Assembly (NCBI GenBank): GCA_029204225.1 | Contig: CM055109.1 | Location: forward strand, 48,242,597-48,306,596 | Direction of reading: 5' to 3' | DNA: 64,000 nt | DNA from: Diphasiastrum complanatum | Lineage: Eukaryota > Streptophyta > Lycopodiopsida > Lycopodiales > Lycopodiaceae | In this document: in pieces, positions 1-64,000 of the stretch | How positions within the stretch are numbered: the stretch's first letter is position 1 | How the letters are laid out: every line of letters begins with the position of its first letter | Notes under the pieces: model-generated | Seen by the model: the letters and a program-made list of their open reading frames with translations, nothing else | Told to the model about the DNA's origin: nothing | Databases searched by the model: none | Translations under genes and position numbers: made by a program

Positions 1-30
1 TGACACTAATGTAAAACAATTATATTTCAG

Positions 31-3000
31 GCTGGTAAATTACTAGAGAGATTGGGACATGCTGAGAGGGCAAAAGAGGCATATCACAAAGGTCATGTTT
101 ATGAACCACTTTTGGACCTGGTTCAGAGAAAATTTCCAGATGAGTTAGTATCCTTAAAAAATGAATGGGGTGATTGGCTGGCTTCTCAGTATCAGGCAAG
201 TCTCAAAACTGCTGGTATGCAGATATATCCTGCTTAAATCTCTGTTGAGCATTTTTTGAACTTACAAACCGGCATTTCTGTGAGGAACATGATCGTCTTG
301 TTTTGGCGGTAGGCTGCAGGAGATCCCAAATAAGCATTTGTTGGATTGATCCTGTAAAGTTGTAGTTTGATTATAAAAAATTTCAGAAGGATCCTAGATT
401 GTGGTAGTGGTACCAATTAGCCTGTTGCTGAAGTTTTCAACTCTCTGGCCTACTCTATTCTAGGAAGGTGCTGCATGGTCTTCGTTGGTATTTCACTTAC
501 TTAGGGTGCAATAAAGTTTTGAAATCTGCTCAGGTTTTGCATTTCCATGCATCTGGAACATGAAAATGGTCTCTGTTGCTGTGAAAATTTTTGTGAAGCT
601 GACTTGGGATTTGATGCAGGTGGACACGGCAATCGACCATTATATAGCAGCTGGATTCAGTGCAAAGGCCATTGAATCTGCCATCTCTTCACATCAATGG
701 GCAAAAGCTGTCCAGATATTAGAAACACAAAACACCGAAGTAGATCTCAACTTTACTTGCCGACCTTTTTCTTTAAACTATGGTTTATGGTTTGTAAAAT
801 AACATCAACCTTTCTGACCCCAATCACCAATCAGGTTGCTTTTCCATTTTACAAAAGGCTTGCTCAACATTTTGAGGGGTCAAATCAGTATGCGGAAGCT
901 GAACAATTTTATATTGCTGCAAAGCTTCCTGACGACGCACTGCGAATGTACATTCAGGCTAATATCTGGGAAGATGCTTTTAAGGTTATCATCACTTCAT
1001 CTTATGCAGACTTTCTGTGGAGACTAGAAAATTGAAATGCTTCAACTCTTGGATAATCTTTGCGTGCATTGTTGCCAATAAATGACTGTCCAAAGTTAAT
1101 TGTTTTATATTCTGAAGGACAGTATGATACTTGTTCAATGTCTTCTTTCTAAGGAATCATATCTCAACATATGGTGATTACCTCTTTCAGGTCGCTAGGA
1201 AATATCTATCGGAAGGAAGAGCTTCTGCATTGTATTTGCAAAGAGCTAGCGAACTAGAAGCTTTACGATACTTTTCAGAAGCAGAAAAATTGTACTTGGA
1301 ATCGAGGAATGTTGATTTAGCAATCAACATGTACAAAAAAGCTCGAGCATATGAACACATGATCCGACTGGTTACCGAACACCGGAAGGTCAGCTTGACA
1401 TCTCTTTTAAAAAATTTTAGTTTGTTATACTATGCGAGCAATATTTCCACTGGACAGCCCTTGACAGCTTTTCGATAACAGGACTTATTGACTGAGACAC
1501 ATCTTCGGCTTGCACAACAACTTGAAAGTGAAGGCAAGTCTTCTACATGAGTTGATTGGAGAATAGATTCTCGGCAATTTCAAGTTTTTGACTTGCAGCG
1601 ATAGTATTGCAAGCTCTTATAAACTTTGCTCTCAAAAATTCACGTAGAGATTTGCACTTCTCTGTCCTCTTAAAATCTACTTGGAATGTATCGCGTTTGA
1701 GTTCTTGGTTCCGTATCTTTCTACTTTTTATATAAAAACTTAAGATATAGAAGCAGAAATTTCTGAAAAAGTTTCGCTATGATGCCACTATTAAGCTATT
1801 TTGCTGAGATGATCCAGGTTTATTAGAGGATGCTGAACAACACTATCTGGAAGCAGAAGATTGGAAAAGCACAGTGAAGGTCTAGTTTTACCTTTACAAA
1901 TAGACTAAAGTGGACATCTGTTCATAGAACTGAGCTTAAAGCGTAAGCGTAAGCCTGTTCACTACTTTTCTAAGGGTTCTGCTTCACAGATGTATGTCGC
2001 AAATGGAATGTGGAAAGATTCCATGCGGATCGCAAAAACCTTTGGTGGACCAAATGGAGCCAAGCAGGTATACATTTGTTAACTCGTTGGTAGTTTCCAA
2101 GACCTTCTCCACTACAATATCTTTAGTTAACAAAGTCTGCTCTTGAGATAGGTGGCATATGCCTGGGCTGTATCCCTTGGAGGAGAAGCCGGTGCACAGC
2201 TACTTGCAAAGCTTGGTCTCGTTGAGCAAGCGATAGAATATGCAATTGAAGTTGGGGCTTATGACCATGCTTTTGACCTTTGTCATTCCTCTCTGAAACA
2301 TAAGCTTCCAGAGGTATGCATCTTCAAATATTATCAAACAAGTATCTATTGAATTTCATCAATGATATGACTGGGGAGAAGAAAATCAATTGGTTGGTCT
2401 AGTCTCTCAGTCTCTCAGCTGTGTTGAATGTCAGTCGTCTACTATTTCCTAGCTCTGAGATGTAACCTGGATAGTTTTGCAGGTGCATCTCAGGTATGCA
2501 ATGTTTTTAGAAGATGAAGGACGTTTTGGTGAGGCAGAGAACGAATTTATAAAGGGAGGAAAACCACGAGAAGCCATCGATATGTACATCCACCAGCAAG
2601 ACTGGCAAGCTGCTGTAAAAGTTGCAGATTTATGTGAACCAGCAGCAGTTACTGATATTCAGGTCAGATCTGTTTCTAGTTTATGCTTGCTGTCAATAAC
2701 CGGTTATGTTAAGGAAAGCAGCACCTTGATATTGTCAGGTCTTACTTAAATATGCCTCTCCTTAGTTCCATTAAACAAGTCCATAAGTTCCCTGCACTTG
2801 CTATTTTTGTTTGTTTTCCTTTGTTTCAGTTGATGTTGTGTAAGTTTTGCCTCAAGATTATAAGTTCTACTATCTCATGGCACTTTCTGTCAATAGTTGG
2901 CACAAGCAGAACTTTTTTTGAAGCAAAATGAGCTTGAAAAAGCTGAGGCTCTCTTTCTATTGGTAATTCTTTTTTTTCGATGATTTTTTTAGAGAAATGG

Positions 3001-3379
3001 TTTCCTAGCTGTTGTTTGTCAGCTTGTGTGGTCTTAGAGCCATCAACTATATAGTATATACCAACTCCTATATCATACTCAATTGATTTCAGTTTGGAAC
3101 TATCTGATTGCTAAAAGAACTGATCTACTAAAGAAATCAAAACGATGAACCTGTCAAAGTTTAAAAGGCCTCATATAAAATCATGAAATCTCATTGCAAG
3201 TGAACATTATCAGATGGTTGATTAATTTGAGTGCTTTATGTACAGGCAAAGAAGACAGAATTTGCTTTAAACATGTACAAAGAATACAATAGGTGGGAAG
3301 ATGCAATCCGAATTGCTAAGGATCACATGCCATCCTTGATCCCAGAGCTTAATCAAGATTTTGCATCATTCATGAAAAG
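31..3379 (+). CDS. IFT172: IFT172 exons 1-11 of the window (compact cluster)
   Basis: Eleven exons of 52-198 bp separated by introns of 83-424 bp. They encode TPR-like repeats from AGKLLERLGHAERAKEAY through DFASFMKR. Phases are 0 except at 1533/1818 (phase 1) and after 3379 (phase 2). The donors after 195 (CAG|GCAAGT) and after 1533 (AAG|GCAAGT) are GC rather than GT; both keep the strong consensus typical of GC-AG introns. The donor after 739 (GAA|GTAGAT) and that after 984 (AAG|GTTATC) are weak but give the residue order expected for the family. The 3' splice site at 30 (TTATATTTCAG) opens the window, so the upstream exon is missing. Confidence 0.92.
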
Positions 3380-6300
3380 GTAACTTCATACTGCATGTAT
3401 GTGTCCAACTCTTTCTTTAACCTATCAGACGTAAATTTGAATGTGTGCCAGTGAGCATGCGATTTCTTTTTTAGATATGACATAAAACAGTAACTGCCGC
3501 CTTGTCTCATATCTTTGACCAGAGATAAGTTGCTCTTTTAAAGAGCAATACCATCAACATTGAAGGTAAAGACAAGAGAACAAATAGTGTGCTTGGCTGG
3601 TTTAAAACAGTCAGCATAGAGAACATGTGTCACCTCAAGCACTTGCTGGAATCAAAGAAGTGTTTTGTATTTTAGCATACACATAGTTTACTATGTTTTT
3701 TCAATTTGCAAATTGTTCTTCAGTAAGTAGAAAAGCTTCTTAATTCCTTATTGAACTGATAGCAAGTATTTTGCACACTAATTTCTCAATGGAATTTGTT
3801 ATAGAGAAATGTTTGGCAGCATGAGTTTATAAGTTTAGAAATCTCATCCCATTATACTTGAAATATTTTGAACAATTATCATGTAATATCATTACGATAA
3901 GAACTTGCATAGCTGAAGTACCTACAATTTGGAGTAGGTTCCTGTTATGTCCATAGACGTGTGTAGTTGGTGTTGGAAACTGAAAATCAAAGAGAGAGCG
4001 TTCAACACATTGAAACACATGGAAGAATGGAGGAGAAGGGTGGGCGCGCCAAAGAAACTCACTGGACTACAAAGTCTCTTTGTTGCTTGCATTCAATAGT
4101 GGAGGAAATACATGAATATGTAGAGGACCCAAGGTGGGATCAACAATAGGCTGAAAACCTAACTTCTCCTACAAGCAACTCAAGTAAAGGCCATGTACCT
4201 GTAATTTTGGATACTTTATTAACCAAGGCCATGGACCAGCAAGTTTCTAATTAGAGGGCCCACAGCTAAAGTATATGACCAAAGTAAACAACCGACAGTT
4301 ACACAATCTTGAAGTTTTGGGTCAAAGCAACCTGAAGGTAAAATATTAGCATTTCCATTATTATAATCCAACAGGTGGTATTAGGCTTGGCCTAACCATA
4401 TGGTAGCCCTTAACCCGAAAGAGGTCTTGATCCTTATTTGGTTAAGGCCCTGTGCTCATTCAAGGGTGGTTGTGGATGATGTCTTTATTTGGATATTGTG
4501 GCTATGCATGGAAGGGGATGCCTGAATGGGTAACTTCTTGCAAGTGACATCAATTTGGAGGCGGCTAAAACTTACAAATCTGAAGATCTTGCAAAGGAGG
4601 AGAGAATACCCAAATTTTTATACATCAACAGAATCAGCATGAACTTTGAAGCAAGGAAGAAGGCTACATCAAGATCCAGCCATTAGCATAGTTGGAAAGC
4701 TCTCTTGAAGTCCTACAAAGTCATAAAACTCTCTTGATAACATTCTTAGTGGCTTTAGACCCTGACTTGGGCTAATACCTTATCTATTGTTTTTTCTCTC
4801 TCCAAAAACTAGACATGTCGAGTTTAAGTGAATTTGTATTGCCTAAAGCTAGCAAGCTAGATGGCGTCAATTATAGTATCTAGAAGTTCAAAATGTAGAA
4901 TATCCTTATGGATAAAGATTGTTGGGGAATTATCACAAGTGGGTAAAAAACCAAGAACAGATCATGCTTATCATATCATCAATCTTTCTATCAAAGATAA
5001 TATTATTCCTCAAATTAGGAATGCTCAATTACCCAAGGAAGCTTGGGACATTCTCAAATCAATCTATGAAACAATGAATACTCTAGAATCTTATATCTAA
5101 AGAACAAATTGTACCACTATAAGGATGAGCATAGAAGAGTTCATCAGAGACCTCACAAAGATCAAAGATCTAAGCTACTGGAGAGAGAATTTCATATTCT
5201 GAACTTGTCACAATAACTCTTAATAGCTTATCTCCTTCTTTTCAACATTTGGTCATTGCCAATTTCTACAAGAGAAAGAAGGCCAACATTTGAGGAGGTG
5301 AATGAATTGCTACTGGATGAAGAACTGAGAAGGCAAAATCTCTCTTTGAACAACTCACAAGAGCATGCCTTTTGCAACTAAAAAGCAGTCCTTTTGATGC
5401 AGGTCAAAGAAGCACACATACGCAAAATTTCAGCAAAGAACATACTATTGTGCCAAGGATGATACCTTCATTTTTCAAACAAAATATGCCCGAGGAGATA
5501 CTCAAGAAGTTCAACATAGCAAGAATGCAAACCGATATCAACTCCCATTGACAAATACAAAGCAACACTTGTTGCAAAAGAACATGCACAAAGAGAAGGC
5601 ATAGATTACGAGGAGACTTCATCTCTTGTAGCAAAAATGATGACAATCCGACTTGTTTTGGCAATAGCATCGTACTTCTATTGGAATGTCCAACAAAGGG
5701 ATATAAATAAGTGCATTTCTTAATGGATATCCTCAAGAAGAAGTCTATATGGAACAACCACAAGGATTTGTTGCTCAAGGCAAAGACCACTATGGACACA
5801 AAGAAGCTCATAGATGAGTATTTTAGCAAGCTAGAAGTTTAGAAAAGCAAATCTAACCCTTTGTGTGAAGGAAGATGGTGAAGACATCACCATTGTTGTT
5901 CTTTATGTTGATGATCTTATAATTACAGGCACTGATCAAGCAAAAATTGATGACCTCAAGGAAGGTCTCACCAAGGAATTCGAACACTAATTGTGTTGTT
6001 CATCTAGTTAGCTTTTATCTTTTCTCTTATGAATTTGAATTGATAAAAAGATGTAGTTTTCTATATGAAGACCCTAACGATTTTGGTTGAGAAATCTATT
6101 CTAAAGACTAATGTGAACTTAGACCTTTCTATAAACCAGGCTAGGTCAGGTTTATTGGTTGATGTTTTTTGATAAAAGGCTACAGCCAGAATATAGTAAC
6201 TTGAACATAATTCGCATACCTTATATTTCTTCTTTTATGGTTCCACAATTTTCCATGGGCATTAAAAAATCATCATTAAAAATATTTGTTGACAGTTTTC

Positions 6301-9300
6301 AAGTTTTTCACAAATCCTATTTTTGTTACAAGCAAATGTTTCATGGGATTCAAAAATTTATGAAATTCGATGGATAATTTTTTTAGTGCCCCTTTCCAAA
6401 GTTGATTGCAATTTGATTTTGTTTTTCAACTTAAAAACCTCTATTAACTGTTTCATTTGAGCTTGGATTCTGAAGCTGTAAGAAAATTGCTCCCTCTAAC
6501 ATGATCTACAAGTTGGGAATAACATCGGTGCTAAATTCCACTTGTACAATGTTCATTTGTGGTTTTTAAAATTGCCACAAAAAGACATTTCATTTTTATT
6601 GTGTATGTTTTCAGTCATCGTATTGACCTTGAGTTTTAAGTGGGTCTAGAGAGCAGAGCTCATTCGAAATTTTCTTTTAAAATTTTTCTTGCACCAATGT
6701 AGTTTAGATTTTCCTGCATAAGTGTTTAGGAGCTAACTATCTTCAGGATTCTCATGAGTCCATTTTAGAAGAGCTTAATGTGGCTATTGCTAGAGAACGG
6801 TATTCTTTATGGGGTCTCAAGAGCTCAACAGCCAAGAAAATGTGAATAATGATTTGAAATATTTTCTTAGTCAGGCAAAATTTCCTGGAAAGCTAATTAC
6901 ATTCCGTACCTTATCATATCATTTTCTTTGGGAAGGTCTGCATTGCTCTACAAAGCTAAATGTACTAATTCATTATTGAGCAGTGTTAACAATGATTCTC
7001 TAGCAATAGCTAATCAAAATAGTCAAAACATCAAGTTCTTGGTTCGGTTTTGGAATGTATCTTCATTAATTGCGATCGATGTTTCAAGCACATTAACGGG
7101 GAAATACAAATACTATATTTTGAAATGAAAGTCAATTTTCATGAAGTCATGGTAGCAATAGTAGAACCCATGGTTTTCTTGGGTTCTACTATCCATTGGT
7201 GCACTATACTTGTGATTGCTTGCAATTCTATGTGTAGAATGATCTATAATTGCTATTTTTGGATCCACATGTGTGAAATACGGTAGCTTGCTGGTTTTGT
7301 ACGGACAGCAACAATACTTTATCATTTGATTCATGTTTGATCAAGTTCTATTAGAGTTTGCATCTCATTTTGTGTGTAGATGCTGATATCTCTACATTGG
7401 TGACTTTGGTAGGATATTGTAACCCAAGATCTTTTTGTGGATTCGATCATAAATGATCTGAAATCCTTCACATGGTATCAAAGCTTGTGTTTCAGGTTAT
7501 GAAGGAGGAAATCATATCTATCAATGAGTTGGTGAAGATATCAAGGCTAGAGCATGCTAGAGAGGATTCTACTCCAAAAATCGAGTTTTTTGCTTTTGTA
7601 GATTGGATCTTTTGTAGATCAAAACCCTATAACAATTCCGATTTTTTATTTCACATACTAGATTTGGCCGATTTTTGGATCATTGGATCAGCCTAAGTGG
7701 TGGCTAATAGATTGCATATCAAATTTTCAGCATTTGCATGTAGATTTGGAATAGTCGATTTTTTGTGATTTTGTCAAAACCCTAATTTTGATTGGATCTC
7801 TAGATAGTGAGGTTGCTAGACTTCATTTGAGTGTGTTTCAATCTTAGGAAGTGGCAAAAGTCATTGGATTGAGGATAGATCATAGGTTGATCAAGATTCC
7901 ATGATTCTATGTGTTGATTTGCTTGGTATAAGTGCTAGAAGAGAATTTTTGAGATGGTTTCAAATCTTTGTGATTTCTTTTGAAAACATTTTTTGCTATT
8001 CAAAAGAGTGCTTTGTGCATTAAAACAGGTTGAAAAAAAAGATCAGGTCATTGCTACATGGCAACCTCAATTGGAGTCATGTGCTTACCTCAAGTAACTC
8101 TTCATTGTGGAAAGTCAGGATGGAATCACTTCTTGAGATGAATAATGTTTTGGATATTGTTGTAGGTTTGGAGGAGAGACCAGCAACACAACAAGATCAA
8201 GTGAGGTATGATAAGAGGGCCAAAAAGGCTCTACACATGATCAAGATGAATGTTACCATCGACACTTCAAGAGTATGCTATGTTCACAAAGGGCAAATTC
8301 AAGGGCAAAACCAAAAGTAAGTGGTCTAAAGGGCAAGATCAAGTGGATGCTTCTTCAAGTGGCCAAAACAAGGATAGATCAAAGCTCAAGTGCTTCTATT
8401 GTGGCATCAAAGGACACTTTGCAAGTGAGTGCTACAAGAAGAAGAGAGATCAAGGAGACAAGCAAGGTAATCTTACTCTCGATGAGGATGGTTTGGATGT
8501 TCAAGATGCAAATGATGTTGCTTTTGTGATGTCTTCATGTATGCTTGCTAATGATGGAGATCTAGAAAATTGGTGGATTGATAGTGGAGCAAGTTCACAC
8601 ATGACCTTTCACAAAGAGTACTTCACTTCTTTGTTGGCATATGGAGATGACAAGAGGGTGATCTACACGGCCAATAATGGTGAGTGTGCAATCAAAGGGA
8701 TTGGCACAATTCCTATTTCTCTCTCTACACATAGGAATGTTCATTTGGAGGATGTCTTGTTTATTCCATCTATTACCAAGAATTTGCTTAGTGTGAGTCA
8801 AATGCTAAGTAAAGGCCTCAAAGTTGAGTTTGATGGAGATGCTTGTATGATCAAAAGGATGTCTTGATTGGAAAAGGTAAAAGGCAAGGAAAGTTGTTCA
8901 AACTAGATTCTTGTGTTATTGCTAACACAGTTGGATGTGTTGCAAGAGAGCAAATACATATTCAAGAGGTTTGGCATAAAAGGATGGGACACCTCAACTT
9001 TAAGTCATTGGAGGTAATGGCTAGAAAGAAGGTTGTAATAGGTTTTCCAAGTTCCTTAAGTGGCATCAATCATGTTTGTGAGTCTTGTGCTTTGTCAAAG
9101 TCACATAGACTACCTTATACTAGATCTATATCTAGATCTACAAAGCCTTTCAACTTGTACATTCAGATATTCATGGATTTACTACAATTAGCAATAGTGG
9201 AGCTAAGATGTATGTAACATTCATTGATGATTTTAGTAGATTTTGTTGGATCTATTTACTAAAGAGCAAGGATGAAGTGTATGATGTCTTTATCAAGTTC

Positions 9301-12300
9301 AAGAATGCAAGGGAGAACCAATTTTCCACAAGGATCAAGTGCTTAAGGAGTGACAATGGTGGTGAGTACATATCTACCAAGTTGGCCTTTTGTGATGAGC
9401 ATGGGATCAAGAGGGAGTATACAACATCAAGGACCCCACAACAAAATGGAGTGGCTGAAAGGAAGAATAGGACTTTATGTGAAAGTGCTAAAGCCATGAG
9501 GTTAAGTGCTAATCTTGACAAACCATTTTGGGATCAAGCTTTGTTGTGTGCCAATTTCTTGTGCAATAGGTGGCCGAGATGAAAGGACACCTTTTGAGAT
9601 ACTATTCAAGAAGAGGCCGAGTGTGAACTTTCTAAAAACCTTTGGATGCACATGCTATGTCAACATTACTCTTGATGATAGGACCAAGGAGGATCCATCT
9701 TCAAGAAGAGGTATTTTTGTTGGATATAGTGAGGTGAGTAAAGCCTACAAGGTTTACATTCCTTCTACTAACAAAGTGATTGTTGGTAGAGATGTCATCT
9801 TTGATGAGGGAAACATTTCAAAAGTGTCTTCAAGCATGATTGATAAAGGTGTGGTTGGATCTAACATTCTTGATGTTGATGTAAAGGATCCTACTTTGGA
9901 TGGTGATGATGATGGACCTTCATCAAGTCAAAAGCCAAGGAGAACATCAAGGGAAAGACAAGTACCTTCAAGGCTCACATATGATGCAAAGGGTAAGCAA
10001 GTAGTTTCTAGAAATTATGTTGCTTTCCTAACCTCTTTTGATGAACCTACAAGTGTAGATGAAGCAAGGAAAGAAGAGGAGTGGATCCAAGCAATGGATC
10101 TTGAGTATCAAGCTCTTATAAAGAGTGAAACATCTTTTGTATGCAAGTGGATGGATGTTATCTTGCTGTAAAATCAAGTAATGGATCTGGAAAACAAAGT
10201 TTGTTCAATGACTTTGATGGTCAAGTTGATGATCAAGAGGTTGATCTCAAAGGGCTTCAACAAGGCAAAAAGGAAGTTGGCAATTTGGAGCTAGTCAAGA
10301 GCATCAAAGGAAAGGTAATTGGCAAAGATGTTATGGATCTGTTTTTGCAGCTTATTGAAGACTCAAGTAAGGTCAAAGGAGTAGCAAGGAAGTATTGTTC
10401 AAGTCTATTTTACTTGTGCTATCTCATGTTTGAGCATTTTCATGTGGATGTGTGCAAATTGTCAAGATATGGTAAAACTAGCTACATTGTTGAGCATCAT
10501 TTTGATGTTGGATTTGTACTAGCATTCTTGGCTAGTTTTGTTGATGGAAATGAAGCTATTGGAGGTTCATTATATCACTCATCCATGGCTAAGTTCTCAA
10601 GTGTTGAGCTACTTAGTGCCAATGGTTGGAGATTGTCAATTTTTGGTGAATTCATGGTCATTTTCTTGTGTCAAGTAGATTTTGAAGATGGACTAGTAAA
10701 ACTTGTTTGGTTTATGGAGTCATGTGGTGCTGCTTTAGTATCATGGATGAACTCACTTACTCATGGATTTCCAAGGCTTGATGGTTTCTTGTGGCAAGAT
10801 GGAGATGAAGGCTCATTCATGGAGTGCCATGATGGATACATGGCAACAAAGGACAAAGGAGGAGGAGACATGCAAGCAAAAGTGGATCACTCACATTTAT
10901 TGGTTGTTTGCTGTATTTTTCCAGAGAGTTCAAAGTTGGAAGCATGGTGGAATCACATGCTATTTGATTCTTCATGTACTAATTACTTCTTGACATGTAA
11001 AATTGATGTAAAAAATAGTGAAGCATCCCAAGTGGACACTATTCTCTATATCAATTATGGTTGTTTCTATTTTGTGCATTACATGATCATTGAAAGGAGA
11101 TCTATTCTTAGGAAGAAGATCATTCTTATGATGGATCAAAGTTCTATGGTCAAAACTATGCTAGGAGCAAGCATGTTGAGGTGCAACAACATTTTGTGAG
11201 AGAGCAAGTCATTGCAAAGGAGGTGGAGCTTCAACATGTGTCCTCAAGGGAATGTGTAGCTGATATCTTCACCAAAGCATTGGGTAAGGACTTGTTCATG
11301 AAGCATAGGACATCACTTGGAGTGTTATCAAAGTCCATGCTAAAACTAGTTGAAGAGGGAGTGTGAAAGATTCAACTAGTTTGATCATATTTGCTATATT
11401 TTCATATTTGGCAACACAACTCAGTCTTCTGAGCATTGACATACAAGGCAAAAACTTCTATCTTGCAAAATATGGCCTTTAGATGTTGATGTCAAGTAGC
11501 TAACTGGGAAGTAACAAGATTTTGACACAAACAGACTTTCACTCTCTTGCTTTTTTCAAACAAAGTACAAAAGTGTGATTTTCACACAAAAAGAAGACAA
11601 AATCCAAAAAAGATGAATTCACAAGGACAAATTACTCTCTAATCTTGATGATTCATTTGGGACATGCACTCCTAATCAACATTTGAACTTGATAGAACAA
11701 TTCAGCTTTCAAAACCCGAAAAACTTCGAGCTGACGCAAATTTTGAATCCTGGCTCAAAAAAGGTCAAACAATAGCCTCGAATCAGATGTAAATCATTTG
11801 CAATCATATCCAAAAATTTGTTGAGGCTCTATCCACAGTAGGACACCCTCCTCTAAGGAATCTCTATGCCAAATTTGAATTTGATTAGCCAAAAAATCAA
11901 GGTTTTATGAAGTTTCAACTCTCAACCCCTAAAAAATGCTCAAAAGTTGGAAAAGATCATTCTCTGCACATTTTTCTGGTTGACCTCTTCCTAGATAGTG
12001 TTTTAGGTTTAGAAAGGTGTCCCCAAAATCTGGTCCAATTATGTGGCCTGTAGACAAAGTTTTGAACATTTTTCTGTTGAAAAAAGTGGCCAAAACTTGG
12101 AAACCCTTATTTTTTGGCTGTTTTTGTGTGGTGCCAACTTTGTTGTCCTGTATTGATCTGAAGAGACGTGCTAACTAGCTCCTCTATCAGTGACTTATAG
12201 TAGCAATCCACCTCTAATCTTTCTTTACCGCAGATTCACCAAGAAGATTGAGAAAAAATGATTATTTTTTACATTCTCTCTAGAACGAGCTGTTCTCTCT

Positions 12301-15300
12301 CTAGAAGCAGCTCTCACTAGAACATGGCTGTTCTCTCTCTAGAACGTGGCTGTCGGTGTTTAGAATGAGCCTCTCAACGATAGGCACCCCCCTCTTTGAG
12401 TCCTACTTGCTTTTTCTGTCACCTGGCACATGGCATCCACTAGTGCACTTGGCATGCATGCTACCTGAGACCTGTGAATCTGAGTGACTCATAGGGTACC
12501 ACCCCCATGCCCTGCCATGGAACTGTGACCCACTTGGTCACCCTGGCTACTTTTTGGCTAGGATCTCAACATTCACAATTCACCACTTCTGTGCTAGCTT
12601 GCTAGGTGGTCTCACCAGGTCACTACTTGTGACACACCTGTCTCAACTTGGGCCAAATGACCACTTTGATCACTGGGCTTCGCCAATAGTTGGCCTCAGG
12701 CTCTCTGATAACTATTTGTGTCGAGGTCATATTATAGTCATATCAGAATGTGTCTCAACTTCAGCTAGGCCACAATCAAACTTATATTTTAAGATCATAT
12801 GAGTGATGTACGACTTTTATCACATTAATCTGTTTTCCAACTTGCATATTCAAGATTCAGACTCAAATGTAATAAACTAGAAAGTGGATATAGCAAACAT
12901 TCATTGCCTAAATTTTGAGAAGGGGAAACTTCAAACAACCAATTTACCATGCACCAGCTACGAGTTCCACAGAGAAAGATAACTTATCTTTGTCTAATAC
13001 TTGTCGATGTCAGTTTTCCTGTTGCACTAAGGTTGTATTAAAAATCTGCCAATTTGCTTTCCAGTCAAAATGGAGGCATAGAAACGTTTGACGGTATCAT
13101 GGCCCAAGCTCAAGCAATGGAACAAGCTCAAGACTATCTTGAAGCCATTAACTTGTACTTACACTTGGATGTCAGGCACACAGATGACAACTCAAAACTT
13201 CATGAGGTTATCTACATCACCTAATACCCTGCTTTGAATCTTACAGAAATAATTTTTAGTGTTGAAACTTGATGCTACTATTGCTAACCTCAGTCTTGGA
13301 CATAAGGACAGCAAAACGATCAAATTTAATCTCTTTCAGAATACCATAGGTTTATCGTTTTTAATAATGCTTTAAGTTTTGAATGTCATCATTGGACAAC
13401 TTCTGAGGATCATTCATATGTTAAAGACAACCGACTCTTTTACAGCTGGTTTTATATCTATTGAAATGATTTTCTAGAACATTCAATACTTGCTCCCCAG
13501 AGATCTTTCTAGAAAGGGAGATTTTGGAAATATCTAAAGACATGCCTGCAGTCAAATGCCATTAAATTGCTAGATAATAATCTGTGGAAATTTGTTTGCA
13601 TAGGCACACCAGGTTTGTATACATACTTCCACGGTCATCCTAGTTCTTGTTTCTTCACAAATCTCACTTTAGATGGTATATCTGCATGGTATCTCATTAA
13701 ATTTAGTGTAAGACACAATTCCATGTAGACATTTTTCTGTTTGTGTCCTATTCTAAGCAATCACATTCATTTGGGAGCCAAACGTGCATGAGAATAGAAA
13801 TGGGAATTTTTTCTGTTGTCGATGAACAGCTGCTTGTAGAATTACAGAGACAAACTGGCTAAGATATTTTGCCAACTAAAATGACAAGCCACTTCCTTGT
13901 GAGTGGGAGTTCTTCTTATCAGACCTGCTACTGGTATCTGTTTATGAGTGTAATATCTGTCATGCCAACAGCAGATTTTCTTTATAACACCACTGCAATT
14001 TCACTGTAGTCTCTAAGTTTTTCTGCGGTCCCTGACCTATCAGACTCCCTTACCCGTGTCTGTAGATACAAATGTACAAAATGATGTTATTAGTTCGAAG
14101 TAAATTTTAACAATTGAGGTGATGTGCATTGTGTTAAATGTTGACATTAATTGATTGAGAAGTCTCCATGGACTTTTCTGGATCAGAATATACAATTTCC
14201 TTTTAGCATATATATAATTTTTTGCTTCTGAAGCTGAATCTGGTAAAGCATCTGCTTCAGAAGCAATTCATATTCATGCTTGTGTTTTTGCTTCTAGAAA
14301 TTTAGAGATTCTAGAGGTGAGATTACTAAAGAGAAAGAGGTTTATTGTGCATTTAATGCAGTCAATTGACTTCAGACATGATGCAGAGAGTTATATATTT
14401 CCCTTTGGTAACATTTTTCTTTAACAGATTCTGAAGATTTTTCTCCTAGCTGCATGCTGATTACATCATGAATAGCGTTTACATTTCTAAGCAGAAGCCC
14501 TCAAAAAGCACTATATAATACTGGAATGCTTAAAATCTTCCTTTGCAACATTTTTTTTGCTATTATGACATGGATTTAGCCGCTGTTCCAGATAAATAGA
14601 AAGCAGTAGTCCGTTTTGTGACAAGAAGATCTCAGTTGATTAAGTGAATCTTGTGGCAGGTCTGGATGAAAGCTATCAACGTGGCAAAACATTATGCACA
14701 CATACGGTTGCCTGAGGTTGTCCATGTGGTTGCAAAAAGATTTATTGCAGAAGGAATTTACGAAGAAGCTGCCAACCTATATGAAGACATTAATGCGTCC
14801 AAGGAGGTTCTAACCTACACTACAAATTTGTTTCCAAAACAAATTTCTAGTTTCAGTATAGTATATTTATGACCAAAGTGTAGAAGCCATACTTACTCAA
14901 AGTTGTATCCAGATAATAGAGATGTGCATTAAGGCTGGCCAATGGGATAGGGCACGACAGGCTGCAGCCAAGGGAGACGTACAACAACAGCAGGTGCTCC
15001 CTAAATTTTCCTCTTTTTTTACCATTAGGTGGGCTGTGTAGAGATTTAGAATATAGAAGATGGCTATGTGCCAGTATTGAGATGGACTTTTCATGTAATG
15101 TTAATCCAAAGCTTAATCAAGTGATATGTGTGTTTCTTGCATCTGCAGCACGTAGATAAATTATTCAAGCAGCACTTGCTCAAAACACAAGATGCTGGCC
15201 AGCTGGTACAAACGGGATACATAGCAGAAGCTTTGGAACTATATGCTCAAGGAGGAGTTTGGGATAAGGTAAATTAATGATCAAGAATCCTTTAGTTCGA

Positions 15301-18300
15301 TCTGGCTCCTTGTGACAACAAATCTTTCGTTGGTTTAGAGATTTAAGACAATGTACAAAATGTCTTAAGTTTCCCAAAGATTAACTATATCCACCCTAGC
15401 TGATGCTAATACATTCATACTTCTCATTTAACCTCTCATTTAGGCTCTGTTACATCTTCTTAAAAAATTTCTCTGTAATAGGGTCCCTTCTTCTCTATGC
15501 AGTATCTCATCTCAAAGACATGATGTCTAGAAAAATTTGGAGAGAAATACTTTGAAGTTCTACTGTAAATTTTTAACACATTTTAATACCAAAACATATG
15601 GCATGAGGGCCAAAATTTAGCTATACCTTCTCTGATTAGTTAAAGGCTGCAACTACTCCAACATTGCCGAAAAAGTGTCAACATTCAACATTTCTATCTG
15701 ACAGCCTTCAGATGGAAGCAGATTGTTCATTATCAATTCTCTAGCCACGACTTTTTTTATTTTCTTTTGGCCAACATTGGGAAGTTTCTGAACATGCTCT
15801 CTCACCAAATTTCTAATGACATTCCGTGTTTGCATGCACTCTCCATCAACTACATCGTGTACACATGCTGAAAAGTGTACCAATGCCATAGGCTTGATAT
15901 CAAAGTGCAGATGGCCTTAAAAGAGTGTAATAGTAAGTTGGAAAGTACTGTGAAAGATCTAATCCAGAAAGGGTAGCAAAATGTACTAAAAGCATGACCA
16001 AAAGTAGGACAAAGTATCTTCAAAAAACTGGTAATAGACATGTCAATGGACAACACACAAACCGAGCATGAAATTTTCCAAATATGGTCAAAAAACCAAA
16101 TTGAAACAATGCTCCAAATGTATGAAAAAAGTTTTGCTTATGGACAACAATTCAATCTGATATATTTCTTGGTCAAAGTAGGCTAAGACGACCTTGAAAT
16201 ATGATAAACTTATGGAGAAGTAATATGGAATGAAAATCAGCAAAATTGTACCATACATGTCTAGAGATAATATATATGCTGCAAATTGTGGATGAGCGAT
16301 AGATCTTGCAATAGCAGATTCAAAAGCTGAGGTGTTGACCAAACTTAATTGCTCATTTTCTTTTTTCTCCCACACTTTTTGATATCCTAATCAAAACTTG
16401 TAAATGGATGGCTGTTCCCCTATTGAAATTAATCCAAAATATATGATTGTCACGTAAAACATTCGAGTGACAAAACCCCTCAAATGTTGAAGCTTTATCT
16501 CCCTAACCTCTAGATATCCAAATAGAAATTGGTCACTTTGTGCCTTGCCATCTAGTAGCTTGTGGAGTCTAAAACTTAAAAGATTGTCATATTAAAATGA
16601 TCAAATATGACTTCATAGGGTTTCGGAACTCCCTTCTTACTAGCAAATGAATGGATGAATTTGTAATATAATGTTGTAATCGGTGGAGCAAATTGGAGAA
16701 AACATTGATTAGGGCTGGCACCCTTTCTCTCTATCTTCAAAGTTGACCAGCAAGCTGATAAACACCTTCTAGGGATGGCTCCTAGCTGCAAAAGTATCAA
16801 AATCTGGTTCTTTTGCCAAAAGAAGTTCTCCTTACCCTTCCATGCTGTATTTTCTCGCAGGCTGCTATTGCTCTTTCTTATTTATTTTCAACGAAGTTCA
16901 GTCAGCCAACAACCTTCCCAAATCACCTGTTTGCCTGCAAGTTTCGATTCTTGAAGCTCTGAGTATGTTTTTATTTTACACTGATCTTTCTTGGATTCTG
17001 GTCTATGTTTTAGGTCTCTTTTGCTGTCCACGACCTCCTACTGCAACCTGTGCAAATCCTATGCCTGACACAATGGTTGAATTTCTTATCCCGAGTTCGC
17101 TATAGTCGTCCCCACCATGATACCTCCGTCAAGTCCTTATCTCACTCCAAACTCTTCTTGAAGCTCTCCTTTTCTCCCATAAGTTCTTTTCCATCCCACA
17201 AGTTCCACATCCAGCCCACAATCCTAATGCTCTTTCTGTTTTTCCAGTATTTGCTTGATTGGAAGCTTTGATACCAACGTTGCTAGAAATTTTTAAGCAC
17301 ATTAAAACCAGAACAGAAATGCATCAATATAATTTCAGCACAAGAGTCCATTGTTAGTGGCACACCCCTGCCAAAGGAAACTACTCCAAGTTCACAGTAT
17401 TGTTTTTCAAACAGCATCTTAGTCCAAGCCTCATGCTGACAAGTGGTGATGGAACACCTGGCAGTACCTTTACACATAGACATGGCATATAACAAAAGCT
17501 AAAATTGTCTTGCCTTGTTGCTATCTTGTTTCTACCTCACAGCACATGCAATTTAGCTTGTTGATCAGTTAATTAATTTCACAGAGAATCCGGGATCCAG
17601 AACCAGCATAAAGTTACAAGCTCACAAGTAAGACTTAAGTCATTCATGTGTACAGTACATTTTACAGCTTAATTTTTCTCAACTGGTGATTCTTATTTAT
17701 GTGAAGAAAGGATATATCATCTAAACAGTTTGGAACCTTCTGGAATCTAAAGATCTTGCCAAATAATATTAAAAGCTAGAAATCTCAGTACTTCAATTTA
17801 GCAAGTAATCACTTCGAAGTCGAGCAAAAGGATCTGAATGCCCTTAACTTTACCTAGCATCAGAGACATGCACCGAAAATCCTTAAATTATGGAGTGATT
17901 GAGTTTGTTCACCCATGGCCATGTATTAGGGCACAGATTTTCAAAAGGGAAAGTTTAAGCAAATATAGCAAGTGGGCTGTGGCCAACATCCTTATGTAGC
18001 ATGAGAATTTATTTCTGAAGAAGTTCAAGTGCAAGGTCTTTGTAGGATTTAATGCAAGAAATACATTAAATTAGTGGTCATGTTCATGAACCATCCTTGT
18101 TGGCAATCAACCAACTTGTGCTTCCTTCTTGATTGCAAGAAAGCTAAATTCTTTCAGCTGTGCAACGAGTAATTGCATGAAGCAGGTAACTTATTTTAGC
18201 AGTAAAATACGGTGGGCTTAGTTCTCTGAACTATTTTCTAAGGTTCCTTAATCAGGTTACCCTCTCCTGTGGCTAGATGTTTATGTTTGTTTTGGCATCT

Positions 18301-21300
18301 TAATCTTCAGTCGTTCAAATTGGATTGAAGATTTAGGATTTGAAAAGATTTTGAAGTTTTGATCCAGGAAAGGTTCAAAGGAGATAATTTGTGTGAGAGT
18401 GGCAGGATCGTGTGCTTGTACTAGCAATCTCATTTGCTTGATCATGCCTTCTGGTCACTTCCACCATACGATCTTAGAGGCATGCATTGTTCCCCGTTCC
18501 TTGTAGGAAAAATCATCATTGATTTCTTTATTGTAAGGACTTAACATGAATTAAAAACAGAAATTGAGGTCTGTATTGTAAAAGTTTCTGCTAAGAAATA
18601 TAGCCTTCGAAGGTCACTTGAAAGTAGATAATAGATATCCTCCTATGAATATCATCAAATTGTTGTCGTGATGCTTTGGTAACCTTACTGTACATTTTGC
18701 TCATTATAAGGTAGTTTTGTGAACCGATTACCAGTCATGCTCTATCATACTATATTTTCATTCGTTTTATGCAGGTAAAATTTGCTGAAATTTTCATATT
18801 TTTACATGTGTTGATAGTAAGCAGAATCAGTTTGCATTAAATTCATTAACTTTTGCTTCTGATATTTAGGTGCATGAACTGGCAGGCTTGCTTGGACCAG
18901 ATAAACAGAAGGAGGTCTCTTTGCGTCATGCAAAGCTATGTCTTGACAGTCAAAAGGTTTAAATTGCCCCTTCTTAAGTGCAGAGTAATCACTGCAATGA
19001 CCTTCTGGAAGTCTAGCCGCATATGTTGTTGTGTTATGTCAAAACATTGTAGTCAATCTGATTCTCCAAGGCTACTTTATTCGAGAATGCTACAGACTAC
19101 CTTTGATTAGCTATGATTTGATGTTACTTGAATAATGACCCACATCACTGCTACTAAGCAGAAAAATCATTTGATAAAGGATGCTTCCAGGCTGTTAGCA
19201 TGAGATGGCCTAGTATGCAGGTACTTTTTCTAACAATTTCATTAACAGAATGTCGAAGCTATTGCTATTCTTGCATGCTATGGAGCACCTTCAACCAGAG
19301 CGGCATGTGAATTATGCTGCTTTCTCATGAAAGATTTGCTTGGATCAAGCCAGAAATATTCTGATATTGGTCATGGTATTCAGGTATTGCTGGTGTTTTG
19401 ATCAACTTTTGTGTTGAAGTAATGCCTGTGATAAATGAGACCCAGCTGGTAACAAGATTTTTCTGGCACTTAGTTGTTCTATTTGCTATAGGAGCTTCGG
19501 ACTGTCCTGTTTGAACTTGGTAAACCCAATGCTGAATTTCATACAGCAATCTTTTCCACAGGTAAGTGTCTATTCTTTTCAGGTATTATTTGTCAGTCTT
19601 GGTGTACGCTTGTTAAGGCAGGTGCATAATCAGTCTCTATTTGTCTGCAGAATGGTTGGAGCTCAAGGAGCTGTGTTTGATAGCAACATACATTTGCTCA
19701 TGCTTACATGCACAATCTCAGGTGTGAATTTTACCAAGATACCAGCCTATTAAAGAACGTATAAATTCAATCAACGCTGTTTAGCCCATCCTTGGTTGCA
19801 GAAAATGTTAGTCACAGCTTTCTAGCAGTTTTAGGGTCCAAAACCTTAAAAAATTGCTCTTACTTACATCACAAATTTGGTGATACGTTGTTGATGAAAT
19901 ATAGCGACTGATTATTTGTCTCCCCACCTGCTGCGCCCCACGGATCGCTTCACGTCGAATCTTTATTAAATGATACTACACCTTCTCCATGAAATCGAGT
20001 CGGGCAATGTTGAAATCTAAATTGTGCAGCAAAAAACAACGGTGGGCTCCGGCAATCCACTTTGAAGTTGTCCAGGATGTGAATCGAGATTCCCAGGAGC
20101 CTCCCATCATTGCGGCACGGAAATACAGTCGAGCCACTGGCAACTATTCCTTAATGCTCTCTGAGGCCATTGGCTTATTTGGATCGAATGCCAAAGGAGG
20201 AAGGCAATCATCCCATCTCGTTGATGCTAACAGAGTCAAGTCTTTCACAGAAAGCGCCGATTGCCTCACTGTCGGATCGGGAGAGTGTCGCTGGTACGCT
20301 AGTTTTGCGCATTTTCTGTATGTTATCAAATGTAGGCTCCGCTTATTTTCAGCACTCAAGGTGCTGGCACGCGTCAGGGTGCTCCAGTTTTTTTTTTTGA
20401 AAAACTGGTTGCCCAGCTGCCACGTGTTGGGCAACCAGTATTTATCCCATAAGGTTTTCTCTGAGATTACTCAAAGTTAATATGTAACCAAACTTATCCA
20501 TTGCTTTGCATGTGTGTGTGTGTGTGTGTGTGCCATTGCAGGTTGGCCGGTGCCCACATTCAAATTTTTTACGGACACCGGCAGCGCCGGCACCCGGTGG
20601 GCCAGCACCCTGGCTGGTGCACCCTGACAGCGTGCCAGCACCCGTCAAGGTGCTGAAAATATGTGGAAACATCATGATATGTATGCATTAACTATAAAAC
20701 GATCTGCTATGTAAGAATTTACTTTCCGTGTAAGTTGGTGGCCAGCTCATCTATACTCATGTAGATGCCATGCAGATGCACCTGCAGTGCCTCTACTGCA
20801 AAGGCCCCACTCCATCCAAGGGAGAACATATCTTCTTTCTCCCTTAGCCTCATCCATCACCATTATCACCATTGGATGGAGTGAGGCCAAGAGTGCAGGT
20901 GCACATGCAGTGCACTCCTTAAGTATAATACTCATGTATTGGGGATGTAACTATTCGAACTCAAGTTGCTTGGCCCAGGCCTCACAAAACTCCGCTTGAC
21001 CCAAATTAGGTTGTACTTGCAACCTGCACTTGCACCCTATGCACTCCCTGGCACCATGCCAAGGAGTGCATCAAGGGCTGAAAATCAAAGTTTTTTCCTT
21101 GATTTTCAGCCCTTGATGCACTCCCTGCCTGGCATGGTGCTTGGGAGTGCACAGGAGGGTGCAGACACTGTACATCCAATTATATGAGGGTCGTTCTCTA
21201 CTGCAAAAGAATATCATTGCACAAAGCACGGAACAATCAATTTTTGAGCAAAACATATGTTTACTCGGTGTGTTATGAACACATTTGCAAATATTGGTAT

Positions 21301-24300
21301 CAAATGAAATATAAGACAACAAAAAGCATCCTCCAACAAAGAAGACTAAATGAATATCAATGGCCGCCAATAACTCAAGCAAATCTCCAGCTAAGATCTC
21401 CAAAAATGTGTAACTCCCCTACAAGAAGCTCAAGAAGCTCAAGACTCCAAATCATGAAGAATAGCCTTAGTGGCTATTTATACTAAGCAAAAGCTACCTT
21501 CCTTCAATTTAAAGTTGGAGGGAAATATGAAATTCAAATATTAGGACCAGAATTAGGAACCATATAAAATAATGTTCCGGGGCCAAATGTAATAAGAAAT
21601 GTGTCCACTAATAATGGTCAAAAATAGAGGAAATATGGACTATGTGTCGTTTAGAACATTGCCCTCAAATGTACATTGCACTTTATAACTACTAGAGCTA
21701 CTCTTGTACCTGAAAAAGAATGCTTGGGGATGTGAGTTCGATTCTATCTGATGGTCTACTGCCTTCTATGACAGATCTACAATCCTCCAGAGCATGGACA
21801 GACACTGCTGATCTACTTTAGAATTTGTTTGTGCATTCAACAAGATGAAACCAGTATGCGGAATAAGAATAAAACAGCTGCTTACGAACATATATCAATC
21901 TAACAATAAGGCATTCAATAATGTTTAAGATAAGAAAATCATCTGCATAATATCTATTGTCTTAATAGTGGATTTCTCGAGCGTTGTTGTGACAAACCCA
22001 CACAGCGCGTCAGCGTGAGAGGAACTATCTCTCTCACGAACTGTATATAGTCATCTCGCTTACTAGCGGACTTCTTGGACATCGGCTAGCCACACTGTGC
22101 TTAGCTCAAAATTGGCATTCAACCAAATTGATGTTCAACCTGTTCTCTCGTGCTTGATCTGTTTATATAGATAGAGAGAAGAAGGTTTAATCTGATCTGA
22201 GATTACAAGAACGGCTGATTACGCACATCCTAACGGTATCCAGATTGTCCATGGGTGGAGGGTGACGTCCTCCTTGTACTTTGAAGCATGAAGATCCGTC
22301 GCCTTTCGATCTTCGTGTCTTCTTCGTCTTTCGTCCTCGCCGTTGGGCTTTTCTGGGTCCACAAACATTTCTTCTTCGATTTCGGGTATCCTTCAGTCAA
22401 CGAACGTTTGACCGTCGTCCTCGGGTCTTCACTCCTCGAAGCTTTGGTCTTCATGTCCGGGTAGCTCCCTTGCGTTTTTGCGGACTTGAGCGCTAAAGCT
22501 AGCAAAGCTTTGTGGCTCGAAACAAATTGTCTCTTCATTGTTTGTCAATTTCTACTCTGGGTTATAATTTTGTGCTCATGGTGTCAATCCAAGAGCGAAA
22601 TTTGTACAACCACGATACCATAAAACTTATATAGTATCTGAGCATAGAGAAAAGAAATTCCATCTCTAGTAATAAGAAGACCATATCAGTAAGTAATCAA
22701 TGCACACCCTTGGCATAAAACTTTAGAGAAAATAGCATACAAACATGTCATCGGTAACTTGTTCAACTCAAGCTCATTGATGGACTCTTGAACCATAATG
22801 ATTCTCAAACTTTTGGAACTAAGAAAATTTTGGCGATTTTACCTACTTTTCCATAGATTATGATAAGCCACAAATCAATTTTACATTCTAACATTTACTT
22901 CAACCAACCCAAAAGGTTCAAAAAATCAGGGTATTGCATGCAATGTGGAATGAATATTTTCTACCATGCATCCAATAATGATTTTTATTATGAGTCAAAA
23001 AAATTTGCTCACCTTTGATGTTAGAGAATGGTCCATATTTGAGCTCTCTTATAGGCTCACCATAACTTTTTAAAAGTTTTATTGGCAAAGGTCATTGAAT
23101 AGACCATTCCCTTCTGCAAGACTCTAATTTGCTAACAAACACTCAAATTTTTGTATAATATCAAAAAAAATGTATATTCCACTCTATCTACGCCTTTTCC
23201 TTCAAGCATACAAGAAAATATCCTTTGTCTTTGTGCTTGTCCTTGGAGATGCAGGGGTTGCAAGAGATAGTCGCTAAGCTTTTCATCTCACTTTTACGAT
23301 ACTGCCGTATTGTGCCTTCAGATAAGGCATTCTATGAAGCTGGGATAGCCTGCAAGCAGGTAATATCTTATGGAATCAGGTATCTCAATTGAAATGAACA
23401 TTGTATTTTCACAAACTTGTTTATCAAACAACATTTTTAGAAGACATGATTTTGAGCTTATCTACCAAGTTACTGTGGGTTTTTGGATATTAGAATGGAA
23501 AATCGGATCATTTTATTTTGTTCGTAACCAAACAGCTAGTAAGCTCATTTGAGTTGTTCTTTAGTCTATAAACTTTATGTTGCTATTGTAAATTGATATA
23601 TGCATAACACATGCTATGAGAGGATTTATCACTAAGTCCATACTAGACTTTCCAAATCTCTATGGCATGTATTTTTGTGTGAGTCCCCCTAAAAGAGAAT
23701 GAACTCAACATGGTATGTTTTGTATACTTCGTATTAAGATGCTCCATCAAAGTAGAAAATACAAAAGTTAATGCAAAAGGCTTACAAGGTATTAATTGAT
23801 GGTCTACTTTCTATGCATTTAGTTTAAAATCATCACAAATGTTGTTATGGACAGTAACTCAATTATGAAGATGTAGTTAGGGCACATAATCATGTTCTTT
23901 TGTACTAGTGACTTATCATCTGGATCCTAAGTACCAAGTAGTTATTTGCAATGGGTACATTTTTATGACACGTCACATGGAGCCATTTGGTAGGGACCTG
24001 CAATGTCACCAAAGCCTAACCTTTTGGTAGGGCCTATAGGGGGAGGGTTCCCTTTGCCCTAAAGCCAATTGGACCCTAAAGACTACACATACATTGTGCT
24101 GATTTGGTTTATGATTATTATAGAGATTGTGAGCTTCTCAAGGGAGAATGTGAAGGTGCTCGAGGGCATGCAAATTAGTTTATTTTGTATTGTCTATATC
24201 CTAGTTGCATATTGACAATCAATTGGCAATTTATCAATAGTAAATTCAATATACTGTTTTTGAATGCTTCTTTGTTTTTTTTTCTTAGATTGTTCTTAGA

Positions 24301-27300
24301 GCACTTCTAAGGGCAAGGAGTAACACTTTTCTAAGGAAAAATCAAGCTTGAACATTGGGAATTAGATTCTTGTTACACCCCAAAATCTTTGTTACTAATT
24401 TCTACTAGCCAGCATAATTTGAAGGATTGAGTACTTGTAGTGGACAAAGGAATTTTACTCAATGGACGACTTAGAGCATGGTCGAATGATTGTATGCTCA
24501 AAGGACTAACTACTCATGGGTGAATAGTGGCCTGATTACCTCAAAGACCATGGCAGCTACTTAGATAGTTGGTTGAGTAATGTTGGTATTAGAGATTAGT
24601 GTTGTTGTTGATCTTTTGATTCCACCAAAGGTACCATAGGAATATGTGGGTCATAAGCTATTCAATACCTCTACAAAGAGAAGACGTTGAGTAGTTTGCA
24701 GAGGATGTATCGCATGTGAAAAAGCATTCGCTTTAATTGTCATAAGCAAAAGGTAAAGATCAAACTATTTTTTGGTGATAGGACTCCAACTTACTTTTTC
24801 ATCGCTTTTGTGGGACTTGGGACATTATTGACCAAAAATAACCATGCTTTTCACCATTATGGAGTAGGGTGCACCTCTAGGAGGGCATGTGCCTCTTTAA
24901 TGACATAGTGGTTCCCATAATTTGTCTCTATTATTATTTTAATAGGAGGATGTGGAGGAGGACAAGGACCTAAGCTATCTCCCTCCATCTTTTGGGGATC
25001 AAGTATCAAGAGGGCAATATCCATCTCTCTCTTGAGGAGCAAACATTAGACATTAGTTATGAGCTGAATCATAGATTTCAGCATCAATGAAGCATAAAGA
25101 TCATATATGGGGCAACAATGAGTAATCCCTACAAAAATAGCATAGATGCATCACAATGATCATGAACATAGCCCTACAAGCCATGGATAGCTGAAACCTA
25201 ATAAGGACTAAAAAGTAACCAATATCATAAGCTACCTAATGAGCAAATGACAGCCCTACTATCTAGAGGCCCTTAGTGTAACCTTTTTGAGATTAGGGCA
25301 ACTTAGGGTACTTGGGTCCCATAAGGACATATGCTTTGATTGGTAATGGCTCAATACCTTTCAAAGTTTACTTTCTATGATAAAAAATGATTGATGCTTC
25401 TGATTTTTTTGTGATATGTGAAATGCAATTTGCATCCACTCTAGGCCAAACAGTTTTTGGGTATCAACAATTTTGAGGATTGGAACCATGGCCATCGAAT
25501 TCTTCAAGTTTTTAAAACCATGTTCAGCTTTAGCATCCCATCAAGTTACAATGTTGTGTTTCCATAATGGGTCCTATAAAGGAGCAACTATCCAAGGATA
25601 GTTTCTAGCGAACTGGTAGAACTTACAAAAGCCTAAGAAAGACTGTAACTACCATATATTGGCAGGCCTTGGCCACTTCTTAACCAGAGCCACCTTGGTT
25701 GGGTCAACCAAAATACACTTAGCCATCACTACGTGACCCAAGTACTCGACATGAGCTTGGCATACAAGGCATAAGCTTGTAACTTGCCAAATACAATTTG
25801 GAGATGAACTTCATGCTCCACTATCGCCTTACTATAGAACAATATGTCAAAATTAAAATTGACAACGAATTTGCCCATATAGCAAATGTAAGTCATCATT
25901 CATGAGCATCATGAACGTGGTTGGTACATGGTTTACCAAATGCATAACCAAAAACTCATAATATCCAAAACGGCTTTGGAAGGCCGTATTCTGGACATCG
26001 TCCTCTCGAATCCGTATCTAATGATACCCATTTTTGAGATCTATCTGACTAAAACTGGTTGCATCTTGCAATGCAACCAGTAGGATATCTGATATTTGTG
26101 CTTTACAGTGATCCTATTTAATCCCGTATAATCACCGCACATCTAAAAACTACCATCCATTTTCTTAGCAAGCAAAATGGGAGAGGCGAAGGGTGAATAA
26201 CTAGGACGAAAATACCCCGACTTGAGGTACTTCTCCAACATCTTCTAGCTTCCTCCTCCTCTTCTAGGCTCATCCTATAAGGAGACCTACATGTTAGACT
26301 TGCCCATGGAATGAGCTCGATATGATGCTCTACATTCTATCTAGGCAGCAATCCTTTGGCATGTCTCTAATTAACAAATGCTTAAAGTGAGCATGGATGG
26401 ACTTTTCCAACTCACTTGTTGGGTCACATCTTTGTTGTAATGAAAATGCATGTGCAATGGGGGATGCAAATGTAGATAAAGTTGCTTGTGGTTCATTTGT
26501 GAATGTGCTTCTTTAATTATTACCAAAACTGAAATCAACAGTCACATAACACAATGACAAATATTGCAAGTCCATTTTCTTTATTTGCATTGAGGTAGTA
26601 AGAGGACTCCCCCCTTAAGACATGACGCATACCCTCATGTCTGAACTTATACACATGCGAAATGAAATCTATAGCAGTTGCTTACTCACATGCCACCACC
26701 TATGAAGTATAATATCAAACTTAGCTAATTTAGTGATCTGAAAGTGTAACTTCTCGCCATATATCTGAATAGACAAAGATTCCCAAGAGACTCTCTCATC
26801 CCAAACCTCTATTCCCTTACCGTCTGGCATCTAAACTGTGTATTGGTAATCAGAAAGAACAGTAGCTAAAAGCGGAGCTTCTTCATTACAAGTGAAATAA
26901 TATTCTTATGTGAGGAACAAGTATCAAATAAGATGAGCACGTCGTGACCTTCTAGCTTCTCCCTCATTCATATCAACTTAGTATCTTCACGTGCCTTGGA
27001 GGACAAAAAGCAAACCGGTGCCTCTAGAACAAGCTTCCGCACTGAGATAGTCATGACAGGTTTAGTGTCCTCATAGTCGCTTACCAATAGGTCATCCAAA
27101 AATTCCTCATCCTTGCCCTTGTCTTGATGTTGTTCTAATGCATGGAACTTCTTGCCTATGCGTCGAGGACAATTCTTGAAAAGATGCTTTCCAAGACAGA
27201 AAAAACATAATCTATTTTTCTTGACCTTTTCCTTTTGCTCTGGAGTGAGGGGATACTTTTCATAAGACGACAAGCCATAGGAGACACCGACTTGTGCTGG

Positions 27301-30300
27301 AGCGAGGGGAGACTTGCCATAGGAGACGCCGACTTGCACTTCAAAGTCTACTGCATCTAGATAGGATCTATTTGCAAAAGGTCCTTCTAACCAACTTGGC
27401 CAGACTTCCGCAAACCCTTCTTCTAGGGCCAACTTGCCACTCCAGATTCAGCCTTGTTGCCCACATTACCTTCAAAGTTGAGCGTTGTTGCAACTGCCTC
27501 TTCCAAGGTTTTGCAACTTTCATTAAGAACTGAAAGCCTCAACTCCTCATAAAGGCCAAAGATAAACTTGTGCAAAACAAACCACTCAAAAATCTTTTCT
27601 AGTATTTTATAAGTATCTCTCTATACTTATCGGCATAATCTTGCACTATGTACTACCTTTGACGATGCAAAAAGCAAGCATCTATCACACGTACATGCTC
27701 ATCTAGAGGAATGAATTGAGCTCTAAACCAAGTGGTAGGAACCTCTGAACCAAAATAAAAGCACCCATTATATTAGCCTTCTTGCCCTTGCTCTTGCTTG
27801 AAGATGAAGTGGAGATTGAGTCTCCGCCTGTCACAAACCTGTTTGTCCAAGCTCATGAAACTAAGAAGGCTAGTGTGTAGAATGGGCCTCCCAATCGTAG
27901 GCACCCCCTCTATGAGTCTTGCTACCTGCTATTCCTGTCACCTGTTACATGGCATCTAGCAGTGGGTGATCAATCCACCTGGCATGCATCCTACATGTGA
28001 CGTGTGAATACTGAACGACTCCTAGGGTACCACTCCCATGCCCCCCCCCAAAGACTTGTTACCCACTTGGTCACCTCGGCTACTTGCCGCTAACGTCCCC
28101 CGGTCACGGATGGGCTAGGATGCCAACGGTCACAATTCATCACGTCTCTGACATCTTATCAAGTAGTCACATTAGGTCATTGCTTGTGATGCACCGGTCC
28201 CAACTTGGGACAGATCCAATCACAGGCCATCACCAATACTTGGCCTCAGGCCCTCTAGTAACCGGCCATGCCGAGATTAGGCTCTAACACGGCCTTTTTT
28301 GTGTTGCTCTTTTGCACTTGCTTTTGTCTATGCCTTGGGTCAACATACCCTTTTGTTGTAAAACACTTATCGGTAAATATAGATAATGATAGTATAAACA
28401 GCTTGTTGATCCCTCAAAAGAGCTCTAAAAAGTAGTTTTCTACCTTCTATAGTGAACATTAGAAATATTTCATTATGAAGTAGAGATATGTTTGTGAATG
28501 ATATACATAAATTTCCAATAATCATAAAGTCTATAGGCCTTCTCCTCTTCACCATATCCCAAACAAATACACTTGCATGATCTTGCATCCAGCTTCTTAC
28601 TATCATTCTTGGGGATATGAGCATATATCATACAACAAAACACCCACAAAACTCCCACTTTGCCACGTTAATGCATCAATATGAACAAGTGAAGAACAAT
28701 ACTGCCAGTTTACTTTTTTGGTAAAGATATATCATGCTCCATGTATAATCCAAGAGTACCACCTGCACTATTAGTAACCCCAAGGCAGCTTGAGAGACCG
28801 TCAATGTCATCTAAATAAAGTAGTAGAAGCCACATACGACACAGAGAATTACCAACCAAATAGATTTCGAGCTACTCAAAGGAACCATGAAAGCCTAAAA
28901 GCTACCGCAACAAGTGACTCAAATTATATAATCCATGAAATACCATACTTGTGCCAGAAATATCGACTCCTGAATATAAGACAAAGTCAGATGCAACCGT
29001 GCAAGCCCTTCATAGGAAACAGTCATAATGTGGACGCCTTGATGCAAAAAGACACATTACCAAAGATCATGTGTTAAAGGACACCTCTATCTAAAACTCT
29101 CATATTGATGGAGAAAATATCATAACATTGTTGGAATTTTGCCATTTATGAGAGCCATTAAAGGAGGATTGTCATGTAGAAGTTGATGGAACAACCATAG
29201 AGTGCAAATGTAGGAAATATTTGTATGCTAGAGAGTGCTGAACTCTTATGTATTAGTTCTTGAGTAGATAGCTCTGACACGTTTGTAGCTACCCTTATAG
29301 CCTTGTCGGGAGATATTAGCTCTAGTGTTCCATATATTAGCTCTATAGATATTATATGTGTCTATTGTATGTACGTGCGTCTTGATTAAGGATTTTTATC
29401 CCTCTAACTCTCTAATGAAGATCTCTCCGTCGCTCGAGCCTTGCAACAAGCTCTATATGTTGCAGCGAATCGCAATCCGCTGCAAAATCATTCCAGAACT
29501 TTTTTATTTTCCTGTGGAAAAAAGCCTAATGGCCAAATTTTTTTCTTTTGATAGTTTTGTCAGTATTAAATGAACTTGGAAATCATCAATGAATGCATCG
29601 GAAGAACAACTTATTGATAAACTAGAAAGAGGCAAAAATAACATTGTATAGAAGCTAGAGCCATATTGATAAATTAATTATACATAGAGATATTGTTGGC
29701 ACTGTATAATGTACTCGTATTTTGTTGAGCATGTTGAGTTGACTCACGTTTTTGTCACAAAATCTGAGATGGGTGCTTATGCTTCATAATTGTTGTCGGT
29801 TTGTTGTCATTCAATACAGTTCCATGTGATTTCATTTCACATAATATAGAAATAGACATGTCTGATAAAGAATCACTTAATGGCCCAAATTTGGACCGCA
29901 CTCCTCTTGGAACTCCGATCAAACTAGATAAGTGAATTGCTCTTAAAAACACCTTTAATCTCATACCCATGGGCACCCCAAAAAAAAAATTGCGTTTCGG
30001 GAAACCCTAATTGGTTTTTTCAGATCACGTTCCGAATAGCATTCATTCCGGATCGCATTCCAGAACGGAACGTGCAACATAGATCATGTTGCTTAGTCAC
30101 GCAATCTAATCTCTCTAAGTTTTCCAAAATAGACATTATGACCATGTGAAAAAGAAAAATTACAATATCTCAAATTATATATATTTTAATAGCAAGGTAC
30201 AAAAGGGGAATAAATCAACCTACTAAAGGAAAGAAATGAGATCCTTAAAAAGATATGCAAATTTGTGTAAAAGATGAGGTGAAAAAACCCCTAAAAACTG

Positions 30301-33300
30301 TGATATTGGTCTCTCACTTCTCTAGATGTGAGGTGCACGATCTTTAAAGTGGAGCAATAATGGCTCGTCATAGGAAAAGCAAAAATATAAAAAAGATTGA
30401 ATCAAAAATCCCAAAATTGACAAAAAGGATGAAAAGGCAAAATGACCAAAAAGTGGATCTATGATATCTTGACTTCCAGAAACCAAATTGACATATAAAG
30501 CGCAGTAAAAGAACCCAATCATCGTAGGAAAAGTAGTGATGTCAAAAGTTTCAAAATATGATACAAAAAAACTACAAGAAAGATCAAGTTTTAGAAATTT
30601 GAAAATGATGGAAAGTTATTATCTCAACTTCCAAGTATCAAAACCATAATTTATAAAGTGCATGAGGGGCGAAACACAATGGTTAAAAGATCTCTATGAA
30701 AGGCTTCTCAAAAGTATGAAACTGGCAACACTAGCAAAATGGAATGTTCTGTTGCTCTTCTGGAAGCATATCAGAACAAAAAAACATATGACCTTCAGCT
30801 GTTTGAGAAGAGGGATCTGAATTTTTAATCAAAATGAACATTTGACTTGTATAGAAAACTAGAGCAAAACAAACTAGGGGTTCTCTCCTAAAATAAAAGG
30901 TGATGCTCATTATTTGAAGCACTCTATGTGAGTGAGGCTGTAAACATTGTAGAAGTTGGTGCCCAATCCTCTGTGCTTGAAATGTGGTCCAATGCTAAGT
31001 TACCTCCAAGAAAGCACATACATAGCACAGATAGTCATGAGGATGCAGTTGATAAAACAATCAAAATTTTAGCAGAAATTCAGTGATCTCCACAAGCAAT
31101 GTGCTGATCTAATGAGCTACTGGTGGTAAAATGAGCTACCTGATCTAATTAAATTAAGATCTAAGTATCTGATCACTCAACATTGATAATTAGTCATTGA
31201 TGTCCATATATACTCTCGCCAGGATTAGGGTGGTGCCACGTGCAGGAGGGACCCAGTAAGACCAAATGATGAAAAGCAGTGACCAAATGCCAAATCATGC
31301 CAAATATGGGCTCAATTGCCCAAAGTATAAGGCATAAGGTTCAAATATTAGGGCAGGGTTCCAAGTTATTATATGCATATATAGCCTATAGATTATGGTT
31401 TCTGGCCCTTCCTTAAATGATATGGCGAGAAAGCCCCTCATGCTCAATATATTTGCATGTATTCTATTACCATATATTGTTACCATAGGATTTGGAACAG
31501 TGTTTTCTCAAAAGGGTAAGACCACCTATGTCACATGTACAAACAGGAGAAGCCATTGTTGTGACAACAGTGTCCAGAAAACACTCAGGTAGCTCTATTT
31601 TTCTTTATAGTGCAAAGTGTCATGGATGGTGCAGACATGCCTGGGTCTGTCCTGAAGTAAATATCAAAATTTCATGTACAGTTTGCCGCAAGTTTGACTC
31701 TTTGAGCATCTGAACCCAGGCTGCTGCTGAGGCTGCTTCAAAACCAAACTAGGCAAGGACGCAATGCCCTCTAAGGAGAGTGGACACCAGCCGCGGACTG
31801 TAAACAGAAGCTGGGTCACCAAAAATAAACTTCAATCGAGCAACAGAAGCAGCCGCCAACCCTTAGTATTATTTTTAAAAAGAAAGTAGCTAGTTTAGAC
31901 ATATGGCTTCATGTACGCATTTTCCTAACACATGGTGCCTTTCATAATTATGCAACTCTGAAATCACATGTCTTGACTCAGAATCGAATCAAAAATCCAT
32001 ATCCCAAAACATCCTATAAATTTTTCTAAAGTACGTAGTTACACATTCATATGGGCTTAACACATGTAGATGTTTCTACACAGCTTTTAACTGCCTTCAA
32101 GGAACACTTCTGGACTACTTGAGAATTTCTCAAAATGTATTTATTGATGTGGTTGCAGCTTGGCTGGCAAGGTATGGCATTTGTCTACCTTAATTGTTAC
32201 CTTGATATCGCTGAAGCCATAGATTCTCCGGATCATGGAACATTATTGGATGTTTCTGGGCTTGAAATGAGTGATATCCCACAAAACATACCCGTTCCAG
32301 AGCAACATTTTATAAGTGGTATTTGTGCTTGCCACCGATGCCTGTTGAACTTGTGTTGATATCCCAGAATTGTCTCTCAAAATGTTTGAAATCTTGGAGA
32401 TTTGTGGAACATAAAACTTTTCAAGCATGTAGAAACCAGGATTGAAAATCTTCTGGACTAACAAAACTAGATAAAAGGAAAAACAAAAATCACCTAGATA
32501 GTTCTTTTCTACTCATATATTTGATGCTTAGGTCATACTGATTACTAACCCTGAATCTTGGACAATGAATAAATAGAGGAATCAAGAGAGGAAGTCCGAG
32601 ACTGGATTATTCAGCTCAGCTTGGATCAACAGGTAAGTAATAAACACGAATCTGAAAACTTTGGAATCAATTCAGCAATCTTTTGATACATTTCTATTAG
32701 AAAAGATTTCTCAAAAAATTTATAATAGCCAGTCCATCTAGGAAATTCTGTATAGACCTGATAAAAAAGGCACTGTGCTTTAGTCAAGTGAGAATTTGAA
32801 ATTGTATATTGAATGTCTGTACGCTCAAAATAAGTAGAAAGGTCTAATAGACAAATAGCATTATACTGGACAAATATGCAGGTGGAACCAACACTGCCAT
32901 CAAGAAGCTGTGAGCGGTGTGGTAAAGCTGTTGATGCAGCTAGTATAATTTGCTTCTCATGCAAGGTAAGCTGCATTAAAAAATGTTGGAAGTTACCTTT
33001 CAATATGCTTGAATTTGCACTAGATTTTGTGTTCATTCGGACGAAGCATATCATTTTCCAGAGCTGCAGTTTACCATTTCAAATCTTTCCATTCCAAGAA
33101 AAATCTAAACCTCATAGCTTAATCCTTACCTAAGTGGTCTAGCCATCCATATATGGTTATGTTCAATATTCTATGTTCCAACTCCATCGGTATTTCTGTT
33201 CATATATCAGAAGTTTTTCATCAAAGCAGGTGAGTGAAACTGAACAGTGTGTCTTATGGTGTGTGGTACAGTACCAAAATGAGGCATGTTGCGTAACAGG

Positions 33301-33436
33301 ATATCCAGTGTTACCGCACAAGCGTGTGACGTGTAAGTTATGCGATATGCCAGCTAACAAAAAGGATTGGAACTCGTTCACACAAAGCTTTGAGCGTTGT
33401 CCTTGGTGCCACAAATCTCAGCAACCTGAATACTAG
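31..33436 (+). CDS. IFT172: IFT172, intraflagellar transport complex B protein (3' part, 24 exons)
   Basis: C-terminal part of the IFT-B subunit that carries cargo along axonemes and takes part in turnaround at the ciliary tip. In plants it is needed only for flagellated sperm. Exons: 31-195, 620-739, 835-984, 1191-1388, 1482-1533, 1818-1879, 1990-2067, 2152-2313, 2483-2662, 2897-2962, 3246-3379, 13065-13206, 14660-14806, 14913-14993, 15149-15268, 18870-18956, 19249-19383, 19492-19561, 19651-19721, 23255-23359, 32159-32318, 32577-32632, 32882-32965, 33230-33436. Joined, they give one open frame of about 943 codons with consistent phases and no stop. Family signatures include KNEWGDWL, AMFLEDEGRFGEAE, SLGGEAGAQLLAKLGL, DKAFYEAGIA, VTGYPVL and a terminal CPWC. 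The central part is helical TPR-like repeat. The N-terminal WD40 half (about 800 residues) lies outside the window. I rank this call very secure; single splice sites are less so. Confidence 0.95.
4815..5990 (+). mobile_element. Ty1/copia retrotransposon, decayed fragment (gag start and reverse transcriptase)
   Basis: A gag start at 4815 reads MSSLSEFVLPKASKLDGVNYSI followed by a TAG where the family has Trp. At about 5575-5800 a reverse-transcriptase fragment reads REGIDYEETSSLVAKMMTIR, then NVQQRDIN, then, after a frameshift, EEVYMEQPQGF. At 5905-5990 the active-site block YVDDLIITGTDQAKIDDL is in a third register. Protease and integrase are not visible, so most of the middle is deleted. It lies sense to IFT172, within the intron. 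LTRs were not identified. Confidence 0.82.
7158..7192. repeat. Short perfect inverted repeat, 13-bp arms
   Basis: ATAGTAGAACCCA at 7158-7170 is the exact reverse complement of TGGGTTCTACTAT at 7180-7192, with a 9-base loop. It lies about 280 bp before the copia primer-binding site, so it probably sits inside that element's 5' LTR. Confidence 0.75.
7473..11366 (+). mobile_element. Ty1/copia retrotransposon without a recognisable reverse transcriptase
   Basis: The primer-binding site TGGTATCAAAGC (7473-7484, initiator tRNA-Met type) follows an LTR-like CA end. Then come: a gag fragment near 8030-8250 (SSLWKVRMESLLEMNNVLDI); gag zinc knuckle CX2CX4HX4C near 8395 (CFYCGIKGHFASEC); protease WWIDSGASSHMT near 8572; GAG-pre-integrase WHKRMGHLNF near 8970; and an integrase core with FIDDFSRFCWIYLL, SDNGGEYIS and TPQQNGVAERKNRT over 9208-9500. 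The end of integrase and start of RT (EEWIQAMDLEYQALIKS) run to about 10130. Small frameshifts break the polyprotein near 8860, 9200 and 9570. The RNase H tail VQQHFVREQVIAKEVELQHV...ADIFTKALGK (11181-11366) resumes after a 1-kb foreign open stretch. A purine tract near 11349-11358 would precede the 3' LTR. Confidence 0.88.
10141..11199 (+). CDS. 352-codon open frame of unknown origin replacing the copia reverse transcriptase
   Basis: A 352-codon frame without stops sits where this copia should encode its reverse transcriptase. None of the RT landmarks is present in it: no KARLVAKG, no D-V--AFL--G, no YVDD. Composition is Gly/Asp/Ser-rich at the start (DFDGQVDDQEVD), then hydrophobic and Cys-rich (HHFDVGFVLAFLASFVDGNEA, LVVCCIFPESSKLEAWW). 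It overlaps the end of the integrase-side frame and the start of the RNase H tail frame by short stretches. It may be captured host sequence in a non-autonomous element, or heavily diverged element sequence that happens to be open. I do not recognise a domain. Expression is unknown. Confidence 0.5.
   Translation: MQVDGCYLAVKSSNGSGKQSLFNDFDGQVDDQEVDLKGLQQGKKEVGNLELVKSIKGKVIGKDVMDLFLQLIEDSSKVKGVARKYCSSLFYLCYLMFEHFHVDVCKLSRYGKTSYIVEHHFDVGFVLAFLASFVDGNEAIGGSLYHSSMAKFSSVELLSANGWRLSIFGEFMVIFLCQVDFEDGLVKLVWFMESCGAALVSWMNSLTHGFPRLDGFLWQDGDEGSFMECHDGYMATKDKGGGDMQAKVDHSHLLVVCCIFPESSKLEAWWNHMLFDSSCTNYFLTCKIDVKNSEASQVDTILYINYGCFYFVHYMIIERRSILRKKIILMMDQSSMVKTMLGASMLRCNNIL
12356..12735 (-). repeat. Gypsy LTR-like dispersed repeat, copy 1 (possible solo LTR)
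   Basis: It shares many blocks in the same order with 27873-28289, including TAGGCACCCCC, CTGTCACCTG, CATGGCATC, GGCATGCAT, AGGGTACCAC, CCACTTGGTCACC, TTGGCCTCAGG and CACAATTCA. The second copy abuts a gypsy gag region and has TG...CA ends when read on the - strand. No internal gypsy sequence flanks this copy, so a solo LTR or truncated LTR is the likeliest reading. No target-site duplication could be fixed by eye. Confidence 0.7.
13065..13206 (+). CDS. IFT172: IFT172 exon 12 of the window
   Basis: An isolated 142-bp exon enters in phase 2 and leaves in phase 0. It encodes GGIETFDGIMAQAQAMEQAQ and then DYLEAINLYLHLDVRHTDDN, matching the TPR register between the preceding exon (DFASFMKR) and the next (VWMKAINVAKHY). 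The donor is GAG|GTTATC. The following intron, 13207-14659, shows no repeat or gene that I recognise. Confidence 0.88.
14660..15268 (+). CDS. IFT172: IFT172 exons 13-15 of the window
   Basis: Three phase-0 exons, 14660-14806, 14913-14993 and 15149-15268. They encode VWMKAINVAKHYAHIRLPEV to INASKE, IIEMCIKAGQWDRARQAAAK to VQQQQ, and HVDKLFKQHLLKTQDAGQ to GGVWDK. The helix-turn-helix spacing of the repeats is kept across the junctions. Acceptors are TTGTGGCAG, GTATCCAG and CATCTGCAG; donors are GTTCTA, GTGCTC and GTAAAT. Confidence 0.9.
15269..18869 (+). other. IFT172 intron 15 of the window, 3.6 kb, with a minus-strand LTR-element remnant
   Basis: On the - strand, TGGTATCAAAGC (17276-17265) looks like a copia-type primer-binding site. 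It is preceded, on -, by an LTR-like end in TCTAGCA. A short segment near 15565-15595 loosely resembles 17286-17312, as if the other LTR lay there. The 78-codon - strand frame at 15653-15889 is not assignable. From 17500 to 18869 I see nothing beyond AT-rich intron. Confidence 0.5.
18870..19721 (+). CDS. IFT172: IFT172 exons 16-19 of the window
   Basis: Exons 18870-18956, 19249-19383, 19492-19561 and 19651-19721. They encode VHELAGLLGPDKQKEVSLRH..., NVEAIAILACYGAPSTRAAC..., ELRTVLFELGKPNAEFHTAI... and EWLELKELCLIATYICSCL.... The third ends in phase 1 (ACA G|GTAAGT) and the fourth restores phase 0. The order matches the family segment that follows the last TPR block and precedes the DKAFYEAG motif. 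Confidence 0.9.
19989..20480 (+). other. Open frame inside IFT172 intron 19, coding-like but unassigned
   Basis: A 163-codon frame in the sense orientation of the host gene. Its first two thirds (to about 20320) are visibly more GC-rich than the surrounding intron, and a second frame there is also open for 76 codons. Segments such as PPIIAARKYSRATGNYSLML and ESADCLTVGSGECRWYA look protein-like, but I recognise no family. Its 3' end runs into a fold-back element, so the last 45 codons are element sequence. It could be a gene fragment carried by a transposon, a retrocopy scrap, or chance. Confidence 0.25.
20350..20655. mobile_element. Fold-back (MITE-like) element 1 in IFT172 intron
   Basis: The left arm, 20350-20386 (CAGCACTCAAGGTGCTGG onward), is the imperfect reverse complement of the right arm, 20614-20655 (ending GTCAAGGTGCTG). 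Both contain GTGCTGGCACGC and GTCAGGGTGC blocks. Inside lie a second hairpin, 20404-20439 (ACTGGTTGCCCA / TGGGCAACCAGT), and a TG microsatellite, 20511-20532. No coding capacity. Confidence 0.75.
20775..20916. mobile_element. Fold-back element 2 in IFT172 intron
   Basis: The left arm at 20775-20818 runs GATGCACCTGCAGTGCC to CCCCACTCCATCCA. It pairs with 20873-20916, TGGATGGAGTGAGGCC to GCAGGTGCACATGC. Arms are about 44 bp with a few mismatches and a 54-bp spacer. It contains no ORF. Confidence 0.75.
21031..21163. mobile_element. Fold-back element 3, near-perfect 60-bp-arm hairpin
   Basis: 21031-21090 (TGCACCCTATGCACTCCC to GGGCTGAAAATCAAAG) pairs almost base for base with 21097-21163 (CCTTGATTTTCAGCCC to GGAGGGTGCA) around a six-T loop. 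The stem shows few mismatches and small bulges. A transcript of the intron would form a long hairpin of the kind processed to small RNAs. Confidence 0.82.
21960..22620 (-). repeat. LTR-like sequence (copia type), minus orientation
   Basis: On the - strand a TATA box (CTATATAAACAG, around 22160) lies in a segment that contains AAGTCCGCTAGTAAGC and a CTCTCAC...TGTGTGG...TGTCACA block. The same blocks occur on + at about 45255-45330. TTATGGTATCGTGG (- strand, about 22615) is reminiscent of a primer-binding site but imperfect. The - strand frame at 22230-22538 is a low-complexity Lys/Arg/Ser-rich string with no recognised domain. I read the segment as LTR sequence of the family also found at 45 kb. 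Confidence 0.45.
23255..23359 (+). CDS. IFT172: IFT172 exon 20 of the window
   Basis: A 105-bp phase-0 exon encoding GLQEIVAKLFISLLRYCRIV followed by PSDKAFYEAGIACKQ. The DKAFYEAGIA block is highly conserved in IFT172 and fixes the register. The acceptor is GGAGATGCAG and the donor CAG|GTAATA. It stands alone between introns of 3.5 and 8.8 kb. Confidence 0.92.
23360..25430. other. Intron sequence without recognisable genes
   Basis: First part of the 8.8-kb intron (23360-32158). No ORF of interest on either strand. It may include the degraded 3' portion of the minus-strand gypsy element that starts to be readable at 25430. Confidence 0.5.
25430..27872 (-). mobile_element. Ty3/gypsy retrotransposon internal region, decayed
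   Basis: Read on - from 27872 down: a gag remnant; a frame at 27432-26968 with zinc knuckle CFFCLGKHLFKNC (CX2CX3HX4C); a protease-like motif VLILFDT with SSHKNIIS near 26930-26880; then reverse transcriptase at about 26260-25840 (SGYFRPSYSPFASPILLAKK, MCGDYTGLNRITVKHKYQ, FSQIDLKNGYH, FGYYEFLVMHLVN). The active-site region survives only as FDILFYSK. The GFCKFY-like block after it is broken by stops. The gag frame has an internal duplication of a QVGVSYG unit. It lies antisense to IFT172. No integrase is visible. Confidence 0.85.
27873..28289 (-). repeat. Gypsy 5' LTR (minus orientation), copy 2 of dispersed repeat
   Basis: On the - strand the unit starts TGTTAGAGCCTAATCTCGG and ends CCCATTCTACACA, i.e. 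TG...CA termini. It sits directly upstream of the gag region of the minus-strand gypsy element. The shared blocks with 12356-12735 show that it belongs to a repeat family. I could not find the matching 3' LTR at the other end. Confidence 0.72.
28367..28700 (-). mobile_element. Copia integrase C-terminal fragment
   Basis: The - strand reads FCCMIYAHIPKNDSKKLDAR followed by SCKCICLGYGEEEKAYRLYD. This is the copia block just after the integrase core (VFGC-AYAHIPK...KLD-KS-KCIFLGY). Frames shift around it. It adjoins the gypsy LTR, so it is either the sequence the gypsy inserted into or a separate scrap. Confidence 0.75.
28701..32158. other. Intron sequence, mostly unassigned; possible LTR scrap near 29130-29480
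   Basis: A TGTTGGAATTTTGCC start near 29130, and the promoter-like AT-rich stretch following it, resemble a plant copia LTR, but I could not establish its end. The short Cys-rich frame at 31492-31713 (CHGWCRHAWVC...CTVCRKFD) lies just before exon 21 but does not fit IFT172. The rest shows nothing I can name. Confidence 0.35.
32159..33436 (+). CDS. IFT172: IFT172 exons 21-24 with cysteine-rich C-terminus and stop
   Basis: Exons 32159-32318, 32577-32632, 32882-32965 and 33230-33436. The first encodes LGWQGMAFVYLNCYLDIAEA and the acidic DIPQNIPVPEQ linker. The second gives EESREEVRDWIIQLSLDQQ, the third a CERC...CFSC pair, and the fourth QCVLWC, CCVTGYPVLPH, CKLC, ANKKDWNSF and CPWC before TAG (33434-33436). 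The paired cysteines resemble a RING/U-box-like or zinc-ribbon end, known in family knowledge to be retained in protist and plant IFT172 but eroded in animals. 3' UTR sequence follows. Confidence 0.93.
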
Positions 33437-34700
33437 TTAGTTAGTCCATGAGGTGCCATTCTACAAATGCAACAATTCTTCTGTAGATTGTGTATCACAC
33501 CTTATGTATCGTTTTGTGTAGATTTTCATAGCCTAATCAACATTTACACTTAGTAAACACGAAGTAGAACAAGAAGCTCTTCAAGTTTATCAAGTACAAC
33601 ACACTCTAAGAAGCCTGCAAAAATGATTGTGTTGTCCTCTTGGAACACACAACTTGGAGCCGAGGGATGGAATAGAAGATTGAATTCATTTCTATGGTTG
33701 GTCATCTTGTCGACCATGGCAAATAAATCCTTTAAGCTACATGGCTTACCTTTCTAAATAGGTTTGTAATATGCTCACCTTCTTTGTACTTGATCTTTGG
33801 ATTGATATTGAGAAACCTTAAATTTCCATTGCAAAATAATAATCTTCTCCTACACTAATTTGGCTCACTCCAGAAAGGGTCAAGCTAGGAAGAAAAGAGG
33901 AAAGATTTTGGAACACTGCAGATCTTTTTGGGAAGCCTCTTGCAGGCTAGCATAATAGGTAGCAATCTGCTGCTTTAGAACTCAGACTTCATATGCCAGC
34001 ACTACTTGCAAAGAGGGATATTCTCCCTATTGAGCTTATTGCCATTTTTTTACCGTCAGTTATATGCAGAAGCTTGATACCCAAACAAAACTTGCTTGTA
34101 TCACAATTGACCACAATCTCAACACTTAACTTCTACTTGGTGGCTTGATATTCAGTCATGGTTTGAATCGTAGACATTCATCTCAATGTTTAAAGTTTGT
34201 TTTCCTAAAAAAACGTTGCCTTGAAAGCTATTCCCAAACATCACTAGTTCAATGTTACGTGGAAAGAGTCTCTAAAACAAAAATTGCAATACCCCAAGGC
34301 AGCTTTCAATTCACTCATTGAAACTCCTATTGAATGGCATGTTTTCTTGGATATTCCTATTAAGTACAAACAAGCTGAAGCGTAGGTATCCCAAAGGGAG
34401 CCGGGAACCTTAACTTGTGATTCGAATCGGCTGGCCAGGTTCGAATCAGGAAACGGTTCGAACCTATTTTTGTTTTGTTTTTTTTTTTTGGTTGTTTTCC
34501 TATTGGGAGAATTCTATTTGTGGAGACTAGTAAATTCTAATAATAAGCAGGTTACACTGGCTGGTGATTATAGCAAGGTTACCAAGTAGAATGTACAGTC
34601 CTGAGCACTGAACAACTCAGTAGTCACTAGTGAGTGAGTCATAACTTTCGACTTCGGACTTCTGACCCAGGAGTCAGGACTCAGGAGGAGTACCCAGTTG
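33437..34700. other. Intergenic stretch downstream of IFT172
   Basis: Presumed IFT172 3' UTR at its start. No coding frame that I recognise on either strand. Confidence 0.5.
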
Positions 34701-36010
34701 ACGTATCCTTTGAGTACTTGGCCTTGTGTTCAAAGACCGTAGCGGGCATGGACAACTGGAAAGATAACCCATCCTTGATGACATCCTCTAGTCCACTCCA
34801 CTATACAACAATATTCTCTAGAAACTGGAGTAGTCCACAGTGTTTTGATATTGGAACCACTACAGTTCTGATTGATAATCGTCCATTTGCACATGCCACA
34901 TCTTTCTGTAAAATGATCTAAAATTGAATCCATGAGAGTGAAGGAGAGCACGATCAACTTGAATCTCTTACCCTTCGGCTGTTGTGATGGCCCCCACTGC
35001 GCCCACTCATTTGAAACGATCATTTGCCTCAAGTTTGCATGAATTTTCAACAGTCGTTCTAAGACCATGAACATAAATGCAAACCTGCATGCATTTCATT
35101 CCAGAGTAACAGAGTTTGCATTAGTACAATGATGACCATCAAAGTTTTAAACTCGAAAAAACTTCACAGTTCAAAGCATTGGTACATACATATTAGGTAA
35201 TGACAACTTGCAAGTTTAAAGTGGCAATTTAGTGAATCAATTATGGCAAATTTTTAGTGCTCACAAACTACAATAGCAATTACTACGAATTGAGCTATAT
35301 ACCTTGTGGGGGCAGGTCTCAAGATCCAAGGTGGAGTCTCCTGAAGATGCTCAAGGCCCTTGGCCTCTTTGTGATGAATCTCACCAAGGACTGTCCCATG
35401 TCCAAGACCTCCCTGATCCATGGTATCTTAGCTACATCCTCGACCAACAAGTCCAGGCAATGTGTAGCACAAGGTGTCCAAAAGATGTAAGGGTAGGTCT
35501 CATTAACGAGCCTACCCTTGGCAACGCAATTCACGATATCATCCACAAGTTGTACAATGCAATGTGGGTGGAATTCAAGTGAACCATTGAACATTCAATC
35601 ATGATTGTTGATTGGTCATCGATCATTCAAATCTCAATTGTGAACACTGAACATTGAACATTGTACATATACTACATACTACATACATGAATGATGATAT
35701 TATAAGTATTAAGCAGTGAGCACAATGCACATCATAATCTTAAGTTCAAAGTTCAGACTCTTCAACCTTGAAATTTGAGAGCCTCTTGGCCTAGCTGCTA
35801 AACCTTTTAACAAGTTACTCATTATACCTATACAACATGTTGTGGCCCCACCTCGTCAATGGCAGCGCGAATATGTGTGAACATGTAATCATTCATCACT
35901 GCCACAAACATCATCCCTATGCAGGAAGACACCAAGATATTACATATGTGGTGCTTCTTTGTGTCGCTCCAACCATCAGATATGGTGGTGTAGCCATACC
36001 TAGTTCACTG
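34700..36010 (-). pseudogene. DUF659/hAT-type transposase, decayed
   Basis: Read on - from 36010: ISDGWSDTKKHHICNILVSS and IRAAIDEVGPQHVV (DUF659, the RNase H-like first part of plant hAT relatives, about 35990-35840). Then comes CIVQLVDDIVNCVAKGRLV, then YPYIFWTPCATHCLDLLVED with AKIPWIREVL (35594-35319). Last is LLKIHANLRQMIVSNEWAQW with GKRFKLIVLSFTLMDSI (35074-34900). The family order is kept, but stops and frameshifts separate the blocks and the catalytic Asp of the TDNA motif reads as VDDI. No BED finger or hAT dimerisation domain is visible, and no terminal inverted repeats were found. Confidence 0.82.
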
Positions 36011-36530
36011 GTAACAACATCATGACAAATTGCAGACCTCAATGTGATGTGGTGGTTGTGTTACGACATCTCAATCTGCCAAAACAAAGCAATTCAATTT
36101 AGATGTCTACCGAACCACAACTATTAACTAATAGTAACCAGTAACTATTAACTACTAAAAAAGATCAATGCTTATTGCTAATCGCTGCTAGTACCTACTA
36201 ATTTCTAACTTTCTAACTTCTAACTCCTGACTAGTTGCTAAAAATTTGACCACTAAGTACCCACACCCCTCTCACAATGCCCATTGTCAAGATTCAAGAC
36301 TCAACCCTATCAATCAAGATGTACCAACTATGATCTCATATATCACAATCAAGTTGTCAATGTTGAATGATATCAATGATCATTAATGATCAAGATTCAA
36401 TGCACAATCAATGATCTTGAAATGCACATTGCACAAAAATATAAAACACAATACACTGACCTAAACTCTCTCCAAATGAAATCATGGCAATTCATGTTTA
36501 GTCGGTCTACCCAAGGCCATCAAGAGAGAA

Positions 36531-37166
36531 TTGAAACCCACAGACTCGTACGAGCGATTGAAAGACACGATGGATGACTCCATCCGTGAAGAAAATGAAG
36601 GGTCTGACGAGAAATGCGATTATTGTGAGAAAAAGGGTAAGGGGCTGGCTAAACACAAGACTTTATGTATTGAAGAATCCACCTCAACCAACATGGTCGA
36701 TATCCTTCAGCATCTAGAAGGTTGGCAACGGGCACACCAAGCACAAATGGAGAAGTTGATCTCACAGTTCCAAAAAATACTAAAGGATGTGGCCGAAAAG
36801 ACCTTCCCTATCCATGAAAATATATGGTGTCTTGTGTGTGCTCTACACCATGCTGCCAACGAGTGGCCACATGGAAGAACGAACTATCAGCAGGTGGCAA
36901 GACCAATGTACCATCCGTACAGACCACCTAGACCTCCAAATTACGCACCGAACTCCACTGCCAATGCATCCGTGCAGAGGCCAGAACAATACCAACCAAG
37001 GCCAATAGGCCCAGTTTTTCATCAACCTCGATCCTCTGGTTCTATGAACCATCTGACACCACTTTCAACCAGAGTCTTCTTGTCCAAGGTCGATCGCTCC
37101 CCATTCAACACAACAGCCTTTTGTAGAGAGTCAACATATTGCTACATCGTCTATCACACAAGTTGA
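36531..37166 (+). CDS. Retrotransposon gag-like ORF with zinc-knuckle remnant
   Basis: A 211-codon frame. Near the start is CDYCEKKGKGLAKHKTLC, a C2HC spacing. A coiled, Gln-rich helix follows (LQHLEGWQRAHQAQMEKLIS). Then WCLVCALHHAANEWP, which looks like a CX2CX4HX4C knuckle with the last Cys changed to Trp, and a Pro/Tyr/Asn-rich tail (YHPYRPPRPPNYAPN). The layout suits a Ty3/gypsy-like gag. No protease or polymerase follows, so it is a fragment. The region 37170-38350 holds nothing recognisable. Confidence 0.5.
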   Translation: MKPTDSYERLKDTMDDSIREENEGSDEKCDYCEKKGKGLAKHKTLCIEESTSTNMVDILQHLEGWQRAHQAQMEKLISQFQKILKDVAEKTFPIHENIWCLVCALHHAANEWPHGRTNYQQVARPMYHPYRPPRPPNYAPNSTANASVQRPEQYQPRPIGPVFHQPRSSGSMNHLTPLSTRVFLSKVDRSPFNTTAFCRESTYCYIVYHTS

Positions 37167-38356
37167 TTCCGACTACATAGACTCAACGATGTATTATATA
37201 GAAGATACCAATGTACCTGCTCATCAAGTTGATCCATTTGCACCTGACCAAAATTAGTAGTATTAGATGTGTCTCATAGCAACCACCATGTAAGGTCTAT
37301 CTCAAATACCATCCATAGATAAGATCAAGAATGTATCACTTTAGATCTGTGTCTTCATTATGTCTCTATGACCAAGCAATTGATATCATACCCTGGAGCC
37401 AAGTTTTGAGCTACCGCCTAATGAATCATTAGTTTTGTGTCTAGATGACAACCCGTATTTTTTTTATCTGAGTGAAAGTAATCTAAGACATATTTGTCTT
37501 ATTGCATGCTACATAAATGTTCGATACTAGATTGCAAGAGTTTGGTTTAAGAGTGTCATGCAATTCCTTTTATATCGTTATCTGCTACAATTTTTCATTT
37601 TTTCTCTTATTTCAAGTTTTGTCCTATCAACTATGTCGTTTGTTGCTACTTGTTTACATATGTGTTTATGTATTGGGTCATAGTGAGATTATTCTCATAT
37701 GTGCACTATTAATCTTGTATGGATCTACTATGTATTCATGGTTACTAGGGTTATTTGGTGCACTTAAGCTAATCGGTCAACATAGACATATGATCAAATA
37801 CTGTATTTGACAGTTACTTGTAGAGTTAACAGATTTTTTTTGAAGATTTATTTGTTAACTTTAAAGTGATTTGGATAAGGATCTAAATGTGTTGTACTGG
37901 TACAATTAAAATGTGCACATAGACATTGGATCATTAGAATTAACTTGAGTGATTATTACTCCTCTGAAAAGTTAATTGGTGACACAAACAGTGTGAAGAG
38001 AATTTATCAGGAACTGTTTGTTTCTATATGTTGCTTATAAGATGCATGATTTATGAATCATTGTGATTCATCAGAAAAAGTTATGTGCCTATATTAAATA
38101 CATAAGAATTCTTGGTAGAGTATTTCTCAAACGATAAATAGGCTCAGTTTTATTAATGATAGTATCCAAGAGAGCTCAATTGGATAACAAATCATAATGG
38201 ATCCATGAATGACAACTAAATTTTCAAGAAATTTAGCAAAACTTTGGATATCTAGAATTCAATTATGTACGGAAAGAAAGTACGGTATATCAGACCTGTG
38301 CGAGCCAAATATCAGAGAGATCGTTGAATATAGAAGAGAGGTGCACAAATGAATCT

Positions 38357-38710
38357 CTATTCAGTCAATTTTTCTATATTTTCTTTATTAGTATTAGGAA
38401 CTGATAAGGGAATAGCTCCTACAATCTCGCCTTCCTCTGTTTCAAGAAGGGCCTCTATGCCTTTTAAGGCAAGAGGACTCTCTGCTATAGTATCTTCTTC
38501 CTATGTATTAGGATGGACTTCTATTCCTTTTTTATCATATATAATAAGATCTGCATCCTGAGCAACCTGAAAGGTTGTTAAGGCAGGAGCAGCTTGCTTT
38601 TGAGGGTCCTCGATCTCAGGTGCAACGCTTACACCGTTCTGAGCATAGGTTCTGATCAACTCTTGCCGAAATCTATATACATTGTCAGGAGTATACGGCT
38701 CAAGAGTGAA
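38357..38710 (-). CDS. Probable second exon of the H3-like gene
   Basis: Preceded on - by TTTTGTGATGACAG, a plausible acceptor, and open for 69 codons (FTLEPYTPDNVYRFRQELIR...), then a TAG, then 48 more codons (EEDTIAESPLALKGIEALLE..., NTNKENIEKLTE) to a TAG stop. It is acidic and helical in character with no known domain. The link to the histone exon is inferred from strand, spacing (598-bp intron), phase agreement and the shared TAG-only decay. It could instead belong to an unrelated fossil. Confidence 0.45.
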
Positions 38711-40241
38711 CTGTCATCACAAAACAAGAGAATCAGCAGATTACAAACAATGATAATAAAGAAATATGAATCAGAATGAAAGGAACTACAAATAAACAGA
38801 ATATTATCTTTTCAATATGTACATCCACTTGTAAATTATACCAATGGTTATCTCTCCCATTGAGGTTGTCGTTGTCGGTATTTCCCGAACGACATCATGA
38901 AGTAGAGAATCAAATTCTCTGTGTATTTGCAGCTGAGTTTAATTTTACACATAGAAAATTTGATACTCCCTCCTTATTTATTTTTACAGAAATAATGTTC
39001 AAGCTCCAATGCCGACTGCAACAACCAAAATACAAATATCGATAAATCCATACTTATTAAAGCAATGCCGCATGCAACAATCCAGATTAAAGCAACAAAA
39101 ACAAAAGAGCAATCCTTACTTATTTTCATATGGAATCAAATAAAATTTCGCCAAAGGACTACATTCGATAAAATATACAGCCCTCTCGAAATTGGCCTTT
39201 TTTGCCTTTATCGCTCCCATGAAAAATGGACTAACAACAAAAACAATACCATGGGAATCGGAACTAATACTATTCTGCAAAAAAGGATCCTCCGGCTTCT
39301 ACTATTACATCTGAAATTCTTGATGTTTTATCTTTCAGCTCGGCACAAAATCTGGGACCTGATCTAAAGCTTTTACGTGAATTTGGAAGAAAAAAATCAA
39401 AATAATTTTTGAGAAGATCAATTTTATTAGCTAGGTAGGCCTCATATTGGTTATAATGGTCAGAATTAAAATAAACTTGGCCAGAATTGTATGGAATTCT
39501 TACAAAAAGATTATGTACAGGAGCAGAAAGAGAAGTAGATACAATATTTACAAATTTCTTTGTTATTTTGTTGAGCTCCTCTTGGATAATCAATACTTTT
39601 GGTGAAGAAACCTGTTGAGGAGCTGGACGAATAACAAGAGGAAAGGGTGATGATTCTTGATCTGAATCAGATTCTCTAGCATCTGACTCAGAGCTCAAGA
39701 CGATACGGGGTCTCTTGGCCGGGATAACTCTAGGAGGAAGGGAAGCAGTTGGCCTTCGAGATCCAGCCTTCTTGGGGACAGGCTGCTTCCTTTTCCTCCT
39801 AGAGGTAGTCGGCAAGTTGGTTCTATCCAGAGGCAGGTCTCTGGAGGTGCTGGCGTTATCAACATGCAGACCAGAAAAACGGTCTCGAAGTCTTCTGAGA
39901 ATGACGAAATCTTTTGGCATGATGGTGACATGCTTACCATGCACTGCCAAAAGACAGGTATCCTCAAAAAACTGGGACAAAAAATCCTCTGCAACACCCT
40001 GTAAGGCCTGCATGGCTGTCACGGCAAAACGAACTTTTAGCCCAAGTGACAGAGTGACATTCCTTACAGATCGGCTGAAAGGAGCTCTAGGGATCAACAG
40101 TTCAATTGATCTCTGGAGTTTTCTAATCTCCCTCAGCCAGACCTGCTTCCTGCCACGTCTACGGCCAGTACCAGGGGGAACACGGGCATGGGATGGCTAT
40201 ACAGTGGTTATGGCATGGGCAGTGGATTTGATCTTGGCCAT
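38357..40241 (-). pseudogene. CENH3-like histone H3 with long C-terminal extension, two in-frame TAG codons
   Basis: The ATG at 40241-40239 opens MAKIKSTAHAITTV, resembling the H3 start MARTK-TA. A TAG follows at 40199-40197, then an open frame to 39270. After a basic tail (PPGTGRRRGRKQ) comes a complete histone fold: LREIRKLQ, ELLIPRAPFSRSVRNV (alpha-N; LIP-APF is the plant CENH3 signature), MQALQGVAEDFL (alpha-2) and AVHGKHVTIMPKDF with LRRLRDRF (alpha-3). Loop 1 has H3 length, not the two-residue CENH3 insertion. Unlike any standard H3, the chain continues for about 190 residues: basic RRKRKQPVPKK and PAKRPR (likely nuclear localisation), acidic SSESDARESDSDQESS, then an unknown globular-looking part. 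A phase-0 donor (GAT|GTAATA after 39309) can join ACAG|TTC at 38710, a second 118-codon frame with one TAG (38503-38501), ending at 38357. Pseudogene or unusual active gene. Confidence 0.75.
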
Positions 40242-40327
40242 CATTCTCAGAAAAAGAAATAAAAAATAAAAATTTTGAACAAAAGCGCAGGGAATAAAAA
40301 CAAAAAAATTTGCGATAAGAGGTCAAA

Positions 40328-40560
40328 TCACAACGAAATACATTTATACTTTCTATTGTTCCATGAAAAGGGTCCTCCTACAAAGAAACAAATATAATCT
40401 GATGTGGATTTTCTGGTATCCACGTCTCCTACCCAATCTGAATCTGAATAAGTAATTAGCGAAAGATTTTTCTCAAATCCAACAAATGCAGATATAAAGC
40501 CAAATGGCTTTGTAATAGTTTTCCGGATATTTGTGGATGCTGCACTTGACAAATCAATTT
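40328..40560 (-). mobile_element. Copia RNase H fragment
   Basis: The - strand reads ITYSDSDWVGDVDTRKSTSD followed by YICFFVGGPFSW, the hallmark of copia RNase H. About 70 codons survive. It ends less than 100 bp from the presumed start of the H3-like gene, on the same strand. Confidence 0.88.
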
Positions 40561-40997
40561 ATTTGAGAAATGGTTTCTTTTTTATGGTTTCCATTGTCAA
40601 TGTAATATGCAACATATTCAGCAAGACAAAATTGGTGGTAGTAAATTTTTCTTGAGATGTAGAAATTAATCTTTGGTTTGCATTTGATGTCGGCCAATTG
40701 GTTTCATCATTTGAAAAAGTTTTTTTTTTCTAGAAGAAATGCTCATTTGTTTTTTGGACTTGTATTGATGAACGGAAATGATCCGAACTGTATTGTTGAG
40801 TGAAAGTGGTAAATATCTAAAAGTAGCTAATTGTGCACTCATTTATTGTGCCTTAAGTTGTTGACTTTAACCATGTATGATATTCATATATATACCTTTT
40901 GGATGCCTTTTTGAAAATATTGTTGGTTTTTACATCCTTCTACATATCGCTTGTATGTACTCGTTTTCATTAAGTTCAATGGATGCTATCCATATAG

Positions 40998-41038
40998 TGG
41001 ATGCCACTATATGGATGCTATCCATATAGTGGCATCCA
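40998..41038. repeat. 19-bp-arm perfect hairpin with overlapping direct repeat
   Basis: TGGATGCCACTATATGGAT (40998-41016) and ATCCATATAGTGGCATCCA (41020-41038) are exact reverse complements around GCT. The unit GGATGCTATCCATATAGTGG also occurs at 40981-41000 and again at 41013-41032, so the hairpin may have arisen by a local duplication. Confidence 0.85.
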
Positions 41039-41299
41039 TCTCTATGTCTACAATTATTTCTTCATTTTTACGTAGATATTACTACATATTTGCTCATACA
41101 ATTGTTTTGTTTCCGTGTATATTCATTAAATGAGTGCAATATTTTTGTTTCTACCATGGATGGTTTGGAAAGTGAAATCTGCATTTGTTTTATTTTTCTT
41201 GTTACAAGTTTTTAAACTGTCTATGGGTTTATATGTTAAAATTGTCAAATTCTACTTTAAGTTGATTTGTACATAACTTGATCCCACACATGTGGAGGA

Positions 41300-42960
41300 T
41301 GTTCCCACATGTGGATAGTAGTCATAAATGCATTTGAATTTAGTTAGATTGAAATCATCTTGATTTACACAAAGTATGGACTAGTGAAAAGCTAGTCAAG
41401 TAGGAAATTGCCATGTGGCACCATTTTATTGATAAATCGTGCATTCCCATGTGAAAGAGACATGGTTCCCACGTGTGAGAGACTGTTTCCACGTGTGTAC
41501 ATATCTGGAAAATATCAATAGGAGTTGATTTTGCAAGTTTCTAAAAGTTAGGAGATTTACCTCAAATCAAGAAAGATCATGCTGAGGCAATGGCACTATC
41601 TTGCATTTATTGGTTGATCTAAATGATGTGACATTACCCACACGTGCCAGACCTGTTGAGTCAGCATAACAGGTTGAAATGTACTTGATCTATTTAAGGA
41701 TCATCATTGTGAATATGAAAATTTATGAGAGATCTTGATTTTGAGACAAAATCTTGTTATTTTCACCATTTGTGTTGTGATTTCTCGAGTTGTATGCTAT
41801 CAATAGGTAATGTACTGTAATCTCTGCTCACTATCCGTACATTGACAGTATTCCACACGTGTGAGGCTGCTCTTGAGCCATTTTGATCATTTGTCAAGTT
41901 GTTCTTGCTAATTTTAGATGCAATTTTGATCTAGATCTACATCCAGTCATTAGAATTGTGATTGAGCAATCTAATTGGCACCCAACACCTCTTGTGGATT
42001 GATTGTAGATCCAAAATTTTCAGATTTCAACATGGTATCAAAGCCAAGTACAAGAGGCTATCAAAATGATCAATAAACATACCCAAATTTAGTAAGTTTT
42101 GAGTGTATGATCTAATCTTGAGAGGGCGAGCTAGAAGTGAGTGGTAGCATCAACTAATTTGGTTTAAAATGAGTTGTGGGCTGTAGGTGTACACATGTGA
42201 GGCAGTACTGTACCTGCCTTTCAAGTGCCCAACTTTGAAATTGTCCCATAATTCACACACACATCAAATCTTGAAATTTTTTTGGTGCATTGTCTAGATC
42301 TAGCTTTATAGTTTCCATGTCAATGATTAGATCACAAAATGGATCATTGATGTGATTGTTTGGAAGCTCAGATCAGGCCCAAAAAATTGATTTTTCAGAT
42401 CTTGGTAGGGGGAGGTGAAATAAAGAGAGTAGATTGCCAAAAATCATAGATCTAGGGAGTGATTTGCTAGAAATTGGTAGTGGTCTCGTTGTACCATCAA
42501 CTAAGCTTTGTGCTAGATTGATTGGGACGAGACTAGAAGCAACTTGAATGCTAGAAGTCTACCTTAGATCATTCCATTGAGTGAAATCTTTGTGAATTTC
42601 AAGTGCAAAATCATTCATTATGGCATCCATGGGTGGATTTTTGCTAGAAGCCAATGAGAGTCTTACATCCACTAATTATTCCATTTGGAAAGTGAGAATG
42701 GAATCACTTTTATAAGTGAGTATGTGCTTAGGACCAAATCTTTGAACAAGGAATTGGCTTCCATAGGAGACAAAATACAAGATAGTGAACTCGTACAAGT
42801 TATTTTGAATGGACTTGGTTGATAATGTGCTTCATGTACCATCCATGACAAAAAATTTGTTGAGTGTTGGACAACTAATGCATAATGGACTAGATGTACA
42901 CTTCAAACATGGAGTTTGTTCCATAATGAAGAATGGCACTTTCTCTCCACCTGTTGGCTT
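41300..42960 (+). mobile_element. Copia retrotransposon head: LTR end, primer-binding site, gag start, protease tail
   Basis: The primer-binding site TGGTATCAAAGCC (42033-42045) follows an LTR-like end (TTTCAACA). The LTR side, from about 41300, is rich in near-palindromic CACATGTG/CACGTGTG motifs. gag starts near 42620 (MASMGGFLLEANESLTSTNY, then SIWKVRMESLL and a stop). The post-protease block VLHVPSMTKNLLSVGQLMHN is at 42820-42900. Most of gag and the protease active site are deleted. At about 42960 the + element gives way to a copia body on the opposite strand. Confidence 0.75.
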
Positions 42961-42964
42961 TCCA

Positions 42965-44835
42965 ATGGTTGTGTTGTCACCGATTGATATTGCAATTGTT
43001 GGTCTGCAAGCATATGCCTTGGTATTTCAGTTATTCATTGTTGCCTTAGCTGTAACAGTGCTTGAAAATTCAGGGGTATCCCATGTTTCTGTCTCAACCA
43101 TTGGAGCATCCTCCTGACGTCGTTGTGGCCTTCTTTGTACGCTATTCTCAGCCATATCTCTATAACAGGATGATTTTTAATCACATCTACCATCTTGAAT
43201 TCGCTAGACAAAGCAATTTTGACATCTCTTATGCCATCAAGATCATATTCTGTAAGAATGATATCATCAACATACAACACCAAAATAATGATCTTTTCAT
43301 CATTACGTTTGACATACAATCAAGGTTCATAAGAGCTTCTCACAAAACCAATGGAATAGAGGTAGTTGTGCAACCTAGAGTACCAAGCTCTAGGTGATTG
43401 CTTGAGTCCATAGAGACTCTTATTCAAGTGACAAACTTTGTCTTCATCTCCTTCTTTGATGAAGCCCTCGGGTTGCAACATGTAGATCTCTTCTTCCAAG
43501 AATCCATTTAGGAAAGCATTAGTCACATCACGTTGGAAGAGCTCCCATTTGAAAGAGGTAGCAAGACAAATGATCAACCTTGTAGTGACAAGCTTAGCAA
43601 TAGGAGCAAAAGTTTCATCATAATCTATGCCTTTAGTTTGCAAGAAACCTTTTGCTACGAGCCTAGCTTTGTACTTATTAATGGATCCATCTTGATTGTA
43701 CTTCAATCTATAAATCCACTTACAAGAAACTGGTTTCTTCCCATGTGGAAGATTTACAGGATCCCAAGTTTGATTTTCTATCAATGCATCCAACTTTACT
43801 TGCATAGCATCTTTTCAAGATTGTGACTTAATAGCATCTTCAAACCTCCTTGGCCTTCTCGGATCTTGAGATATATCCTCAAAGACTTCATCACCTTGAA
43901 GCTCCTCCTCGTCCTTTGCAGGATCTTGGACACCATGAGAGGTAGATGAGCTCTCATTCACCTTGGCATAGTGAGATTCATCAAAGAGAACATCTCTACT
44001 TTAACTTTCTTGGTAATAGGATCACATATCCTATATCCATTGCTACTTTCACTATAACCAACAAAAATGCCTTTAAATGAAGTAGCATCATCTTTCTTCC
44101 TTAATTCTAAAGGAATATGGACATATCAAATACATCCAAATACTTTCAAATCTCTTACCTTTGGCTTTTTGCCATACAAGGCTTCATATGGTGTGATTTC
44201 ACCAATGGCACTATTAGGAAGTCTATTACATAAAAATTTGCACAAGTAATAGCTTCTCCCCAAAAAGAAATGGGTGGCACCTAATCTCAAAGCTTCAGCA
44301 CATTCACACATATCTATTTTTTCTCTTGGCCACCACATTTTGTTGGGGGGTGTAAGTACATGTGAATTGTCTCTTTATGCCATTAGTCTCACAAAAAAAT
44401 CTCTCATGCTTTGGAGATGTACTCTCCTCCATTATCACATCTTAATACTTTGATGTTAGCATTAAGTTGCTTCTCAACAAGAGATTTAAACTTTACAAAG
44501 GAATCACACACTAAGCTTTTCTTTGGCAATAAATAGATCCAAGTGTATCTTGTACAATCATCTATGATGGTTACATACATCAAAGCACCACCATTAGATT
44601 TATCTGAAAATGAATGCACATCCGAGTGAATAAGTTCAAGAGGAGAAGAAGATATAGTCAAAGATCTATTGAATGGTTGCTTATGTGTCTTGGAAAGACC
44701 ACAAGCTTCATGAAGCTTGCCACACTTGGAAATGGATTTAGGAAGTCCGAGTGCTAGCTCCTTGGTTATCATGGTCTCCATTGCTTGGTAGTTAGGATGG
44801 CCTAACCTCTTGTGCCATAACTGAAGAAACAAAAC
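42965..44835 (-). mobile_element. Copia retrotransposon body: GAG-pre-integrase, integrase, reverse transcriptase
   Basis: On - from 44832: WHKRLGHPNYQAMETMI, the integrase IDDCTRYTWIYLLPKK and RCDNGGEYIS; then 44338-44126 (RLPNSAIGEITPYEALYGKK). The reverse transcriptase from 43805 reads ENQTWDPVNLPHGKKPVSCK, YKARLVAKGFLQTKGIDYDE, QRDVTNAFLNG, LYGLKQSPRAWY and, after one in-frame stop at 43320, ILVLYVDDIILT. The polymerase is the best preserved in the window, with both catalytic blocks present. gag/protease is absent from this strand. The end near 43000 is truncated before RNase H. Confidence 0.9.
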
Positions 44836-44879
44836 ATTTCAATTGCCAAAGCTTTGCTAGCTTTCAATCCTAAATTTAA

Positions 44880-46360
44880 CAGAAAAGACACACGAAACGA
44901 AAAATGTTCGCGAGCAATTTCGCGACACACAACAAGAAATTGTTCGCGACACAAAATCATTCGTGCTCCACAAAGGACCAAGAAGATCAACCAAGTACCA
45001 TGAGGTACAAACATTTGATCTAGTATCGTGACATCAGCAGAAGTGCTTTAGGACGTGGCTAATTCGCCACTCTTGTAATCCATGATTAGTTATAGATGTT
45101 TAATTTGTCTGATCAGGGAAGTTACTCGACGCGACACGAAAAAGTTCGCGAACAATATACATTCTGCTTGATGCATAAAACAGATAGACGAAAATATATA
45201 GAATACATGTCCGCCTGTGAGCGAGACAATTTTGTAAGAGGATCAGTAGATCCATAAGTCCGCTAGTAAGCAAGACGCTATTCGTGGGAGAATTGTATCT
45301 CTCTCATGCCAATGCACACTGTGAATCTGTCACACAGTGCTTGAAATCAAGAGGACCAATAGGTAATATTGTAGCTGTTATGCACATATTACTCTAGATG
45401 ATTGTATGATCTCGAATGAATTTTTGTCTGCTATTGTTCGTGTATCTCATTTACTTGTTTATTCAATTTCGCACACTGGTTCGATTTTGTTAAATGCTGT
45501 ATTAATCTATAACATATATCAATAATGTCAATCTACATTCTGGAGGATTGTAGAAATGATATAGCCGGCAACGACCAACAATCATATCCAAAATTCCACA
45601 CGAACTAATTTGTTCGCGACTGATTTCGCTTCGTGATTACTTAGCTTTCAGCAAAAATCAATTTCAGAGCTCGTTCAAGTTTCGTTTCGTTTCGTCTAGT
45701 TTTGTTTCGTTCGTTATAGAGCCTGATTGATCATTTTGCGAATTCTTCTCGTTTCGATATAGAGCCTGATTGATCTTTTCGCAAATTCTTCTCATTTCGT
45801 TACAGGGCCTGATTGATGAAGTTGACTATGTCGAATATGCCAAAACTATAAGATTCAATTGCAAATTGAAATCATTAATTATTCATATCATAAATGATCT
45901 AATCGAGATCCGATATTCATAATCCTACGAGCTACCTTAGATGATAGATGATAGATCTTTTGCGTCTCACCATCTCACACACATGCACAAGCACACTCTC
46001 AAACTTCCGCCTTATATGAAGCTAAAGACTTGCTATAACTGCTTTGCAAGTAAACTTTCAGGAAGTCCTAACTGGATGGATGACAATACATTACAACCAA
46101 GTGACAATTGTGATTTACGATCTGATTAGCTGTCTTACTGATACGCGTTAACTACTTTAATATATATAGCTGATCATCAAAGCTTAGCTCAGTTCAATTT
46201 TACAAAGCTCCATTAGATCATTGCTATTTGCGCTACTGCTTATTAGCGGAAGTGCATCAGATAGAGTTCTCAATTACTCAAAGATAACTTAGAGTACGTG
46301 GTTTCGTCCGCTATTGTTTTGTGCTCTCATCATCTGATTTGAACATGCTACTTAAAAAAA
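44880..46360. repeat. LTR-like sequence with TTCGCGA motifs
   Basis: Repeated TTCGCGA/CGCGAAC words (44908, 44950, 45147 and others). 46287-46330 (GTGGTTTCGTCCGCTATTGT onward) matches 59770-59815 in reverse complement. 45255-45330 matches the - strand of 22020-22095. The region is therefore assembled from an LTR family present at least three times here. 45717-45815 holds a 43-bp tandem unit (TAGAGCCTGATTGATC...TTCTCGTTTCG) in 2.3 copies. Confidence 0.6.
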
Positions 46361-46439
46361 AAAAAATCTATCTTTTTATTGCATTCACTATCATATCAGA
46401 ATGTCTGCTTCACTGTAATTATTTGTAATTGATAAATTC

Positions 46440-47350
46440 TTATTGTTTTATCTGATCTTTGGAAAGAAAGCAATTTTCAATCCTGCTTGCAGCATCACGA
46501 ACAATACATTGTGCACAAGGATTAACAATAAACAAGTTTCCATTCAATTTCAAAGGTACTAAAGCATGTGTCTAAACACTTCCAAGAATCAAAGACACTC
46601 ATAATTTGTACCTCCTAAAATCAATGCAACAAAAAAATTTAGTCATTGACCAAAAAAAAAAAGTAAAACAAAAAATGCAAAGCTTAGATGACAAAATTGC
46701 TTGGAAAGTCATTGTTTTCAACACTATCCAATATGTTAAATTCCTCAACATACACTTTTTGAACACCAAATCTTTAGAAGAATACGAAGTTGACCTAAAA
46801 TTTAATGACCCTGTCATGAAATCTAATATACTTTGCTTACAAGAATCACGTCAAAAAGACACAAGCACCTACTATCCACATATTTCAAACTTCAATAACT
46901 TTTCATTTGCTTAAATACAATTTTGGATAAATCGTCCCAAATACTCCACAAAGCCACAACATTCAACGCCAACGATATTTAAATAATGCATGCAATATTC
47001 AACACATGAACATGATTTCACATGCACATACAAACTACATACTTACATCCAAAAGCAAACACTAAATCGTTGCTACAAATTTTCCACCACGTGCCCCAAA
47101 CAATACTAACAAATGTTCCTACAATAATAGGAGACTCAAAATATTCATATTCTATAGCCCAAATCACCTACTTAACTCTAATTTTTCATGTCCAAACATG
47201 GACTACAAATACTTTTTAAAGACCTAATTACTTAGACACAACTTGACCAGTATGAATAAATTGCAATAATTACGAATGTCGTCGTACTTCAATTTATGAA
47301 TATTGGCCTAATCACTCTCAAATATACTTCTACTACGAAATAAAAAGCCA
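46440..47350 (+). mobile_element. Helitron-type fossil: PIF1-like helicase end plus EEP endonuclease
   Basis: TIHCAQGLTINKFPFNFKGT, then RIKDTHNLYLLKSMQQKNLV (about 46500-46650), is the last helicase block of PIF1/RRM3 helicases as found in Helitrons. It is followed by NIHFLNTKSLEEYEVDLKFN with SNILCLQES (46740-46850) and, at 47060-47140, LLQIFHHVPQTILTNVPTII with GDSKYSYS. EYWPNHSQIYFYYEIK lies near 47310. Together these are the start, GDF-like and SDH-like blocks of an exonuclease-endonuclease-phosphatase domain. Helicase and nuclease in one chain point to a Helitron2/Helentron-like element. Several stops and frameshifts; no Rep domain or ends identified. Confidence 0.7.
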
Positions 47351-50300
47351 CCCAACATATATCTACATTCCAAATACAATAGCATCAAAGAACCATTGAA
47401 TTCGCAGACGAAAGTCACGTTCCTTATAAATTCCTAATCAAATTTACTCGCAAGCTTCAACTATGACTACATAAAAATCATCTACTATTATCAAATTGTT
47501 GCAAGGCCAAACAATAAATACAATTCTCTTGAATTGATTCATGCACATACATTGGAAAAAAGTACAGATGAAATACAGGTTGAAACAACAAAGTTTCAAC
47601 AATCACTAAAGTGATAATCAACCCAACATAGATTGGTTCTTCTCTCAATTTATAGGTACGATACAAAACAGATTATTAATGAACAAAATCATGACATAAA
47701 CTTCTCAAAATTTTAACATCTTAACAAACAAAATAAACTAGAACTCTATCCCAAAAAAATATACAACCATATGTAGAATATTAGCAACCATGCAAATTTG
47801 TGAATAGCTTTGTCAAATATCTTGGCTCAAAATAATATTTTGAAGACATCTTACTACTTTTGTACCTTGCTCAACCTAATATTCGTCATACTATAAAACC
47901 ACAACATTGAACACCAAGTATTAAAATAGCACTATTCTTCTACATTCTTTTAATGTTCACAAAAACTTAAAATACGACAATATTGCATGGACAAGGCATT
48001 TGTGGTACAACACCCACCACATCGTTCTTGTTTAATCTTTTAATGAGAAGACATCCTACCAAAATTCCAAATCACGTTTCTCTTATGAATCTTGATTGAT
48101 TCAAGTTGTTAAGAATGGCCCACATATTAGTTGACAAGAAAACTCAAAGAAATACGTAACAATAGTATTGATACTAAATTTGAAGTGTACAAAGAAGCAT
48201 CTAACCCTAATTGCCCATTCTGAAACGGAACGCGTTCGAAATGCGTTCCGTTCCGGATAGGGACCTCAGAAAAAATATTAAAAAATTCGTATTTTTTTAC
48301 GAAGTGTCTTTATGATCTAGTATTTATAATCTTGACAATTGAATCTGTTGATGATCTTTACTGATGTTTAGCTTGATCATCTTTGTGCGAAGGACTATTA
48401 TCAAAAGATTCATGAATAAATGCCTTTTCTATAGCTGTAGAAATTAAAAGAGTCGTCGACTGAATGAGTGGCTACACAGAAATGTATGTTCCTTGTCGTG
48501 CATCATTGGAAGATCTTCCTCTTCCAAACGAGGAGCAAAATGAACAAGTGTTGCACCTGAACTGAGCATACATCTGCCTTAGAACACTGATCCTATGCTT
48601 GTACCTCGTGTACAAGAAGCTGTGACAGATGATATGCATACAGATCCTTTGCCTTGTTAGCAGCCTATACTCAATCGAGACAGGTCACAATATTATCTTG
48701 AACCCCATACGTCGAAAAACCGGTGCTTGTACCTCATATGGCTCATCACCTTGATCTTGTGGTGCCTTAAACTCACCTAGTTCCATATTGAAGAGTTTTC
48801 TTCTCACGATCTTGTACTTTTTATCCCCCTCTCATAGTAGCAGTAAGTCTCCATCTTAGTTGCAAATATCTGGGGCTCATATTTTCCCTCCCTCTGATAA
48901 AAAAACCTCTCATCCTAAAGTGGTCTCTAAGTCTTAGCTGCAAGTGTCTCGTCAAGTTCTCTCACAAAAATCCTGAACAATTTCTCTTTGTAAAAGTGGA
49001 TTGAATTCTCTTTGCCATCTAAACCCTGATTCTGAACTCTGCCTGAACCACTGATTCTCAAGCCACAATTGAATCTTATGCCTTCCTAATACAAATTCCA
49101 AATCCATATAACACCATATATATAGACTGAAAAAATAAAACCGATCCAACCCAGTACGTTTCCCAATGTACGGTATGTACAGTACAGTACATTCGAAACG
49201 GGTTTCTAAGCCTCTAACTAACTTGCTATTTGACTTTTTCTACAGAATTATGTTCAGTCAGCCAAGCCAATCCATGAAAAAGATATGTTGGAAGTAAAAT
49301 CTTTCCAAAAGGCAATATGACTAACAATGTGATTCTTGATTTGAAGTCGTGCGCTGTAGTGCTACCTACAAAAGGTTCAATTGTAAGTCTACATTTTCTA
49401 ACTTCTCCCTAATTTAGACTCAAAAACCGGCACCAGAAAACATTATTTCGGAACGCAAATTAATAAACATAAAGCTAACAAAAAAGTTCGATAAAGCTGG
49501 CAATGATCGACTTTAGCAAAATATGTTGGTTACATGCAAAAATAAAATCCAAAGTCTGCCCTATCCAAAGGTCAAGCTAGATAAAGACCAGGGTTATTTT
49601 CACTAATGGCTGCAGACTCAGGTCATTTTCAGAAATGGTTGCAGACTTATCAGGACCTGGAATTTTGGTCTTGAGCTATGCTCACACAAATCCTGGGTGG
49701 TTCCTAATCAAAGTTTAAGAACAAAAATAGCTGAGAGGTAACGAGTTTCCAGTATAATCGGTGTATTAATCAAACGCTGTGATCAAGGATATGCTAAGCA
49801 AGATTTAAGATTATATTCACATAAGCTGCATCCAACGATGTGGCTCCTTGCATATATCCAAAACACAACATGCAATAGTGGTCCTTTATAGGAGTCTAAG
49901 ACACGGCGGCAACGGAATTGAAACAATTGCATGCAACTTCTCTGACACACAAAGCACAAACCTTTTGAATACCAACTGCTGCTTATATCACAAATAAATA
50001 GAAAAGTTGCAAAAACAAATGCGAAGAATTTTACATGCAAAATCTTCTAGCAATAATACCAACTTACAAAGCTTGATTCCAAAACATAATTCAAGGTGAT
50101 CGTCCCACCGACATTCATTTGGATGCCAAATCTTACAATGCTGCCCACGTAAGCTCACATACAAATCTCTTCAAGCTTTATCTTGCATGCCAATAAATGG
50201 AAGACTTGCCACTAGTGGGCGTGTGAAAACATGTGAAATTCTCGTCGTATACCTGTTGAAGATCCTTGGTATTCTCTAGAACGTAAATCTGCATAACGAG

Positions 50301-50928
50301 ATTCCTTAAAAATATCTACATGATCTGAAATCAACACACCCAGGTAAACGTAGATAGATAACTTGTAACTTGCGAATGGTAGATGACGTGATACAATTCT
50401 GAAACAGCTAGCACAAAAGTTGCTTCAAGACCTTGGTCAAAATACATATAAATAGAATTTATATTAAAAGCGCTATATTGAACTGCAAACGTACACGCTA
50501 CTGTAAATAAAGAAAACCACCCTCTCAGGGTATAGGTTGAGCATACAGAAAACTAAGCGTTCAACATTATCCATTGCATACTAGTTTAGAATATAGCTAA
50601 AAATATTCAATTCGCATGTCCTTTAAGACCAACCAGATGATCCGCAGTGCAATATTAGCTTTCGGTTCGAACCTGCCCATGCTTCTGCACGGTTTTTGGC
50701 TTGAACCTGTCTAGCACATAAGATTTATCATAGAAAACTACAGAAATCAAGGAAAAGCACAGCTCAGACAAGGCCTGGAGTTTCTACACAAGATCCAACT
50801 TGATGTCTTTTGACTTGAGAATTCTGGAAGGCCGTCAAGCATCTTATCAGCTTGCTGAAAACAGAAATCGACAACACATGCTGTTATCCATAAGAGTCCA
50901 TTGGGAATAACAAGATCAATAATCCCGA
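47351..50928. other. Intergenic stretch without assignable genes
   Basis: AT-rich, no frame that I recognise on either strand. 48210-48262 contains GGAACGCGTTCGAAATGCGTTCCG, related to AACG/TTCCGGA words at 30025-30085, so some is shared repeat. The 3' UTR of the A20/AN1 gene should lie just below 50928 on the - strand. Confidence 0.4.
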
Positions 50929-51474
50929 TTAAATCTTGGTAATCTTATCTGCTTTAACCACAGGATTTGCCTTTGATATGGCGTCCCGCCCTGTAGATCT
51001 GTAATCAAATGTGCAGCTATGCTTATCAGAGTACCTGTGCAAAGCACAAAAGACGTTACCGCAACGACATTTGAAGCCTGTCAATCCAACACGCTTCTTG
51101 CAAGTGAGACAGCGGTTTGGAGGAGCATTCGGAGCCTGGTCCTCGGTCGATGTCTCAAACGAAATGGTTTGCTGTGTACTAGGCTTCACAACAGACTGAC
51201 TTGGGCCCGGAAGAAGAGCATTGACTTCTGGTTCTGGCTGCCTTTCCACTGAGTTTGTCCCTTCTGTAAATAAATCAGTCACCGCCTGAACAGCAGTCGC
51301 TTCAGCTTTCGTTATAGTAGAAGAATTTGACTGTTTCAGAACAAGATCACGGTAACACTTGGAACAAAGGTTCATGGTCGCTGCACTTCCGAAAAATCCA
51401 CAATTGTTACTACAAAAAGCAGGTGCTTCCGGGGCCTGACAGCCAGTCTCCTCGTTCCAACTATCCTGAGACAT
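50929..51474 (-). CDS. A20/AN1 zinc-finger stress-associated protein
   Basis: Intact 181-residue, intronless coding sequence, the usual length for plant SAPs. The A20 finger occupies residues 21-40 (C21, C25, C37, C40; spacing CX3CX11CX2C, with the NNCGFFGS turn). The AN1 finger runs 122-154 (C122, C125, C136, C138, C143, H146, H152, C154). The low-complexity linker between them is Ser/Thr/Glu-rich. Known plant members act in the cytoplasm and nucleus, where A20 binds ubiquitin, and they modulate responses to drought, salt, cold and ABA; that role is inferred here from the family. Starts at 51474 with no in-frame ATG upstream before the presumed leader. An acceptor-like TCCGTTTCAAG just before the ATG suggests a 5' UTR intron, as in other SAP genes. 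Confidence 0.96.
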   Translation of the reverse strand: MSQDSWNEETGCQAPEAPAFCSNNCGFFGSAATMNLCSKCYRDLVLKQSNSSTITKAEATAVQAVTDLFTEGTNSVERQPEPEVNALLPGPSQSVVKPSTQQTISFETSTEDQAPNAPPNRCLTCKKRVGLTGFKCRCGNVFCALHRYSDKHSCTFDYRSTGRDAISKANPVVKADKITKI

Positions 51475-51869
51475 CCTTTTTGCAACTTGAAACGGACAGA
51501 GATGTCAGCAGGAAAATAAAACCTGTTTACTTTCAGAGGCTTCAAAGTCCTAAATAGTTCTTTTAAAAGAACATCATCTATACAATGAGAATGAAAATTA
51601 AATAACTTCCGTCATGCATCGGCTTTCCATTCTTCTTTCCCTCCGAAAAGTCCCAACTACGCTCCACTATCGAGACAAGCCCTTGAGACCTCTTCTTCAA
51701 ATCCTTGGACCAATCGCTTTGATTCGCATCTGCCTCCTTCACAAACGCATCGAATCCACTAATAGGCCGAATCCACTAACAGCCATCCTGCAACACTATC
51801 AAGAAACCAATCCTCTCTGGAACCGAGCAATCACAATTCCAAAAGAAAACGTACGGAAAGAATAGTCTA

Positions 51870-52066
51870 AGATCCTCCAAAGAAACAAGATTTGCAAAAA
51901 GATAGAAAAGAAACCAAATCTGCAGGAAAGAATAAAAGATCATCTGCAGGAACAAGATACGCAGAAAGAACAGATCATCTTCATCAAAAAAGACTTGCAG
52001 AAACAACAGAAGATCATCTAAAGGAACAACATCGGCAGAAAGGATAGATCAACATCCAAAGGAAAC
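51870..52066 (-). repeat. Imperfect ~50-bp tandem repeat in the leader of the A20/AN1 gene
   Basis: On + the unit is approximately GCAGAAAGAACAGATCATCT followed by a GGAACAACAT-like end, seen four times with drift. On the gene's strand this is a pyrimidine-rich tract. It lies 400-600 bp upstream of the ATG, probably in the 5' UTR intron. Confidence 0.65.
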
Positions 52067-52300
52067 AACATGTGCATGCGCATAAAGAAAGGAAGATCTA
52101 CTTCAGACAAATATGGCCAAACAGGCCAAGCTCTGATCCAAATAATGAAGGCGGATGCAGATCCGCCCTTCCCTCTGCTTCACCCTCACGCAGGAAGCTA
52201 AGAATCCATAGCATAACAAGCTCCGGCTATGGCGATGGCGACGGCAAAAAGAAGAACAGAAATAGAGAAAAAAACAGACAGAAAGCCGAAAAGTGAAGGA

Positions 52301-52332
52301 AAAGAGAGAGAGAGAGAGAGAGAGGGGGGGGG
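52301..52332. repeat. GA/G-rich simple repeat at the probable 5' leader
   Basis: A run of GA dinucleotides followed by ten G. On the gene's strand it reads as a CT-rich tract, typical of plant core promoters and 5' leaders, so the transcription start may be nearby. Confidence 0.7.
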
Positions 52333-52380
52333 AGAGTTAATGGCACGCGATGTGTTGGGGCCCTGAGCGTTCAGATCTTG

Positions 52381-52615
52381 CCACGTTGGCTGATGAAATT
52401 TGGCCAACTGGCAGTGACACGTGTCAGAGGCGTAGTTGGACCGCGCGTAAAGCATCTCGTGCGTTGAGGCCCGTGCGAGAAGTTCGAGAAAAATGGAGGC
52501 AGGTGTGGCGTAACGCTCCGTCTCCCTTCCATGCCTCCGGGCTCCGTGCCACGTACATGCATGGACCCAATGAAAAGCTGCCACGTCATGCAGCTTGCCG
52601 CCTTACCCACGTGGC
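52381..52615 (-). promoter_or_regulatory. Cluster of ACGT-core (ABRE/G-box) sites upstream of the A20/AN1 gene
   Basis: Five ACGT cores in 235 bp: CCACGTTGG (52381), the palindrome GACACGTGTC (52416-52425), GCCACGTAC (52548), GCCACGTCA (52580) and CCCACGTGGC (52606-52615). These are binding sites for bZIP factors of the ABF/AREB class in plants. They lie 0.9-1.14 kb upstream of the ATG, just beyond the CT-rich leader, which fits a promoter if the leader contains an intron. Direct regulation by ABA is inferred. Confidence 0.65.
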
Positions 52616-52692
52616 AAGAATCCAAGTGGGGGGGACAACAAAGAAGCATAAGTAAGAACCTTACGAGCTTTACTACTGGAAACTGTGTGCAC

Positions 52693-52938
52693 AGGTCGGC
52701 CGTGAGAAGGACGTTGGTGACTGAATAGTTGTTATATCTGTGCATGTGGTTCCTTCTTATCATAATAAACAACAATTATACTTCAACGTTTGTTTGAAGG
52801 CCGCCTGTGAGACGGTCGTTGGTGATCAAATAGCTGTTTGCTACAACTTCTATCTGTACATGTGGTTCCATCGCATCATAGCAAACAACAATTATATTTC
52901 AACAATTGCTTGAAGGTCGTTTGCGAGAAGGCCGTTGG
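52693..52938. repeat. Imperfect ~105-115-bp tandem repeat, about 2.3 copies
   Basis: Each unit starts GGCCG--TGTGAGA-GG-CGTTGGTGA, continues with CATGTGGTTCC, and ends AACAACAATTATA(C/T)TTCAAC. Unit starts are near 52698, 52799 and 52914. No coding content. Confidence 0.75.
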
Positions 52939-53620
52939 CACATACTGGTCTCAACTTGTGTTGCTGCCTCAATAATCTGTTTGTTTCTGGTCTTTGTAAG
53001 AGTTTTGCAGTGTGAAAGAAGTCCCTTGATCAGCAACAGCAGGTTGATGTCCTGCTCTAAATCGTGGCCCGTTCCTTGCGCTGAAGGTGAACTGCTATTA
53101 TTCTGCGTTTGAACAACCGCTGCGAATTTCCATTTGTTGCATCTATCCTGTTGGATTCCGCGAAAGTAAACAAATGCTCACCCGTTTCCTTCTAGATTCA
53201 GAGATAATTTCGGGGAATACAGATTCCTGCAGCAGTCGCAACAAAGTATGCATATCTTTGTGCATGCAGCTCCTAGGTGACGATTTGAGGCAATAGGGCT
53301 CCCAGAATCTCCAACTCTTCAACAAAAATCAGCACAGTTTCCTGCCAGACCCGTGTTTGTCTAATCTACAATCAGTTTAGGGCAAAGGAGCAGCGGTGGA
53401 GCTTTCAAAACTTTTTCTATTGCTGGTCTTTCAGAGTTTTGGTGGGCGCTTTTGTTTGGGCAAGTTCTCTGGAATCTATTGCAAAAGGTTTACAACGGTC
53501 GACAGCTTCATTCGAGGTTAACGGCATTCCGTGTGAAGAAAAATCAAAAAAATATAAAAAAGATCTCGGTTCAATTGGTGAGGTGGTCCATCACAGGGTT
53601 CCCTTTGTACAGTTCTTCTC

Positions 53621-54718
53621 ATGGCTTCGGACATCTCCCTGCTTCGTCCTCTCAGTCTCAAACGACCTGCTTCAACTGTATTCCCCCCTCCTGACTCCCC
53701 TCCTCGTTCGCGTCAGGCTGTGCTGGGTTTCTCGCTTGCCACAACACCCTCTGTTCCTCCTTCGCCCACCTCTTCCCATGGCATTGTTGCCCCCTCACTT
53801 GGTTGTGAACCTCCTTCGACCCTTGCTGCATTGCCTTCTCAACCCCCTGAACGGGTTCTTTGCCATGCTTGTGGTCGTTTCTTCTCTCCTAGAGGAGGTC
53901 TTGCCCGTCACCAGCGTTCTTGTCCATGAGCTGTCATGTGCTGCATATAATTAGCCCATGAGCTTACTAATGAATTGCCAAATATGGCCATGGAGCTAAA
54001 GTAGACTAGAGTTAGTCATTAGGACAGCTAATAAGGTGGCTCGAACAACCTCGCTATATTTGTGAATAGCGGACTTGTAATAATGGTTGTAAGGCCCAAA
54101 TTAGCCAAATAAGGCCCCAAACTTATAGTAGAGGCACAAATGACCACTATAAATAGCTGAGGTCATGCTAAAGTTGGAGGCTATTGTTCATTTTGTAATT
54201 TTGAGTTTTAAGAGATCTTGGAGCTTCTCTTGGAGAGCTTTCTTGATGAAGAAAGTGGTTCATGTGCCTAAAATCACATGAGAGCTATGATCATGCTCTA
54301 GAATCAGGCCCTATCTTGTGAATGATCAATAATCATGAATAAAGATGCCTTACTTTGCCTATTTTGGTAAAGTTTTGTTACTTTTAGCTATCTTCTTGAT
54401 TTTTGACTAGTTTCTTGATTTCTTGCATTTCCATTGTAATTTGATGTTTAATTAATGGATTAGATGTTTGAATGCTAAGGTTGGCACATGACAGATACTG
54501 TTGCTACTTTCCAAGCTCTGTATCCTGTTTCTGAAGGCATTCTTCCCTCTGATGTTGACTTGGTGCTTGATCATGATTCTTTCTCTCGTGTCTTCCATCG
54601 TAGTCCTCGTCTTGTTGTTGGTGGTCCCTCCAGTTTGGTCTATGAACACCTTCGTGATTGCTTTCCCCTGAGGACTCTGCTAGTGGCTTTGTTCAACTCT
54701 TTCAAACCTGCTCTTTAA
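53621..54718 (+). mobile_element. Non-LTR retrotransposon fragment interrupted by a solo LTR
   Basis: The frame at 53621-53929 begins with ATG in a good context, is Pro/Ser-rich, and ends with a C2HC finger, LCHACGRFFSPRGGLARHQR followed by SC (CX2CX12HX3C). This is the type found at the N-terminus of R2/NeSL-like LINE proteins. After a 562-bp insertion, 54495-54718 reads HDSFSRVFHRSPRLVVGGPS and SLVYEHLRDCFPL, the first reverse-transcriptase block. The region normally between the two is missing and the polymerase core beyond 54718 is lost. Confidence 0.6.
53932..54493 (+). repeat. Solo LTR, 562 bp
   Basis: It begins TGTCATGTGC and ends GCACATGACA, a perfect 10-bp terminal inverted pair (11 with the flanking C/G). 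It contains a TATA box (TATAAATA, 54148-54155) and a polyadenylation signal (AATAAA, 54338-54343) in the right order and no coding sequence. Flanking five-base target duplications are not exact, so the site has drifted or been deleted. Confidence 0.8.
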
Positions 54719-54959
54719 TCGCCTTTAGCCAAAAATATGTCGTATTATACCAACAAGGTTAATATAGATTTTGTAGTAAATAATGTCGTTCCCACAGAGG
54801 ACAGCGTTAGAAAGTTATGTATTTGGTACAATTATGACAAATGGTTTCGAGTGTTATTCTGGTTGTCAATAGACATTAGAAAGTAAACAGTATTACTTGT
54901 GTTTGGGGTGTGTAATGTTTATAATTTCAGAACAACAATCTGGCCTCTATCAAATCGAA

Positions 54960-56778
54960 TGAAACGCGTTCTACCGATGAGATGTTATCAGAGTAGTACA
55001 GCAATACTACACTCCGGCTGATTAAGGTGTCAACAGATAGTCAAGAAATGTTCGATGTATTCGTGGCTGTGCAGACAATTAATTAATCGCGTTCGCGAAC
55101 TGTTCGTTTCTAGACATAAGTCCTCAACAACTTAAGTCCAAATTAATGGTTAAAGAACACGAATAGTTTTAGAGCACGTTAGAAACTTATGTCAATTACA
55201 ATCAGGAACACAGATCAAAGACTCAATTCTTTAGACAGGGACTGTCATCTCATATGTATACATACAACTTTTCGTGCTAGACTGTACCAAAGAAAGTCGT
55301 TATTCGAGTGCCAAAAAAAAAGTATTCGCAACAGACGAATAAGATATTTTTACGGATACAAAGCAAACGACTGTAATGCGCTAGAGATTCTGTCTGATCA
55401 GAGAGTAATTCATGTAACGTGTTAGAGATTGCTAGTAGACTTAGGATCACTCACACTCAACAGTGCGGAGAACATAGATAAAGGAGAATAACTCTCAGCA
55501 CTCTATTCACTTCTTTAACCTCTTACATATGCATAAACTCTTCTCTCTCGATGCTCGAGACTGAAGTGTGAGATCAATATATGTTATACGGGGCGAATAA
55601 ACACACCTCTAAAACAACAGGTGCATCGTTCCCACGAAAGGGTCTAGTTAACAATTAGATTGAGTATACGTTCAATTATACCAAAAGAGGTATATTTAAC
55701 TAAGAGTTAAAATTCAACAGTCTGCATTTTTGGTCTAATTGTTGTTCAGAATTTTCGACAAGCAAAATAAATAATAATAAAAAAAATCGATATTGTCACC
55801 TTTATTTTTGCGACACTTGTGTTACTCAGTTTTTGGGCCATTTCCAACACTTTCAGAAATGCGAAAAAAGCGACACTGCATTTTTACATGTAGTTTATGA
55901 CAGACGACAAAAGCGAAAAAATACGACATTGTAGCTTTACACGGGATTCTACACAAGCGAAAAACTCGACACTACAATTTTCACATAGGCAAAAAATGTG
56001 ACACTCTGCAGAAATACACAGGATTCCTTATAGACTGTCTACGTCTTTATGCTCCAATAACAATTGTTCTAATTAGTCAGTTAATAAGCGATCTTGTAAA
56101 CGTAAAGCTAGAATAATGCAAGATCTTCCAATTGTTATAAATGTAAATGAGCGATTGAAAGTCAGACACATATCTGACACATCAGAGATTAAAAGTCATC
56201 ATATCTTAGAGGATGATCTAACAGAGATTAAACGACCAGAACAGGTCTTCTACTAGCTGACTCCTCAGAGTTAGTGATTATATAGAGAGATAGATATTCA
56301 GAACTTTAGCAATTGCTTTGAATTTGTGAGTAGGATCAAGGGTTTACCAACGCAATTGTATTGTGGTCTGATTGTCGTTACTAGAACTTTATTATACATA
56401 TTCGCTATTGTTCTACACATTTTTGCATTCTTGTTGAATAAAATTAACTCTCACTCCTCTTACGCAAACATCAATATAAAGAGAAATGTATGGCTATCTC
56501 TGACGCCTAAATTATTTCTACATTCTCTTCATAATCAGATTATCAGTATTAGAGGATTGCATGGCTGTCCTAGACGCCTAATCTTTTTGCAATCTCTCTT
56601 TCACGACAGTCTAAGACTCCTACACTGATAACCCTTTTAACACAAAAAAACAGCTCATAATCTCCGCTCTCTAAGTGATCCATGATCCTTATAAAACACA
56701 GTTATCACTGTTCTTCATAGTATTCATTGTCTTTCTCTTGTTGGTTGGGACTTCATTCAGAAGTACACCCCACAAAAG
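54960..56778 (+). repeat. LTR-like and tandem-repeat region upstream of the copia element
   Basis: The stretch ends right at the copia primer-binding site (56779), so its last part should be the 5' LTR. It carries CGCGTTCGCGAAC near 55088, as in the 45-kb repeat. At 55809-56020 lies a tandem array whose units (starts about 55861, 55912, 55955, 55987) share GCGAAAAA-T-CGACACT--A-TTTTACA. Exact LTR borders could not be fixed. Confidence 0.5.
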
Positions 56779-59250
56779 TGGTATCAGAGCACTGGTTTAT
56801 TGGATTACTAGAGTCTAGGATCTATAATAGAACTTAATACGTTCGTGTTCTAAAAGCTAGTTCTTTCTGTTTGTGTTCAATCTCTGTTCCTCAATTACAA
56901 TGGAAGATTCAACCTCAGAGATCCGCTTGATCAACAAATTCAACGGAGATGACTTCCACATGTGGAAATTCAAGATGAGGATGATCTTAATCGAGAAGGA
57001 ACTATGGGGATACGTAATAGGTTCTATAGCCTGACCGGCAGAACCTGAAGTGCTTCCAGCATGGGAAGCAAAGGATGGCAAAGCACTTGCCATTGTATCC
57101 TTGAATCTGAAAGACACTCAGATTGCTCACGTATCAAACAACACCACCTCCAAAGAAGCGTGAGATATCCTAACAAATATCTATGAGACTTCAGACTTAT
57201 CGATTCGCCTATTTATAAGGAAGAAGGTCCTGACACTCAAGATGAGCGGAGGCACCTTAGTCAGCGATGACCTGAACAAATTCAAATAGTTGTTGAATCA
57301 ACTTGCTGCCATAGGTTCTCCTATTTCAGAAGAAGACTCATCAATGTCTCTTCTCACTAGTCTTCCATCCTCCTACGACAACCCAGTATTTCTTCAGAGC
57401 AATACTCTTGCGTTGTCTCTTCAGAAGCTAATAGCAAGCCTATTGCAGGAAGAAGGCAGGAGAAAAAGCTTTTCCACAAAGAGTACCAAGTCAATGGCAT
57501 TTTACTCTAATAAGAAGCAGCCCAAGAAGAAGCAGAGCTTCAAGGACAAGAAGACGAAAGAGGAGGAGCCAGTCTCAACGCAGCAACAACAACAACATCA
57601 CAGTCAACAATCATCCAAGACCAAACTCTTTTGCAGGTATTGCAAAAGATCAAATCACGACATAAAGGATTGTTGGATCCTGAAGCACAACGAGCGAGGA
57701 AGAAGATGCAGCAGTACCAAGAGGGAGGCTCTGACACTATCAAAAATCCACAAGATGAGGACAAGACACTGATGGTACAAGACCAACCAAGTAGAGATGT
57801 CTATCAATGGTATCTTGATTCAGGTGCCTCATAGTACATGACGCCATGTAAAAACCTATTTTCTACTCTCACAGCAACGGACTCAAAGTACATTTCTTTG
57901 GCGACTCAAGCTCTCACAAAGTCAAAAGCCAAGGCATTGTTCGACTGTAGTTCCATGACGACATCACTAAATAGTTAGATGGTGTACTTTACATACCCAA
58001 GTTAACAAAGAATTTATTATCTATTAGCAAGATCACTGATCAAGGCTATAGAGCTTTGTTTACTGCTAGTCGATGTACTGTTTTTTATGAGAACTCCAAT
58101 AAAATCCTCTCTACACACAGAGAAGGAAATTTGTATATCTTGAGTCACGATTATGCACTTTCTATGAGTAGTACAGATGCTAATGTTTAGCATGAAAGAC
58201 TATGTCATTTAAACATGCGTTCAATCTTGTACATGCATAATAATAAAATGGTCAAGGATATGAATATCAATGTTGTTACCACAGCTAATCAAATTGTCTA
58301 TGAAAATTGTCTACTAGGGAAACGACCTAGAACAAAATTTTCAAGAGGACAAGCCAAAAGAGCGAAGTCCATATTGTCACTAATTCACAGTGACTTGTGT
58401 GGCCCTATGAGCGTACCCTCTTTGGGTCAAGCTCTATATTTCATTACATTTATTGATGACTTCTTCCAGTTCACTTGAGTCATGTTCATAAAGAACAAGC
58501 CAGAAGCATTTAATTGCTTCAAAGAATTCAAGCAATATGCTAAGAATCATACTGGTCGGAGAATCAAGACCCTACGAACTGATTCAGGGGGAGAGTACCT
58601 TTCAAATAAAATGGCGGACTTCTTATCATCATGTGTCGTGCACCATCAGCTCACAGCCAGCTATACTCCACAGCAGAATGGCATAGTTGAGCCAAAGAAT
58701 CAAACATTATTGGAAGCTGCACGATCCATGATTGTCAACGCTCAATTACCCCGGAATTTTTGGGCTGAAGCAATTTCTACAGCCTGTTATCTGCAAAATT
58801 ATTCCAGCATGAAGGTATTTGACTCCAAGACACCGTTTGAAGCCTACTACGACTATAAACCAAGTCTGAAACACTTACGTGTATTTGTATGTCTCTGCTT
58901 TGCTCAAATTTCGTCTGATCTGAGAAATAAACTAGACCCAGTAAGTTGTAAGTATATCTTTATCGGCTATTCAACATCACACAAGGCATATCGTATCTAT
59001 GATATTGATACAGGTCAAATCTCAGTCCGCCATGATGTTGTCTTTCCTGAAGACAAGTTTCATGATTTTAAGTAGAAGCAGCCAATAGAGGACTCTGTCA
59101 CAGCAGCTCCATTCTCCATCGATAGGCATCGACCTACGAATGTTTAAATGTAGAAGTTTGTCCCAACAGCTCCATTTACCATCGATGGGCCTAGACCTCA
59201 ACCACAAGCTGAAGCTGTCCCTGTCATCTACCCAGGAGAAACATGTTGGA
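56779..59250 (+). mobile_element. Ty1/copia retrotransposon lacking reverse transcriptase and RNase H
   Basis: Primer-binding site TGGTATCAGAGC (56779-56790). gag from ATG 56900 (MEDSTSEIRLINKFNGDDFH, MWKFKMRMILIEKELWGYVI) is broken by stops near 57033, 57160 and 57288. Zinc knuckle CRYCKRSNHDIKDC near 57634; protease WYLDSGAS near 57809, then a TAG. GAG-pre-integrase RLCHLNMRSIL near 58197; integrase FITFIDDF, RTDSGGEYLS and TASYTPQQNGIVEPKNQT; and the block YIFIGYSTSHKAYRIYD. After VVFPEDKFHDFK (59073) there are only about 150 bp, containing a 63-bp-spaced duplication of AGCTCCATT--CCATCGAT, before a purine tract and LTR-like TGTCGTGTGTGAGAAAC at 59253. Confidence 0.88.
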
Positions 59251-59252
59251 GG

Positions 59253-59850
59253 GTGTGTCGTGTGTGAGAAACAAAAATAGCTCGAAAAGAAAATGAACAT
59301 GAAAATAAGTGAACTTGAAATTCGAACGAGAAACGAACTCGAACAGAAAGTGTTCGTGTGCAGTGGAATGAGCTACATCCTTCCCTAAGCATGACTACGC
59401 CTATCAGAAATGAACAGAACGTTATTGATAGAAATTGTGGTCGTTCTAATTACGTAGCCAAACATTAATAAAACACCAGAAGAATCATTTATCGTGAACA
59501 ACTAGACAAATTATATGTCGCGAATGATTTGCGAAGAACTAGACTGAGCTCGACTGATAATCAGTCACAAATGATTCACGAAAGGCAAGACTAAATATTA
59601 GTCGTCAACAACTAGACTAATAAGAACTCGCTAAGAACACATTACTAGATTGAGCAACAAGAAAGTCATACAGAATGAAAAATAAGCATAACAATATTGA
59701 CACACATCTGAACGCAGAACAAAATAGCTGTTATTAGATTAAGTATAGCAAAATATACATGTCAATAATGCGGTAGAGCACAAGACAATAGCGGACGAAA
59801 CCGCGTGCTCTACAAAGCTAATTCAATCTATAAAAGGAATGAACATGTTA
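59253..59850 (+). repeat. Probable 3' LTR or LTR fragment of the copia element
   Basis: It follows the purine tract TTGGAGGGTG and starts with TG. Contains CGAACGAGAAACGAACTCGAAC and TCGCGAATGATTTGCG words like the 45-kb repeat. 59770-59815 matches 46287-46330 in reverse complement, so two members of the family meet here in opposite orientation. The 3' border is uncertain. Confidence 0.5.
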
Positions 59851-60146
59851 CTGACAATAAAGAATCAATGCACAAATCATCTACTTCGTCTATCTCTGAT
59901 AAGCTTCAGTCGATGCTATTATTTTACACACTTCATCATATATATACACAATGTTACAGATGTGCAGATGAAAGAAGTACAAAGTGGATGTGCTGTCTGT
60001 AGGAGATCGTGGGTGGATGTTGTTGTTGTCAAGTCTGTTAGCACAGTTGTGTGGGATGAGCATGAAAAGGGCCGTGACGTCAGCCTTCGCTGAAATGAAC
60101 ATTGGTGAAGATGTGAAAAATGTGTCACTCTGACGAAATGCCTTAG

Positions 60147-60148
<2 letters not shown>

Positions 60149-60229
<81 letters not shown>
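60149..60229. repeat. CT microsatellite, 81 bp, uninterrupted
   Basis: Pure CT dinucleotide run. Open frames across it (Ser-Leu or Arg-Glu repeats) are artefacts. Confidence 0.98.
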
Positions 60230-60232
<3 letters not shown>

Positions 60233-60413
60233 TATCATTCTTAGTCCTAAATAAATATAAATCTAACAATCTATTACTACCATAGACTATGTATTTATCT
60301 ATAATCTTAAATTCTACATCAATGCAAAATGTTAAACACACATACACTATCTTAAATAATTCTAACAATCTATTATAAACACTATAAAAAATCAATCTAT
60401 TATGAAAACTATC

Positions 60414-60554
<141 letters not shown>

Positions 60555-60591
60555 AAAACAAACAAACAAACACCAACCTCAAACAAACAAA

Positions 60592-60705
60592 AATCAAGCA
60601 CCAACCTCAAACACTAATCTTCAAGCACTGATCTTGAAGCACCCTCAAGCACTGATCTTCAAGCCCTCAAGGGCTGATCTTCAATCGCCCTCAATTGCTC
60701 CAAAG
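60592..60705 (+). repeat. Short tandem repeat of a CAAGCACTGATCTTCAAGC-like unit
   Basis: Four to five drifting copies of about 20-30 bp, all carrying TGATCTTCAA or TAATCTTCAA followed by GC-rich CCCTCAA. Confidence 0.7.
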
Positions 60706-60774
60706 AAGCTCCAACCTGCAAAAAACAGAGTGCGAGAGAAGGCACTGGATCGTGCGAATTTGAGGATTGAAACA

Positions 60775-61101
60775 GACGTCGGATTTCGACGTCCTCCAAG
60801 GACGTCGGAATCCGATGTCCGTGCCCATTTAGGCCCTGACGACATGTGCCAGATGTCGTGGATAGGCTTTTTGGATTGCCGACATGGACGTCGGATTCCG
60901 ACATCCACGTCGGATTACACGTATTTTTTTTTTTGGAAAAACTATGACAGGTCATATCCATGTTTGAATGTCCGAATCCGACATGTCGGATTTCGACGTG
61001 CGTTTCAAAAATTGGTTGCCGCCCATATTTCCCGATTGTCGGACTCTGATTTCTAGACTTTTTACTGGGACGTCGGATTTTGACGTGTCAGATTGCGACG
61101 G
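60775..61101. repeat. Array of a GTCGGATTCCGAC-like palindromic word
   Basis: About eight copies of (GA)CGTCGGATTYCGACGT or a half of it, e.g. 60775-60793, 60801-60818, 60887-60903, 60907-60916, 60971-61000 and 61070-61101. Spacing is irregular. CpG is markedly denser here than anywhere nearby. Confidence 0.8.
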
Positions 61102-61689
61102 ATTATGAAATTTTCAAACATACGTGAAAATCTGCGCGATATGTTATTGTGTTGGTCCATTTCTTAATTGTACTAAAGTTCATGAAGTTTACAATTGAAA
61201 AATCTAGGCGAACTTACCTTACTTACCAGACAACGAACTTAGATGAGGATGTTTGACTGATGAACTTGGGATTTAACTGGCGAATTTGAAGGTTGATTGA
61301 GAAACTTGGCGAACTTACGAATGTCTCTTACCCCCCCCCCCTCTTCCCGCCTGAGCTTGGAGGTTTCCAGCAACTTCGTAGAATGGAAAAAGTGTGTTGA
61401 ATGCAAAAGTGGGCAAGTACGCATGCAACATACAAATAACAAGCAAGAGAAAAGGTAAAAGACTAGACTAGCGGGATGACACACTAGCAAGCAGCAATGG
61501 TGACAATGTTGACGATAGAATCTACCTCCTAGGGTGGCTAAGGATTATCCTAGTAGATATGGTAGGAGATGGATTCTAACTATGGGTGACATGAATGGAC
61601 ACCATATAGTGGTGAGCTTTTGGGAATAAGATTCATTTACTTGCGGTATGGCCTTTAATCTAGCAAATAACCTCTAAAAACTCTACTAG

Positions 61690-62210
61690 ACTTTCACATA
61701 GACATTGTAGTCAGCCATTAAGGGATGGAAGCCTAAGGATCTAAGAGCACGATCCTTTTTCTTGTACCACTGTTTGGCGGACTGTTTCAGTCCATAGATG
61801 CTTCTATGCATTCAGTAGGCATAGTCAGCAAGTGACTCACAGGTAAAACCTCGTGGCTGGTCCATGTAGACTACTTCATTGAGCTCGCCATGTAGAAAAG
61901 TTGTCTTCTCGTCCACAATGTGGATCTTCAGATTATAGGCAACTGTGTATGCAAATAATATGCGTAGAGATGTGTGCTTCACAATAGGAGAAAAGGTTTT
62001 TATATAGTCAAGGCCATACTTCTGTAGAGAAACCTTTTGCAACTAGCCTGGCTTTGTATCTTAGTACATTGCCGTCTAGTCCATGCTTAAGCTTGTAGAC
62101 CAACTTACACTTGACAGTATTTCTATCGGCTGATAGTGGCTCAAGAGTCCACTCTTCGTTTTGCTTCATGGAGTTCATTTCGCGGTTCACCAAGTTTGGG
62201 ATCATGAACC
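61690..62210 (-). mobile_element. Copia reverse-transcriptase fragment
   Basis: On - from 62205: EMNSMKQNEEWTLEPLSADR and LKHGLDGNVLRYKARLVAKG. A frameshift near 62035 leads to LQKYGLDYIKTFSPIVKHTS, HIVDEKTTFLHGELNEVVYM and, below 61812, CMHRSIYGLKQSAKQWYKKK and MADYNVYVK. The catalytic region after NVYVK (YVDD) is missing. It is distinct from the 43-kb polymerase. Confidence 0.88.
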
Positions 62211-62634
62211 GTGGTGAACCATTAAATAATTAATTAATTAATTATTATTATTTTTTCACTTCTCACCCCCCAAAAACAGTCCAAAAAAAAGCCTTATTTT
62301 TTTCACTCTCTCTAGACACATATTCGCTCTCTAGCCTGTCCTATTCTCTCTCATCGATTGGAGCAGAAATGGCCGAAGATCCAAAGCTCTCTCTCTCTAA
62401 ATCTCTAGCACAAAAACAAGGAAATGAGGGCCAAAAAGCCACTATAGAGAACAAGCAAAGTGTGTTATCACAAGTACAAAAATTGCATAAAATAGACGTT
62501 TTTTTAGGTTTGAAGTCTACTATTTCTACTTTCACTACAAAAAATGGGGTCCATTTCTGAGGGTCCTCTCGAGAAATTTTGAGGATCTGGGCTCGCGCGT
62601 GAACTCACTTTCTATTCTTTTGTTTTTATAACTC

Positions 62635-62652
62635 TCGGTATAGATCTATACC
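62635..62652. repeat. 18-bp perfect palindrome
   Basis: CGGTATAGATCTATACCG reads the same on both strands. Isolated, no known function. Confidence 0.7.
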
Positions 62653-62739
62653 GATACTGTATAAAAAAAAAGCCCAAAAATAAAAAAAACCCGAGCAGGG
62701 TCTTGCCATTTTGTGTTCACATGTTGATATGTCGAGAAC

Positions 62740-63050
62740 CTATGTGTCTCACAGGCAGATTCATTGGGAGGATTTCACTCCTTAAGTTGAATTTGCTTAC
62801 TCTTCTACTATAAATTATAATATATTTATGCTTAGATATGGTTTTTCAACCTAGATCTTGGGTTATAGACAATTATTCTATTAATATTGTTGATTTCCTG
62901 TATTATATGCAAAAAATATTGCAATTAGCACATGATAATATTTGTAGTGCTCAAGACAGAGCTAAAGCACTATGTTGATCTTAAGAGATTTCCTAGAGAT
63001 TTTAAAGTTGACGATTGGGGTATCTATAGACCCCTAGAGCCTAAGAATAC
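62740..63050 (+). mobile_element. Ty3/gypsy integrase C-terminal fragment
   Basis: RQIHWEDFTP and VEFAYSSTINYNIFMLRYGF correspond to the end of the gypsy integrase core. In the next frame come MQKILQLAHDNICSAQDRAK and then FPRDFKVDDWGIY, the linker and the start of the terminal beta domain. Stops and frameshifts interrupt it. From 63050 to 64000 I see no further assignable sequence. Confidence 0.75.
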
Positions 63051-64000
63051 TTTCTATCACATGAGAAGTCCCTAATATTCTTAGACCTCCTCAATACTTT
63101 GGATGCCCCTATATAGGCAATTTGTGACCATCCAAAGGCCATAGAAGATTAGTGGCTCATTAATATATGTTGGTGAATGATGTGAAGCAGGCGCTACTAT
63201 TGGTGCCTCATTAGCATATGTTGGTGGATGCTCTCAAGCATTATGACTATTGGATGACATGGGAGCAATGATTACCTATATACGCTCAACCAATAGTACG
63301 AAGTGTGCACTATGCCTCCACATATGCTTGGGCAACATGCATCTACGTACTTTAAAACCCACATATGCTTGGTTGTACGGGGATGAATACGTCACCTATT
63401 GAATATATGCACTTTGCAACCATCTTCGAATAGACAAGTGTTAATTACACCTATGTAAGAGTTTAAGTGTACCATTTTACATAGTGCCGTGTACAAATGC
63501 ACTTGATGCAAAAGAGTGGACACATTTTAAATTAATTACCTATTGCATTTTCCATGCGTTTCTCCCAAACACACGGTCCATCCTCCATCAAAAGATACGA
63601 TAACAAAACGTTCTCATCTAGTAGCTTGTTTTTCAAGGTCTACAATTTCATCACACCTCGCCAAAAGTTTCACCTCAACAATGACAAAATTGAAATCAAT
63701 TGTCCCAGACATCTATTCCAACTCACCCTCGACCCTAGAGAGAGCCATCCTAGCACACCGTAGTCTCATTAAAGACATCTATTCCAACTTACTTTCAATC
63801 TATGCAATGCACACAACGACGAATAAAACATGTCTTTGCAAATTACCATCATAATCGTTGACATTATTGTTCGATTTTCAATACACATGCTACATATACA
63901 TCTCAGTGTGCCATTTTATGACGTGATCACCCTCCTTATATGATATGGTGTTTTGCTCTCAATAAAAGTTAGGGTTTTTTTTTTTTCACTCCCACTTTGC

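Follow-up and report, generated by a model that had tools for sequence, protein, structure and literature searches.

A decayed gene for an extended H3-type histone in the lycophyte Diphasiastrum complanatum and the high-copy DNA transposons to which it very probably belongs

Why should a histone H3 fold stand at the head of a protein that runs on for about 200 residues beyond it? The question is raised by a locus of Diphasiastrum complanatum, within a stretch of 64,000 nucleotides hereafter called the window (GenBank assembly GCA_029204225.1, contig CM055109.1, positions 48,242,597 to 48,306,596). The minus-strand frame 40196..39270 of the window is open for 308 codons, against a longest open frame of 169 codons in 1000 random Markov-1 sequences (3 kb each) of the local composition. 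The predicted protein matches the Pfam Histone family (PF00125) over residues 11-104 (81.4 bits, E-value = 8e-23) and its top match among PDB sequences is histone H3 (E-value = 1.2e-20), which places it in the H3 superfamily, defined by an H3-type fold with an αN helix. An initial annotation had recognised a genuine H3-type fold followed by a long in-frame C-terminal extension with an unknown domain, and both features are borne out. Searches with the extension found no Pfam family at E-value 1 and nothing in PDB sequences better than E-value 0.14.

The gene can be read by comparison with a copy on contig C10 (L049, C10:22780000-22789999), open over 397 codons, about 370 of them from the start MARTKSTAHAITT; its histone begins MARTKSTA and its exon 1 holds an extension of about 250 residues. 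The DNAs of the window and L049 are 86.7% identical over 1505 bp and 88.7% over 213 bp, with homology stopping at window positions 40321 and 38631. An ATG at 40241 lies in frame with the H3-like start of the window histone (MAKIKSTA), but 14 codons later there is a TAG. The comparison suggests that exon 1 runs to an AA/GTAAGG donor, exon 2 begins at an acceptor at 39015 and exon 3 starts from 38710; these splice sites are probable, as judged from conservation between the two copies. The donor, read as lysine and stop, may be the true protein end in some copies. The extension had been put at about 190 residues or longer. It is real and even longer, continuing at 39298-39116 in another frame, because the window copy is frameshifted relative to the uninterrupted L049. 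The proposed second exon from 38710 has a conserved acceptor and sequence conserved to 38631, but a probable exon at about 39015-38844 lies between; a model in which a donor at 39308 joins 38710 directly was dropped once the L049 comparison pointed to this exon. Nothing supports the supposed reach of the gene to 38357: homology to L049 ends at 38631 and the remaining stretch holds a further in-frame stop. The frame of exon 3 is open down to 38504, where no homologue was found. The comparison with L049 shows the window copy to be a dead fragment, which the initial annotation had not noticed: its tail is interrupted by a stop, its extension is frameshifted, exon 2 has suffered a small deletion, and about 0.2 kb more has been lost (Table 1). 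A 202-codon open frame runs antisense to the histone gene (window 39661-40269, plus strand), and the matching stretch of L049 has a shorter antisense open frame (4246-4659, plus strand).

Table 1. Parts of the histone gene fragment and its immediate neighbour in the window
Feature	Position	Strand	Basis
Whole homologous block, the surviving histone-gene fragment of a W-family transposon	38631..40321	-	similarity to L049
N-terminal tail, H3-like start MAKIKSTA, in-frame TAG at 40197-40199	40167..40241	-	translation; L049 open here
Histone H3-type fold, αN to α3	39885..40166	-	PF00125; PDB H3; dN/dS 0.21 against L049
Basic, NLS-like, acidic-serine linker	39612..39884	-	translation; dN/dS 0.54
C-terminal extension domain without known family	39273..39611	-	aligns with B-family extension; dN/dS 0.37
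Extension continued in shifted frame	39119..39298	-	in frame in L049; B-family counterpart in L023; conserved AA/GTAAGG donor after it
Probable exon 2, with small deletion, shortened by a deletion of about 0.2 kb	38844..39015	-	similarity to L049 open frame; acceptor TTGTTGCAG
Probable exon 3, FTLEPYTPDNVYRFRQELIRTY	38631..38710	-	acceptor GATGACAG and peptide conserved in L049
Copia RNase H remnant (presumed) abutting the histone fragment, unrelated to it	40328..40558	-	open frame; motif

The protein fits neither H3 nor CENH3 cleanly, as the initial annotation had seen. The fold of the window protein is identical to that of plant H3.1 at 49 of 92 aligned residues. The motifs LIPxAPF..R and KDF resemble plant CENH3, and a tryptophan in αN recalls human CENP-A. 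Unlike CENH3, the window's family (hereafter W) and a second family, A, have a loop 1 of canonical H3 length, while a third, B, is longer by one residue near loop 1, in a different column from the CENH3 sequences; the long extension and the high copy number beside element genes also set the protein apart from CENH3. With canonical H3 of the same genome (L001, L002) it shares the fold, the ARTK start and many core contact residues. It differs in being about half identical in the fold, in having lost K9 and most later tail lysines (read in L049), and in its extension of about 250 residues in L049. By H3 position names, L049 keeps R49, R52, R69, R72, F84, H113, K115, T118, K122, D123 and R129 and lacks R63 (P) and R83 (H; the window has R); entry into nucleosomes is therefore plausible. 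In the tails read, K4 is kept and K9 is lost: MARTKSTAHA in W (L049), MARTKQTARDP in A (L015), and MDRRKQTRRDF or MDRRKRTRRDF in B (L023, L024, L027). Further A copies, found with a search pattern that itself required K4, have G or D at position 9.

Between the paralogues in the window and L049, dN/dS over 316 codons is 0.39 overall and 0.75 in the tail (Table 1 for the other parts), which is support rather than proof of constraint, because it comes from a single pair, selected for its high protein identity, in which one of the genes is dead. Among 12 folds of family A (66 pairs) the mean pS is 0.056 and the mean pN 0.022, in rows found by fold score and biased accordingly. Both fold and extension look constrained in the pair of window and L049. 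Structure prediction for the L049 histone (pLDDT 36, pTM 0.19) was not interpretable.

A search of the genome (1.74 Gb, 5176 contigs) with the window protein recovered the window itself and at least 127 further copies of the fold with its extension, each with E-value below 1e-134 and 73-85% identical; the number is a lower bound, 128 of 9410 first-look candidates having been scored. The initial annotation had made its reading depend on fold and extension occurring together elsewhere, and so they do, here and in the diverged B family. Most of the 127 listed copies match nearly the full 308 residues, and some are near-duplicates of each other. One hundred lie on contigs C1-C23, with at least one on each, and 27 on other contigs. 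Sixteen are free of stops within the match; the other 111 carry 253 stops, of which 175 are TAG, 47 TGA and 31 TAA, whereas the codons of L049 one step away from these stops are balanced (38/35/38). In plants, conversion of CAG at CHG-methylated sites would yield TAG-rich stops. The TAG excess would thus fit W copies being CHG-methylated and silenced. Scans of public viral contigs confirmed no relatives.

A Pfam histone profile search of the genome listed 153 matches (150 scored among 6325 first-look candidates). Thirteen score 164-165 bits, and the two that were read (L001, L002) are canonical H3; these top-scoring loci (L001-L013) lie nine on C11, three on C5 and one on C23. The 140 lower-scoring matches are spread over many contigs; 137 of them are listed, and three partial ones, perhaps host H3 exons (C7:39679211, C22:33629212, C22:33672453), were kept in this set. 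Among 17 that were read (L014-L030), 12 belong to family A, four to B and one to a family C. In family B (e.g. L037) a short tail precedes the fold, and the C-terminal extension behind it can be aligned with that of the window; W and B histones form a single alignment of 313 columns with 37% identity (E-value = 1e-48). Proteins of family A (e.g. L015, L022) open with a tail of some 300 residues in which serine-arginine and proline abound, beginning MARTKQTARDPR in L015, and they end at the fold, which is about 49% identical to that of B. The more distant family C (L018) keeps the fold without a visible tail. All three families keep the fold, and B also keeps the extension. A long extension is C-terminal in W and B and N-terminal in A. 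In a tree of 14 sequences, the seven element histones group as a single clade (support 93/90, short of the tool's star), distinct from host H3 (L001); the tree does not join this clade to CENH3, for which it has only four sequences, one of them checked in PDB.

The histones of W, B and A have two genes beside them, one transposase-like and the other called ORF2. Conservation between A and B is 48% for the transposase-like protein, within the aligned part, and about 35% for ORF2, across 89 residues. We call the former probably a transposase from the conserved block DLKTL...CxYC...HxLSNH, which we take to be a transposase motif, together with its linkage and the terminal inverted repeats (TIRs) described below; a Pfam search found no family above its cut-off for either protein. 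Upstream of the W histone at C18:12569180 (L050), the transposase-like gene lies forward, ORF2 reverse and the histone forward, which is the B order; the transposase-like frame is in broken pieces there, and L050 is the one place where a W transposase-like gene was seen. The 10 kb around L049 contain ORF2 and no transposase-like match. Gene order in family A differs from that in W and B. A further kind of element, at L036 (C13:7452000-7461999 with flanks), has ORF2 matches and two partial histone copies.

Among the listed matches, ORF2 lies divergently upstream of 20 of the 127 W histones, at 0.86-2.0 kb, where 0.07 pairs within 3 kb would be expected by chance; one further pair has a different arrangement. 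Similarly, 11 of the 137 listed histones lie 1.1-4.3 kb downstream, on the same strand, of one of 150 listed B transposase-like matches (0.14 pairs expected within 6 kb), and a twelfth pair is 15 kb apart in another orientation. The linkage of the histone to both genes is far above chance, with near-duplicates among the linked pairs (C8, C370, C654; C266, C1479), so that the independent pairs are fewer. No listed ORF2 match lies within 20 kb of 106 of the 127 W histones, and no listed transposase-like match within 20 kb of 125 of the 137 histones; most true neighbours go unseen, because these counts use the best 128-153 matches.

The ends of the elements are defined best in family A. An element at C6:51592963-51600908 (7946 bp) has perfect TIRs of 37 bp beginning CATTAGGGCCC and encloses all three genes; its flanks show no target duplication. 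Each A-type end (L038, L034) can form a perfect hairpin with an 11-bp stem and a 4-base loop. With up to two mismatches, the TIR pattern occurs 858 + 836 = 1,694 times genome-wide, and a reversed control pattern 0 and 0 times. Of 100 listed places, 98 lie on C1-C3 and make five complete pairs of 1.1-11.4 kb, one of which encloses a listed histone, the listed histones being a small subset. A 1,090-bp non-autonomous relative with near-identical A-type TIRs, one mismatch in each (L034, C9 at about 56642283-56643372), is inserted in a B element, within its transposase-like gene. Another B copy supplies the empty site for this insert, and the comparison, at this one site, shows no target duplication. 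B ends begin CATTAGAGGAG, as seen in separate copies. The W end in L049 begins CATTAGAGAAAC and was seen at one end only. The termini CATTAG... are common to A, B and W. TIRs, dispersed copies and non-autonomous derivatives, the marks of a DNA transposon, are thus all present in A.

What, then, is the gene in the window? It is very probably a decayed fragment of a gene from a high-copy lineage of TIR elements that carry an H3-type histone, a transposase-like gene and ORF2. In the window itself, nothing matches the ORF2 stretch of L049 or an element end, nor does ORF2 or the transposase-like protein of A or B have a match at E-value 1e-3. The initial annotation had thought of a mobile element, as it turns out with reason, and also of a duplicated host centromere histone, which does not agree with a high-copy gene tied to TIR elements. 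Host genes for centromeric or variant H3, amplified into a multigene family by segmental duplication, would account for an H3-type fold with CENH3-like positions and for near-duplicates among the listed copies; this reading is nevertheless highly improbable and largely refuted by the TIR-bounded units, the linkage to the transposase-like gene and ORF2, the clade separate from host H3 (L001) and the mostly broken copies. Capture by the adjoining copia retrotransposon, to which the initial annotation had tentatively tied the gene, draws on an open frame at 40328-40558 that we take, from its motif, to be a copia RNase H. Yet homology to L049 stops at 40321, just short of this remnant, and L049 has no match to it, which together refute the capture; the histone gene also has probable introns, and a self-comparison of the window found no repeats flanking it, so that it does not lie between LTRs as copia cargo should. 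We give this reading next to no credence.

What the histone does for the element is a separate matter. It may be a working component of the element. The fold, the K4 region and many positions of DNA contact and of the H3-H3 interface are preserved in it, but K9 is gone, as are most of the other tail lysines; nucleosomes containing it on element DNA would then be unable to carry H3K9 methylation, and the extension might hold the histone on element DNA or attach it to other element proteins. In plants, H3K9 methylation maintains transposon silencing, and H3K9 and CHG methylation reinforce each other; a K9-less histone on element DNA could therefore weaken the silencing loop. That the elements build nucleosomes resisting K9 silencing is nevertheless a tentative idea, drawn from sequence features, and K9 could have been lost through drift. 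We hold with still greater reserve the full proposal, in which a lineage of plant DNA transposons possesses a core gene for an H3 variant and uses the product to wrap its copies in nucleosomes that retain K4, escape K9 methylation and so evade silencing. Alternatively, the histone and its extension might work within the transposition complex or guide insertion towards centromeres, heterochromatin or element DNA. The CENH3-like LIPxAPF and the tryptophan in αN, and the homology of the extension between W and B, speak for such a role, which is unlikely all the same, given that the listed W copies spread over contigs C1-C23 and that family A ends at the fold without a C-terminal extension. Finally, an H3 gene captured long ago might be a mere passenger, copied with the element and of no function for it. 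In fungi, DNA transposons are documented to have captured H3 genes that later decayed (PMC6710886), and 111 of the 127 listed W copies do carry stops inside the match. A passenger is, on the other hand, expected to decay; a gene kept in deeply diverged families (W and B 37% identical, A and B folds about 49%) with open frames, open over 397 codons in one copy and with dN/dS values of 0.21-0.39 in one pair (fold, extension, entire gene), therefore counts against it, and we regard it as improbable.

The proposal of nucleosomes that evade silencing has a functional parallel in VANC, which is not a histone. VANC proteins of the Arabidopsis VANDAL transposons are reported to be an anti-silencing countermeasure encoded by the transposon (PMC10398659, PMC5735166). 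The likeness lies in the proposed function only. The initial annotation knew of no H3 with this architecture, which needs a qualifier: fungal DNA transposons with H3-like genes are published (PMC3538342, PMC6710886). A hAT element of Pyrenophora tritici-repentis carries H3L, an H3-like gene that is neither H3 nor CenH3, together with a central ORF and a transposase; there are 26 histone copies, open ones among them, and a hAT dimerisation domain (PMC3538342). Strikingly, the elements studied here share this three-part layout, an H3-like gene beside a transposase (in our case without a recognised transposase domain) in a DNA transposon, and a histone that fits neither class. They differ from the Pyrenophora element in thousands of first-look candidates, several deep families, the absence of a Pfam transposase match, the lack of a target duplication at the one site compared, and the long C-terminal extension of W and B, for which the sections available of that paper give no counterpart (PMC3538342). 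They are not filed as hAT, because no hAT domain was found (no Pfam match above cut-off) and the single empty site that was compared lacks an 8-bp duplication.

In Pseudocercospora fijiensis, 784 H3-like copies lie in hAT elements with 20-bp TIRs and 8-bp target duplications; in this species and its relatives they were captured from a host H3 transcript, and all except the original are inactivated by RIP (PMC6710886). Copies dispersed by the hundreds, DNA transposons of about 9.5 kb and an ancient amplification make the likeness (PMC6710886); unlike them, 16 of the 127 listed W copies are stop-free, the histone is diverged and extended, the A TIR is 37 bp and no target duplication is found at the compared site. 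Long cenH3 tails and giant-virus histones fused to unknown proteins have been reviewed (PMC9145170), and a dinoflagellate has a 167-residue H3 with a C-terminal extension (PMC4751559). Searches of open-licence literature showed no plant transposon with an H3 gene among the papers listed. Transposon-borne H3 genes were thus already known in fungi; new here are the plant genome, the long extensions, the several deep branches and the signs of constraint.

Transposons are known to block silencing through special proteins, and a nucleosome component of their own, retained across deep divergence, would, if the proposal is true, be a new route of chromatin control. Searches for H3 or CENH3 in such genomes risk being flooded by element copies. 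The element histones are also natural H3 variants, lacking K9 and bearing long extensions, with which requirements for the H3 tail may be tested.

Elsewhere in the window, copia fragments lie at 8250-8867 (plus strand) and 43320-43814 (minus strand), with Pfam matches to Pol_BBD and a zinc knuckle and to RVT_2; the nearby frames 9136-10171 and 44404-44838 are presumably copia integrase. Frames at 34730-35594 (minus strand) look to us like a broken hAT-type transposase, and for the frame 34730-35095 Pfam gave nothing above cut-off. Of the frames searched, just one is clearly a host-type gene, an A20/AN1 zinc-finger frame of 191 amino acids at 50929-51504 on the minus strand.
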